From assembly GCF_026914265.1 (NCBI RefSeq), contig NC_069124.1, positions 14,653,088-14,717,087 on the forward strand: 64,000 nt of DNA. Reading direction: 5' to 3'. Made by a program: the position numbers and the translations under genes. Position 1 is the first letter of the stretch, and each line of letters opens with the position of its first letter. This document shows, piece by piece, positions 1 to 64,000 of the stretch. The notes beneath the pieces were generated by a model that saw only the letters and a program-made list of their open reading frames with translations, was not told where the DNA came from and did not search any database. This DNA comes from Mya arenaria. Its lineage: Eukaryota > Mollusca > Bivalvia > Myida > Myidae.

Positions 1-280
1 TTAATCTGACTTTATCTCAACCTCTGTCTTACATTTTAATAGGGGTGAAATATTTTACACTTTTCTCCATAAGATAATTGTGCACAGGGTCACAGGCACA
101 TTTTGTCAAGAGGTTTCTGGTTCAATTTCAGCAGATATGAATCACTACTAATTGTTTCCAAGCATCTAAATCAAGACATTACTGTCAGGTAGTTTTTCAT
201 AAAAAAATGATGCCACATTTCAGAACACAATCATTTTTAGGGGGTGGGGTTATTTTCTGGTATTTACAGATTTGATTCTA

Positions 281-1759
281 GGACATTTGCCCCCCCGGAT
301 GTTTGCCCCCCCGGATGTTTGCCCCCCTTTTGGACCATCGCGGACATTTGCCCCCCCCCCCGCCGTTTTCGAGGGGGCGGACATTTGCCCCCCCCCCCCC
401 CCCGGTTTTATAAGTTTATGCCAAGACATTAAAAATATATTAATTTATAAAAAAAATGAACATTTTTTTCTTTAACTATTTGTTCAATTTACGTGCAAAC
501 TGCCAACCGATTTACACCAGTTTGTATGTTTGTCACTAATTACATATAAATACAGATTACACCGTTCAGGTCACACATGTGACGATGTAGGCTTAGGTAA
601 GACAACAATGTAAATCCTTTTATAATATTTTTATTTTATATTTTATTTCAAATCAGAAGTCATATAGCACATTTATAGCACTCATATATACAAGTAAATA
701 CGTTTCTGTTCTCTGAATGGTATGATAAGTAATTCACTAATCAAGATCAAAATAGCACATTCATTTTAGCACATTCATCATATCATATTACAGGTACATT
801 ACAGATGTTCAGTCCTAACGCAGTCGGATGTGACCCCCAATGGCCTGCAGAAACTCTTCGACCGTCTTCTGTCCATTGGATAACTGCTGGCACAGGGTCT
901 TCAACGTCTTCTGGTATCGTACTGTTCCCTTCCTCGCTGGCTTCTTTGATGGCTGGCCTCTCTGGACACGGAGGATCTCTGCTTCCACCATTGCAGCGTC
1001 CTTCTCGAAGCAGGAGATGACAGTCCAAAGCGAGGGATTGACGTGGCCGACGAGACACCGGAACCCATTGTTCCAGGCTTCACACACGTTGTTGGTCCTG
1101 GCCTCGTCGTTCAAAGTGGCTGTGTTGACGTTCCAAGTGGCTGGCTCGAACCTTGGTTGAATGCGTCGGAAGATGAGGCCACCGGTCTGCGATCTGACAG
1201 ATCTGAAACAATAAAACAATAACATATTTAGTATACATTAACAGTACATGGATATTGTTATGGATTAAGAAATAATCGTTTTGTAATTATTGACTCATTG
1301 ATCGAGGTGACAATTTATATATTATTTAAATTTGATGGCTAGAAGTGTAATTGTATAATTATGTTATGCCAATAAACTGCTGCATTGAATTGAATTTACC
1401 TGAAAGGGCCGTTGACGTAGTTCCGATCGAAGTAGTCGACTACTGGCTCCAGGACTTCTGTAGTCTGGCTCTTCAGGTACGCCATTCCTTCCTTCACCTG
1501 ATCCTCTGGAAGGAAGGCCAGTCCGTCCAACATTCCACAGAACTGACGAATGTCTGGGTCCTCCCTGTAGGTGGCCTGCAGTCCTTCCCCTTGAAGATAC
1601 CTCCATGTTGATTGCGTCAGATGGTAGAAACATCCCTGTAAACATTGAGGGGGGGGCAAATGTCCGCCCCCTCGAAAACGGCGGGGGGGCAAATGTCCGC
1701 CATGGTCCAAAAGGGGGGCAAACATCGGGGGGGGCAAATGTCCGGGGGGGCAAATGTCC
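281..1759 (-). mobile_element. MULE-type DNA transposon, internally deleted, with G/C-run terminal inverted repeats
   Basis: Both ends carry inverted, internally repeated arms: the left arm has C-runs with GGACATTTGCCCCCCC, the right arm the reverse complement with several GGGGGGGCAAATGTCC units. The 8-bp word ACAGATTT occurs just outside both ends (266-273 and 1767-1774) and is a candidate target-site duplication, of about the size MULEs make, though the outermost bases of the arms match poorly. Between the arms lie two transposase exons on the minus strand. The N-terminal and DDE-bearing part of a MULE transposase is absent, so this is a cut-down, probably non-autonomous copy. The MULE assignment rests on the C-terminal transposase region; the arms alone would not decide it. 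Confidence 0.75.
815..1635 (-). pseudogene. C-terminal part of a MULE transposase, two exons
   Basis: The upstream exon (1635-1400) starts GCFYHLTQSTWRYLQ and ends NYVNGPF. The downstream exon (1202-815) starts SVRSQTGGLIFRR and contains RTNNVCEAWNNGF, ending HIRLR and a stop. These match the region after the catalytic core of MULE transposases, where a CxxH-type helix is followed by the typical TNN-xE-xWHN-like segment. The exons join in phase 2 (AG|GTAAAT donor, TTTCAG acceptor) across a 197-bp AT-rich intron. The first exon is preceded by TTTACAG, directly beside the terminal repeat, so the exons once encoding the N-terminal half have been lost. The reading frame of what remains is open. 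Confidence 0.7.
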
Positions 1760-1774
1760 GTTTACCACAGATTT

Positions 1775-3740
1775 ATTACAACAATAAAATATCAGAAAGA
1801 CCAGAAATTATCTTCAAAGCAGTTACCTATTAAAGTGTATTTTGTATAGCAACTAGGAAAAATAATGAAAATAATGTTTCACAGGAGTATTCAAAGCCTG
1901 CCATATCCTCTGCTGAATTAAGAACATCATCAGCATCACCTTATGTCAAAGGCTTACAATTAAACATGGGTCATTAACTAATTAAAATCTGCAGCCAGGG
2001 TTATGGTTCCTGCACACTGCCCTTCTCCTAAATGACATATTTGTACCTGAAGTTAATAACTCAAAGAATTTAAATTTATGCTTTTGGCAAGATAGACCGG
2101 ATGTCAAACACCTAACATTACTACATCCCATTCGCCTTTCGGGCATGGGGGAAATAAAAATTTCTCATTACAATGACTAATCTTGTGCAAACATATTGCA
2201 CTTACAAACATATTTACACAGTTTCAGTATTAGCATTTTCCCTGCTATAGACTTCTCAAAAAGCATTAAGTCCTCCCTTGGGTGAAAGTGAAAAGGTTCT
2301 GCTTCTTTATTTAACATCACTTACAACCTTTTCGCCCTTGCTCTTCGCCTGGCAATAAAAGGCTAGTTCCATGTTTGCAAGCCCGGGCATTAAACTGTGA
2401 CAAATCACAGGCCCCTGACACAGATCTCAGGACTTAATCTGTGAACTGATCCCCTTGCCATGATGAGCAAATCTTAATCAAACTTTATCATGTCTTAATT
2501 GGCATACAGACATGTTTATGACTAGGAGTAAAGTGGGGTCAAAGTTTACACCAAAATTAAATGGTGGTGTGCCAGATAATGTTGGTGCTCTTTCTTGCAT
2601 CTGTTGGTATATATATCGGTGTAACTTGCATCCTAATTTTTGACCCCTTCTTAATTTTTTTCTTTTTAAATTTTAATTTTTAATATTAAATACAAACAAA
2701 TTATAAATAAAATTGAGTTTTCTCAAACACACATAATTGAGATTTGGGTCATCTTGTCAACAAACTTATCGATTATTCATTGTTGTTTTTTTCAAACCTT
2801 TCATTTTTGGTTGTTATTTGTCTTGTAATGTTGCACCTAGTTTATTTGAATTTTTAAGTATAACATTTTAAAAAGTTATGGCTTCATATCCTCGTTAATA
2901 AGATGGTCCCATTGTTAATATAGGAGATTAGAATGTTCATTAATAAAACATAAAAAGAGGCTTATAATGTTTTCACTACTGCCACGTAATAACAAATATT
3001 ATATTCTTATATATATATTTTAGGCCTGTTCGTGTTATAGTGAACATGATAAATTACGATTATTTTGCTGAATAGAAAATTGCCTTCAGATATAATATAG
3101 CTGACATGGAATTTGTTGAAATGTTCTTAATTTAAATATCAAAATAAAATACTGTTTCAGTTTGGACGAAAACATTTTCAGAAATAGTACAATGGTACAT
3201 GTATGGCATAACTTCTTTTTTCTCAAAATGCTTACTAACTAATAAGATCTCATATATTTTGTCCAGAGACAGCTAAGTTTTTGAAGTCTGACATATTGTT
3301 TATCTTTGGCCGAGGCAAGACCCCATTTAGAAATATAAATTCTCCCCCAAAATAAACACTTCATGGCCCGAACAATCATATATTCTTTTACAAGCATCAA
3401 TTACTCATTTCAACTGAATAATCATTTATGTTTTTATGACAGTTATTTCAAACAATATACAATAAATATAAGATATATGGATAGCCCCGATAAACATGCA
3501 AGAGTTCTTGAGACGCCAATTTTTCTTGCTAAGTATAAGACTTCATTTGCTATAAAGATGGACATAGACAGTTTTTATCTACAATAGCCTTTAAAACACA
3601 ACCACATTAAATCAATCTTAAAGTGATGAAGTGATTTTCTTTTGTCTCAATAGGCTAATAATATACTCTGAAACTTTGAAGCATTCATAAGATTCCAGTT
3701 GAAATGAATCATTTCTATAAAACAATTAAACTTAGGGATA
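1775..3740. other. AT-rich stretch without a recognised gene
   Basis: No coding exon, structured RNA or clear repeat boundary was recognised. If the minus-strand NAXD gene continues beyond the left edge, this is intronic. I looked here for the missing NAXD exon with the GQGDLLSG motif and did not find it. Confidence 0.5.
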
Positions 3741-3742
3741 AT

Positions 3743-3812
3743 GCATCCACGGCACTCCAGCGTATTCATAACCTATATGATAGGTTATGATACGCTGGGG
3801 TGGCGAGGATCG
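3743..3812. repeat. Long near-perfect hairpin
   Basis: The core stem pairs CCAGCGTATTCATAACCTA with TAGGTTATGATACGCTGG around a tiny loop at 3757-3798. Weaker pairing continues outward (ATCCACGGCACT against GGTGGCGAGGAT). It looks like the remains of a small foldback element in an intron; nothing suggests a gene. Confidence 0.6.
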
Positions 3813-4368
3813 GATAATATAGAGGACTATAATTTATAGCTATGTGTAAATGAGAAGAGATCTCCTCTTGACAATCTGTTAAGAACAATATGTACCCAAA
3901 AGTTGTATGTTCGATCCCCACTACTGAAATTTTGTCCTGGCTCCATTGTCACAAAACTATCTAAAATGTAAGTCAAATCTCAGACTCAACTCATTTTTCC
4001 AATTAACATCAAAAATTATTAAAAAAACGTACATGTTTTGACACCTTTCAAAGTGATTCTCTCATAGAATTTGTTGGAAAAAAAGGCTGGTTAAGATTCC
4101 AAAGAAAAAAAATATTCTACAGCATAAATTGTAATCAAGTACAACTCTTTTTTTTAACAGATACTCAAGTACATATTTTGCTCAAGAATAAGTTTTCTTT
4201 AAAACATTGACCATAAGCTCTTATCAACACATCATAGGAGAAAATAAGTTTTATAAAAATAAAAAAAACAACATATAAGATTTGAATCATTCTATGCTTT
4301 TATGTGTTAGAATGAGTTGAGACTGAGATTAAGACTTGACTTGAATATTTTTGTGGTTTTGGGGCCTG

Positions 4369-4412
4369 GTCATTTAGTATTTAGTATTTGGTCATTTAGT
4401 ATTTAGTATTTG
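4369..4412. repeat. Short tandem repeat
   Basis: GGTCATTTAGTATTTAGTATTT occurs twice in direct succession, itself built of ATTTAGT words. It appears to be a simple slippage repeat. Confidence 0.6.
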
Positions 4413-4823
4413 GAACATAGTCTAATATGGTTCTTTAAACAATAAGCTTTCATCAAAATCATGTGAAAAGAAATGCCAAATAAACTAAGTAACAGTTACT
4501 GCAGTCAAGATATTGAAATAATACACAAGAACACAAGTTATATAGAACTTTAGTCCCAACAGTTTGGTGTAGTAATTGATTTGACATGTCAACTGACTGA
4601 GCAATTGGGAACATGCATTTACTGAAATATTGCTGTCAATTAACCACAGGCTATTAATGGTATGTAACCTCTGGTTAAGGTTCTCATGTATAACCTGCAA
4701 GAAAGAAAATCACAATGCGCTATGATACAAACAGGAATGTTCCCAGTTAACATTTCTCACAGTCTTCTAAACCTGATTCAGACTCGCTAATCCTCATTTA
4801 CCACTGTTTTTCCTCCAAATAAG

Positions 4824-4983
4824 TACAGTCAGACTCCCAGGGACCAGCGAAAATATCTCAATCGTCAGGAGTTCCAGCCAAGTGGAAATGCTTACCTTCA
4901 CTGTAAAGAAATTGGTCCCTTAAATCAAATTTGTGCCGAAGAAATTGAGCGAAGCGAGTTCGAGCATATGGGGTTTGACTGTA
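4824..4983. mobile_element. Small Tc1/mariner-superfamily (Tigger/pogo-like) MITE
   Basis: The element starts TACAGTCAGACTCCC and ends GGGGTTTGACTGTA, giving terminal inverted repeats that begin CAGTCA inside a TA dinucleotide. TA target duplication and CAGT ends are typical of pogo/Tigger-like elements. At about 160 bp it has no coding capacity. It sits just beyond the last copy of the NAXD exon array. Confidence 0.55.
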
Positions 4984-5045
4984 AATTGCTCTAAAGAGGA
5001 CAATGCAAAACTTAAACAAAATCCCGTGACTGGTGACACTATACA

Positions 5046-5906
5046 CCACCTAACCTCTCTTCCTTCTCTTGGAGATGATTTCAGCTTTTTCCTTATGTTT
5101 AATGGTGACATCACCAAGCTTGGAGCACAGGAACTCCACACACAAAGCCTTGTTTTGAGGACATGCATGAGATTATAACTGACCCTCTCTTCCCTGGGAA
5201 ATGACATCTGCTTCTCCCTTGACATCACCAACTTGGAGCACTGGGACACCACACACAAAGCCTTGTTTTGAGGACACGCATGGGATTATAACCTACCCTC
5301 TCTTCCATTGGATATGATGTCAGCATCCCCTTGTGTACAATGGTAACATCACCAAGCTTGAAGCACAGGGAATACACACATAATGCCTTGATTGGGGATA
5401 TGCATGATATTATAACATACCCTCTCTTCCGTCAGCATCCCCCTTGTGGACAATGGTGACATCACCAAGCTTGGAGCACAGAGACTCCACACACAAAGCC
5501 TTGATTGGGGTCATGCATGATATTATAACCTACCCTTTCTTCCATTGGAGATGATGTCAGCATCCTCCTTGTTTACAATGGTAACATCACCAAGCTTGGA
5601 GCACAAGGACTCCACACATAAAGCCTTGATTGGGGACATGCAAGAAATTATAACCTACCCTCTCTTCCCTTGGAGATGATGTCAGCATCCCCCTTGTGTA
5701 CAATGGTGACATCACCAAGCTTGAAGCACAGGGACTTCACACATAAAGCCTTGATTGGGGTCATGCATGATATTATAACCTACCCTTTCTTCCATTGGAG
5801 ATAATGTCAACTTCTCCCTTGTGTACAATGGTAACATTGTCAAGCTCGGAGCACAAGGACTCCACACACAGCCTTGATTGGGGACATGCATGAGATTATA
5901 ACCTAC
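5046..5906 (-). repeat. Array of seven tandem partial copies of NAXD exon 7
   Basis: A unit of about 125 bp is repeated seven times beside the authentic exon 7 of NAXD. Each unit holds the 3' two thirds of the exon (peptides such as SLCSKLGDVTIVHKG and DADIISNG), a GTAGGT-type splice donor, and about 35 bp of following intron. The original 5' end and acceptor (TTTCTTTAG) are not repeated; each copy is instead preceded by CCCCAATCAAGG. By eye the five copies starting near 5048, 5418, 5531, 5655 and 5781 keep the reading frame, one of them with an in-frame 12-bp deletion. The copies near 5171 and 5291 have lost it. The open copies differ from each other at several residues. They may be dead repeats or alternative exons; the sequence does not decide. 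Confidence 0.85.
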
Positions 5907-8900
5907 CTTCTTTTCCATTGGAGATAATGTCAGCTTCCCCCTTGTGTACAATGGTGACATTGCCAAGCTTGGAGCACAAGGATTTCACACAGGAAATTGG
6001 CTCAGACTTCACAGGTTGCTCACCCATCTAAAGAAATAATTTAGTTTAGGCGTACATGTATTTATAATAATTTAGATTATTAGGGCTGGCGTCTTTTATT
6101 AGGTAGGGTGAGGTCACCAAAAACAAACATTTTTTTAGGCCAAAGTAAGAGACAGACTATAAGTATCTTCCATGGCTGAGAGTGTAAGATAGGTTCATCC
6201 CAACCCGAGTGCAGGGTGTTTTGGGGAAACAAGGTTTACCAAGTTTTCGCAGAACACCCTGCGCGAGGGTTGGGATGAACCTATCTTACATGAGCGGCTA
6301 TGGTAGATGCTTTTTCTCCCACCTCAGTTAAGCAAAATTGTATTTTTTGCTGGAACTCTTTTGTGCGTAGTAAAAATAAATGCGTATGGATATTTGATAA
6401 TTCGTGGTTGTCATGGATATGCTCGCAGTGATTCGATTCAGGTTATGTTACTAGTCAAATCGGTCTTTAAATAGTTTAGAGGAGAGTGGCGCTTTGTTTC
6501 TTGAAATATGCTTGAAAACTTTTTATGGTGACATTTGAAGCGAGAAATAGTTAATAAGCATTCTAAATATTGCCACAAGACAAGGTTTCTATGATGCTAC
6601 AGACGACTGTCTTCAACAAGGGAGGTAATTACAATGTGGCGACAATTAAAAAGGATTTCCATACAGGCATTTTATCTTTGCCCGTGGGCAAGATAAGAAT
6701 TTCTAGCATTGTTAAATTATTGGATCTACTTATCTGAGGTGGGAGAAAACAGGATCCCTCACATTCATGGTCCCTCTTCAACACAATTAAATAACATCTT
6801 TATACATTTTGTATTTCAAAGGTAACACCTTTGTCAAATGTGATATACCTATTATAAGCAATATTACAATGTTTCCTTGCCTTTTTTATGAAGTATGTAA
6901 GTATTATTTGAAATTACTCTCAGTAAAATGTGTAAATCAGTTATAAAGCACAATCGCAATGCAATATTTTGGGGGTAAGTACTTGTTTAACATCTTCCAG
7001 TTCAATTCTTTATTTTGATATTGTATTTTTGACCTTGCATACTTTGCATGTTTCTTTCTATAATAAAATATTTTTAAACCAATGCAATTTTGCACTGTAA
7101 GGATGGTCAATTTGTACTGCATTAATGGCGGCTTTAGACAATCAGTTTCAACAGTTCATGCAAGGGCAATTTAATGCAATGATATAAATGTTGGATGTAA
7201 GTGAGATTGACATTATCTGTACAAGAATGGATGCTTTGCGGTGTTTAATTTTTTATCCCACCTTTTTAGAAGTTGGTTCCACACAATACAAAATTGCTGA
7301 AAGTGGAAGTCGGTTTCTTAAAAGTCACTATCATTCAATGCATCCAAAACCTTGAAATTGTAAGTTTATTTGCAAACAGTAGCAAAGTGAAAACAGACAA
7401 TACAAAATTAAATTGAAAATAAATACTTCAACTTGAAGATCAACCTGTGCAGAACAAATTCACATCATATTAAATATTGCCTTTAGACAAAATAATACTT
7501 CTGATACAAGAAATTACTACAAGATTCCATTCTGTTATTGTTAAACCAATTTCCACTTTAATTCCCATCAATTTACTCATTAAATTATTATATCTTTATC
7601 ATAGTCTGCTCAAATTTAGCTCTTAATTCAGGCTGCCTTAACCTGTCACATAAATTTTACCATTTCTCACTCATTTCAAGATTTTCCTTGTATAAATTTG
7701 ATAAACTTCAACTCATTTACTTTAAATTCACTCAAAATCAATTATCTATGATTTAAGCACATTGCTAATAGAATTTAGGCCAAACATGTAGATTTAATGA
7801 TACTAATTCTGATAGAGTAATTATGCCTGAGGTGACCTTATTGACTGACCTGTTTTATTACAAGACACAAGGTTATCTTACCTTAAAAAATTTGTTACCA
7901 TTTTTTTCAAAATTGAAACTCAATTCTCTTTAATAAAATATTACATTCAAACTAACAAAGCATATCAATTTCGTAATAAATATCCTGTGTGTAAATTACA
8001 TATCTAAATGAAATGTGTCGGTGCTTTCTTTTACAAAGCAATATGTATACAATAATTACTACTTCAACGATTTTTATGATTCAAATTCTCTCAAATCTTA
8101 ACAAAATGAATTATATTTCTTTCCTTAATTACATTTTATTTCAGTAGATCAAGGTCTGACAGTAACATCTGCTGTGCTAATGAGCAATCTGGCTGAGATC
8201 TGGTAATCCAGCTTACATAAAGTGTGATCACTCTTCTCTGCTTTATTTCTTTATTAAACGGTTGCACATGGCTGGCAATTAATCCAAGGTTTACTTTCTA
8301 AAATCCAATACAGGAAATTGCGCAAGTCTGACAGATTTATAAGTACATTAAAATACGAAAATATGTGTGGGAATTAAACATTTTGATGTTTTACCATGAT
8401 TCAGAACATGATGGTCTTGTTAAATTAAAACAAAAAACTTTAACATTAAATTAAGAAAATAATAAAAAGAAAAGCAAGTGTCAACACATCAATTGAGTTT
8501 TCTGGCCAATAAGGGAAATAACTCAATCATGATAAAAGTCAGAGTTATGCAGGGCTAAACATGTGCATTTTTTGTCTTTGAAAATGTGTACCAACTACAA
8601 ACTTTTATATGAATATCAAGAAAAGTTTTTTATGTTCATGGATAAGGTTGCTTTTTGCAAGACAATGCAAAAGCTGAAAAAGTGACCAACGCTTGCATAT
8701 GACTGTACCTCAACTTTTTTGTCATAAAAAAACAACAGCCAAGCTGAAGATTTCATTCAGCTAGTTTTCAAGCTGAATAATATAATGAGGAACCATGATA
8801 CTTGTTAGTTTTTAAATGATGTTTCTATTTTCTACTGACTTTTCCAGATTTTGTTAATATGTGAAAGAAATTAAATAAAAACTAGATAAATGCATGCCAG

Positions 8901-11900
8901 TACTAATTTAAGGGCATAACTCAACTAACGTTTCAGCTGCAGTACTAGTTCGGTGTTAGAATGTGCATCCAATTTCATGTGAAAGTCTGGAGTTTTGTGA
9001 TTTATAACAGAAATTTAAAGTTTTTCCAAAATTTGCCTGGCGCTGCTTGCGATGTTGATGCTGCTTTCGATGTTGACGACAACACCACCAAGGCCATTTT
9101 GTGAAGACATAAAATCTAGACAACTGCACACTCTTGTTTGGCCATCATAAGTAAAGGGAGGTAACACCTTAACATTTTGTGATTTTAAAAATGTTTTTCT
9201 TACCTCCCTTATTTCTTTTAATATCATAAATTGTTCAATGACACTCGTATTTTACTTACCACTTTTTCATACAGCCTAGCAAACTCAGCAACATTTGGAG
9301 TCAGTATGGCAAGATCATAGCCGGCAATTATCTGAGGATCCTGGGTCACCAAGAACAGGCCATCCTGGAAAATAATAAAACCAGTATAATATCAGTGAAG
9401 ATTTTACATATGTTATCTATGAACAAACAATTAAGTAAATGACATGTATTTTCTATTAAAATATATTGATAATACATATAGAAATTTGTTTTTATGATCA
9501 TCAGACATTTTTTGCATAAGTGAAAACAATGCTTTTAAGTAGACACCCAAGATGAAACCAAAAAAATTAAATGTTAAGAAATATCTACTTGTCATCTTTT
9601 GTTCTCTAACCAACGAGCATCAGCAAATTAAAAAAGTTTCTAACATGTACACAAATAAGCAAATTAAGCACATACAGCATCTACCACAAGGGGTAATCTT
9701 CGCTCTTTTGCCTGCTGAATGACAGAGCACGCATTCTCCAGCACCCCAACACTTCGCCCTAGTCCGGGACCCAGCACAATGGCATGAAGGCGTGGTAGCC
9801 ACTCCTCTATCTCCTTTGCACAGTTGGAACTGTCGCTGGGGAAAAAACAAAAAAACGATGTCTAATACAACATATGATGGACGATAAAACTTATAAATAA
9901 AAAACAAATTCAGTAACACATGTAATAGTTACGATATCCACAGCCTGATTGATTGCGCTCATGTATGAGCTTTATGGCGAGAGTCTATAATTTCCATTAT
10001 AAAGAGTGTATGTGACATAACAGTCTTGTATCACAGTGTCAAGGACAATGTTCAACTAAGCTCTCAAAGGAGTGACAAATACGTCTGAATGCCGACTGAA
10101 CACAGGAATAGCAGTTATTTATATGGAAAGAGACCATAGCTTCAATGTTATTGTACACTGCATTTCCACTTTAATATCATGCTTAACCAAAGTATGTTGT
10201 TTAATTATTTATAGAAATTTAAAAGTTATGCTCCTGACAAGAAAAAAACAAAGTGCAATAACTCTATTATTAGCTAAAATAGACTTATGGTTCTTACATG
10301 CTGCACTTCCTCTCATTATTTTATACCACTTCAGAAAGTTTATTGAATTCCATCTAGTAGTTTTGAAGTTATGCTCCGGACAAGGAAAATTGCAACAGAC
10401 CAACCAACAGACAAACCAAGCACAGGGGGACTCCAATACACCCCCTTCAAACTTCGTTTACCAGGCCTGAGCATGAGAGACGTCTGCACCCCCTGCCACA
10501 TCCCCATTATTATTCATCTACTTACAGAAGTGGGTGAACAATGAGTTCTGGACTGTAGGACTTGATCACCGGAGCAGCCTCTTTTGTGCAGAAAACATGC
10601 GACAGGTCTGCTCCCTGGTAAACATAAGTGCGGAAAGGGGAAACTATATTTTCGATCAAGTTCACTATGCTGTATTATGTTGTAATACAATGAATCTCCG
10701 TTATCATAACAATGTCAATATTAAGTTCAGACTAGAGAAAGTATTAATTGAACAGATGAAGACAATCTACTCCAATCATACATACGGTAATTTATTCGTC
10801 ACAGGTTGAGTCAAGTGCAAGTACTGGGCTCAAACCTAGACTTCCACAGTAGTTGAGTGCTCTACTAAACTCCTAAACCTTAAAACCCTACTTAAAAAAA
10901 CTGACTTAGGTGAGAAATTTGACCTCTTTCAGGGGTTTTGTTAGGATTAATCAATGTTTGCAAAGGAACAAACTAGATCAGTCTTACTTTCTCCATCTTT
11001 TTCAAAGTATTATTGTTACAATGATTAATGGGGAATTCCAAATTCAAGTCTAAACAACACACTTTACCCAATCAAAGAGGCCTTTTCCACCCTCCAATAA
11101 ACTGTGGTTAAAAGAGAAAATACCAGTTTGATAAAGTAACTGGTAACATGCCTCATGTAGCTACAAAAGTATGATCATTATCTAACAAGAGTTCCTTAGA
11201 GAAAGTTCAATAGCATTTATTTGTGAAAAGAAAACAAGATGGTACTCCACCAGTTTGAGGGCTGATATAGCAGCAAAGTATGGCGCTCCTGTGTACCTGA
11301 AGAAATAGAAAATATCACAGTGACTATTTTTGACTATAAATAAAATAAACATATAAACTAATAAACCATGTGAGATATGTGAGTAGTCATGTAGTTAGCG
11401 CACTCTTCTCACCAATGTGCGTGGATTCGATTACCTGCCTGGACACATGTAAACTGGGTTGGTGGTCAACAAGTGTGTTAACTCTTAGTACTCTGTTTCC
11501 CCCACAACAGAAAACCACATCCTTGCGTAAAATTAGCTAATGAGACTGATTGATATAACTGTGTTGTTACTATTTTCAAGTCATTTCAAATGAATAAGAT
11601 TTAATTAATTAAACTTATTATTGTAATACAGCCTGTATCTTTTAAACCCAATATGTATGATAGAACTTACTCCTGGCAGCCTCCTACAACCCCAATCCGT
11701 CCACACTCGCCTTTGTGAGCCGAGCTTAGCAGCGGTGGGATGAAAGCCTTTACCATCTCAAGAAGAACTCCTGCATTGTGGTAGGATGTGTGCAGTCTCA
11801 CTGGTTGAATACCTGACAAATATCAAGAAATAAGAAGTTTGCATCAGTTTTGATTTTTTAAATATAAACTATCAATATATAACAGTCCGCTGTAGGCGAA

Positions 11901-13519
11901 AGTGCTTTCGTAGTATGTTAATGTACTTGCTGAAGGTACCTGTTGGCCTTGTTGGTCTCGCACTTGTTCTTAAAAATGGAAGTTATTCAATAGTCCTCAA
12001 AATAATTTTTATTAAGCTTTGTTTCCATGATAATATTTCATTTATTCAAAACATTTATCTACTATGCATGAAGTGAGTTCACATCTTCATGATCACATAC
12101 ATGCCATATCCCCCGGCGGGGGGAAAATCCCCCGGAATTTCGATCCACCCCCCCGGTCTCCCGGCGGGAGATAAAAATCCCCCGGATTTTTTTTTTTATT
12201 TTTTATTTTTATTTTACATCAGGCAATAATGACAAAGTGAAACCACAGTATGTGAGTGAAACTCTCCAAAAGGAAACTTTTACAACAAGTGATCAATTAA
12301 TTTGTAGTAATTATCAAGGGCAAAGAAATATTACTCTTTTGGAAGGAAGAAATTAATAATATTTATTCTATTCCCTTATTGTCTGAAAGTCATCAAAGCT
12401 GATAGAATTAAGCACAATTTTTTTAAAGACTTTGGAGGAAGGTAAATTTCATTTAATTGTCTCGAAAATATATTTTTCCAATGACATATTTTGTTCTGCA
12501 AGTGCATTACAGTATGACATGACAGTGTATCTTAAAAATATGATAAATCATGACATAAAATAATTCTGTATAATGAAAAAGTTAAGAGATTTTCAAAGCA
12601 AACTATATGTGAAAACATTTTTTCATACTTGCGTCTAAAAATACTTTAAAATTTCGCCAACTTTGACCTGCTAAAAAAATCCCCCTGAATACAATCAAAA
12701 TCCCCCTGAATTTTCAGCCTTTTGAACAAATCCCCCTGAATGGTCTCCAGAAAATATGGCATGTATGTGATCATCAGTAAAAAAATAAAATAAACTCAAA
12801 TTTTATTTCACTCCACACATACCTTGGTAGATATTCAAATGTTTGCTTATTTTTTAAATACATTATTTGAATAATTTTGACCATGAAAACTGACTACATT
12901 ATTTATGTTGAAGTATTTGTAGGTAGACATGTTTTTGGTTGTTTGAGTATATGAAGGGTCGATTGTGCCCATTGACTACATTAAGACAATCACAACATAG
13001 TGTTTTCAACTTCCTTAAGTGCCATCAGATTGAAATGACTAAAATTCCCTCTCTCATCAAGACTTTATCGGAGATGAAGGAACAGTGCTTGTACCACTTA
13101 AATTGTTTAAGGCTTTTACAACCTCGGGGCTTTGGGTTGTGCATTTTAACATGCTGACTGTGGAGGGAGAGGTTGGCAACAGTGGGAGGCAAGGGGTTCA
13201 TGTTCAATAAATAACTCACAAACCAGGCCAGGCATTAAGCAGCTAAGCACAAATGAACATGTCAGTTATATAGTTCATGTACCGGTAAGTTGACATTAAA
13301 GACAGCCAGAAGGTTAGACAATATGAGCAGTTCCAATATCCCCCACCCTTAAACTGCGGAAATTATAGTTCTACTGATAAAATGAATCAGCTGATCAGCA
13401 ATTAAGATAAGTAAAAAAATAATTTAAGAAATATTTTTTTCTCAAAATAGAATTATACCCAGTGGTAGAGCTTTACTTCTTGTGACAAGATATCCGAGTA
13501 GGTTTGGAACTGACAGCAT
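5907..13519 (-). CDS. NAXD: ATP-dependent (S)-NAD(P)H-hydrate dehydratase, exons 1-7 (3' end outside window)
   Basis: This enzyme repairs hydrated NADH and NADPH by ATP-dependent dehydration and works with the epimerase NAXE in the cytosol and mitochondria. I place exons on the minus strand at 13519-13459, 11812-11671, 11296-11251, 10614-10526, 9835-9676, 9364-9260 and 6027-5907. Together they give 241 codons, and all phases agree. Exon 1 encodes [20 protein letters not shown], basic and without acidic residues, as in a mitochondrial presequence. Family motifs follow in order: [66 protein letters not shown] and [18 protein letters not shown]. The donor of exon 3 (CTG|GTGGAG) is weak, but the joined peptide [13 protein letters not shown] fits the family. 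The remaining roughly 100 residues, including GxGD with the catalytic aspartate, were not found and should lie left of the window. Exon 7 has spawned a tandem array. Confidence 0.9.
6162..6314. repeat. Long palindromic foldback element
   Basis: GTAAGATAGGTTCATCCCAA is mirrored by TTGGGATGAACCTATCTTAC, with pairing that continues inward (CAGGGTGTT/AACACCCTG) and outward (CCATGGCTGAGAG against the CATGAGCGGCTATGG side). The whole segment would fold into one hairpin. Farther out, CTCCCACCTCAG at 6320 and CTGAGGTGGGAG at 6735 form a second inverted pair, so the full element may run to about 6760. It lies in NAXD intron 6, before exon 7. Confidence 0.6.
6760..9259 (-). other. NAXD intron 6, remaining part
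   Basis: AT-rich sequence with no exon or element boundary that I can support. Short open frames here have no recognisable protein similarity and match no splice pattern. Confidence 0.5.
10110..10470 (+). repeat. Dispersed repeat tail of a type common in bivalves
   Basis: The stretch contains AGTTATGCTCC(G/T)GACAAG twice. It ends in an ACCAACCAACAGACAAACC-type segment followed by GGGGGACTCCAATACACCC and CAAACTTCGTTT. I recall this combination as a very common noncoding repeat in bivalve genomes, but no copy was compared. It lies in NAXD intron 4, and the open frame across it is not a gene. Confidence 0.4.
11385..11560 (+). mobile_element. tRNA-derived SINE
   Basis: The 5' part resembles a tRNA gene, with an A-box-like GTAGTTAGCGCACTCTTC and a B-box-like GGATTCGATTACC. 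It continues into a conserved-domain-like body (GTAAACTGGGTTGGTGGTC ... CTGTTTCCCCCACAACAGAAAACCAC) of the type seen in molluscan SINEs. The 3' end is not sharply defined. It lies inside NAXD intron 2, opposite to the gene. Confidence 0.6.
12091..12772. mobile_element. Nonautonomous DNA transposon with CCCCC-rich subterminal repeats
   Basis: Terminal inverted repeats of at least 19 bp (GATCACATACATGCCATAT against ATATGGCATGTATGTGATC) enclose 680 bp. Just inside both ends are repeated AATCCCCC(C/T)GGAT/GAAT words in the same orientation: on the left with CCCGGCGGG motifs, on the right three AATCCCCCTGAAT units. The middle is AT-rich with no coding frame. The superfamily is not clear and no target duplication could be fixed. 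It lies in NAXD intron 1. Confidence 0.6.
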
Positions 13520-14586
13520 CTTTTATGGTGACAAATCAGCTGAAAGTGGGAATGTGTAGAAGTTTTTCTTTGCAGAAATATTTTTGGTTTGCAATGATGT
13601 AAGTGTTATTCACATGATCGGTGTGATTTAAACGCACATGGTTGACTAGGAAGAAAACAAAGCGTCTACTTTTTCAAAACCAGTCAGATCATGTGACTTG
13701 GCTCGAAATACAAAATGGAGAATGTTGTGTCAACAAAACGCTCTAGGACATAATCTGTATTTATTCCATTACAAAAAGACATTGCCAAATTCCAGACTGC
13801 CTTTATTAATTGCTATTTATCATTTTACACCATTGTCTTAGAAAAGAATAAGCTGGTATGTGTATATGGTAATAAAATGATTATTTCCATTGAAACTTGT
13901 TCAAACATGTTGTTTCGCTCAGATCAGCATGTCGCTTAATTATTTACTTCATAATATCGAGTGTTTTAATACAACATTGAATTTGGCTTATTTATTTTAT
14001 TTTGGCATCTTTCAAGGTTAAAAATATAGGGCTGTGTTATAGCTGTGTCCCCTCGTGCTATCTAAACACTTAAAATCAGGCGTTTTAAATATGATTTTAA
14101 ACAGCTTTCATTCAAACTCTTAAAACTTCATATTTTATTATTACTGTTACTCTGCGATGATATTTTTTGATTAATTTATCATCAAATGGCATTTTTATTT
14201 AAAGGAACCTGTGCTTGTAAATACAGACACAATCCATTCTTAAAGGTTGTAATTAAAAAAAAATGTGTCATGAAACCATGACTTTTTGTTCAGCTGTGGA
14301 CACCATGAACACTGTGCTTAAATGTATGAATGAAAGTGAAGTTGTTAAAAGTTCAATGTACAGCTCACCCAGATCTGACACTACATTGTTTACTTCTTTT
14401 CAAATTTGTCGACCTACATAATAATTATGTATATAATATGACTTTGGAAAAGAGTAATTTTTTTCCTATAATAGTGACATTTAATGGCAAACATCACCAA
14501 TGTAACCAAGGCTGATACAATTAAACTTTATTTCAGAATTTATATTCCTGAGATACATGCACATGTATAATAACCATTGATACAGT
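13520..14586. promoter_or_regulatory. Intergenic region between divergent NAXD and CCDC138 starts
   Basis: The first NAXD codon (minus strand) and the first CCDC138 codon (plus strand) are 1,067 bp apart and point away from each other, so both 5' UTRs and promoters must lie here or in unseen leader exons. No TATA box at a convincing position and no GC-rich island was seen. Head-to-head pairs at about this distance often share regulatory sequence; that is inference here. Confidence 0.4.
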
Positions 14587-17500
14587 ATGGAGTTCTCAGA
14601 TGACAGTGATATTGGTAAGTCTGAACCTGTGATTCGTATTTACACTAAATAGTTTATAATATAATGTGCATATCAGATTATTTAAACTGAAATAATTTGA
14701 CTTACTGCAGGATTATGTTCTCAATCAATGTCAGTTGCTATGTCTATTGATACATAAATAAATATGTATATGTTTATTAATGTCTCAAATTACTTAGCTG
14801 TTTTATCAAACTGTATTGTAATGTTTAAACACTCATAGTGGTATTGTGTTGTTTTTTGCTTGTATATAAAACTAATTAGAAACAACAAATAGAGATCGTA
14901 AATCACCTTGCGTTAATCAATGTACACATTTTCTACAGATTCTACAGTAACCCCTATCCATCCTCAGGATGACATAGGGCACGGTCAAGTGCTTAGTTCT
15001 GACTCAGACATTCAGGTTCACACGTCTGCCAAAGCACATAAGTTAAGGTCACATGGTCATAAACGGTTTGAGAAGTCCAGAGAGAGGTCATCAACAGATA
15101 CTAAAGGTCATAGATCAAATGCCAGAAGGGCTCATCAGTATTTGTATGATGAAGGTAAGAAATATTTAAAGTTACTTCCCTCAGATTATGGGTACAGTAG
15201 AAACTCACTAAACCGGAACTCCACAAAACCGGAATCCTCGGAATACCGGACTTTTTTCAGAGTCCCGGTTTTTCCCTTCTATTTTCAATGTAAAAAAATC
15301 CCTACAAAACCGGAACCCCGGAATTCCGGATACCGGACAAAAATCGAGAAAATTTGTTAGTTGTCAACGTTATTTTACCTCACAAAACCGGACATATATT
15401 TGTTCCAACATGTCATGAACCTATAAACCAATGGTTTATAAGTCCGTAAACATGTCAAAATGATTATGTGTATTAGGAATTTGTGAATCGCGTGTCACTT
15501 TGTTTTGACAGCCGGTGCGTCGTTAAATATTGCACCTGTGATGTTGTGTTCACTCGATGATCGATAATGATGATCGCGCTGTCACGATAATCAAAGACTT
15601 TTATGATTTAATCAAATTAGATCGGTGCGTTAATTAAACTATCAAACATACTTAACAAGCATTAAATTAAGATAATCGGATAATTTGTTTGTTTGTTACT
15701 CAAATCAAGAACTTTGATTGGTGATGAAGTGGTCATTTTCGCGAGTTGTTTTATTTTAGGACTTGAAAAAAAAAATATTATAAAAACGCAGAAATGTTTA
15801 ACTATGTTTATCACTTTTGCATGTGCTTTAATCATGTCTCTACCTCTGTTTTAACGTCGAAGGATAGAACTGTCCTTAGCCTTTAAAGGTTAACTCATTT
15901 AATATTTTTAGTAAACTTACTCCGTACATCAAATCCTCACTAAACCGGAATCCTCACTAAACCGGAAATTTTGCCCAGTCCGGACCTTGTCCGGTTTTGT
16001 GAGTTTCTACTGTATTTAGGAATTAAAATAGAAATTATATTCAAATGATTTCAAAGGCAGTGTTTGACATCTAGTATACTGTTGATTTCTCTTAGCATGC
16101 CTATATATTACTTAAAATTTATGTTAGAGTTTGCGTACCACCTCAAATGTTTTCAAAGTCCATTTACATATGGCTTTGAAACTTTGCACACTTGTTCACC
16201 ATCATGCCCCCAACCTATACACAGGAGGAGGTAACTCTATCAAGCATTTTGACAGAATTATGCCCCTTTTTCGACTTAAAATTTACATTTACGTTTGCGT
16301 ACCACCTCAATTATTTTCCAATTAAATTTATGTAAATATCTCAGCACATCATGTATTGCATCGAAATCTAATCCAACAGTGATCCATGCATGTTTTGCCA
16401 AAACTTTTCAATCCATACACCGAAAAGCGGCGGAATAGTCGAGCGTGCTGTCTCTGTGACAGCTCTTGTTTCCAATGAGTTTACTTACAAGTAAGATTTT
16501 TTTAAATTACAAACCATCTTAAACTTTTCTTTTTATCATACTTATGTTGATATGTGTAATATTTATCTTACATGACCAAATACTATAATATGTGTGTTTA
16601 AACATTGACTTTCAGGAGAAGCTGACTTGGACAAGGGAAACTTGAAGGAGATTTACAAAGAGTTAGAAGTAATCAGTGAAAAACTCAAGGTAAGGAGGCG
16701 TTAACATTAAAAGCGATATGATATAAATTGATATCATTACATTTGTTTGATGACTTTGTTTGACATTATTTATAATCATATAATTCGTTGTTGTTTTTTT
16801 AAAAATGCATGATTAATATCATTTATAAGCATTTAATTGTATGAAGTCTGAGGAGTTCACATGCTGATCTCCATCACAGCAGAAGGGTGATACCAAGAAG
16901 GGCAGGCTGCAGCAACCCTTTTATACCCTTTCTTTACAATTATGTTTTATATTATTTTGATAAATACATTCAGTTTAGTTGCATTCATAAAGACATACTT
17001 GATAATTTCATGACTGGTCTTGTTTTGTTAACTCCAGGATGAGAATCGAATCCTGCATGAGCGTGAAGTCAGTCTGAAGGAGCGCGAGAGAATGTTGTCC
17101 ATCTCTCAAGACAATCTGAAAACCGTTGCTGACCTTGAGGTGAAACAGAGGGTCTCTGTTGTTGAGGAGGTGGGTGTGGTGTTTACTGTTAGTCATTGAA
17201 TACAGTCTAAATCCTTTAAGAATAGGTGTATATTATCTCTCACCAAAGGGTTTTTCACCACTAGGAGCTCTTGAGTAAGTGATCCCAAAATTGGGCAAAT
17301 TCTCTGTATTGACTTTTTTGAGGGGGACAGTGCATTTCGTCAACCTGAGAGTACACTGTCGACTGAGGCTTTCGCCAGAAAAAAGAATTAATCATAATTA
17401 CTTTTAAATTATATCAGAAAAATTGAAACAAAATATTGTCAGCACTTGACACTTGAGCAGTGAAACATTTATAGTTATTTTACTCTTAATTCTGTCAGTG

Positions 17501-20500
17501 GGCAACAGTACAGCTCTTAACAGTCCACAGGCAGATACCTAAAATTGTTGCCTGCTTTTCTTTTTATTATGTACAGAATTAAATGAGTGAAAAAAATAAA
17601 ATATTTTTCTTACCTACCGACCCACCTGTAAAATTTAGGGTTGATAAAGGCCAAACAAACAATTTTTTTAATTTAGGCCTAATAAAAGTTGTTTTCATAC
17701 CAGAAATATAAAGCAGAGATAGTTCGCCTTGACTCTGCCTTGAAGGACAAGACCAGAGAAAATAAGAGACTGAAAGATAATTTTGAAACCCTCAAAATGG
17801 CAAATGATGCACAAAGGAAAGAGGTAAGTGACCTATAAACACATTCACTGTAATCAGATCAGGGCGAGAGTAATGAAGTGGTTACGGTGCCTGCATCACA
17901 CCCAAGAGGTTTGGGTTCAAGCTGTACCCTTTAGGGTACCCTCTCTTTGCCTCTCAAAATGGACAACAGGATTGGTTTCTACCCAGGAATTGGAACGAGG
18001 GTTAATCTGTAAGCTATCAGCATTCATCACAATTAAGCTTAAAGAAATTAGTATAAACTTCCTTATAAAATCCTGATTATTTAGACAAGGTTTCATGTAA
18101 GGTTTACATGGAATTAGGTCCACATTTGTAACATCAGTGCTCGGTGCATGTAATCATGTATGATCACAAATTTCTGACCTTTGAAAAGAAATTAAAAGTG
18201 TGAGTATACAGGTGATTTGAATAGCTTCATGGAACTTGATCTTTGTATTTGAAAATGTAAATTATATCAGTGGTTATATATATTTATTTAAGTTGGAGTC
18301 ATTGAAAAATCAACATGAAAAACTTGAGAAGCAGTCAGTGAGTGTCCAGGCCAGACTAACCAACCTGCAGGTATGCTGGGTGATTGTTGGGAAGTGGGGC
18401 GGGGGATAATCTCCAACAGAATGATGTAGTAATATAAGTCCCAACGAAGTTGAAAAGCGTACCAGTCCAGTCTGGACTTACCAACCTTCAAAGTTGCTTA
18501 GGCTAAGTTTTGCCACCATGGACTGGAATGGTTTAGTTGTAACATTATTTATTCAATTCAATGAAATAGATAAATAAATGTTTTAAGACAAGCAGACATG
18601 CATTTCCATATTATTACTTGACCAGGAAATATCACATGCCACAACATGACATAACATTTCAATAGATCATAAGGATAAATGATTTAGATGATGTAGAAGG
18701 ACAATCACACCATTAATTAAAAATGGCAGTGTTTAATTTCTTGAGAACTATTGGACATTGACTTTAAATTACTGTGTGTTATGATGTTGATGTCTTTAAT
18801 CGTCTACGCATATTCTTTTTGGTGAAAACATGAAGCTTTAATCAAAATTGTATGCAAGAAAAAGTATCATTCTTGTGTATGCAGGCAGATAAAAAATCAG
18901 CATGAAAGATATTTATATTCTCAGATACATTAGATAGTAAAAAGGAAGATACTGGGCTATGATTGGCATTCTTAATTTTAAAGGATTTTGGGAGAGCAGG
19001 GGAAGCAGGATTTTGAGCATACCCAGAGCTGTATCCAAGAAAAAAGACTTGCCTATCAGCCAACCAAAGCTGTACACGAAAAGATATCTTCCATAGCTTG
19101 CATTTTTTAAACCTACATATTTATTCTGTAAATAAACCAATACTTTCAGAGGCAGCTGGACTTTGAGCAGTGTCAGCCAATGACCTTACCCAAGACAAAT
19201 ATCTCAAAAGATTATGTTTCCTTTAGAAGAATATGCCTGATTCTGTAATTAAACCAATATTTCTAGCGGAAGCAGGACTTTGATCAACGTCAAAGAGATG
19301 CAGACTTACCTGTCTGCCAGCCTATGGCTGTACCCAAGACAAAATCCTCCACTGACGGTCCACCAGAGGAACGCGAAAGACCAAAATCTACTAAGTCTCA
19401 GAAGGTGGGTTTCCTAGAAATATTTTGTTTTAAGGTCAACCTGTTATGCTAATTGGCAAAATATAATAAGGTACGCTTTAGGCCATTGACAACATTTACA
19501 TGTCAAATGAAACTGCAAAATGTTGAAACTGACTTTAAAAGGTGTTAAGATCATCATGTTAGGTTTAGTAAAATCATTTAATTTTTTTAAAGCACTAAAA
19601 TACATGTTTAAGACTGTTATTAAAGATGTTTAATATCAAAAGAGATATTTAAATGATTTGACAAAATTCATTGCCTATCCAAATAATGGATTCCATTAAG
19701 AAGGCTTTCAATATTATATATTTTAATAAATAATAAAACTAGTTTTAGTTATCCACCACTACTACCAGGTAGTTTCAGCCACTTTTGCAGCACTTATCAA
19801 ACAAAGTCTGGTAATGTGGTAGAAATGTTGATGGTTCCTTTATTTTTTCCCCTAGATTCCAACCACCACGTATGAGGTCTTATCGACACTGCTAGACTGG
19901 GTATCTGATTCCCAGTTACGGTACACAACCATTGATGCCCTGCTTAAACCAGTTGATATCGCTACCAACAGAGAGTTCCTTCAGGAGAAAGTCATCAAGG
20001 TACCTCATATGTGCACTTGTAAACCTTCTCACACTGTAATACCACATTTCACTGGCTACATACTTATTTTAGAAATCATTTCCTGTGAGAACAATTATGT
20101 TTGCAGATTTAAGTGCTTATGAAAAAAATTATACTTGAATTTAGCATTTAACAAGATAACTAAATATAATAATACCCATTACAGTATATGAAAGAATGCT
20201 GAATATTGTTGCGTTTCTGCATGTTTTGTCATTTCTAGATTCTGCCATCCCTTGTTGAGATGTTGAAGGAATTCCCCGGCCACAATCTAAAACTGTGCCT
20301 GCCGTGTCTACAGTTCACCTACTGGTCTCTCGTGCATGTGGAACAGGCTCAAGGCCAACAGGTAAGGGAGGCAAAAGGGTACATTCATCTGTGTACTTCT
20401 ACTGAGAATGTTTGGTTTTGTTTACATATTACAAGTATTTTTTTGGATGCAATTTACTGCCTTCAAAAGGCTGTTTCTCCTTGAAAAAAACAGTGTTCAT

Positions 20501-23500
20501 TTTTCCTGAATTCCATAATATTTTCCCAAGTTGACAAAGGCAGATTCTGTTAATGAATAAAAAAAGTAATGCTTTTCTTGAACGTTAAACAAAATCTTGA
20601 CTAGCCTGAATGCATGAATGCATGAAAAAGCATGAAAAAGTAAAAACATGTATATATGTACTATTATGTTTATTGTTAGCTACTTTGACATGATATTGTA
20701 TTTTCCCCAAAGTAGAACTTTTTCCCAACTTGAAAGACATGTTGCCTGTGAAAAAAATCCCTAAAACATCACTGGATTATATTATACCGGTAAATGTTAA
20801 GATTAAAAATGAATGACTTTTCTCAAGTATATGTGCAAAAGGCTACAACTTAAACATATTTATATGAGAAAATGTGCTATGATGTGTAAGTTTATTACCT
20901 TTTAAAATATTTTGTCAGATTGAAAAGAACAAGGAAAATATAACCTTTATTAATATCTGTTTCAAAAGTGACGGTTTTATTAGTCAGTTTAGGCAGAGTT
21001 TATTTTACTTTGGAAGTATAACTTTCCATTTATACCAAGTGTGTCTATAACTGGTGTATCAACATTACCCCTGGAGTGCCCATATCACACAGAGCACATT
21101 CCTGGAAAGCTCTTCTGGTCATTTTGTTTACAATATTCTTTGCCTAAAAGCTGCACTCTCACAGATTGAACATTTTGAAAACTTTTTTATTTTTTTGTCT
21201 TGGAACGAGCCAATTTATGTGAAAATGCATGGAAAACAGTGATATAAGACTGCTGACAAAAGATGAGATTGCATGTTCTCATATATAAGTTCAAAAATTG
21301 ATGTTTTATGCAATTTTCTTGCATTCCATTAGTAACGCTTTTAGCCATAAAACATCAATTTCGAACGGAAATATGAAAATCTGCGGTCTGATCTATTTCA
21401 GCAGTGTTATATCACTGATTGTTAGATATTTACGCAAAAATTGGCTCATTCCAAGACAAAAAATAAAAATGTTGTCAAAACGGTAAATCTCTGAGAGTGC
21501 AGGACATATGACAATATATTATACTTAAAAATTTAATAGGCAGTTCCGTGTTATTTGCCATTGCATGGCTTATTTAACTGTAAAATATATGTACTTTATG
21601 TTTACTACCGTACTAAAAACTGCTGAAAATTATATAAATCTCACTAGGAAAAATGCAAGCGCTACAGAAACCCTTCATTTTATTGCATTATCATTCCCTA
21701 CCCGTATCATTATATTGCATTATCATTCCCTACCCGTATGTTGGAAGATGAACATTCAAGTGTTCATCAATTTCCCCTGATTCCACAGGTAATTGATAAC
21801 TAGGTCAAAACAAAATGATGTTCACAATGTGGCAACAAAAGATGGTCTGGCTTGATATGGTAGATTGTACTGGCAAAAGATGTTCTGAATTGAAATGACA
21901 TCTTTTCTACAGCACAATTTTTATTGAAATAATAATTATTTGGAGTTATTGCTTAATATTTACAATCTCCTTGTCCTTTGTATAAATCAAACTTGATGTT
22001 TATATTGTATAACATGCAAGGAGTTATGAGGTCATTGTTTTTTCATTATAGCACTCAGATTGGGTTAGCACGACATCATTTAACCAGTTTCAAAAATCAG
22101 CTATTCTTTTATACAAACGTATATTGTTGGTTACAATTTTTTCAGAACAACATACTCAATTGCAGAAGAAACTGCTTATTTTTAATCATATTGAATGATT
22201 ATTCAAAATGTAAATATAAGTATTGATCACATTTTTTCTTGCGTTTATGCTGTATGAACGCAGTATGGCAAGCTAGCAAATGACGAAGAAGCACTAGCGA
22301 GCTACATGGAATTTGCTTGTATGACCTACTGCGCTCATACAGCGTTAACGCATGAAAAAAAACGCAATCAATCCTTAAGTATACCAATAATTGTAACACC
22401 AAGGCTTGTTCATAGTTAACTGAAAATTGCAATATTAAGATATTTTGTTGAATGCTCATTAATAAGGTGACCACTATTATGTTTTTCACAGCAGCAGAAG
22501 TCAAACCTGTCATCTACATTCCGACGACTCGGTGAGGAGTTGTACCGATCCAAGACTGTGCGGTTTTACGACACCGATCCCTACACAATCGCCGACGTGA
22601 CAACATCCCCAGTGAAGACCGATAAAACAAGGGAGGGAATCTACTTCCGCAGTTCCAACCAGCATGTTCGACTGATATCTTCACTTATTATTCTACGCAC
22701 ACTTTCACAAGGTATTCAAAGTTCTGCCCCAAGTTGTTGTCCTTGTACATAATATGAAGTGTGTCTTTAAGCCATGTATAACAATTACAGCCAAATGTTC
22801 ACAATGGTTCAATTTATCATATTTTCAGGCTTTTAAGCAGGCTCCTCTTTTCGTACTTTTCTCTACTTTTTCAAGAAAAAGTCCTACTATCCCTACTTTT
22901 TTGTAAAAATTGTTTGAGAAATGAGAGGAAGTTTTAACTAAATGCATTGTTTGAAATTATCTAAATCTTGACTTAAATATGAAGCCATTTCTAGTATGTA
23001 GGATAAGTTTGATGTAGTAGGTCTCCAGTGCTGTAAGAGGGGTTCTATGATGAGAATGGGTTTATCTGCTCATCCTGTAGCTAAATCCCTCTTGAAGCAC
23101 TGGTTTCTAATAAAGATAACAACATGTACTTCACAGTTTGGGAATAGGTTTAGTAGTCATTTATTTGCATCCAAAAAGATAAATAAATAGCCCTACTATC
23201 CCTACTTTTTGCTCTTAATATCACTATTTTACCCTACTTTTTCAAAAAAATCCTCCTTCTTTTATCCTTACTTTTTTGTTATTGGTCACTTGAAAGCCTG
23301 TATTTTTAGGGGCATAAAAGCTATATAGATTTAAAACTAGGTAGAGGAATTCGATACATGACCTTAGTTTTTACTCACGTTGTTAACTAATTGTAAAAGT
23401 ACTACATCAATTTGATTGAAGTCATCAAGGCAGAAGTCCACTGGTCCAAATGATAAAGGTCAAAATCCTATGTTATATCTTATTACTTATATGTAAATAA

Positions 23501-25040
23501 ATTACCAACTGAAAGTAATGATTTCTAATCCTCATTTCAGTCGACCTGCTAGCCCATGTATTTGATGTACTGAAGGCAGACCTCAAGTCTGATGTGGCAA
23601 AGGAGCTGTTCCTATATTACCAGGGCACCACAGTTGTGCTGCAGTTCCTTAAACCTGTCAACAAGGTAGATTCTTTAAGTTAATGATATGTGTCCACTAA
23701 ACTACTTGTGTATTCAAAGTAGCAAGTGTCATTTTGCTAAGGAACCACTGCCATGCCCCAGTACCTTAAACCAGTTTAGAAACAGGAAGTCTTCAGTTGA
23801 TTTTAATTTTTTTCTTAGTGGTTTAAAAACACATTTATTTAACATGGTGTGTGTCCAACAATGATACTATGTTATAATATTCGCCGGTTCTATGCGGTTG
23901 AAGAACAAAAGGTGCTATATTACTGCATTGTGAAATATTAAAGCATTTATGTATGTGTACATCAAAATAAGTTTTGTATAGTTCAAATCCAATATATATA
24001 TGTATTACCATTACAGCCATTCATGAGCCCAGCCATGGACATATTCCTGCAGATGTCGACAGACTCACCATTCCTACCGCCATTCCTGGAGAGTTGTAGT
24101 AACGAGACGTGGTTCCGAACCGTTGCCATGGTGCTTAGGGCTCCCAGGCAGGATGTCAAGCTTCTTGAGAGACTGAGCATTGTCCTGCAGAAGCTTTCAA
24201 AAATAAGGTCAGTATGACTCTCTTTTGTTCTTTTTTATTGCATGTAGGATATTTGTATGTTTCAGTATAAGATAGCAATATATTTAATTGAGTGAAGTTT
24301 TTTAAGAAACATTTACTTTGGGTGTGTGCAAGGTGAAATATATTGCAATCTCACACTAAAACAAACCTTTTTTTCAAATCATTCATAAAAAATAACAATA
24401 GATTTTAATATGGAAAATTTGCTCAAAATTTTAGCCATAATACCTTCACGTCATATTGGAAATTATGTCATAAATGTTTTATCCAAACACCTACACTGCG
24501 TGTGTTTACATACATGTACATTCAATTTTTACAGTTAAAAGGGCAAAAATGGAGAAAAGTGTAATTATACCTCGAATAACTCACTGTTTCAAAGAGTGAG
24601 TTTATCACAATATATTACTCCATTATTTTTCTATAAAACAACCAAAAACTTAAAATAAAAAACACTATTTTATCTCTAAACTCTGAAAATTGGTACTTTA
24701 TTAAATGGACTGCTCGGATTTTGTTAAATTTGGTTGTAATTTAGTTACGTGAATAGTGAGGGATTTGCTTCGCTTTTAAAAAAAAAGTTTGCATCTTCTT
24801 TTTGGATAAATGCTTTATGCTGTAGACATAAACATTGATTCAACGTATTCAAGATTAAAACCATGTCATTTATTTCATATTGTGTGAATGTGAATGTTTT
24901 CCAGGGCAAACAAGCGTTTCTTCGAGGTGTACACAATCACAGGAATCATCCAAGAACTGTTACGGACATGCTCCAATGAACAAGCCTTCCTCGCATTAAA
25001 CCTCAAATCCATTCTCTACAACCTTAACTCGGCCTCATAG
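14587..25040 (+). CDS. CCDC138: Coiled-coil domain-containing protein 138-like, 13 exons, 574 aa
   Basis: I place exons at 14587-14614, 14939-15154, 16616-16689, 17038-17169, 17704-17823, 18293-18370, 19267-19404, 19856-19999, 20239-20361, 22492-22711, 23541-23665, 24017-24207 and 24905-25040. All phases agree and the sum is 1,725 nt. The protein begins MEFSDDSDIG, followed by a polar, basic low-complexity stretch. A heptad-rich coiled coil follows, roughly residues 85-220 (LKEIYKELEVISEKLK, DENRILHEREVSLKERER). The C-terminal half is globular and leucine-rich (YEVLSTLLDWVSDSQLR, LKLCLPCLQFTYWSLVHVE), ending LKSILYNLNSAS. This architecture and the C-terminal motifs fit CCDC138, whose human form is about 665 aa and has been linked to centrosomes. 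Exon 10 has alternative CAG acceptors (CACAGCAGCAG) that could add or drop a Gln. The name rests on recall, the gene structure on phases. Confidence 0.8.
15193..16014. mobile_element. Pogo/Tigger-like nonautonomous transposon
   Basis: The element starts TACAGTAGAAACTCACTAAA and ends GTGAGTTTCTACTGTA, i.e. CAGTAGAAACTC inverted repeats inside a TA duplication. AACCGGAA/TTCCGGTT words are repeated several times near both ends, as expected for subterminal transposase sites. The 820-bp body encodes nothing recognisable. It inserted 39 bp beyond the donor of CCDC138 exon 2, in intron 2. Confidence 0.7.
16123..16475 (+). mobile_element. Truncated copy of the tandem-core repeat element found at 26.3 kb
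   Basis: It shares with 26331-27075 the core unit (TTTGCGTACCACCTCAAAT ... GGCTTTGAAACTTTGCACAC ... CACAGGAGGAGGTAACTC) and the 3' end (GCGGAATAGTCGAGCG ... CTGTCTCTGTGACAGCTCTTGTT). The 5' terminus is missing and only one full core unit is present. It lies in CCDC138 intron 2. Confidence 0.65.
17862..18063 (+). mobile_element. tRNA-derived SINE
   Basis: The head has an A-box-like AGTGGTTACGGTGCCTGC and a B-box-like GGGTTCAAGCTG. The body (GGTTTCTACCCAGGAATTGGA ... ATCACAATTAAGCTTAAAGA) resembles that of bivalve SINEs. It lies in CCDC138 intron 5, in sense. Its family differs in body sequence from the SINE at 11.4 kb. Confidence 0.6.
18449..18497 (+). pseudogene. Possible decayed second copy of the 3' end of CCDC138 exon 6
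   Basis: CAGTCCAGTCTGGACTTACC and AACCTTCAAAGTTGC parallel the end of exon 6 and its donor (GTCCAGGCCAGACTAACC, AACCTGCAGGTATGC) about 100 bp upstream. The match is short and imperfect, with no intact donor. It could be chance, but neighbouring exon 7 shows the same behaviour more clearly. Confidence 0.35.
18985..19215 (+). pseudogene. Two decayed tandem copies of CCDC138 exon 7
   Basis: Before the authentic exon 7 (19267-19404) are two look-alikes. The first (about 18985-19100) has GAGAGCAG|GGGAAGCAGGATTTTGAGCA and later GACTTGCCTATCAGCCAACC and AAAGCTGTACACGAAAA. The second (about 19149-19215) has TACTTTCAG|AGGCAGCTGGACTTTGAGCA and ATGACCTTACCCAAGACAAA. Both follow the order of exon 7 (GGAAGCAGGACTTTGATCAA, GACTTACCTGTCTGCCAGCC, GTACCCAAGACAAAA) and keep an AG at the acceptor position, but they have gaps, stops in frame and no evident donor. 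They appear to be dead exon duplicates. Confidence 0.65.
21146..21502. mobile_element. Palindromic MITE, copy 1
   Basis: Inverted ends AGCTGCACTCTCACAGATTG and (T)CTGAGAGTGCAG enclose mirrored inner words (TTGTCTTGGAACGAGCCAA against CATTCCAAGACAAAA). It is clearly the same family as 30341-30660. It lies in CCDC138 intron 9. Open frames across it are not genes. Confidence 0.65.
22224..22370. repeat. Short foldback (hairpin) element
   Basis: TGCGTTTATGCTGTATGAAC plus GCAGTATGGCAAG on the left pairs with CTTGTATGACCTACTGCGC plus TCATACAGCGTTAACGCA on the right, and both arms are flanked by A/T runs. The loop is about 40 bp. It is a MITE-sized foldback in CCDC138 intron 9, just before exon 10. 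Confidence 0.6.
22826..23300. mobile_element. Possible hAT-like MITE
   Basis: Ends CAGGCTTTTAAG and CTTGAAAGCCTG are inverted, and subterminal CCCTACTATCCCTACTTTTT words occur near both ends. TATTTT flanks both sides but no clean 8-bp target duplication is seen, so superfamily placement is weak. It lies in CCDC138 intron 10. Confidence 0.45.
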
Positions 25041-26330
25041 TTTGACTTGGGCTACAATTTTCAAAACTCATAAGTTCAGAACCATGTTAAAGTTAACAAC
25101 TTTGTTAATGGCATTGTCATTAATTTTCAAGGTGAATTACTTAATGATGTGCTCACTTAACACTTAAATCTAAAACAGTTGTAGCAAATTCTTTTTTAGA
25201 AATACTGCATGTCATGAGTAAACCCATTCAAATTCAAGTGCTCAAACAATTTTTGAATTTACAACGGTCATGTTAACAATGTTGTTTATTTTGAAAAAGG
25301 TCCCAAAAATAGTAGGGAATTGTTTGTGCATTTAGTTGTTGTATTTGCCCTATACCTACAGCCCTATACCTGTAGGTATATATTCATAACGTATTGCTGA
25401 CTCACTTCAACTGATTACATTCCGTTAGAAATATTTACCAGTGCTTTCATTCTTGATTAAACCTGAGTTCATAATGCTGTAAATGATACAATATGTTGAA
25501 TATACCAGGCACCGTATTACATTACATTATTAGGCTGATTTCAATGTGTTGTTATTGGTATATGATTACAAAAGGTTAGCGCAAGACAGTTTGTTTATAA
25601 TAGTTATTGTTAATTTTTGCTTTAATAGACTAATCGGCTGCCAAATTAATTGTTTTAGTAAAGAACTAATAAAAATAAGTTACTTAGTGTGACTACAAAT
25701 ACCTCAATACTAGACCATTCTCATGCGCAAGCTTGTAAGTAACAAACTTCATAAAATCAATTAATGAATCAATGGCAGTTGTTTATGTTGAGGCTTTTAA
25801 AATGATTGAATGTCAACCCTGCTTGTGATCACATTAGCGGAGGCGCGAGTGTAAACACTTACAATATACAATGGTCTTATGAGCAGATCAAATTTTTGTC
25901 TTTATAGTATTTGGTTAATGTGCATTGTATAAATTCATATAATCAGATCAATTCAGTTGAACAAAATTGAAATGTCATATGGGTCTGAATGTTTAAATGT
26001 ACCATACATTATAGTGTGAACTTACCATTTGTATAAATCATCTCAGGATTGTTGCACTTGTAACTTGTTTATAAGTTTTTTGAAAAGAATAAGTATGGTA
26101 ATTGAATTCATTGTTTAATCTGCCAGATTTGTTTTGTGAAGTATTTTTTGCCATTTGCATTAGTAAAGAGTGCTAGACTATGAACTATATAAATGAATTA
26201 AAATCTGTGATAGATTTCATTACTAGTATAATGATATTGTATATTTATGTGTTGTCAAAGTACTTCCTCTTCAAAATAGTATTTATTGAAACTTAATAAA
26301 GGTTTCAAATCCTTGATTTCCTTCATTTTT
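25041..26330 (+). other. CCDC138 3' flank / putative 3' UTR
   Basis: AT-rich sequence after the stop codon. AATAAA hexamers at 25668-25673 and 26295-26300 are candidate poly(A) signals; AATAAA is frequent by chance in DNA this AT-rich. No further gene seen. Confidence 0.35.
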
Positions 26331-27075
26331 AGCTCGACTATTCGAAGAATAAGGAGAGCTATCCTAGTCACCCGAGCGTCGGCGTCGGCGTAACCACTTA
26401 TGTTAGAGTTTTTGTAAGAGTTTGTGTACCACCTCAAATATTGACATATGGCTTTGAAACCTTGCACACTTGTTCAACATCATTCCCTACCCTGTACACA
26501 GGAGGAGGTAACTCTATCAAGCATTTTGACAAAATTATGCCCCTTTTTCAACTTAGAATTTATGTTTAAGTTTGTGTACTACCTCAAATATTTTCAAAGT
26601 CCATTGACATCTGGCTTTGAAACTTTGCACACTTGTTCACCATCATGCTCCCAACCTGTACACAGGAGGAGGTAACTCTATCAAGCATTTTGACAAAATC
26701 ATGCCCCTTTTTCAACTTAGAATTTATGTTAAAGTTTGCATACCACCTCAAATATTTTCAAAGTCCTTTGACATCTGACTTTGAAACTTTGCACACTTGT
26801 TCACCATAATGCCCCCAACCTGTACACAGGAGGAGGTAACTCTATCAAGCATGTTGACAAAATTATGCCCCTTTTTCAACTTAGAATTTACGTTAAAGTT
26901 TGCGTACCACCTCAAATATTTTCCAATTAAATGTATGTAAATATCTCAGCACATCATGTATTGCATTGAAATCTAATCTAACAGTTATCCATGTATGTTT
27001 CCCCAAAACTTTTCAATCCATACATCGAAAAGCGGCGGAATAGTCGATCGCGCTGTCTCTGTGACATCTCTTGTT
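26331..27075 (+). mobile_element. Dispersed element with a tandem core of about 164-bp units
   Basis: The left end (AGCTCGACTATTCGAAGAAT) and right end (GGCGGAATAGTCGATCGCG) share the inverted word CGACTATTC. Between them the same unit is repeated about three times: GCCCCTTTTTCAACTTAGAA recurs at 26539, 26703 and 26867, with GGAGGAGGTAACTCTATCAA in each. Bivalve elements with a short tandem core between fixed ends are known (the pearl/CvA type). This one looks alike in plan, but identity was not tested. A truncated relative lies at 16.1 kb. Confidence 0.65.
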
Positions 27076-28472
27076 CTTTGATGTGTACAAGTACTAGTAC
27101 TTCATTGTGATACATATGGCATTGCATTAAGCTAACATATAGCATAGTACAAAATACAAATAAATGGTTTTTAAGATACATGCAATATTAATTTTCTCAA
27201 TATTACAACTAGTCAAGACCAGAGAAATGAAACCATATCCAATAGTCGGAGCTGTGGGACCACTAGATGTTATTCATCGCAGGTTTGGAGGCATTTTTGG
27301 TACAAAATGACTCCTATGGCGAATATCCCATCAACCAATGGGATGCAAAATTTTGCTTGTCACACTTGGGAATGTGACGGGGTCAAACCATAATCATCGC
27401 GGCAGCCATTATAGGGTGCGGGCAGACCTTTATTAACTGAACAACAACAGCAACAAACATATTGCATTCACATGCTTTATTATTTTAATGTTCTACCAAT
27501 GAAAATACATATCAGTACATATTTCATGTCCTTTGAACATGTGATTATTATATATGGATAGATGTTGCAATAGGTATATGTAAACTGTGTCACCTTCAAT
27601 ACAAATAATACAAATGACAACTCATAATAATTTTAACTTTTACTTCGAAATAAAATGTTTAGGTTGCAATTCTGAAATAAAGGGGAAAATGTCATGATTT
27701 ATGTCAATGTCTTACTTAAACTTCATTTTAGAAACAACTAAAGGTATTCTACATTGTATTTTGATTCTCTTCAGTAAAGATTCCTTTCAAAGTCTCAAAA
27801 CTGGCTTAAAAGGGGGTACATCACAATTCATCCTTGGACCTTAAAATAAACAGAACTAGTGTGCTCAGCTTGACCCTTTTATTAGCGATTATTAAGTTTG
27901 TTCGATGTATTGGGGTCAGACTTCCTAAAACCTGAAGTGTGGTTCGAAAGGCAGACTTAAGATAAGATGTGAGAACAGTCTTCTTTTTAATATCAAATTG
28001 AGAAATTGTTATATTTGGTACCAAAAGACCGGACCAACATACCCGAAAATGCCGAAGGTCAATATGACCCGAGGTTCTCATTGTTTGCACAAGTAATATA
28101 AATGGGCATAACTACAGTGTGGTGTATTATTTCATCATCACCCAGTCTTCCCAACATTTACCCCAGGACACCATACAACAACCATATTCATAACACATAT
28201 CCAATTTATATACTTATATTCCAATTTGACCCCGCTGACAATTGACTCCCAGAATAATTTCTAATCATAAAAAATTGACCCTAACAACATATAAACATTA
28301 GACTTTGATTAAACCAGTAGTTGAAAAATAAACAGCGTTCAATTTTGATCAGAAACGGGGTCGTTTTTAAACGTTTAATTAATAAAATTCAAATAAACGT
28401 CAGAGATTGAATGTCCCTAGAAGAAATCTGGGACCTATAAAATATGTTTATCCTACTCCCAGATAAAAATAG

Positions 28473-28478
<6 letters not shown>
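27076..28478. other. Intergenic sequence without recognised feature
   Basis: No exon, RNA gene or repeat boundary that I can support. Open frames on both strands are short and without recognisable similarity. Confidence 0.5.

Positions 28479-28538
<60 letters not shown>
28479..28538. repeat. (AT)n microsatellite
   Basis: About 30 uninterrupted AT dinucleotides. Probably length-variable between individuals. Confidence 0.95.
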
Positions 28539-28541
<3 letters not shown>

Positions 28542-29012
28542 TCTCTCAAAAAGAACAGCGTTCTTTAAGCATTGTCGAGTTCGAACCTACAACTTCATAC
28601 ACCGGTTTTAAAATCAGGAATTTAGATGCACATAAATCCACCGACATGGGATTTACAAAATGGATCCCGGTTTCAGAGACACCACTGGTTTCAGATGGTG
28701 GAACCAGCTAGTGCTAGCACATTACCAGTTGACAACCACGAATATCTTCTAAATACGAATAGTTTGCTACCCAGTACAAAATTGAATTGCAAATAAGAAA
28801 TACTTGCTTTTCACGACGTATGTCTTCTTAACAAATGTAAGCATTTCAAAATATATATAAAACCCTTTATTCTATGTTTATTTATTTCGCTCAGCAACTC
28901 CGGCAAGCTTCATTCAATACAGCAAATTCCTGTGAGATACTGACCGAGGTGTTCCGATTGCCCTGCGCACCTGTGAGAGCAATGACTAAAATAGTATTTT
29001 CACAGTATGGCA

Positions 29013-29207
29013 TACGTTTTACCACGGACCTATAAACCATGGATTGGCAACTGCCCGATATCGGTGAAACGATAAGAAATAATAATTTACCCACAATCCT
29101 TAGCGCGCGCTCGACAAATATCGGAAAATCCTTAGCGCGCGCTCGACAAATATCGGAAAATTCCGCCGATTCTCCGATCGGTGATTAATAGGTCTGTGGT
29201 AAAAGTA
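29013..29207. mobile_element. Small TA-flanked MITE with an internal direct repeat
   Basis: GTTTTACCACGGACCTATAA at the left and TTAATAGGTCTGTGGTAAAAG at the right are inverted and lie inside TA dinucleotides, which suggests the Tc1/mariner group. Inside, CCTTAGCGCGCGCTCGACAA plus ATATCGGAAAA is present twice in tandem (about 29098-29160). Confidence 0.55.
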
Positions 29208-29384
29208 TTTTACTTACAATGATATCCAAATTATGTTAATGGACTGAAATATGTACTGCATGGTAATAAATGACTATTGAGGTCAGTTTTCAACGTTAAA
29301 TATGACCGAACTACAGCTGGAGTTGTATTCAATATTAGTCCTAATAAGATCGAATGTTGATGCAGCTACATCACGCCTGCGAAA

Positions 29385-29884
29385 CAGTGGCTCCAGCTCT
29401 TTATGGAGCTGTGTATAAAAAGCGCATTATATAGCGTATTGGCTCAACCTCCACGCTTTGGCTCCAGCTCCCTGGCTTTTGGCTCCAGCTCAACCCAGAA
29501 AGAGTATAAGCATGCTTATTCCGGACAAAATAAAAGCACTCGATTATATTGGCTTTATCTTAGATGTAAGCTTCTTGAGTGAAATTCAGCTGCAAATTGG
29601 TGAAATGTTCTACTTTCGTTTGTAAACATGCATGGGTTTGATGGGAGAGTCGGTTTTATAACTCCATAGACAATATGTTTACCAAATAACCGAACTACGT
29701 GTGAAGATTAAACATATTTATATATCACTGCATTCCCCGATTTCTCAAATAAGCCCTCACAAGTGTGATATTAAATAAAATAACGAGTCATACTTTTTTA
29801 TGAGGGTATCCGTTCTTTTGCTCTAGCTCGGAAGTGTCCTTGGCTCTCTTTTATACACAGCTCCTAAAAGAGCTGAAGCCACTG
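29385..29884. mobile_element. Inverted-repeat element of about 500 bp
   Basis: CAGTGGCTCCAGCTCTTTAT and GGAGCTGTGTATAAAA at the left are mirrored at the right by TTTTATACACAGCTCC and AGAGCTGAAGCCACTG. GGCTCCAGCTC recurs several times inside the left third. CAGTGG ends are compatible with hAT elements, but no matching 8-bp flanking duplication was found. Confidence 0.6.
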
Positions 29885-30340
29885 CAGCCATGTACATGTA
29901 GTCGTATTGCATGTTGTAAATAACCAAAATAGTCAATTAATAAAAAAAATGAATCTCACAATTCATTTCTTAAATGGCCATATGATTGACCAATTACCGT
30001 TCAACAGTTTTCAACGAGGGTCAACTATTAACGTGACTTAAAGAAAATAATCTATTAACGTGACTAAGGGTCATTAGTTAACGCGGTTGGTGTCAGTTTT
30101 CAATGTTGAAAATGGATCAGTCATCCGCTGACAATTACCCTGAGCCCAGTCAATATTAAACAAGGTCAAAATTTAATGTTATACAGGCACTGAAGATCCG
30201 GATCTGCGTAAAAAGTATTGTCCAAATTCCGATGGAAACATCGACGGGAGTGTCAGACTCTTACCTGTTGCCAGGCGTGAAGCTTGGCTTACGCATGAAC
30301 GCACTAGCTCTACGTGTTCATGCGGATGCAGATAGTAACT

Positions 30341-30660
30341 TTAAAGCTGCACTCTCACAGATTGAACGTTTTGACAACTTTTTTATTTTTTGTCTTGGAA
30401 CAAGCCAATTTTTGCGACTACCCATGGAAACCAATTATATAAGACAGCTGACAAAACAATCAGATCGCATATTTTATATTTAAGTTCAAAAATTGATGTT
30501 TTATGCATTTTTCTTAAACCGTTAGTAGCCATAAAACATTAATTTTCGAACGGAAATATGAAAATCTATGATATTTATATCTGAGATATTTACGCAAAAA
30601 ATGCTCTTACCAAGACAAAACAGTTGTTAAAATGGTCAAACTGTGAGAGTGCAGCTTTAA
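30341..30660. mobile_element. Palindromic MITE with TTAA ends, copy 2
   Basis: The ends are TTAAAGCTGCACTCTCACAG and CTGTGAGAGTGCAGCTTTAA, so a TTAA target duplication is possible, as piggyBac-like elements make. Inner arms pair too (TTGTCTTGGAACAAGCCAA side against the TTACCAAGACAAAA side). It is the same family as 21146-21502. Confidence 0.7.
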
Positions 30661-31146
30661 AGCACTTATGAAATATCAAACCAAATATAATCCTACGTTG
30701 CGTGATCATTTGGAAAACGGTAATCCGAGAACAAAGTACACTTCACCTGAAATTTCAAAATGAAATATAAATCACTATGTGCGGCGATCAATCAGAGAGG
30801 AAATTGTTTGCAAATGCAATATAGTGCCCCGTTCTTTGGATGCATGGCAGACGTAGCCACGGTCGCGTCTTCTATAGAGCAAATGGTCCCCGTTTAAGGT
30901 ACATGTACTTCCACCATACAGACTAAGTCGGTTAGGAAAGTTTTTTATATCCTTTGCAGAATGTGAACGTTTGAGCGTGATCTACCGGTGGAATCTCTGG
31001 AAGAGTTCCAGTTTGAAGTGTGTCGTTGGAGAAATAGTAATAGCGATGGCACGGTGTATTGCACTTAATTAGGTGATACATTAGCACAAATAAACACATA
31101 TTTATACCCAAACGTAACAAAATGCGTCCACATTTAACCGTCAATG

Positions 31147-31400
31147 TCACGAGCGGATTCAGGAGTGGGGTGGGGGTGCCTGGTCAAGTCGCCCAAATCT
31201 ACTTCGGAGAAAAATAAATAAAACATGCTGAATTGCACCATTTGTGACTTGACATGTTCAAAATGTCTTTGAGGAGTACACCATAAACCCCTGCCAACAT
31301 TTATAACCATTCAAAATTTCGGTTATGAGGAAAGGGCGAATGCCAAAACGTTGCACCTCTAAGTAACGCCTCCGTCAATTCCTGGATTCGCCCTGAATGC
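31147..31400. repeat. Dispersed repeat, copy A
   Basis: The segment has inverted ends (GGATTCAGGA/TCCTGGATTC). Between them are a G-rich left part, a block like GGAGTACACCATAAACCCCTGCCAACATTT (cited in part) and TAAGTAACGCC. A clear relative occurs at 33340-33630. It is noncoding and of unknown class. Confidence 0.5.
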
Positions 31401-32059
31401 AAGTTTCTACCGCCTCTGCGGAACGTTTAGCGCCATGACCTTCAGTAGATTGTCTGTGCTTGGTTTGATGAACATATCGAACGTGATCGAGATATTAACA
31501 CTGATTTGGTGAAATATGTATTTGCAAGAAGAATGAAGCGACGACCAGCCTTTTTATTTCGCTTCTTTGACAGGTGGAAAACACTATTGACCTGATTGGA
31601 AATATGCGGATGCACGCACATTTATAAATACGACATTGTTTCTAAGTGTGCTGGGTTACATGACCATTCTCATGATCATAAGGCTGGTGAAGACAAGATA
31701 TGGCTAATCATTTTCTCAATATTTATTAACAGGTTTACGTATTGCATTGAGGACAAATCTTAAAATTTACGAGCAACTCATAGTCTATGTATATTGTATA
31801 TGTTTAAGTGACAGTCCACGTAAAAAAATCCAGATGCTGCAAAACCTTTTAGGTTTTGTTGTTTACTTATGCAGTACATTATGGTATGACGTAGGCTCAT
31901 TTAGATAGTTTTCAATATACGCCAAAAATCACCTGTGACCATATAGATATAAAAAATATCGGTGGGAGGGGGTGCGCGTGTCCCCAAAAACCCCTAGAAT
32001 GGTGCGTAATCCCGATTAGGGCCAAGCTACGCACAAGGTTGTTGTTTGATATAAAATGC

Positions 32060-32365
32060 ATATCAGGTGTCAGTAATTTTGTTTAGCGTGATCATTATGT
32101 TGAATTTATTGTACAATACAAAGAATGTGGCATTTTATTTATTCATTCTTGCTTTCTTGTGTGTGTTTTTATTACTTAGGTATATTTCTCGGCTGTTTAA
32201 TACGCATCATTAACTTCTCCCGCTAACTATTACGTAGAGCAGGTATACGAATCAAAGAGGAAGTAAATTGTTGACCAGGAAGTCTTTTATAACGAAGCGG
32301 TGTTTTTGACAGTTTTGATTGTAGTTTCGTTATAACTTTTTGCCATGCCGACTGTATCAAACTAA
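32060..32365 (+). other. Putative noncoding leader exon of an HSPA12-like gene, with a six-codon uORF
   Basis: The block TCAGGTGTCAGTAATTTTG ... GGAAGTAAATTGTTGACC ... ATGCCGACTGTATCAAACTA is repeated at 61822-62101 with many substitutions. Both copies end in a mini-ORF, MPTVSN plus stop (here 32345-32365), whose stop codon is directly followed by a GTAAGT donor (32366). The stop differs (TAA here, TAG there) but its place is conserved. The acceptor TTTACATTTAG before the HSPA12 start at 43015 could receive it across a 10.6-kb intron. Conservation and donor are visible; the assignment as leader exon is inference. Confidence 0.4.
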
Positions 32366-32716
32366 GTAAGTTTTCAAGTTGTATTAGTTTGAAACTGTTT
32401 AACAACCGTAGCCTATATATCATTTACTGTACATTTTAATCAAAGCCTAGCCGACATGTTTTTTTTGTTGCTAGATGCATATTTATGGAGGCTATTCGTT
32501 GCCAAAAGTCCAGACGTGTAATTCCCACAATGTGCTTCTTAAACGTACTAAATATCTCTTACATTTGTCAATGTAGACGTGCTATTTGTTGTTTCTATTC
32601 GTCAGTTTTTCCGTATTGATTTGTCATTTGTCATTATAGTAGTGAAATTGTATATTTGTCAGATCGACCTTGTATAAACTCACTAAAACATAGATCGGAT
32701 AACTTGCCTTTAACAA

Positions 32717-32862
32717 TATGATGATGTAATTTAGAAAGCCGAATCATGCATATGTAAAACTGCAATCCTACAGTCGACACTCGCATTCGTATGATGATGT
32801 AATTTAGAAAGCCGAATCATGCATATGTAAAACTGCAATCCTACAGTCGACACTCGCATTCG
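32717..32862. repeat. 73-bp tandem duplication
   Basis: Two adjacent 73-bp units beginning TATGATGATGTAATTTAGAA are essentially identical, which suggests a recent duplication or an assembly duplication. No gene overlaps. Confidence 0.9.
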
Positions 32863-33339
32863 TAAAATGAACATTTGCAGTCCAACAAGTCCAGGTTTAC
32901 AAAAGTCAATTGACAGTCACAAGTTCAGAATTACAAGGATAGACGATTTCGCCTATACCTTATATGGTAAATGTCACCGAAAGAAACGAAGGTGAATGGG
33001 CGGAGCTAACGAATCAGATTTTCTTTCGTTTATTTCCGTCGAATCAAGCAAAGGAGATAACATCTTCGCCTACCTCCTGAAATTCCCGGTTGTAAGTCCG
33101 AGTACTCTCTCTTTATTTCACAATAAAAACTAAAATTAACTTCATCTTTTATTTTATTTTGACGATCAATGTTCCTAAATGGGTTAAAAATCACCATATT
33201 ATTTAGTCAATTGCAGTTGGGTGTATCTGAGCTGGGCTCACAGACCCAGATTTATACTGCCATTGTCAGTTGATTTTTTACTTATATACGCAAGCAAGCA
33301 AAAATTGTTCATTTAATTTATTTACAATTGGACCATGGG

Positions 33340-33630
33340 CGGGTCGTTCAGTGCGGGGGGTGTAGGGCCTGTGTCCCCCCCCCAGTTGGCCCGCAAGTAA
33401 ACTTAAATGTTTTTTGTCAATATTTCTCAGAAAAAAATACTTAATTACGCCAAATGCACCAATTCAGACTAAACATATTTAAAATATTCTAGGGGGAGTA
33501 CACCTAAACCCCACTTCCAACATTTTAAACATATTAATGTCATGCCCACTCGAGGGATCATGTCCAAAAAGTTTTGCCCCTAAGTAACGCCCCTCTAACG
33601 CAAGTCCCTGGTCGAAACCTGCTCCAGCAA
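33340..33630. repeat. Dispersed repeat, copy B
   Basis: It shares GGGGGAGTACACCTAAACCC, CCAACATTT and CCCTAAGTAACGCCCC-type blocks with 31147-31400 in the same orientation. The open frames across it on both strands have no protein similarity that I can recognise. Confidence 0.5.
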
Positions 33631-33801
33631 ACCCACGAAACTTTTGATGGACATCATAATGATATCCACCTAGTTTTGTCTGATGCAGGAAACCATATTC
33701 GTGTTCGCACTTTGCTCTCACTCGATATAGTTACGTTTGCCCCGTATATCCCATATCGGTCACCTACTAACCCCGTAACTTATAAAACAGGGTATATTGT
33801 T

Positions 33802-33993
33802 TGTAAAGATATGCTAATCGGATGCATTAAATCCACTTAAGTTTAGGATTGTAATAAACACAGAGAACAGCGATGTTAGCAGTGTGAGTTTATTCTAAGA
33901 ACTGGCGCTTCACCTTTGGGCGGAAGTGCCTATCAAATTACAGCATGCTTGACCATGTGACCATAGACTGGCCACATACATGATATCATTACA
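33802..33993 (-). repeat. 3' LTR of the gypsy element
   Basis: A 192-bp repeat, nearly identical to 38351-38542. With the element on the minus strand this is its 3' LTR; a purine-rich tract lies directly inside it. Confidence 0.92.
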
Positions 33994-34473
33994 TCTTTCT
34001 TCTTTTGAGATTGAACAACATTTTTATGAGAGATACATATTTCATCAAAGAATCTTAATTTGATAACTTATATAAACAGTATAAAAATAACATGTGTTTG
34101 ATGTAGTCCGGTATATCAACACGTCATATAAAACATGTGCTGCATGGTGATTTAATCCTGCGTGCCAGTCTTCAGAGGCTGTTTACAGTCTGGACTGTGG
34201 CACTCGGGAATTTACTTTGCATGGCATTTACTACGAATAGTAAACAAACCTCACATGCTTTCATTCAAGCGTGTTCTACTAAGCGGGAAGTTGGTTTCAC
34301 AGAGCGCCCGTATCTAGTTACGTATGGCTGATTTTCGTGGGACGCAGACATATTTTGTGGAGAGATTAAGGGAGATATTTCGGCTGACTCATTGGACTGA
34401 GACTTGCCGCAATCTGTCTGATGCAGCAAATTTGGAAAGTTTTCCGAAAGTTCGGGGCATTTCTCTTTAGTAC

Positions 34474-37400
34474 TCATAATAAATCGTCTGTTTCGTCTGT
34501 AAATACCACCGTCCTCAGTCTGAACTGTGTACGATCTGTCATGGTTGTCTTTAATAAGTTTTGCCGGAACCCATCTTTTTTCATTTGAACCCTGATCGTC
34601 TGTCCGTCTGCCAAGGGCGGTAGCGATTTAGCAGTCTGATCGTAGTAGTGTTTTTGGCTGGAGCGCGATTTATTGATCTTGTCCTGTACAATGTCTGTGT
34701 TAACCGTCTGTGGTTTAAGAAGAGATTTTACCGTCGGGATAATAGATCTCAATCGTCGTGACATAAGCAGTTGAGAGGGAGAGTATCCACACTCCAGTGG
34801 GCAGTTTCGATACTCTAGAAAGGCTAAGTATGGGTCTCTGTTGTCAGATTTTGCCTTTCGTAACAGTCGTTTAGCCGTCTGTACCGTCTTTTCTGCCAGA
34901 CCGTTAGATTGAGGGTAAAGGGGACTAGAAGTCGTATGCTCAAAACCCCATTCCCTCGCAAATGTAATGAATTGTTCTGATGTGAACTGAGCTGCGTTGT
35001 CGCTGACAACTTTTTGGCAGATACCGTATCTAGCAAAATGTGTCTTTAGTTTGCGTATTACGGTGATACTTTTTGTGTCCGATAATTTGTCAACTTCAAA
35101 GAATCTGGAGTAATAGTCAACGGTAACGAGGTAATCAACACCGTCCAGTGTAAAAATGTCAGTTGCAACAACTTGCCAGGGCTGTTCTGGAATCTGATGA
35201 GGTTGCATTGGTTCTTTGTTATTTGAACTCCTATGCGTCAGGCAAATGTCACATTGTTGAACCATGTCGGATATGTCACTCGACATTCCAGGCCAAAACA
35301 TTACGTCACGTGCTCGGCTGGTGCACTTGCCGATTCCTAAATGACCTATGTGAATTTTTTCTAACATGGAAGATCTCATTTCGCGAGGGATGAGAATTTT
35401 CTCACCTTTCACTATCATACGGTCCGTGACAGTTAGTTCGTCTCTGAATGTCCAGTATTTCAATACAGACGAAGGACAATGTGTGCGTTTGTCAGGCCAT
35501 CCATCGAGAATGACACGTTTCAAAGTGCAAAGTTCGGCGTCTTTGTCAGTCGATATCCTAACCTCGTCTAGTTTTGTGTCGCTCATGTTGTGATTTGACT
35601 TGACTGAGTGGATTTGGAAATCTAGACCGTCAATTAAGTCTGAACATGTGTCTTCGGCATAATACCTGGAAAGTGTGTCAGCGACTGGTATTGATTTTCC
35701 AGGTACGTGCGTGACCAGAATGTCGTATGCTTGTAGTTGCAATAACATACGTTGAAGTCTGGCTGGGGCAGCAGAGTGTGTTTTTTTTATGATACTCTCA
35801 ATCGGTTTGTGGTCTGATTGAACAAGAACCTGACGTCCGTACACGAAATGGTGAAAACGTTTGCACCCAAATAGGATAGCAAGCATTTCTTTCTCAATTT
35901 GTGCGTATCCTACCTCTGTAGGTGTCAATGATTTTGATGCATATATGACAGGTTTACCATCTTGCAATATGCATGCACCTAGTCCGTATTCTGAACTGTC
36001 TACCTGAAGCGTCACAGGTTTGTGCGTGTCAAAATATACTAGCACAGGGCTCTCAGTCAGGGCTTTTTTGACATCGTCAAAAGCTTTGTCATGTTGTCTG
36101 TCCCAATGGAAGTGCACGTCATTTTTTAGCAGTGCCCGCAATGGGTTTGTCAACTCGACCAGTTTTGGTGAGAACTTGCTGAGATATGTAACCATTCCTA
36201 ACAGAGTCTCTAGCTCTGCACGTGACGTCGGTGCTTTCATTTGTAGGATGGATGCCACTTTGTCAGGGTCTGGTTTGAGTCCGTCGGATGTAAGAATATG
36301 ACCAAAGTACGGGACTTCTGTCAGTCCGATTTTGGATTTGTCAGGATTGAGTCGAATGCCCGTTTCTCTACATCGTCCTAGTACCTTGCGTAAGTTAGTG
36401 TCATGTTCCTCTAGCGTTTTTCCATGAACAAGAATGTCATCAACAATGCATTTTACACCAGTGAGACCCTCTAAACACTCGTCCATTCGTCTTTGGAATT
36501 CGTCTTGACTTGATTTGATTCCAAAAGGAAGTCTAAGAAATCTATACCGTCCGAATGGACTGCCAAATGTGCACATGTATGAAGACTCTTCTGTCAACTC
36601 GATACTCCAGTAACCTGATTTGGCATCCAACACAGAGAAGTAGCGAGCACCTGAGATGTCAGAGGTCACTTCTTCAAGTGTTCTCATTGGATAGTGAGGT
36701 CGCAGTAGGGCGTCGTTTAAGTGTTTAGGGTCTATACAAATGCGTAATTTGCCAGTTTGGGGTTTCTCTACACAAACAAGAGAATTGACCCATTCTGTTG
36801 GCTCTGTGACCTTGCAAATGATCGATTCTTGTTCCTTTTGATCTAACTCCTGTCTGAGTTTGTCTTTGATTGCATACGGTACCCGTCTAGTAGCGTTTAC
36901 TAAGGGAATTGCATCTTTTTGCAGGTGTAATTGACATTTACCTGGAAGGAGACCAACACCTTGAAAAATGTCATTATATTCTGTCACAATGTCATCTTTA
37001 GAGGACGATTTATCGACAGCGTATGTCAGTTTGATGAGCTCTAAGTCAACAGACGTAGTCAGCGAGAGTAGAGGTTGGGAATTTGTTTCTACAATGTAAA
37101 AAGTGGCTGTTACCATGTGCTCTTTGTAGCCACATGGCAAGTCTACTGTGCCGAGTACTTTCAGAGAATCCCCAGTGTAAGAGGTCAGCTTGTGTGATGC
37201 TATTGATAAGGGGCCGTGAACTTTAAGCTGCCTGTAAACATTGTTAGGCAAAATGTTCACCATAGAGCCTGTGTCAATTTTGAACTTTATAGGTTTCTTG
37301 ACGGGGCCAATGATAAGAGTGGCATGGGCTTGTGAAACCAACTTACCTGCTGTTTTCACGGTGTCCACATAGAATGCATCGTCGTCTGATTCACAACTTG

Positions 37401-37626
37401 ATTCATAATCCACTCTCAGTTCGTTTACCCTTTTGGTCACCTCATTCGTACGACACATTTGTGCAAAGTGGTTCAACTTTTTACACGCATGGCATTGTTT
37501 TCCCTTTGCAGGGCAGTTGGCTGTCCTTGAATGTTTGTTTCCACAATTACCACAGTTTTTTGTTGTCGTCCCTCGGCTTATACGCCGCAGCTGGTCTCTC
37601 TGGCTGGTACTTCCGGTATCGCTCAT
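34474..37626 (-). CDS. pol: Gypsy pol polyprotein frame (fossil element)
   Basis: An open frame of 1,050 codons. In order it shows a CCHC zinc knuckle region, an aspartic protease with DTG, reverse transcriptase with the VDD variant of the YxDD box, RNase H, an HHCC zinc-binding integrase N-terminus and a DDE-type integrase core. It overlaps the end of gag by 80 nt in another frame; frameshift expression of pol is known in the family. Part of the LTR element and listed as such only. Confidence 0.88.
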   Translation of the reverse strand: MSDTGSTSQRDQLRRISRGTTTKNCGNCGNKHSRTANCPAKGKQCHACKKLNHFAQMCRTNEVTKRVNELRVDYESSCESDDDAFYVDTVKTAGKLVSQAHATLIIGPVKKPIKFKIDTGSMVNILPNNVYRQLKVHGPLSIASHKLTSYTGDSLKVLGTVDLPCGYKEHMVTATFYIVETNSQPLLSLTTSVDLELIKLTYAVDKSSSKDDIVTEYNDIFQGVGLLPGKCQLHLQKDAIPLVNATRRVPYAIKDKLRQELDQKEQESIICKVTEPTEWVNSLVCVEKPQTGKLRICIDPKHLNDALLRPHYPMRTLEEVTSDISGARYFSVLDAKSGYWSIELTEESSYMCTFGSPFGRYRFLRLPFGIKSSQDEFQRRMDECLEGLTGVKCIVDDILVHGKTLEEHDTNLRKVLGRCRETGIRLNPDKSKIGLTEVPYFGHILTSDGLKPDPDKVASILQMKAPTSRAELETLLGMVTYLSKFSPKLVELTNPLRALLKNDVHFHWDRQHDKAFDDVKKALTESPVLVYFDTHKPVTLQVDSSEYGLGACILQDGKPVIYASKSLTPTEVGYAQIEKEMLAILFGCKRFHHFVYGRQVLVQSDHKPIESIIKKTHSAAPARLQRMLLQLQAYDILVTHVPGKSIPVADTLSRYYAEDTCSDLIDGLDFQIHSVKSNHNMSDTKLDEVRISTDKDAELCTLKRVILDGWPDKRTHCPSSVLKYWTFRDELTVTDRMIVKGEKILIPREMRSSMLEKIHIGHLGIGKCTSRARDVMFWPGMSSDISDMVQQCDICLTHRSSNNKEPMQPHQIPEQPWQVVATDIFTLDGVDYLVTVDYYSRFFEVDKLSDTKSITVIRKLKTHFARYGICQKVVSDNAAQFTSEQFITFAREWGFEHTTSSPLYPQSNGLAEKTVQTAKRLLRKAKSDNRDPYLAFLEYRNCPLECGYSPSQLLMSRRLRSIIPTVKSLLKPQTVNTDIVQDKINKSRSSQKHYYDQTAKSLPPLADGQTIRVQMKKDGFRQNLLKTTMTDRTQFRLRTVVFTDETDDLL

Positions 37627-38308
37627 TTGGTTGCTGCCGCACCTGGTATACAGCTGAAGAATGGGCTTCTTCGCCGGAAGTCGTCGTCATGGTTCGCATC
37701 TGCTCTCTGGCGTATTCAAAGTTCTGTGCTATTTGAACAGCTTTGTCCAGCGACAGTTTCTCTCCTTCGTTAATAAGCTTCTCGCGCAGTTTGGCCGACG
37801 AAATTCCAAAAACGATCCGATCGCGAATCATTTCGTCTGAGCTGGTAAACTGGCAATCTGTCGCCGCTAATCTCAGTTTTGTAACGAATGATTCAAAATT
37901 GTCAGCACCTTGAACTATGTTGTTAAACTTGAACCTGGCAAATATCGGGTTAAGTTTCGGCTGGACGTATTCCTTAAATTTCTTAAAAAACGTTGCCGGC
38001 TTTTTAGCGTCAGTCTCGCTAATTGTCGTCCACGTCTGGCGAATATCCCTTCCTTTGTCTCCGACCCAAAGAAGGACGTACGACGCTTTCTCTTCGTCAC
38101 TTTTGTTCTTTAGGGGCCCAGAGAACACTAGTTCGGCGTGCCTTTGAAACTTATCCCAGGCTTGAGGTAAGTTCGTGCTTTCCCAATCCATTTTGGGAAT
38201 TGACACCCCATACATCTCCATAATGGCCACGTGTTTGAATGGGCAAGTCCAAAACAATGTGTTATGTCCACGTATATCCTTTTGGAACGTTGAAATAATT
38301 CCTTTCAA
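37547..38308 (-). CDS. gag: Gypsy gag frame (fossil element)
   Basis: An open frame of 253 codons directly inside the 5' LTR, resembling the capsid region of Ty3/gypsy Gag. The nucleic-acid-binding knuckle is encoded in the overlapping pol frame. Part of the LTR element. Confidence 0.75.
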   Translation of the reverse strand: MKGIISTFQKDIRGHNTLFWTCPFKHVAIMEMYGVSIPKMDWESTNLPQAWDKFQRHAELVFSGPLKNKSDEEKASYVLLWVGDKGRDIRQTWTTISETDAKKPATFFKKFKEYVQPKLNPIFARFKFNNIVQGADNFESFVTKLRLAATDCQFTSSDEMIRDRIVFGISSAKLREKLINEGEKLSLDKAVQIAQNFEYAREQMRTMTTTSGEEAHSSAVYQVRQQPNERYRKYQPERPAAAYKPRDDNKKLW

Positions 38309-38350
38309 TTTCCACTAGATTCTGTGTCAGAGTTTTTACTTCTGACACCA

Positions 38351-38542
38351 TGTAAAGATATGCTAATCGGATGCATTAAATCCACTTAAGTTTAGCATTG
38401 TAATAAACACAGAGAACAGCGATGTTAGCAGTGTGAGTTTATTCTAAGAACTGGCGCTTCACCTTTGGGCGGAAGTGCCTATCAAATTACAGCATGCTTG
38501 ACCATGTGACCATAGACTGGCCACATACATGATATCATTACA
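38351..38542 (-). repeat. 5' LTR of the gypsy element
   Basis: A 192-bp repeat, nearly identical to 33802-33993. On the minus strand it is followed inward by a TGG-starting primer-binding-like site. Confidence 0.92.
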
Positions 38543-39665
38543 TTGTTGACCGCTAGACTGCTGTTTGAATACTATATAGGGTATATTGTTAAACGGTCTA
38601 CTGCTGTTTAGATGCTATATAGGATATATTGTTGACCGTTCTACTGCTGTTTAGATACTATATAGAGTCTTTTGTTGACCGGTCTACTGCTGTATAGATA
38701 CTATATAGAGTCTATTGTTGACCGGTCTACTGCTGTTTAGATACTATATAGGGTATATTGTTGACCGGTCTACTGCTGTTTAGATACTATATAGAGTCTA
38801 TTGTTGACCGGTCTACTGCTGTTTAGATACTATATAGAGTATATTGTTGACCGGTCTACTGCTGTTTAGATACTATATAGAGTCTTTGGTTGACCGGTCT
38901 ACTGCTGTATAGATACTATATAGGGTCTTTTGTTGACCGGTCTACTGCTGTTTAGATACTATATAGGGTCTTTTGTTAACCAATGTATTGCTGTTTAGAT
39001 ACTATATAGAGTCATTTATTTGACCGGTCTACTGCTGTATAGATACTATATATGGTCTTTTGTTGACCTATGTCTTGCTGTTTAGATACTATATAGGGTC
39101 TATTGTTGACCGGTCTACTACTGTTTAGATACTACATAGGGTCTTTTGTTGACCGGTCTACTGCTGTATAGATACTATATAGGGTCTTTTGTTGACCAAT
39201 GTATTGCTGTTTAGATACTATATAGAGTCTTTTGTTGACCGGTCTACTGCTGTATAGATACTATATAGAGTCTTTTGTTGACCGGTCTATAGCTGTTAAG
39301 ATACTATATAGAGTCTGTTGTTGACCGGTCGTCTGCTGTTTAGATACTATATAGAGTCTGTTGTTGACCGGTCTACTGCTGTTTAGATACTATATAGAGT
39401 CTTTTGTTGACCGGTCTACTGCTGTATAGATACTACATAGGGTCTATTGTTGACCGGTCTACTGCTGTATAGATACTATATAGAGTCTTTTGTTGACCGG
39501 TCTACAGCTATTAAGATACTATATAGAGTCTTCTGTTGACCGGTCTACTGCTATTTACATACTATATAGAGTCTGTTGTTGACCAATGCATTGATGTTTA
39601 GATACTATATTGAGTATTTTGTTGACCGGTCTTCTGCTGTTTAGATACTATATAAGGTCTATGGT
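38543..39665. repeat. 43-bp satellite array, about 26 units
   Basis: The unit is GTTGACCGGTCTACTGCTGT followed by TTAGATACTATATAGAGTCTATT, with substitutions and a few indels between copies. Units at the right end are more diverged. The left edge continues on the other side of the LTR element: 33791-33801 reads GGGTATATTGT(T), the end of a unit. A related array with the same period lies at 63510-64000. Noncoding. Confidence 0.95.
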
Positions 39666-40089
39666 TTAATAGTGGTATATTTTCTTTATGTGGTTTGGTA
39701 GTGGTCTATCTTTCCTGTCTGTGGCCTTTTGTTCCCTTTACTATATTTTCACTTTGTTATGCTAGTAATCTGAAAATGCCCCATGCTACCCGCGATTTTG
39801 CCACATACGTTCAGAATTAGTCAAAGGTCAACTGAGTGCATTTTTCGTACATGGGTATTTAATTATTTTTTTTATATCACAAAAGTTCAGTGAACAGTTT
39901 ATATCGTGTTATTTAACAGTTAAACATAGCTTCTAAAGTAGATATCTTCGAACTCCTTGTTTAAACTTATAGTTCGTATCATCAATCTTCCATCGGATTA
40001 GCGCAATTGACGCTATCACAACTGCATGCTCTTGTACATTTCAATAATGCTTTAAAGCATCTACAACGGATAGATTTACACTAGGTTTT
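39666..40089. other. Sequence without recognised feature
   Basis: AT-rich stretch between the satellite and a decayed ORF. No exon or repeat boundary seen. Confidence 0.5.
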
Positions 40090-41440
40090 ACATCCACAAC
40101 GTGTATATCTAATGCAAGCATCAGATACAGTTGGTAACCGTTTCCAGACAACTTCTTATCCATCAGTACCATCTTGTCATGCGTTTGTATCTACAGGCGT
40201 GACTCTCCACCATCGCTACATCAGCTGTGATTCCTATGTCTGCTTTATAATTTATTCTTGCAATGTGAAGTTTAAGTACGTCATTTGTTGGCGGGAACAT
40301 TTTCAAGCGTTTTCTTAGCCTTAATAAGTAGTGAATATATTGCATTATCATTTGCAAACCCATATGGAGCCCATACAACAAGCATACAAACCGAAAGAAG
40401 GTCAGGACATGTTACATACATCTTCAAACATGTCTTCGAACTAATACAACTTAAGGTGGAGGTTGTGTCAAATCCTATCAAGGTATGAAACCCGAACATG
40501 TTAAGGTTCACCTTTCTGGGTATTATCTGAGCGATACAGTGCACAGGGTAAAGATTTCTTTGAGGTGCAAGCCTTCATACAAACTTCAATGTGTAAATGG
40601 CCAAGATGGTATATCAGTAGGAACTGTACATCAGCATCTTGACATTTGATTACCTTTTCTGTAATAACCTGCTCTTACAGCATCTAATGCATGTAGAATG
40701 ATCCTCATATCTGCCTCTTCGTGGTTTGATGATAGATGGGGCACCTCACGACTGTTGGAAGAAGTTTTTAGTACATTTTGGTAACCTCATTATGTGAAAA
40801 GCTCTTGGTCTCTCGTCAGCGTTTCTATCCTTGTTTGAAAGCTTTCGGAAAGGAATCTAACGATGTCAGCTTTGTTCTCACTCAATTATAAGATGTCATT
40901 CCATGATTGTGGCAGATGTACATCTGGACCGATAATCATTCTACGAATTGGTCGTCGTTTGCCGGATCGCTTGCATCTTTTATTGATGCTTTTCCTGTGT
41001 ATCTGTCGAATGCTACATCGATTCTTTGTGTAGATGTGTTGAAATAGTTCAATACACACTTGAAAAACACGTTTGCATACTCTCCAAATGTAACGCAAAT
41101 GTAACGCAGCAGTCTGGTTTACCTAATTCTTGAATCAATGCATGGCCATCAGTCACTATAGCTGTTATGAAAGTAGCCACTGGAAGCTCTTCATGGACAC
41201 GAACTGCAGTATCAGTAGTTACAACTGCAAACAGATCAGATTTGGCTGTTGGTTCATAATTTCGCCAACCTTTGCAGGTGACAGTGGTACGGGAGACAGT
41301 TCATGTTTTTAAACAGATGCTATTTCGATAGTTCTCCCAGCATTCGCAGTGTTGAAGAGTCGTTGCATCAATTTTCTGTCAGCTTTTATTAACTGTGTGG
41401 TTTGCTTTGTTTTACTGGCACTTGGTACAGCGTGGCGAAT
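40090..41440 (-). pseudogene. Decayed copy of a dispersed multicopy invertebrate ORF
   Basis: Minus-strand frames hold scattered peptides of a large uncharacterised protein found in many copies in invertebrate genomes, notably an HTLxGFDTTS-like motif (related to HALTGCDTTS). The copy is clearly broken in several places. Whether this family is a mobile element or a repeated host gene I cannot say, so it is treated as a fossil. It would lie in the first intron of the HSPA12-like gene if the leader exon at 32 kb is real. Confidence 0.5.
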
Positions 41441-42187
41441 GTTTTCAATTTAAACTTTTTTGATGGGGTCACCTACAAGATAATTTGTTTATTTCTACGG
41501 TTGCTACATTATTGGTTGCAATAGAGAATAATTTACAATAACTAATTGGTAGCTGAGAACCGGTATATGCAATATCTTTACCATTGTCTTCTTCTGTTAG
41601 CCAAGTCCTTTTCAACAAAACACGTTTTGTATGACTAGGTGACCTAGCAGTGCTTTAACATGGCGTTCATCCAGATCTACACGTGCAAACTGGTAGTTAG
41701 ACGTGGTAGACGTAGAAAATTGACCAATTATATTGGTCGTAATGCAATTGATTCCATTTTTATTACTCAAATTTAATTTTTATGATAAGCTAACATTTGA
41801 AAGGGTTGTGAGCGTTAAACCAACCTTCCGGAATGGATTTTTCCAGAAGGGAACAATTTAGTTTAGAAAATATTCAAAGTGATGACCAGTAATGTCATTG
41901 AGCATTACTCCTTAATTTATGGACCAAACAAAATTGACATTCTCATTATTTTTTATCAACTGAAAGCTAAACAAACGTGATTATAAAGATTGATTAACCT
42001 TCCTTCAGAGTATATTGAAAAAAATATTGTGGCATACAACTGCCGTAAGAAATCCTTATAACGTTCGCGAATTGTTTCGTGCTCATTTACTTTTCGCGAT
42101 AATGATCTTGTTATCTAGTGAATATTAGCGAAACATTTAACGGTAAGATATATATTTTAAGTCTGAAAACAATATCGAGAGTGCCCA

Positions 42188-42543
42188 GAACTGTTACATT
42201 TACATGCTGTTCAACACTAGCTGGTTTTCTAGTTATGTTTTTCTAAAACCACTTAATAAGTAACATGATGACGGGTTAAGTTGAATGGCCATGAGTCGTG
42301 TTACCAGCCATCTTATGTGTATTTCTGGCTTCTAGAACTAACAGGTAGTCTAGTTATGGTTGGCGAATTCCACGTAATAAGTCATAACAATAATAATTGC
42401 GTCATAAACTAGATAAGATTCGTGTTACCAGTTATCTTGTGTGTATTTCTGGCTTCTAGAACTAACAGGTAGTATAGTTATGGTTGGCGAATTCCATGTA
42501 ATAAGTCATAACAATAATAACTGCGTCATTAACTGGATACGAT
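42188..42543. repeat. Tandem duplication upstream of the HSPA12-like start
   Basis: A 124-bp unit (CGTGTTACCAG ... ATTTCTGGCTTCTAGAACTA ... GAATTCCACGTAATAAGTCA) occurs at 42296-42419 and 42420-42543 with few differences. A more diverged third copy precedes them (about 42188-42295). It ends about 470 bp before the start codon. Confidence 0.75.
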
Positions 42544-43014
42544 ATATGTTGTATAAGTCTATTTATAGATAACTGGCAACACAAATCGTGAAAACCCCTC
42601 GTCCCTACCCGGAAGGTCAAGTTCACATTACGTGTCATGCACACCTGACGATTCTGCAATTATCTTGGACTTAAATAAGGTCACAGGTAGAGTTTAATCA
42701 TGATAAATTTCTGGATACACACAACGAGTAATGGTGGCCGTTTCCAGGCTGTTAGTCAATCATGCGCGGAGATTTTCAAATAGCATTCGACATGGCACAC
42801 ACAATCGAAGTAACATCCGGTCAAACGTTACTGCTGTGTCCTTCAGTTGTGTGCCACATACTCATTCCAGTTATAATAAAAGTGTCCTAATGTTATGTCT
42901 ACGTTTAATAAGTGTTATTCAACATTCAATTTTCCCCAAACTAATTTACGTCGGTTTATTAAATAGCTTTATTATTAATAAATAATATATATATGTATGA
43001 ATTTACATTTAGAA

Positions 43015-46000
43015 ATGGCTGCCACCAAATCTGGGTCAGTGAGATCAAAATCAAGCAAGTTTGTTGTAGCAGCGATTGATTTCGGCACGACATTTTCTGG
43101 ATATGCCTTTGCAATGCCAGATGAGTTTGAGGCAGACCCACCGAAGATAAGTGCAAATACCACATGGATCGCCGGTGGTCAGCTTATCTCACTGAAAATG
43201 CCGACCGTATTGTTACTAGACCCCAAACAAAACTTTGAGGCTTTTGGTTATGAAGCTGAAAACAGATATTATGAACTTGCCGCTGACGATGAGCACGAGG
43301 GATACTTCTACTTCCGGAGGTTTAAGATGAAGCTGTACAACTCCACAGTAAGTGTAAACTTTCAAAGGTTAAAATGTAGTAGTTGATTTTATCCTTTTTG
43401 ACGACATTCTTCTTTGCTGTCGTTGCATTACGGAATAGTTCATATGTAGGGTGTCGTGAACACTATATCCATAATTTCTAGAACATTGACCGTGACACAA
43501 TGATGGAAGATGAGGAGGGGAAAAAAATGAATGCGATAAAAGTGTTTAGCATTTGCATCAAGTACCTCATGGAGCAATTTATGAAGACGATTAAAAACAG
43601 GTAAAAGTGTTGAACATGTTTTTCTTATTTACTAAAACAACAGTCAAATTAGAATAATCGTGGTCGTGTCAATATCTTAAAAATATGTTAAAGAAAACCC
43701 ATCATATATATGTTTAACATGAAATTCATTTGTTCGCTTTATTTAAATAAACTGGCTAATTTCAAGCGTAATTGAACATGGTCGATATTTTTTTTTATTC
43801 ACAAACATACACCTTAGAATAGGTGTTAAACACCATACGACTGTTGTAATGCTTTAGGTTTGACCGGGTGACAGAGATATCGGAGAAAGACGTCGACTGG
43901 GTACTGACTGTAACAGCTATATGGAATAACAGTTCGAAACAGTTCATGAGAGAGGTCGCCGAAATGGTAAATGTTTGATGATATTCAGAGAAAGCGTTCA
44001 TCTGACGGTAAATGCTGGCGTACACAGGTATCTGTATTATTACCTTTAGTATTCATGTGCATATATGTGTAATTTATGCCAACAAATTTTATATTAAATA
44101 ATACAGAACACGTTTTTGACATATTATGACTTGCTTTTTACAATACTTCAGGCTGGCATCAAGAAGGACTCATTAACCATTGTACTTGAGCCGGAAGCTG
44201 CGTATTTATTTTGCAAGCATCTTCCTATCGAGCAGCTAAACATGACCGGAGCTTCTTTGTCTCAGTCCCAAATGTCACCTTTCTCAACTGGTCAACGCTA
44301 TATGGTGGTCAATGCTGGAGGTTGGTTCATTTTTGTGTTCAAATGTAATCGTTGTGAAATAACTCATAGATATTCATTCGTAATATGGAACTTTTTAGTT
44401 ATTTCGCCACAAAACATAATTATACATGCAGCAGATGTGGTCTACTGAGATTGGCCCTGACAGTACATGTGATCATGTAGATTAACTGATTTACTGATGT
44501 TTTACGTGTCGTTTCTAGGTGTTTCCGTGAATATCAACGTTATCGAGTTGGTGGGAGAAGGGCAACTAAAGGTGCTTAACATGACCAGTGGTGGGCCTAG
44601 GGGAGAAACTCGTGTTGACGAAGCATTCGAAGATTTCGTGAGGAAACTTGTTGGTACGTTATTGAATAAAGATACTTTTGTGCGCATGAATTTAGTTGTC
44701 ATAGTTTTAATTTAATTTCTATATGTATTGGTTTCAAGAAACTTGTTTTTTTTTGGTTGTATTTCTTGTTTCTGTTTTTATCCAACTAAATTATGCGTAA
44801 ACCTTACAGATGAGCCAAGCGCGGCACCGCCTCAAAACTAAATATTTTAAAGTATAATTGCATGCATTTTATTCTGACATTTGAAAACAGCAACTTCAAG
44901 TAAATCGTTAATCAAAGATCATTTAACCCATTTAATCATGGAAATACAAGGCTATCCTTGAAAACGGTGTATGTTCCCCGACAAGTATCTCAGAAACTCT
45001 TTGAACAAATTATTGCGCGTCATGACATGGCCAAAAAACATTTGGTGAAATGCACAAAACAGTTTGTTAAACGATAAATGTGATGAAATTTGAAAGTAAA
45101 AAAAGTATGGAAGATATATGATCTATCACGAGTCGTCATTTATCAAACTATTTTATTCAACCAGTTCATGAAATATGTAAGTAAGCGAACCTTACTAACC
45201 TTTTTTTGATGAGGCAAAAAATGTTAACTGGTATTTGTAAAATATGATGACGAGTGTCAGATTCCTTTAATAACATGTTGTTGTTTTCAATAAAAAGTAG
45301 CAAAAACGACCTGCCTGTTTAACTGCTCTATTGATGAGCCGAATACCACAAAGTAGTGTCCCCACTACATGCGTTGCAGAAATGTAGTACCCAGAAAAAT
45401 TTAAAACCACACATTCATCCGATCGGTATAATTCCGTTTTTAAGTTGAATGCATACTATAAAGACGATATCCAGTGAGAATTACTAGAAAACCCCTTTAC
45501 TTTAATGGAAAGTTGCTTTCTTTAAGATTGTTAAGTCACATTCATGGTGTCATTTCCTGTTAAAGAAAACATTATCGAACATATTCAAAAAATGTTTTTC
45601 AGGAAATAAAGACAAAACACAACATGTACCTCTTACGATTTAAAAGAATGTTACGACTGTGTTAAACATTGCCAACTTCGGAGAAATCCGCTGAAGCGAA
45701 AGTGCCTATAGAGTTATATAGGGAAAATATGGTTAAACAGTTCTCACGACTTAGTCTTTCAAAGATCAACTTACTTCCTACATACATGTTAGGATAATTC
45801 TTGCCCATGAAGATGATGGTTTTGTATTAATAGCACGATTTTTACATTTTGGTCCTTTTTAAGGGTTTTGTTGGTCATTAAAAGTTCCATTGAAATAAGA
45901 AGGAGGTAAAAATTGTTTTGCTATTTAAAGTTTATTAATATACAATAATGGTTTTATGGCCCACCCCGCTGCGTATTCACAGCAAGATAGAAATAATCCA

Positions 46001-48010
46001 TCCGCAAGGTTATGACACTGACACATGTGCAACAAAGATTGTCATTTATAGCAATGAAATTATTCCATAACAATTTCGGATTTTTTTCCTTTTGTCATTA
46101 TTACATAATTTAAATTATATATGATACTCGATTATTCATTTTCATTAGTAGTTAAAATATCATATATTGTTTTTTGGGTAAAAAAGAAAGTCATATATTT
46201 AGCAAAAATTATTCCCATTTTTAATCGCAATCATTATTACAGGCAGTTAAAACGTAACACTTTTCTTATAAAATATTAATGTTTCAAGTTTCATTAGCAA
46301 TTTTGGAAATACATATGGGCTATGAAACATAATAAATATGGGTATTCAAAGATAATAATTTACATATCTACATCGAGTCAACATGTTCATTAGTAATGTA
46401 ATGTTCTAATTCTTAATGGTAAACATTTTGGTCAACCATTTTGCACTCAACAAAACATGTTTATAAATTTAGCGTAAATATAATTATCTAAATTAGGCAA
46501 GAAATGTGTTGCATGGAATTTTGTCAGAATATTTTTAGTAACAAGTGCACTAGGTTAACATAACGTGTCGAAATACCATGTTAAATCAACGGTTTGTTAT
46601 GGAATAAAAGTGTATACCTGTCTTATTGCCAATACAACAATAATGACATTTTAACTTGTATCGTTAAAGACCGGTACTAAATGATAGCAACTGCAATTAA
46701 TATTTCATTTTAGCTGTTCCTTTCCGAAATTTCACACCCAATTTTGTGTTACACTGATATTAGAAAAAATACCAAACTGTTAAAATAAAGGTGTTGAAAT
46801 GGCCCCAATTCAATTTTTTGATAAACGATCAATTATAGACTTCAACAGAAAGACACGGACTATAATATGTAAAAGAAGTAAGTTTCTCAGAGATGATTTG
46901 ATATTTCAGTACTTTATCAACTAACTATTCCCGTATAAAACAGCTCTACCTAATTCAGCTAAATCTCAAATCGTCCAAAACTGAAATTTTTTATCGCAAC
47001 TTATAATAAAAGGACGGGTCAACTTTATGCCCCTCATAAATTCTGTATGTCTTATCTGCCTTAATCTTACACTGCGTCCAGTAGATAAATACGTGCTTAA
47101 CTAGCGTATCTTAACGCTACTATTGCACTAAGAGGAGAAATCGATAGAGACCGTCGTTAGCCTGATAAGCTCTAAAGTTGGCAATGAAAATTCATCATCA
47201 ATACAAAATGAGGAATACATGTATAACTTGCAAGAATATTGCCAATCAAGGAATTAATTTTGCCAATTCATTTGTTTACAACACATGCGTTATACAGCAG
47301 AGATTGTCATGTCTTTATTAAAACGGAAACAATGTATAGCATGTGATAGAAAGTATAAAACGTGTTTTTGGACGAGTGGAACTATTCTACCCTCTGCATA
47401 ACTCGTTTCAGGCTTTCATACTGGTAAGACATGAACTTTACTTATAATCTCTATTAAAGGAACTTCAAACGCAATGTTTTGATTTCAGGAAAGGAAGTTT
47501 TTGACAAGTTCAAGAAGACATGTGCTGAAGATTTTGTTGAACTACAAAGGCAGTTCGAGACAAGGAAACGTGGCATAAAGCACGACAAAAACGGGAAAGA
47601 AACGATCAATATTCCGGTTGCTTTGACAGAAATTTATATAAATAAAACAAAGAAAACCATGGACGAGGCGGTTAAGCAGTTTCAAGGCAATTTGACATGG
47701 ACTGCTGGAAAATTGCGCATAAATTGCGAATTCGTGAGAGGATGGTTTAAAGACACCTGTGATAATACAGTTAAAAATGTACGGGATCTATTCAAACAAC
47801 CTGCAATGCTCAGTTGCAAGACCATACTTCTTGTCGGTGGATTTGCGGAGTCACCGGTGCTACAACAAGCTTTTCGAGATAACTTTCCCGACATGCGGCT
47901 CATCGTGCCTGAAGAAGCTGGACTTGCAGTGCTCAAGGGCGCCGTTCTGTTTGGCCATCTCAAACCATATCTTAGCACCCTGCACTGTTCCTCAGATTGT
48001 TATTCTGAAG
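43015..48010 (+). CDS. HSPA12-like Hsp70 nucleotide-binding module 1, six exons
   Basis: HSPA12 proteins are atypical Hsp70s with an actin-fold ATPase. Exons at 43015-43347, 43482-43600, 43858-43966, 44152-44320, 44519-44653 and 47489-48010 join in phase to 462 codons plus 1 nt. The start follows a TTTACATTTAG acceptor and gives MAATKSGSVRSKSSKFVVAA. Seen in order: phosphate-1 loop IDFGTTFSGYAF, VDWVLTVTAIWNNSSKQFM, VLEPEAAYLFC, a phosphate-2 loop VVNAGGVSVNINV, SGGPRGETRVDEAFEDF, and adenosine motif TILLVGGFAESPVLQ. Phosphate-2 is degenerate against the usual VDAGGGTVD (Asp to Asn twice, Gly to Val). After GAVLFGH the sequence leaves the family pattern and ends in a GAAG|GTAAGT donor, so about 125-150 C-terminal residues of the family are missing. 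It may continue by splicing into module 2 at 51025; otherwise it stops at 48088-48090 by read-through. Confidence 0.85.
44654..47488 (+). other. 2.8-kb intron of HSPA12-like module 1
   Basis: AT-rich sequence between GTACGT and TTTCAG splice sites. No exon, repeat boundary or RNA recognised. The matching intron of module 2 is only 290 bp. Confidence 0.6.
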
Positions 48011-48419
48011 GTAAGTTTAATTTAAACAAAAATGCATTTGTCATTGAAGATATACGACGTATTATAATGCATGGGTTTGGTGCCTGGTAGGCTTAAATAA
48101 GATAATATGAGTCCGTTTTATATGGTCCTTCAATAATATTGCAGTAATTTTACCTCATGTGGTGACTGCGAAAACAACAGCTTTTTTTAAATCCACACAG
48201 CGGTTTCTGCTCATTAACCAACCATACAATAATAGAGGGTAGCAATTTGACATAAACAATATATCACTCAGAAAATGCATGCTCCAGACCTTTAATATTT
48301 GGGTATTCACCAAAAGTGTTTAAATTATGCTCCTGGGGTCAAAGATGGACATGTCCTGGGGGTCTCGGGGTTTTTACATACTTGTGTAGAAAAATATTCG
48401 AAAACCTTTTTTTAACCGC

Positions 48420-49800
48420 AATCCCCTCTTGATATTTGGTTTGTAGCCCAATTGTAGTGGTTAGTAACTACCTACATCTATAGAAACCAATAAATTCCTA
48501 CGCAACCAATGACGTACTTAGCAACCAATATCTTTCATATTAACATTTTACTTACTAAGAACGTATGATTTTCGTAGCGACAATGACGTCCTTGAAAACA
48601 CTTACCTTTTTAGCATTTAATGACATCCTTAGCAACAAATGATTTTTATCATCGGCATACTACCCTAGAGATAACATTCTTCCTTAGCAATCAATGACTT
48701 TCTTAGTAACCACTTACTTCCTGAGTAACCAATTACATCATAACCAACCAATAACCTCCTTTAAAATCAAACTACCTTAGCAATTACCGTCATCTATAGC
48801 AACCAAAGCCTTCATAAGCCACCAATTACTGCCTGGGCAACTACTTACTTTCTTGAGCAACAATTGACGTATTAAGAGGCGGTAATCGCGAGGTACATTG
48901 GTTTGATACCAGGCCCTAAAAATGTCAGCGCCTTATGAGACAGAATGCAATTATGTTCCTTTTCTTTCCATTAATAAACAATTAAATTTCCTAACATTGA
49001 CCATGCTTCCAGCGCCCAATTTTCTCTGTAATTTGGTACTTAAATTCATTAATTACTTAATATAACTTTTCTTTGGACGTTTGGGGCTGTTCATGGGATT
49101 GTTTATCGGTTTAAGAAAGACACACATAAAACATATACAATTGTGTATTGCTTGGTTCGGATAATATTTCGTTGATGCTTGGTTCACAAAATAGTTTTAG
49201 CATCATTTCATCAAGTTACGTACGTTACTGTGGGAACATAAGTTAGGGGATATCTATTGGTATACACATGTTTTATGAAAAGTTCTGTAACGAAATTGCG
49301 TATAATAAAAACGAAAATTTGCACTCAAAAAATGGACAGTTCCTCCTTGGTATGAACATGTCCGCAGCACATTTAGCCTCGATTCAAATCTTGTGACACA
49401 CATTCCGAGTAAACTACAAAACTGTTCGGCATAACGAAGGTACCGATTTACAGGGGAAATTCGGCGCTGGAACATGGTAAGTGTTAGGATTTTTTTAAAT
49501 ATTGAGAGAAACAAAATTACATACCGTTTCACTGGGCGCTGACATGTTTTAGTGCCTGGTATCAAAACAATGTACCATGTGATTACCGCCCCTGTTTCTA
49601 AGCAACCAATGACATATAGAGCAACAGTCGGCTTCCTTAGCAGTCACAGTAATCTTTAGCAATGGCAGCTATAGGAACAACTAGCTGACAATTAATATCT
49701 TGACTTTGCTAGCAATACTCTCGGTTTCCCTATACATCGACCGACCTCTTGATCAATCATCCATTTATCAGCAACCACTTAATTCCTCAGCAAGAAACAA
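48420..49800. repeat. Decayed minisatellite of AGCAACCAATGAC-type units, interrupted
   Basis: Words such as AGCAACCAATGAC, AGCAACAAATGA, AGCAATCAATGAC and AGTAACCAATTAC, often followed by (A/T)TCCTTAG, recur every 20-30 bp from about 48455 to 48875. They resume from about 49600 to 49800 after an inserted DNA element. Units are too diverged for a fixed period. Intergenic, or an intron if the two HSPA12 modules form one gene. Confidence 0.65.
48878..49590. mobile_element. Foldback-type DNA transposon with long terminal inverted repeats
   Basis: GGCGGTAATCGCGAGGTACA, then TTGGTTTGATACCAGG and ATGTCAGCGCC at the left are mirrored at the right by GGCGCTGACATG, CCTGGTATCAAAACAATGTA and CCATGTGATTACCGCC, giving arms of about 55 bp. 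A second inverted pair lies farther in (CCATGCTTCCAGCGCC against GGCGCTGGAACATGG). It inserted into the degenerate minisatellite. No transposase was seen. Confidence 0.75.
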
Positions 49801-50308
49801 CTAGTTTAGCAATCGTTGACTCGTTGGTCACTTCAATCGGTTCAGGTCAGGGTCATTTTGAACGTCTTGTTTTATTTTGTTTTTATTGTTTTGGTGTATG
49901 TGTAGGACAAAATCAATCGTGCAAAATCGGCGTTTCTTGCAAAATAATTGAAATGGACCGAGTTCAAAATGGCAACACCGATCATGTCGTTTTCCGGCTC
50001 CGATTCGTCATTTCATCATTTTTTTCTCGCCATTATGGTAAAAGTGAGGTTGAGTACTCAAATAAGTTTTAACATACATCCCAGGGCCAACATTTATCAC
50101 ATTAAATATTTTCGCAACATATATACATAAAATAAAGATGTTTTGATACATGCAGATGAAGTCTGTCGTTGTAGTTTAAGTGTCTGGAAGGCCTTAACAT
50201 TGTGCCTCTATACACTGTATTCATCATATGCTTTGCTACTCGGCATACCCGTGTCGTTGACATTGCACTGACACTGACACTAGCCGTTGTTGTAAATGAA
50301 GTATGATA

Positions 50309-50610
50309 ATGCACCAGTCAGTTGTAAACACGGCCCCAAAGGTCCGGGGTATATCGGGGACTTTGACTTTCGGTCCAGCCAATCCCAGGTCCCCGCAAGG
50401 GACAAGCTGCTGGTAAAATCCCCGCAAAATGCCCATCGCACACCGGGGAACGGCAATGCCCATTCCTCGCTATTTTCGGCGCGAAAACAAAACCGACGCA
50501 TTCACTGGGCACTGCGGGGACACCTGGATGGTAAAAATACGGCCCATTTCCCTCGCTATCCCCGGTATACCCACGGACCTTGGGGTCGTGGTTACAATTG
50601 ACTTGTGCAT
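50309..50610. mobile_element. GC-rich palindromic MITE
   Basis: ATGCACCAGTCAGTTGTAAA, then CACGGCCCCAAAGGTCCG and GGGTATATCGGGGA at the left are mirrored by TATCCCCGGTATACCC, CGGACCTTGGGGTCGTG and GTTACAATTGACTTGTGCAT at the right. GC content is far above the surroundings. Inner arms pair as well (GGTCCCCGCAAGG region against GGGCACTGCGGGGACACC). Frames on both strands are by-products of the palindrome and do not encode a protein. Confidence 0.75.
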
Positions 50611-51024
50611 AAAGAATACATAATTGGCAACAAGATGACAATGTTCGCTAATTCTTTAACCGTAATTTAAGGGGCACAATACAGGTTGGTGCAAAACATT
50701 TTAATGCATTATTATGTTTCACTTATTCTACTTTAATGATTAACGCAAAAATCCATATGATTTGTGTACAGATACAAAATTATAGCATTTATAAATGTTT
50801 TCTTGCCACAAATTTCCTATTTAACAAATTCGCCAAATGTTCGCTGATATTTGTTTATCATATGCCTTTTTATTTCAGTCATTAAAGTCTATTCAGTTAA
50901 ATATAATACTGCATTAAATAATGAAATAGTAATGCAATATATACATAAACAATGCTGAACAGTTGCTCGCGATAAAAATATTTAAATTATCTTAATTATG
51001 ATAATTCTTAATTCCAAATTACAG

Positions 51025-54000
51025 ATAAGGAAACGAGTACCAAACCAGTTCAAACGATTATTGTTGCTGCAATAGACTTCGGATCGGCGTTCTCAGGATT
51101 CGCCTTTGCAGTAAGAGATGACTTGAAAACTGTCAGTGATAATCCGAAAATCAGCACTGGGACGGGGTTTGTGAGTGGACAACTGATTTCCCATAAAACT
51201 CCCATAGTGCTTTTGCTTAACCCAGACAAGTCATTTGCGGCGTTTGGGTATGCAGCAGAAGAAAAGTACAGTAATTTGTTTGAAGATGACAGGGAAAGAA
51301 AAAGCTCAAGCCACAGATCTTACTACTACTTCCGGCGCTTGAAGATGAGGCTGTATAGCTCAGACAGGCCTATGGTGTGTTTATAAAGTGGTTTATGTCT
51401 GTTGTTAGAAGGATAAAACAAATGTATATGATTGTATTTGATGTCAAAAAGCGTGTAAGCTTATTCATGCATAATTACAACCTTTTTTATATTGTTTTTT
51501 GCTTTAACAACTTTAATATATACCGAATTGCAAAAGCTACGATATGACATAGGGTAAAACACCAGCTTGGGATTTACCATTTCAACATTAAAACGGATTG
51601 ATAAGTGTATATCTTCTGGTGCATGTATATAAACATCAAATGATAAAACAAATCTATTAACACAATTCAATTTATCCAGCATTTTAACACACCAGTTAAT
51701 ATTGAATGAACATGTTGGTTGGTTACATTTACAGACGTTGAGCAGAGATGTTGAAATTCTGGACGAGCATGGGAAGAGAATGAAGGCAAATGAAGTCTTC
51801 AGCATTTGCATCAAATATTTAGCGGATGAGTTTATGAAGCTGGGAAGAAACAGGTAAAGTGATAGCTGTCAAACGAACTTAGGAAAGCTATACAATATTA
51901 GTTTTAATGTGATATATTTCTTACATTATCACTAACCTGATTGCATAATTAGCTCATGGCGGTATGCAAAATGACACCTTTGATAGTTTGCCACAGGTTA
52001 ATGTTAATTTATATATAACAATTTAAGTGTCATTTTAGTATTTCTACGTTATTTGATTAAATTGCTGATTCTCTCTAGGTTACCAGATTTGACCAAAGAC
52101 GATGTCCATTGGGTATTGACAGTTCCTGCCATTTGGTCTGACAGTTCAAAGCAGTTCATGCGAGTTGCAGCTGAGCTAGTATGCACGTTTAGTAACAACC
52201 TTGTTTTCAGCTCACTTAATTTCTATCACCCTATCTTTCAAAGGTCATATTGAATGACATTAACTTATGTTGCTCAGGGATCATTTAATACGAATCTCAC
52301 TTAGGCCTGTGGTATGATTGAGTCGTTGACAGAGTGGAAAGTTTCATTATTTTACAAAATTGATTATTTAAGTCAAATTCATACTTAGGATTTAAGGTTT
52401 GAGCTTTCGCAGAATCGCCCTTTCAGAATGTATTTTACAAATATAGGCCGGGCTAGATGGAAATCGCCTTACAATAGCTCTTGAACCAGAGGCAGCATCG
52501 CTGTTTTGTATGCGTGTACCGATCAAGAGCCAAGCAGAAGCGTCCACAACAGTGTCACAGTTTCAAGAGGGGACGAAGTACATGGTAGTTGATGCAGGAG
52601 GTAGGCTTATTGGTAGCAAACTCAATCGGAAATGTTTGCAATTTATTTTATTGAAACAGTATATGACATATATGTTTCTAATCCAATACGTTTCCATGCG
52701 GAATATAAGGAATACATATGGACAAAAGGTAAAAACACTTTTTTAACAAATAGTGAAATACTTGAAAGATTAGAGCTCGTAAACTGAGTTACTCTTCTAC
52801 CATATGATCACTGACCACCGCATTGACTTTCAAACGTCGAATGATCAAAATTGTAACACGTTTGTTTTCTTGTGTGTATCTGCATTGATTGTTTGGACTT
52901 TGATATTTGTGTCATTACACTTACTCATTGAAAAACTCTAGATCATTCGCCCTCTTCATGTTTCAGCCTGTTAATGTTTAGAATTTGCCAATGGAAATAC
53001 TCTTAAAAAACTCATTTTTAGATCTAGAAAAAAACATGTTCCTTGAACTGAAATCTTTTTTCGGTTACTTGTGTTTTAAACAGCGTAAACAACAGCTTCA
53101 GTTACAGGAATTGATCCACGTTTGATTAGCCAAGATGGTTCTTTCATCTAAACAAATGTCAGTCATTATCACTTTCAGTATCACTGTTTGCCATTTAATA
53201 TCACTTTCTGTGATTTTCCGTGACTGCACCTCCAATGTAATTGGTGAAAAAATATCAATTGCTTTATTTAAGGTTTTATTTCCAGGAGGCACTGTAGATG
53301 TTATCGTGCACGAGATAGTTGGCGACAAAAAGCTGAAGGAACTGACGTCGGCCAGCGGAGGGCCATGGGGTGGTACAATGGTTGACAACGAATTCGATGC
53401 TTTTATGGAGACAATTTTCGGTTTGTATTGGCATATTGCATTAACCGTAAAGGACATAACATAAATATGAACCGTCATATATTATATCATTGCTTCCACA
53501 GTAACTACTTCTTGCCTGGCAGATTCTATCTCAATCAGCATAGAGTCTCAGTTGTTCAAGGTCAAGGGATTTGTTTAGAAATTAATTAATTTATTTAGAT
53601 ATTGTGAGTAAATTTTAAAAACGTCCATTAAGTAGTTGATAAAACTGTTTTTTATTTGCTAGTATACTTGTTTGTAAATGACAAAAGTATTCGTTAAGTT
53701 TATTTCGTAGGCAAAGACTTCTATTATCGGTTTAAAAACGAATGTGTAGGCGATTACACCGATCTTCATAGAGAGCTTGAACTGAAAAAGAGGAACGTAA
53801 ATTCAAACAACGATGATAAAGAAACCTTCTCATTGCCATTTGCTTTGCTGGAGTTGATGGACAAAAAAATGGCTACGTTAGTGGACCAACGGCTGCAAAT
53901 ATACAACGGCGATGTCTCTTTAAGGAGTGGAAAACTTAGGATTGCCAGCAAGATAATGAGAGGATGGTTCAAAGAATCCTGTTTGAAGACTACACAGCAC

Positions 54001-54631
54001 TTAAAGAGTATTTTGCAACAAAAAGTATGCGCTGGAACAAACACCATTTTGTTGGTGGGTGGTTATGCCGAGTCCCCAATGTTGCAAAGTGAAATTAAAG
54101 ATGCATTCAGAGATAAAACAGTCATAATCCCGGATGAAGCCGGCTTGGCCGTATTAAAAGGCGCTGTTCTGTTTGGAAACGACCCTCTAGTTGTAGTATC
54201 AAGAATTGCAAGATGCTCCTATGGCATTTGTGTGTTCCGCGATTTTGACCCAAGGATACAAGGAACTTAAATGCAAGGATATCTTTGAAAAACATGTTCA
54301 AAGAGGTGACGAGCTTACCGTTGGACAGGCACAGTTGCACCAACGGTACTCTAAATTAGAAGCTGACCAAATCTCGTTTGTCCTGGATATATATACATCC
54401 ACCAATGCCGATCCAAGATTCGTTGATGATAAGGATTGTACGTACCTTGGATGCCTCGAGATAGAAGTTCCCCCAGAGGACAGCAAAGAAAATGGTATCA
54501 AAGTTAACATGACGTTTGGGGAAACAGAACTGGAGGTTGAAGCCAAAGATGAAAAATATGGCAAAACGAAAAAGGCTACGTTTGATTTTTTGGTAGACAA
54601 CCTCAACCTACAGTCAAATATTGCATTGTAA
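51025..54631 (+). CDS. HSPA12-like Hsp70 module 2, six exons, C-terminal frame change
   Basis: Exons at 51025-51374, 51735-51853, 52079-52178, 52447-52600, 53286-53420 and 53711 onward mirror module 1 exon by exon (119 and 135 nt exons are equal in length). There is no in-frame start: the first exon opens after TTACAG in phase 1 with (G)AT AAG GAA, and a stop lies upstream in frame. Motifs: phosphate-1 IDFGSAFSGFAF (Thr-Thr replaced by Ser-Ala), VHWVLTVPAIWSDSSKQFM, ALEPEAASLFC, canonical phosphate-2 VVDAGGGTVDVIVHE, and TILLVGGYAESPMLQ. After GICVFRDFDP the frame runs to a stop at 54268-54270. The family's C-terminal region (CKDIFEKHVQRG ... DIYTSTNADPRFV ... VNMTFGETELEVEAKDE) continues in another frame to 54629-54631, with no intron signals between. 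So either a frameshift (mutation or assembly error) or a truncated protein. It could be the second half of one gene with 43015-48010. Confidence 0.85.
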
Positions 54632-55220
54632 CCCATGTCTTTGATAAGACAGCGCCATATGAGAGTTCCAACTACATTTGATATTGCCAAAGTCAAACTT
54701 AAAGTTTAATCATCTTAAGAAAAGGTTAATCATTTAGAATTTTTGAAATTTATTTTTCACAAAATATATGGATTCGAAGGAGTTTGGGTGATAACATAAT
54801 TAAAATCGAAGTAAATGACATAGATAATGTCTAATGAACATCGACATTTATGCATCCTTGAATTATAAAAACTGTTACACCTCGCTCATACATTAAAAGA
54901 GAAGGTTGTTTAATAGTTGAAATGTACTTTCATTTGATTGATTATACAGCTAAGTACTTGCAACATTGAAAGAGAGTGTCGAAGAGTTATGATTTATAAT
55001 TTATCCAATGTTGGCCTTTTTCCATTAATTGCTCGTCCTTTGCCATAAAACTGCAGCCGTCTTCGATATGTTGACCGCTATACTGACAAGATGTAATACA
55101 CAGAAAAGTGCTGACGAAAGAGAAAAAAGAAATTAGAAGACGACTGACAACATAATTGTTTACTAACATTGTTTAATGGTTGCAACGTACTTTCATGTGA
55201 TTGTTTTACCTGGTGAATAA
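54632..55220. other. 3' flank of HSPA12-like module 2
   Basis: AT-rich sequence, presumed 3' UTR and downstream flank. No clear poly(A) signal could be singled out and no other gene is seen. Confidence 0.4.
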
Positions 55221-55224
55221 GATC

Positions 55225-55650
55225 TTGTTTTGCTATGGTCATGACCTATTTTCAATCAGCGTTGCGTGATTTTATCAGCTTATTTTTACATTTAACCAGT
55301 AATTTTAAACATCTTTGTGTTGTTTTAGTATTTCTATGTTACAGTCCGCTTTTTTATCTACATAGCAGTCGTTTCATGTATTAAGATTATAATATCTCTG
55401 TTTAACACATTGTGGTTGTACACGCATGTTACTGAAAATATACATTGTCTTAACATATACAAAAGGCAGTTACAATCTGTCACAAATGACATAAGATTCA
55501 CTATAACGGTGATTATATTGTTTAAGATACTGAAATGTTACACCACTTCAGGTGGTCGTTTTTACATGTTTGTGTTGTTTCAGTCCAAGACCTGGAAATG
55601 TTTTATATTGAAAACCAATATTTTTACTTCTTATGCCCTTTATATGAATG
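55225..55650. repeat. Noncoding duplicated block, copy 1
   Basis: TATTTCTATGTTACAGTCC, ACATAGCAGTCGTTTCA, CACAAATGACATAAG and GTCCAAGACCTGGAAATG are matched in order at 57422-57820 with scattered differences. The spacing between copies is about 2.2 kb. It lies downstream of the HSPA12-like gene and may have been part of its 3' flank before duplication. Confidence 0.7.
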
Positions 55651-55849
55651 CACGTGTTTATAATGTTTATATATGTATAAACACTAATGACATGTGTACA
55701 ATGTGACTTTTCGTAGCAATTACACATTTATTTTAAGCCCTTATGAGCTACAAGCGAAACCGGTAGGCTTATTAAAGAAAGGAATACCTATGTGATGTTA
55801 CTTTTTTATTTGATTTTATATGCATGTGTATATACATATATATATGAAA

Positions 55850-55945
55850 ATCAGATGTCAGTAATTTAATTTAGCTCTATACTTATGTTTAATATATTTT
55901 TCAATACATGATTGTTTGTCATCTTATCAAAACTATTCTTGTTTT
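55850..55945. repeat. Truncated third copy of the leader-exon upstream block
   Basis: TCAGATGTCAGTAATTTAAT ... TATGTTTAATATATTTTTCA ... CTATTCTTGTTTTCTT matches the first part of the blocks at 32060 and 61822 but lacks the mini-ORF and donor part. Confidence 0.55.
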
Positions 55946-57421
55946 CTTGGATTTTATATGTTTATAGTGTGCCGCAGCTAGGAATATGTTTATTGAGTGC
56001 TTAAGCGTTGTAGGAAGCTAACATGTATCATTCATTGTAAGAATGGTAGCAGTAAATAATCAGTTTCATTTCTTTAATAATTTGACCTGGATATGCAAGA
56101 TTCCGTGAGCCTGTTTTAGGTTTTGAATGTCTTGCAGATGCGAGGTCTCCGAGCGAAAATATATTCGGTCAGTAAGTGAGGTCTGAGTGGAAATACATGA
56201 ATGCATGTTTGGTTTTGTGTTAATAATCGGAAAACGTACCAATGTTTAGTAAGTAATATTTTTGTTACAATTTTGCTTTTTATAAGTGAAGTTAATTAAC
56301 ATTAGTTAATGAAAGTTTAGCAAGGGCACTTTTGATGGATAAACAACTTCAGAGCATTTTTTGTAACTTTAAGTATTTTTGAATGTCGTGAAAATATTTT
56401 GTGAGCCTTTATCTGTTATGTTAATTGCATTGTTTTGATTGTTATCGTGTATATGATGTAGTTGTCTTGATTATTGCATTTGGGTTATTTCAGACAACCA
56501 TTCCTTTACGTTCTTTTGCGTACAATTGCGTTATGTTGTGTTCCATAACGTTCTGTTATGCTGACTGATCGACTGTTTGATTGTATAGGAAAATATGAGC
56601 TAGTATATTAAAACGAGTTCCGGTTTATTATGTGAACGGAAGATTCCGCGATTTAGTGACTTGAAACCGCGATAGTTAAGGTTATGCTGCACATTAACTT
56701 TTCCTGATAACAAGTACACCGTCTTAAAGTTAGACAGAAATAACGTGTACTATGTAATCCATATGTGGTGCGACTTTTCCGTATTTGGCGCGACTTCGTA
56801 ATGGAAGATCCCTATAAATATAGACAACAGGAAATAGATGTTAGTTTCTTAATTTTGAAGAAGAAGGAAATGCCATTTTTTATATTAAAAATAATATTAT
56901 TATTGAACAGTATTATTTTCATTTTTTTAATCAGATCATCGTGTATAAATATGTCACTGGGGCGGATTGAAGTTTTATTTTATAAGTGCCATTTATAATT
57001 CAAATCAGTGACGATTTATTAGTTTTCTTTAATAGCATAATAACTGTTCATGATTATCAACAAGAAGCTAATATAACATAATACCTAAATTCTTTTCTAA
57101 TAATAATTCTTACAATACTCGGAAAATGAATGTCAACTGAGCAAATAATTAAAATTAAAATGTACAGTTGTTGAACCAGTGTTGTCATTAATCTTTATGT
57201 TCTTGAAACTTCTTATTGCTGGTCATGAGTACAGAGAACTCGTTTATGGCGGTAAATGGCCATTGGATTGGCCGTGGAAAATCAATTTCTGAGAGTGCCA
57301 GAAAACAAAGAAAGCAAAGCCAAAGGCCAAAATAGCTTGTCATGCGTTGGTGCGGTGTATGTCGTTTGTGCGTCTGTCCGTGCGTCTGTAATCTGCTGCT
57401 TTTTAATACTGAGAAAGAGTT

Positions 57422-57820
57422 CTTGTTTTGCGGTTGTGCATAACCTATTTGCAATCAGCTTTCTGTGATTTTATCAGCTTTTTTTTTACATTAAACTAGT
57501 TATTTTAAACACCTGTTGTTGTGTTAGTATTTCTTTGTTACAGCTCAAAGTATTAACCACATAGCAGTGGTTTCAAATATTAAGATGTCTGTCCAACACG
57601 ATTATGGTTGTACACGCTCTTTAATTGTGAATAGACATTTTTTAACAAATACGAAATACAGTTACAATCTGCCACAAATGACATAAGTTTCACGAACAGT
57701 TTGTTTTATATACTGAAGTGTTACACCAATTTAGTTGATAGTTTTTACCTGTGTTGTTTCAGTCCAAGGGCTGGCTATGTTTTATATTGAAAACCAGTAT
57801 TTCCGTTAACGTCTAATGTC
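57422..57820. repeat. Noncoding duplicated block, copy 2
   Basis: The counterpart of 55225-55650 (TATTTCTTTGTTACAGCTC, ACATAGCAGTGGTTTCA, CACAAATGACATAAG, GTCCAAGGGCTGGCTATG). No coding frame is conserved between the two copies, so the similarity reflects descent and not protein constraint. Confidence 0.7.
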
Positions 57821-58419
57821 CTTAATATGTATGCGCGTATATTCAGTGTTAAACGCAGCTTTAATCCAACTTTGCTTACTTGGGACCTAATTTGCATAAT
57901 ACATTTGGAAACTGATTTTGATACATCTGTTATCTGGCTATGCGGACCATCGAAAGAAAATTTGGAGTGGACTCTTTTCTTTCCACCAAACAACCTACTC
58001 CTTTTCGCCATGTTTTCAGAATACAATTAACTTTTATTAATACAATGCGATTTGCGACGACTTGATACTTTGCATGAGCATTTTTCTTTATTTATCCAAT
58101 GCATCCACTATTTTAAGACGAGATGGTTCTGTATGCGTAGTTGGTTTCACCACTATTTTCTCGTTCTTCTTTTTTTTAAAGCTTATTACCAAGGAAACCA
58201 GGAAACGTAAAACCTTTTTAAATCAAGTGGCGTAAGCTCCCTTTTATCCCAGATATGAGAACAGAACAGACTTGAAGTTTATTTCGACCTATGCAACAAA
58301 GCATCTCGTCAAACAAAAACATACAAGAAAACACAATTTGCATACATGTTATCATCGTCATAAGGTAGCCAATATCAATAACAATTAAAAATAGCTTTAG
58401 AAATATAGAGAAGGTTCAT

Positions 58420-59000
58420 GTATAGCCACTGTAGATACACGTTTCATTAGCCCTAACTGGCCTCTTTTACGGAATACTACCACCTTGGTTTTCGCTATAT
58501 TTATTTTTACGTTTGACAATACTCTTAAACATGGTTTAAACTTCTTTATAAATCGTATGCGTTTAAAAGTATTACCATATCGTCTGCAAAAAGCATAATA
58601 CATAAATCGTACAGGCTAATACAACAGTCAACATTCTGTTGTAAAAACAGTTCTAGGTCTTCTAGAAATAATGCAAACAATACCGGTGAATAATTTTATA
58701 GCAATAGAAATATCAAAGAAATCGTTTAATGCACGATTTTTCCACAGAGTACATTACTTTAAATGTTTTTCCTAGATTACTTACTAAGGTAATGCCCTTA
58801 TAATTGTTGAGGTCATTTACGTCACCCTTCTTATGTATCGGCGCTACGAATGTGAGAGTAACAAATTCAGTAAATGCTCGTTCCTGTGTGAGTATTCTTG
58901 TTTTATACTATTAGGACGTCGTGTGTTTTTTCAAGTGCCTTGTTATAGTGTGTATGTAGTATCCCTTGAATTATCGATAAATGTTCAGACGAATAAGTGA
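58420..59000 (-). mobile_element. Fragment of a LINE reverse transcriptase
   Basis: Minus-strand frames give, in order, VAPIHKKGDVNDLNNYKGIT, SPVLFALFLEDLELFL, CIMLFADDMVIL (the FADD catalytic box) and INIAKTKVVVFRK, as in non-LTR retrotransposon reverse transcriptases. Stops and frame changes interrupt it and both ends are missing, so it is a dead fragment. The clade could not be fixed. Confidence 0.8.
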
Positions 59001-59009
59001 TAGCTTTAA

Positions 59010-60050
59010 CCCCATTGAATTCCTTTGTTCAGGTCACCGTTCTTATGCGGTAACTCAACGTTTATAAATAACAAGCAGTTTGATAGTTATGTAAACTGTG
59101 TTGTTTTGCGTTTGTCTATTGTAGCTTTTCGATATTTTGGATTTGGCCTTGTGCCAATTAACAAGATCACAGTTCAATGTTAGCTGCAGATTTCCAGATT
59201 GAACTAAACTCAGTTGTTTCTTTTGTGTATGAATAACAGTAGTTAAACTAATCAAGATATCTTCATTTTTTCTAGTTTGTTTTTCCATTTCGATTTGCCA
59301 CAAGACACAAATACTTTATAAGTATGCAACTTATTTTTTTTTATATGTTGGGTGTGCTTAAATCTGAATATAATTATATAAGTATCACATTTATTCCACA
59401 CATGTTGAATTTCTGTCTACAAAATTGCATGATTTAAACATAAACCGCGTAGACACCTCAAGAAAAACATCGCTTCACATTTTTTTCTGATTATATACCA
59501 CGGTAGCATGCGCGAATTTACATCCGCAATACTACGCAAAAGAAATATGACGTTTGTCGTCGAATAAATTGCGTTCCTGAAATGCCATATTTTATTTTAA
59601 AAATACGTCAAATGTGTGCAATAAAAGAGATACAAAGTAATTTGGTTGATCTGTGGGATTTGATCACTCGTTGCTTCGGTCTCGTGCGTTATGGACTTTA
59701 CGCAAGCAACAAGAAGTTATCCAGCCAAACAAATCAACGTAATATCCACAATATCACTTTGTTTCCATAAAGTTTAAATGTCACCATCAAGGAAGTGGTT
59801 GAAAAATAGTAAATCGCAAGAGTGTGTTGAAAACCTGTTGGTACATGTTTAAGCTAATTACAACGTCACATGGTCCTTTAAACTTCGTAATTCATTGCAT
59901 TTAAATTACATGTAAACATATTATTGAATAAATTGAATGCTTCATAATTTGTCTACATGGTTTCGTGAAAGCAAGCCAAAATATACATGTATCCGTTGTG
60001 CACTTTTAATGCACTCATGCATATGGGCGCTGTTACATGAAGAAAAGCTA
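59010..60050. other. Intergenic sequence without recognised feature
   Basis: No exon, repeat boundary or RNA gene that I can support. Short open frames are without similarity. Confidence 0.5.
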
Positions 60051-60055
60051 TGGAC

Positions 60056-60430
60056 TTAAGGGTGAGGTATCACGTGAAAGGCAGGCTCACATGGGTCACT
60101 ACGAGTCACAACCGATGTAACCATGACCTTTGACCTACTACCCTCAAAATCGATAGGGGGCATCTGCTGGCCATGACCAACCACCCTGCTAAGTTTGACG
60201 ACCGTATGACCATTCATACTACCGTTATCAATCGGAAAACTTTTTATGTTCAAAGTCACAATAGTGACGTTCGACATAATTACCTCAAAACCAATCCAGG
60301 TCATATGCTGGTCATGACCAATTTTCTGTAGCAATCTTGAGGACATTAGGCTCAAGCGTATTCTTGTTGTTGATGAGACAAAGTTTGGTTTATCGAACGA
60401 CGGACAGACATGTGCGAAGCAATACACCAT
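60056..60430. repeat. Dispersed repeat of a type common in molluscs, two diverged subunits
   Basis: The sequence runs CCATGACCTTTGACCTACTA, CTCAAAATCGATAGGGGGCA, TCTGCTGGCCATGACCAA, TAAGTTTGACGACC, and much the same order recurs about 150 bp later (AATTACCTCAAAACCAATCC, TATGCTGGTCATGACCAA, CAATCTTGAGGAC). The tail has CGAACGACGGACAGACATGT. I recall this as a frequent molluscan noncoding repeat; the open minus-strand frame is incidental. Confidence 0.5.
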
Positions 60431-60539
60431 CGCTTCTTTGAAGTTTTGAAGGTGGCATACTATTGCTAATTCAGACACTGGCATAGCTCCAGGTACTACA
60501 GGCACTAAAGTCCCAGACCTGAGCATGCCTTTCAAAACT

Positions 60540-61800
60540 GTGTTAAGTTTTGTATATCCAAAAATGCAGTAAACACTGAATTGGTAGGGTGTATATGCCG
60601 CAGGTAAGACTATAAGCCAGTCTTACTCGTATGTTGTATCCGAACTAAAAAGAAATAAAACAGCACATTTGTACACAACGGTCATTAAGCCAACTTTCAA
60701 ATATTTAGTGGTTTACAACTACCATGGATATATTTTGTAAGAAGTAATATAAGTTTACTAGTTCTTTTAAGAGTAAAACTACTTGAAAAAGATAAGTGTT
60801 TCAAGCTCCTGTAATTCATGTGAAACATAAGAGTGATTTGACATCCGGTTTGAGTAAATAAGATGAACGGATTAGTCAAACCATTTTGTTTGGTACCAAA
60901 CTCGACTATGTTACTGTAAAACATAAGACGAAAACTATTTTTAAGCATGAGTGATTTCTTATATTAATAAAAATATCAACGGATCCATGATATGTTTTAT
61001 AATTAAACGATTAAGTTACGTAGTTGCACGTTATGTCCAACCACAAATAAATTAATTGAATATCACATATTCTCGAGAGATGCTACTTAGCTGAATACTT
61101 TACATGAATGTAGCACGGTTTTGCTGTGCTCAGTTGTCGTGAATGTTTAGTGAATATTGACCATCCATTTTCATTGGTCCACTGGTTAAACCGCATGATC
61201 AAACAAGTCACAACGTCATTGAGAAATATCACAGCTTTTATAAGTAAACGGGATCAGGCACGATCAAATCAGATGATCATTCAATGCCCATTGCTCGGTG
61301 TATCGATACAAGGCATTCAGACATCCTGAGGCTCCAAAGTGCTGATTCAGGCAGTGATTATAAGTAAATAGAGCTATTAACTTTGACATTTTGATAGGTC
61401 ACACTTCCCTTTGGTTGAGCTCCGGACATCGGAGATGTAAATTGTAAGATGTAGGAAGGAGTCTTGCCCCTCTGAGATTGTAAGGAAGTGACCCTCAATT
61501 TCCGCAGGTAAATCTTAGATTCTGAACGTATGTCACCTCTGCGTTTTTTCACGATGGCTAGAAAACGTCGCGCAATACAACCTAACCATATAGCACGTTG
61601 ATTAGGGTCACTAGACGCACATTTTCTCCATTTATATTAAATTCCCGCTTAAATTGGGCGTCGAGTTTTGTTTTCAGCCTAAAATTGCATTCTTTTTTGT
61701 TTAATTTAAAATTTCCTGACGTGACGTCATCCTTCGCGCAGAATGTGAGTCTAAAAAGATGTCCTTCTTCAACTCTAATAACCTGTTGCTCTAATAACCT
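60540..61800. other. Intergenic sequence without recognised feature
   Basis: Nothing recognised on either strand besides short, unsupported open frames. Confidence 0.5.
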
Positions 61801-61821
61801 GTTGTTATTCTATACATATAC

Positions 61822-62101
61822 ATCAGATGTCAGTAATCTTTTTTAGCGTTACCATTATGTTTAATGTATTTTGCAATAGAAAACTTTTTGGAATTTTATT
61901 TAAACTATTTTTGTTTTCTTTTTTACATAGCTTTAGGTTAATGTCTAGGTAATTATGCACATTTACTATTTACGCAAACTAGTACATACACGCAGTTCGC
62001 GGAAGTAAATTGTTGACCTGGATGTATTTGTTATCACAAAGGGGTGTATTTTAGGCAACTTTTGTTTTAACGTTTTCATCATGCCTACTGTATCAAATTA
62101 G
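61822..62101 (+). other. Second copy of the putative HSPA12 leader exon
   Basis: It matches 32060-32365 (TCAGATGTCAGTAATCTTTT ... GGAAGTAAATTGTTGACCTG ... ATGCCTACTGTATCAAATTA). The mini-ORF MPTVSN at 62081-62101 again ends exactly before a GTAAGT donor (62102-62107). Similarity continues past the donor (GTAAGTTTTGAAAATTTG ... TAGCCGACGTGT against GTAAGTTTTCAAGTTG ... TAGCCGACATGT). It would be the start of a further paralogue to the right. Confidence 0.4.
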
Positions 62102-62109
62102 GTAAGTTT

Positions 62110-63505
62110 TGAAAATTTGTGTTTAAATTTGGAACTGTTTAATACCCATAGCCGATATAACACTGATATAACTCGTAGTTAAGTCAAAACATAGCCGACG
62201 TGTATTTAATTGCACTTTTTACCATGATGCAAATGCGTGTCATTCGTTTCATTATGTGAGGCGTTTGTATTTAAAATGTTTGCCATGAACTAATTAAAAC
62301 CTCTTCAACGCCATTTAAGCGAACAAACAGAGTTAAGCCATACATTCTTAAAACTTTAGGCAACAGAAAAGAAATATTAATTCCTTGCCTGCCATTGTCA
62401 ATTTAAATAGTATTCGAGAATGTGAAAAGGCCGATATTTGTTTATTAAAATTTAAATCATAAACTGAAATCTATTTGTTTTGGTTTTAAATTATTTACAT
62501 TTCCTAATCTTATCTTTTTATTTGGCCCTTAAATATTACCCAGTGAATATTCATGTTTATCTCAGAACGTGGCTTAGTATCTAAGCGAGCTGCTGTCTAG
62601 CTGCTTCCTTAGTAACTTGTATAGATATTTATGGCGAAAGCATTAGCACGAACATCTGATAGCTATTGCCATTATGATTAAATACCACATTTAATCTTCT
62701 TTTTTTTGAAGATATGTGAAAAATAACAAAATAGTTCCGGACAAAAATCGATAATTTCTAAAACTACAGTGAGAGCTTCATCCAAAGTATCCAAGGTAAG
62801 TAAATGAATGTTGTTTTATCTTCATTATTTACAGGTTTATTGATCGGACGTGTGTTTGATAATATTAACCTTTAGCATTACATTGATAACACCACGTGAT
62901 ACATATAAATCAGCCAATCACGCAACAACAAATCTCACAAAGCCGTTAGTAATGCTATTAAACATTGAAGTCTTCGAAGACGATATTTGAGCAAATATTA
63001 ACATTGCTGAAGGGTCCCAGCTGTCAGTATCTTAGGTCTAACACTCCTAAGAATGTGACATACTTTATTGTGTACTGAAAGAGTGTACTTCACAAACCAT
63101 GATCGAGCGAGTCCCTTTAACCATCTCTATCTCTAATGAATTATGTTATCAAATTTTCATACTTTGCCCACTTAAGCGAGGTAGATTATTAATACACATC
63201 CCAGGGAAATATCAAAATACCACGATTAATCTGATTGTCAAGATAATTCAATGGTTGTTTTACAAAATATTTAGTCAAGATTTTATCGAGGTATATTAAT
63301 TGGTTTATACTGTCACTATATACATTGTGATGTGTTAAGTCCGTTCTATTTTCAGTTGAAAACAAAAAGGAAAACCAAACCAGTTGAATGCATGTTATTT
63401 AAAACCAATTGACCCCCCCCCATGATTACATAAATTGCATATTTCTTACATATATGTACAGATAAATCATTAAGAAATATTAAGAGGAATTTTGTTCATT
63501 TTGGT
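62110..63505 (+). other. Presumed first intron of a downstream paralogue
   Basis: Apart from the first hundred bases, which match the region after 32366, nothing recognisable. A possible small exon end (TCCAAAGTATCCAAG|GTAAGT near 62795) is only a splice-site match. Confidence 0.35.
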
Positions 63506-63509
63506 CTAC

Positions 63510-64000
63510 GCGGATGTCTATAGATATTATAGAATCAATTGTTGACGGGATATTGCTGTCTTGATACGTTATAGGATCTGTTGTTGACGGGTATATTGCC
63601 GCCTTGATACGTTATAGGATTTTGTATAACGAGATATTGCTGTCTTGATACGTTTTAGAATATATTGATGACGGGTTCATTTTTGTCTTTATACGTTATA
63701 GAATATATTGTTGTCGGATATATTGCCGTCTTGATACTTTATAGGATTTGTTGTTGACGGGTTATTGCTAACTTGATACGTCATTTAATCTATTGTTGAT
63801 TGAATATTGCTATCTTGATACGTTATAGAATCTATTGTTGACGGACAGAATTTTGTAAGGGTTAGATGATGTTGCTGTCTTGATTCGTTATAGAATCATT
63901 GTTGGCGGGTATATTGCTGTCTAGATACGTCATAGAATCTATTGTTGACGGGTATATTGCTGTCTCGATACGTTATAGGATCTTTTGTTGAAGGGTATGT
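63510..64000. repeat. 43-bp satellite array, diverged family, about 11 units to the window edge
   Basis: The unit is GTTGACGGGTATATTGCTGT followed by CTTGATACGTTATAGAATCTATT. It has the same length and the same order of words as the array at 38543-39665, but with fixed differences (GACGGG for GACCGG, ACGTTATAG for ACTATATAG). The array runs off the right edge. Confidence 0.93.

Follow-up and report, generated by a model that had tools for sequence, protein, structure and literature searches.

The window analysed here, a stretch of 64,000 nucleotides from the clam Mya arenaria (C3:14653088-14717087), carries two adjacent forward-strand modules, each with an Hsp70-type nucleotide-binding domain (NBD). 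Following the initial annotation, we presume both modules to be HSPA12-like; their database relatives are only distant Hsp70 and DnaK proteins. The initial annotation had described module 1 (43015-48010) as having an ATG, lacking the family C-terminus and ending in a phase-1 donor, and module 2, from 51025, as having no start codon, an in-frame stop upstream and a phase-1 acceptor, with the two joining in frame over 2,805 nt to a stop at 54270. All of these features were reproduced when the exon model was rebuilt (Table 1). The resulting model, hereafter copy A, has 12 exons and 11 introns, all GT-AG, and its joined coding sequence of 2,805 nt comprises 935 codons including the TAA, for a product of 934 aa. 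Translation keeps its frame across the module join (...CYSE-DKETSTK...); the first exon of module 2 follows TTACAG, in phase with the module 1 donor, and the in-frame stop lies just 5' of 51025. Aligned over 440 positions, the two modules show 47% identity, and their intron places match.

Table 1. Exons and associated features of the tandem gene pair in the window (copy A; window positions)
Feature	Position	Strand	Remarks
Exon 1, module 1	43015..43347	+	ATG; phosphate-1 loop DFGTTFSG; related exon at all six pairs and S2
Exon 2, module 1	43482..43600	+	
Exon 3, module 1	43858..43966	+	Acceptor 9 nt upstream of the acceptor of the other five copies
Exon 4, module 1	44152..44320	+	Exons 4-5 bear degenerate phosphate-2 loop NAGGVSVN
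Exon 5, module 1	44519..44653	+	Shares degenerate phosphate-2 loop NAGGVSVN with exon 4
Exon 6, module 1	47489..48010	+	End of NBD1, then linker of ~17 aa; phase-1 donor GAAG|GTAAGT
Junction intron	48011..51024	+	3,014 nt; C-terminal exon not found; no start exon above control
Exon 7, module 2	51025..51374	+	No ATG; phase-1 acceptor; phosphate-1 loop DFGSAFSG
Exon 8, module 2	51735..51853	+	
Exon 9, module 2	52079..52178	+	
Exon 10, module 2	52447..52600	+	Exons 10-11 bear intact phosphate-2 loop DAGGGTVD
Exon 11, module 2	53286..53420	+	Shares intact phosphate-2 loop DAGGGTVD with exon 10
Exon 12, module 2	53711..54270	+	End of NBD2, then early TAA in copy A
C-terminal domain coding sequence	54272..54631	+	Out of frame in A; in frame in B, C, E, and F (alternative exon 8 acceptor)

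Two further observations concern the window copy. At exon 3 (43858) the old acceptor AG has mutated, and a new in-frame AG lies upstream of it. Arrays of a 43-bp repeat flank the gene pair (window 38543-39654 and 63527-63998), with consensus units that share one orientation and agree at 33-34 of 41 positions; the repeat was not found near the other copies in the fetched stretches, whose flanks are short.

A genome search with the last exon of module 2 gave 494 candidates, of which 150 were scored, and among these there are six places on C3 where a truncated module 1 exon is followed 5.2-7.5 kb on by a module 2 exon. These six pairs, A (the window) to F, span ~262 kb and share ~83-95% DNA identity; since the copies are related, features common to them do not represent six independent events. 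Exon mapping recovered 12 exons in every pair, with an ATG in exon 1 of each module 1. Furthermore, in all six pairs module 1 lacks the family C-terminus and has a phase-1 GT donor, and module 2 lacks a start codon and has an in-phase AG acceptor. Copies B (1058 aa), C (1055 aa, with a stop five codons ahead of the usual end) and E (1059 aa) each have an unbroken reading frame that begins at the ATG, spans both modules and takes in the C-terminus up to the stop. Copy F is uninterrupted only if exon 8 begins at an AG 13 nt downstream, an alternative acceptor that is needed because of a 10-nt duplication, while in copy D one base breaks the frame of exon 2 and module 2 contains a stop. A seventh copy of module 2 (G, on C4) contains in-frame stops and is missing part of exon 7. 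We found no module 1 for it in 8.9 kb of DNA retrieved from its upstream side, and when the whole genome was searched at the DNA level with exon 6 of module 1, no match fell on C4. This lone module 2 has decayed.

The stop at 54270, where the initial annotation had ended the protein, is indeed present in copy A, but the family C-terminus persists behind it at 54272-54631 in another frame. Counted from the first base of exon 12, the family stop is reached after 921 nt in A, after 947 nt in E and after 950 nt in the other four copies (B, C, D and F). The net loss of 29 nt in A, aligned as 27 + 2, accounts for both the TAA and the out-of-frame C-terminal domain, and it rules out a one-letter sequencing slip as the origin of this stop. 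The predicted protein end at 54270 is valid for the window copy only.

The same genome search brought to light a large HSPA12-like family, with at least 150 scored matches to the last exon of module 2, many of them on C9, C14, C8 and C17. One further NBD exon (C8:17360572-17361030), 37-43% identical, has a stop after GAVLFGH and is seemingly cut at the same place; neither a C-terminal domain match nor a second NBD was found in the 7 kb fetched downstream of it, and it may represent either an NBD-only gene or a remnant. In addition, copies C and E are accompanied by a second partial C-terminal coding sequence past exon 12 (C3 about 14824638-14825088 and 14894892-14895295).

Standalone genes of six exons lie close by on the other strand, and three of them (S1, S2 and S3) were read. 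S2, at about 15.022-15.025 Mb of C3, encodes 589 aa, with the C-terminal domain in its last exon. It follows the same six-exon plan as module 1, to which it shows 77-81% identity over residues 1-442 (copies A, B, C and E); the DNA likeness between module 1 and S2 stops at window position 47957, where the NBD ends. We built a tree of the last NBD exon from 28 rows, namely 13 module rows and 15 of 19 other loci taken from the scored genome matches (five nearby standalone genes and ten others, with four loci that contain stops left out). Here, module 1 clusters with S2 (100/99) and module 2 by itself (100/100). Most simply, the fusion would have come before the amplification. Human HSPA12B has a 5'-UTR intron (PMC2266713). 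In S2 and all six copies of module 1, AG|AA stands directly ahead of the ATG, at the place of the AG|AT acceptor of module 2; an AG two bases ahead of the ATG was not seen in the standalone genes S1 and S3. As an AG precedes the ATG in S2 and the six module 1 copies, the module 2 acceptor is probably a former 5'-UTR-intron acceptor.

With Pfam PF00012 (Hsp70, cut-off 20.6 bits), the spliced sequences score 56.8 bits for A, 71.2 bits for B (in two stretches) and 59.4 bits for S2, while single exons fall under the cut-off. NCBIfam and PDB searches with S2 returned only distant DnaK and other Hsp70s. The predicted layout of the joined product is NBD1-linker-NBD2-C-terminal domain. The phosphate-2 loop of module 1 reads NAGGVSVN in A, NAGGVTVD in B, DAGGDTVS in C, DVGGVTVD in D and E, and DVGGATVD in F, so that the third glycine is missing in all six copies; S2 has DVGGGTVD. 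Module 2 has DAGGGTVD or DAGGGTID in A-E and NAGEGTID in F. Its phosphate-1 loop is GSAFSG in five of the six copies, with GSA replacing GTT, and GSTFSG in D. At the positions expected for the Hsp70 motifs, module 2 keeps the phosphate-2 and adenosine motifs in most copies. We take the roles of the phosphate-loop letters to be those known from work on Hsc70, and the loss of the phosphate-2 glycine in every copy suggests that NBD1 may be a weak or regulatory ATPase.

The open reading frame, its repetition and its constraint are seen in the sequence itself; that the two modules are spliced together at their junction we strongly infer. Four copies (A, B, D and E) share the donor GAAG|GTAAGT; C has GGAG|GTAAGT and F has GAAG|GTTTGT. 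On the acceptor side, CAG|AT stands in every copy except D, in which the flank has diverged but CCAG|CT holds the place and the phase. Ranked against 60 other junctions of these genes, the donor of F falls at the 40th percentile and the other five at the 88th-90th, while the acceptors are below average (12th-32nd percentile, with D under all 60); the scoring matrix was built from the same genes, and these ranks are therefore a rough guide only. Against 510 other AGs in four intervals, five of the six acceptors beat at least 99% and that of D beats 83%. Where module 1 has its ATG, the six copies of module 2 have AAG, CAG or AAA.

The interval between the modules measures 2.0-4.4 kb and is alignable among the copies, and a strongly conserved block is absent from it. 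If the pair were two genes, as the initial annotation had allowed, module 1 would be an NBD-only gene with a stop 21-26 codons past the donor, and module 2 a separate gene with an unseen first exon. Tandem genes are the rule in the C3 cluster, the intervals contain polyadenylation-like signals, and the read-through tail past the donor is open in all six copies, which would suit such an arrangement. Yet the position of its stop shifts (A and B have 26 codons ahead of it, C-F have 21), and the tail evolves like non-coding DNA, with 12 synonymous of 75 changes (16% vs 19% expected). In blastn and tblastn searches of the interval, no C-terminal domain was found, nor any terminal exon that could complete module 1. 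As to a first exon of its own for module 2, the A interval offers 69 candidate ATG...phase-1 GT exons, of which one, of 4 nt and with a weak donor, is kept in all six copies; this does not exceed the reverse-strand control, where the figure is 3 of 77, and candidates kept in at least five copies number 2 on the forward strand vs 9 on the reverse. An internal start was likewise rejected, as exon 7 has no Met ahead of the phosphate-1 loop, yet the rest of this exon is under constraint (of 457 changes, 193 are synonymous, 42% vs 21% expected). A shared promoter, another possible sign of two genes, was not seen either: DNA upstream of module 1 is unmatched in the intervals, where the sole upstream-DNA match is of 25 bases of S2 upstream DNA in copy C, though this test is weak because the upstream DNA of S1 and S2 is also unlike that of the pairs. 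Two separate genes are hence disfavoured, and we consider them very unlikely. Alternative transcripts might instead yield both an NBD-only and a fused product from one gene. Many genes use intronic polyadenylation, and the strong donor and the open read-through could accommodate it here. However, an NBD-only product of module 1 is possible only by reading into the intron, where the tail shows no visible constraint, and we regard this combination as unlikely.

The pairs could also be a decaying array of pseudogenes or near-pseudogenes from which no double protein is made. Frame-breaking lesions in A and D, and perhaps F, the stops in the C4 copy and the relaxed constraint on module 1 are in line with decay, but in B, C and E some 3.2 kb of coding sequence is uninterrupted, and the pattern of changes also argues against it. 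Indels were compared in ten pairings of five copies (A, B, C, E and F, with neither D nor G), and only introns of at most 1,500 nt and with length differences of at most 300 nt were used. The exons of module 1 show 2.5 events per aligned kb and those of module 2 show 1.0, counts which include compensating gap pairs and, in comparisons with A, its missing C-terminus, as against 27 and 24 in the respective short introns and 21 in the interval over its initial 800 nt. Indels are thus roughly ten- to twentyfold rarer in exons than in introns, at substitution identities of 0.89 and 0.92 for module 1 and module 2 exons, 0.88 / 0.86 for their short introns and 0.89 for the interval. Furthermore, dN/dS is below 1 in all 30 comparisons (15 pairs of A-F for each module) and significantly so in 29. 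It ranges over 0.44-0.67 for module 1 (each p<0.03, uncorrected, in pairs that are not independent) and over 0.21-0.70 for the module 2 NBD, where 14 of 15 pairs are significant and B-F is not; between module 1 and S2 it is 0.22-0.36. The scarcity of exon indels and the dN/dS values below 1 indicate that selection maintains the protein sequence of both modules, though less strictly in module 1, where constraint is relaxed. No constraint is visible in the linker of 18 codons that closes exon 6, where 15 of 61 changes are synonymous (25% vs 22% expected). Decay of the entire array is, in our estimation, highly improbable.

Six like pairs, three open copies, coding constraint, the lack of an alternative start or terminal exon and the decay of the lone module 2 on C4 support the proposal of the initial annotation that a single tandem gene encodes two NBDs. 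The kinship of the six copies, the weak donor of F, the below-average acceptors, the unconstrained linker, the relaxed constraint on module 1 and the lesions in A and D weigh against it. On balance, modules 1 and 2 very probably form one gene of 12 exons for a tandem HSPA12-like protein. Such a gene could have arisen from a single six-exon gene similar to S2 that was cut short where its NBD ends, so losing its C-terminal half, and that acquired a phase-1 donor, which would then have been spliced to the acceptor ahead of a second such gene. This acceptor would be the old 5'-UTR-intron acceptor, the ATG of module 2 would have been lost later, and the fused unit would have been copied in tandem to six. 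In the product, NBD2 and the C-terminal domain would constitute the ATP-driven part. NBD1, with its third phosphate-2 glycine gone, would be a weak or inactive ATPase and a cis regulator or fixed partner, loosely resembling the Hsp110-Hsp70 arrangement; this role in cis, as a regulator or partner with weak ATPase activity, we infer only weakly. It is a tentative idea, too, that the degenerate NBD1 might permanently control the active NBD2 and the substrate domain in cis, as a built-in exchange factor or as half of an obligate pseudo-dimer.

In the usual view of Hsp70, one ATPase domain drives one substrate domain. If two NBDs and one C-terminal domain are truly under selection together, with the first site degenerate, the clam gene would provide a natural test of NBD-NBD regulation in Hsp70s. 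It would also mean, if true, that new domain orders arise within the HSPA12 expansion of bivalves when a 5'-UTR acceptor becomes a coding one. Gene predictors may split or mis-join such genes, and bivalve HSPA12 gene counts may therefore be off.

By description, HSPA12A and HSPA12B likewise consist of a divergent Hsp70 NBD and a C-terminal part and are expanded in bivalves, where 73 and 57 copies are quoted for oyster and scallop in PMC10969875. The joined gene departs from this plan of one NBD and a C-terminal domain in having two NBDs, whereas S2 has one. Human HSPA12A and HSPA12B have one NBD and 12 coding exons according to PMC2266713, as against six exons per module in the clam gene. S2, the standalone sister within the clam, keeps its C-terminus and, in its one NBD, an intact DVGGGTVD loop; module 1 has lost both. 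Module 1 also resembles HSPA13/Stch, an Hsp70 NBD without a substrate domain (PMC12692333); HSPA13/Stch, however, is free-standing, while module 1 continues into a second NBD. The nearest printed statement found concerns Hspa12b2 of spotted sea bass, for which PMC8945262 reports two detected Hsp70 domains; these may be two matches inside one divergent NBD, in contrast to the two whole NBDs of the clam gene. Searches of open-licence PMC papers showed no double-NBD Hsp70 by title or the start of the abstract, which is weak evidence of its absence from print. We judge the tandem clam gene to be a new architecture variant of the Hsp70 family. A loose functional analogue may be the pair formed by Hsp110 and Hsp70, in which two Hsp70-type NBDs act on each other, one of them as exchange factor; there, the two NBDs belong to separate proteins, whereas in the clam they would be fused in one, and the likeness is one of analogy only.
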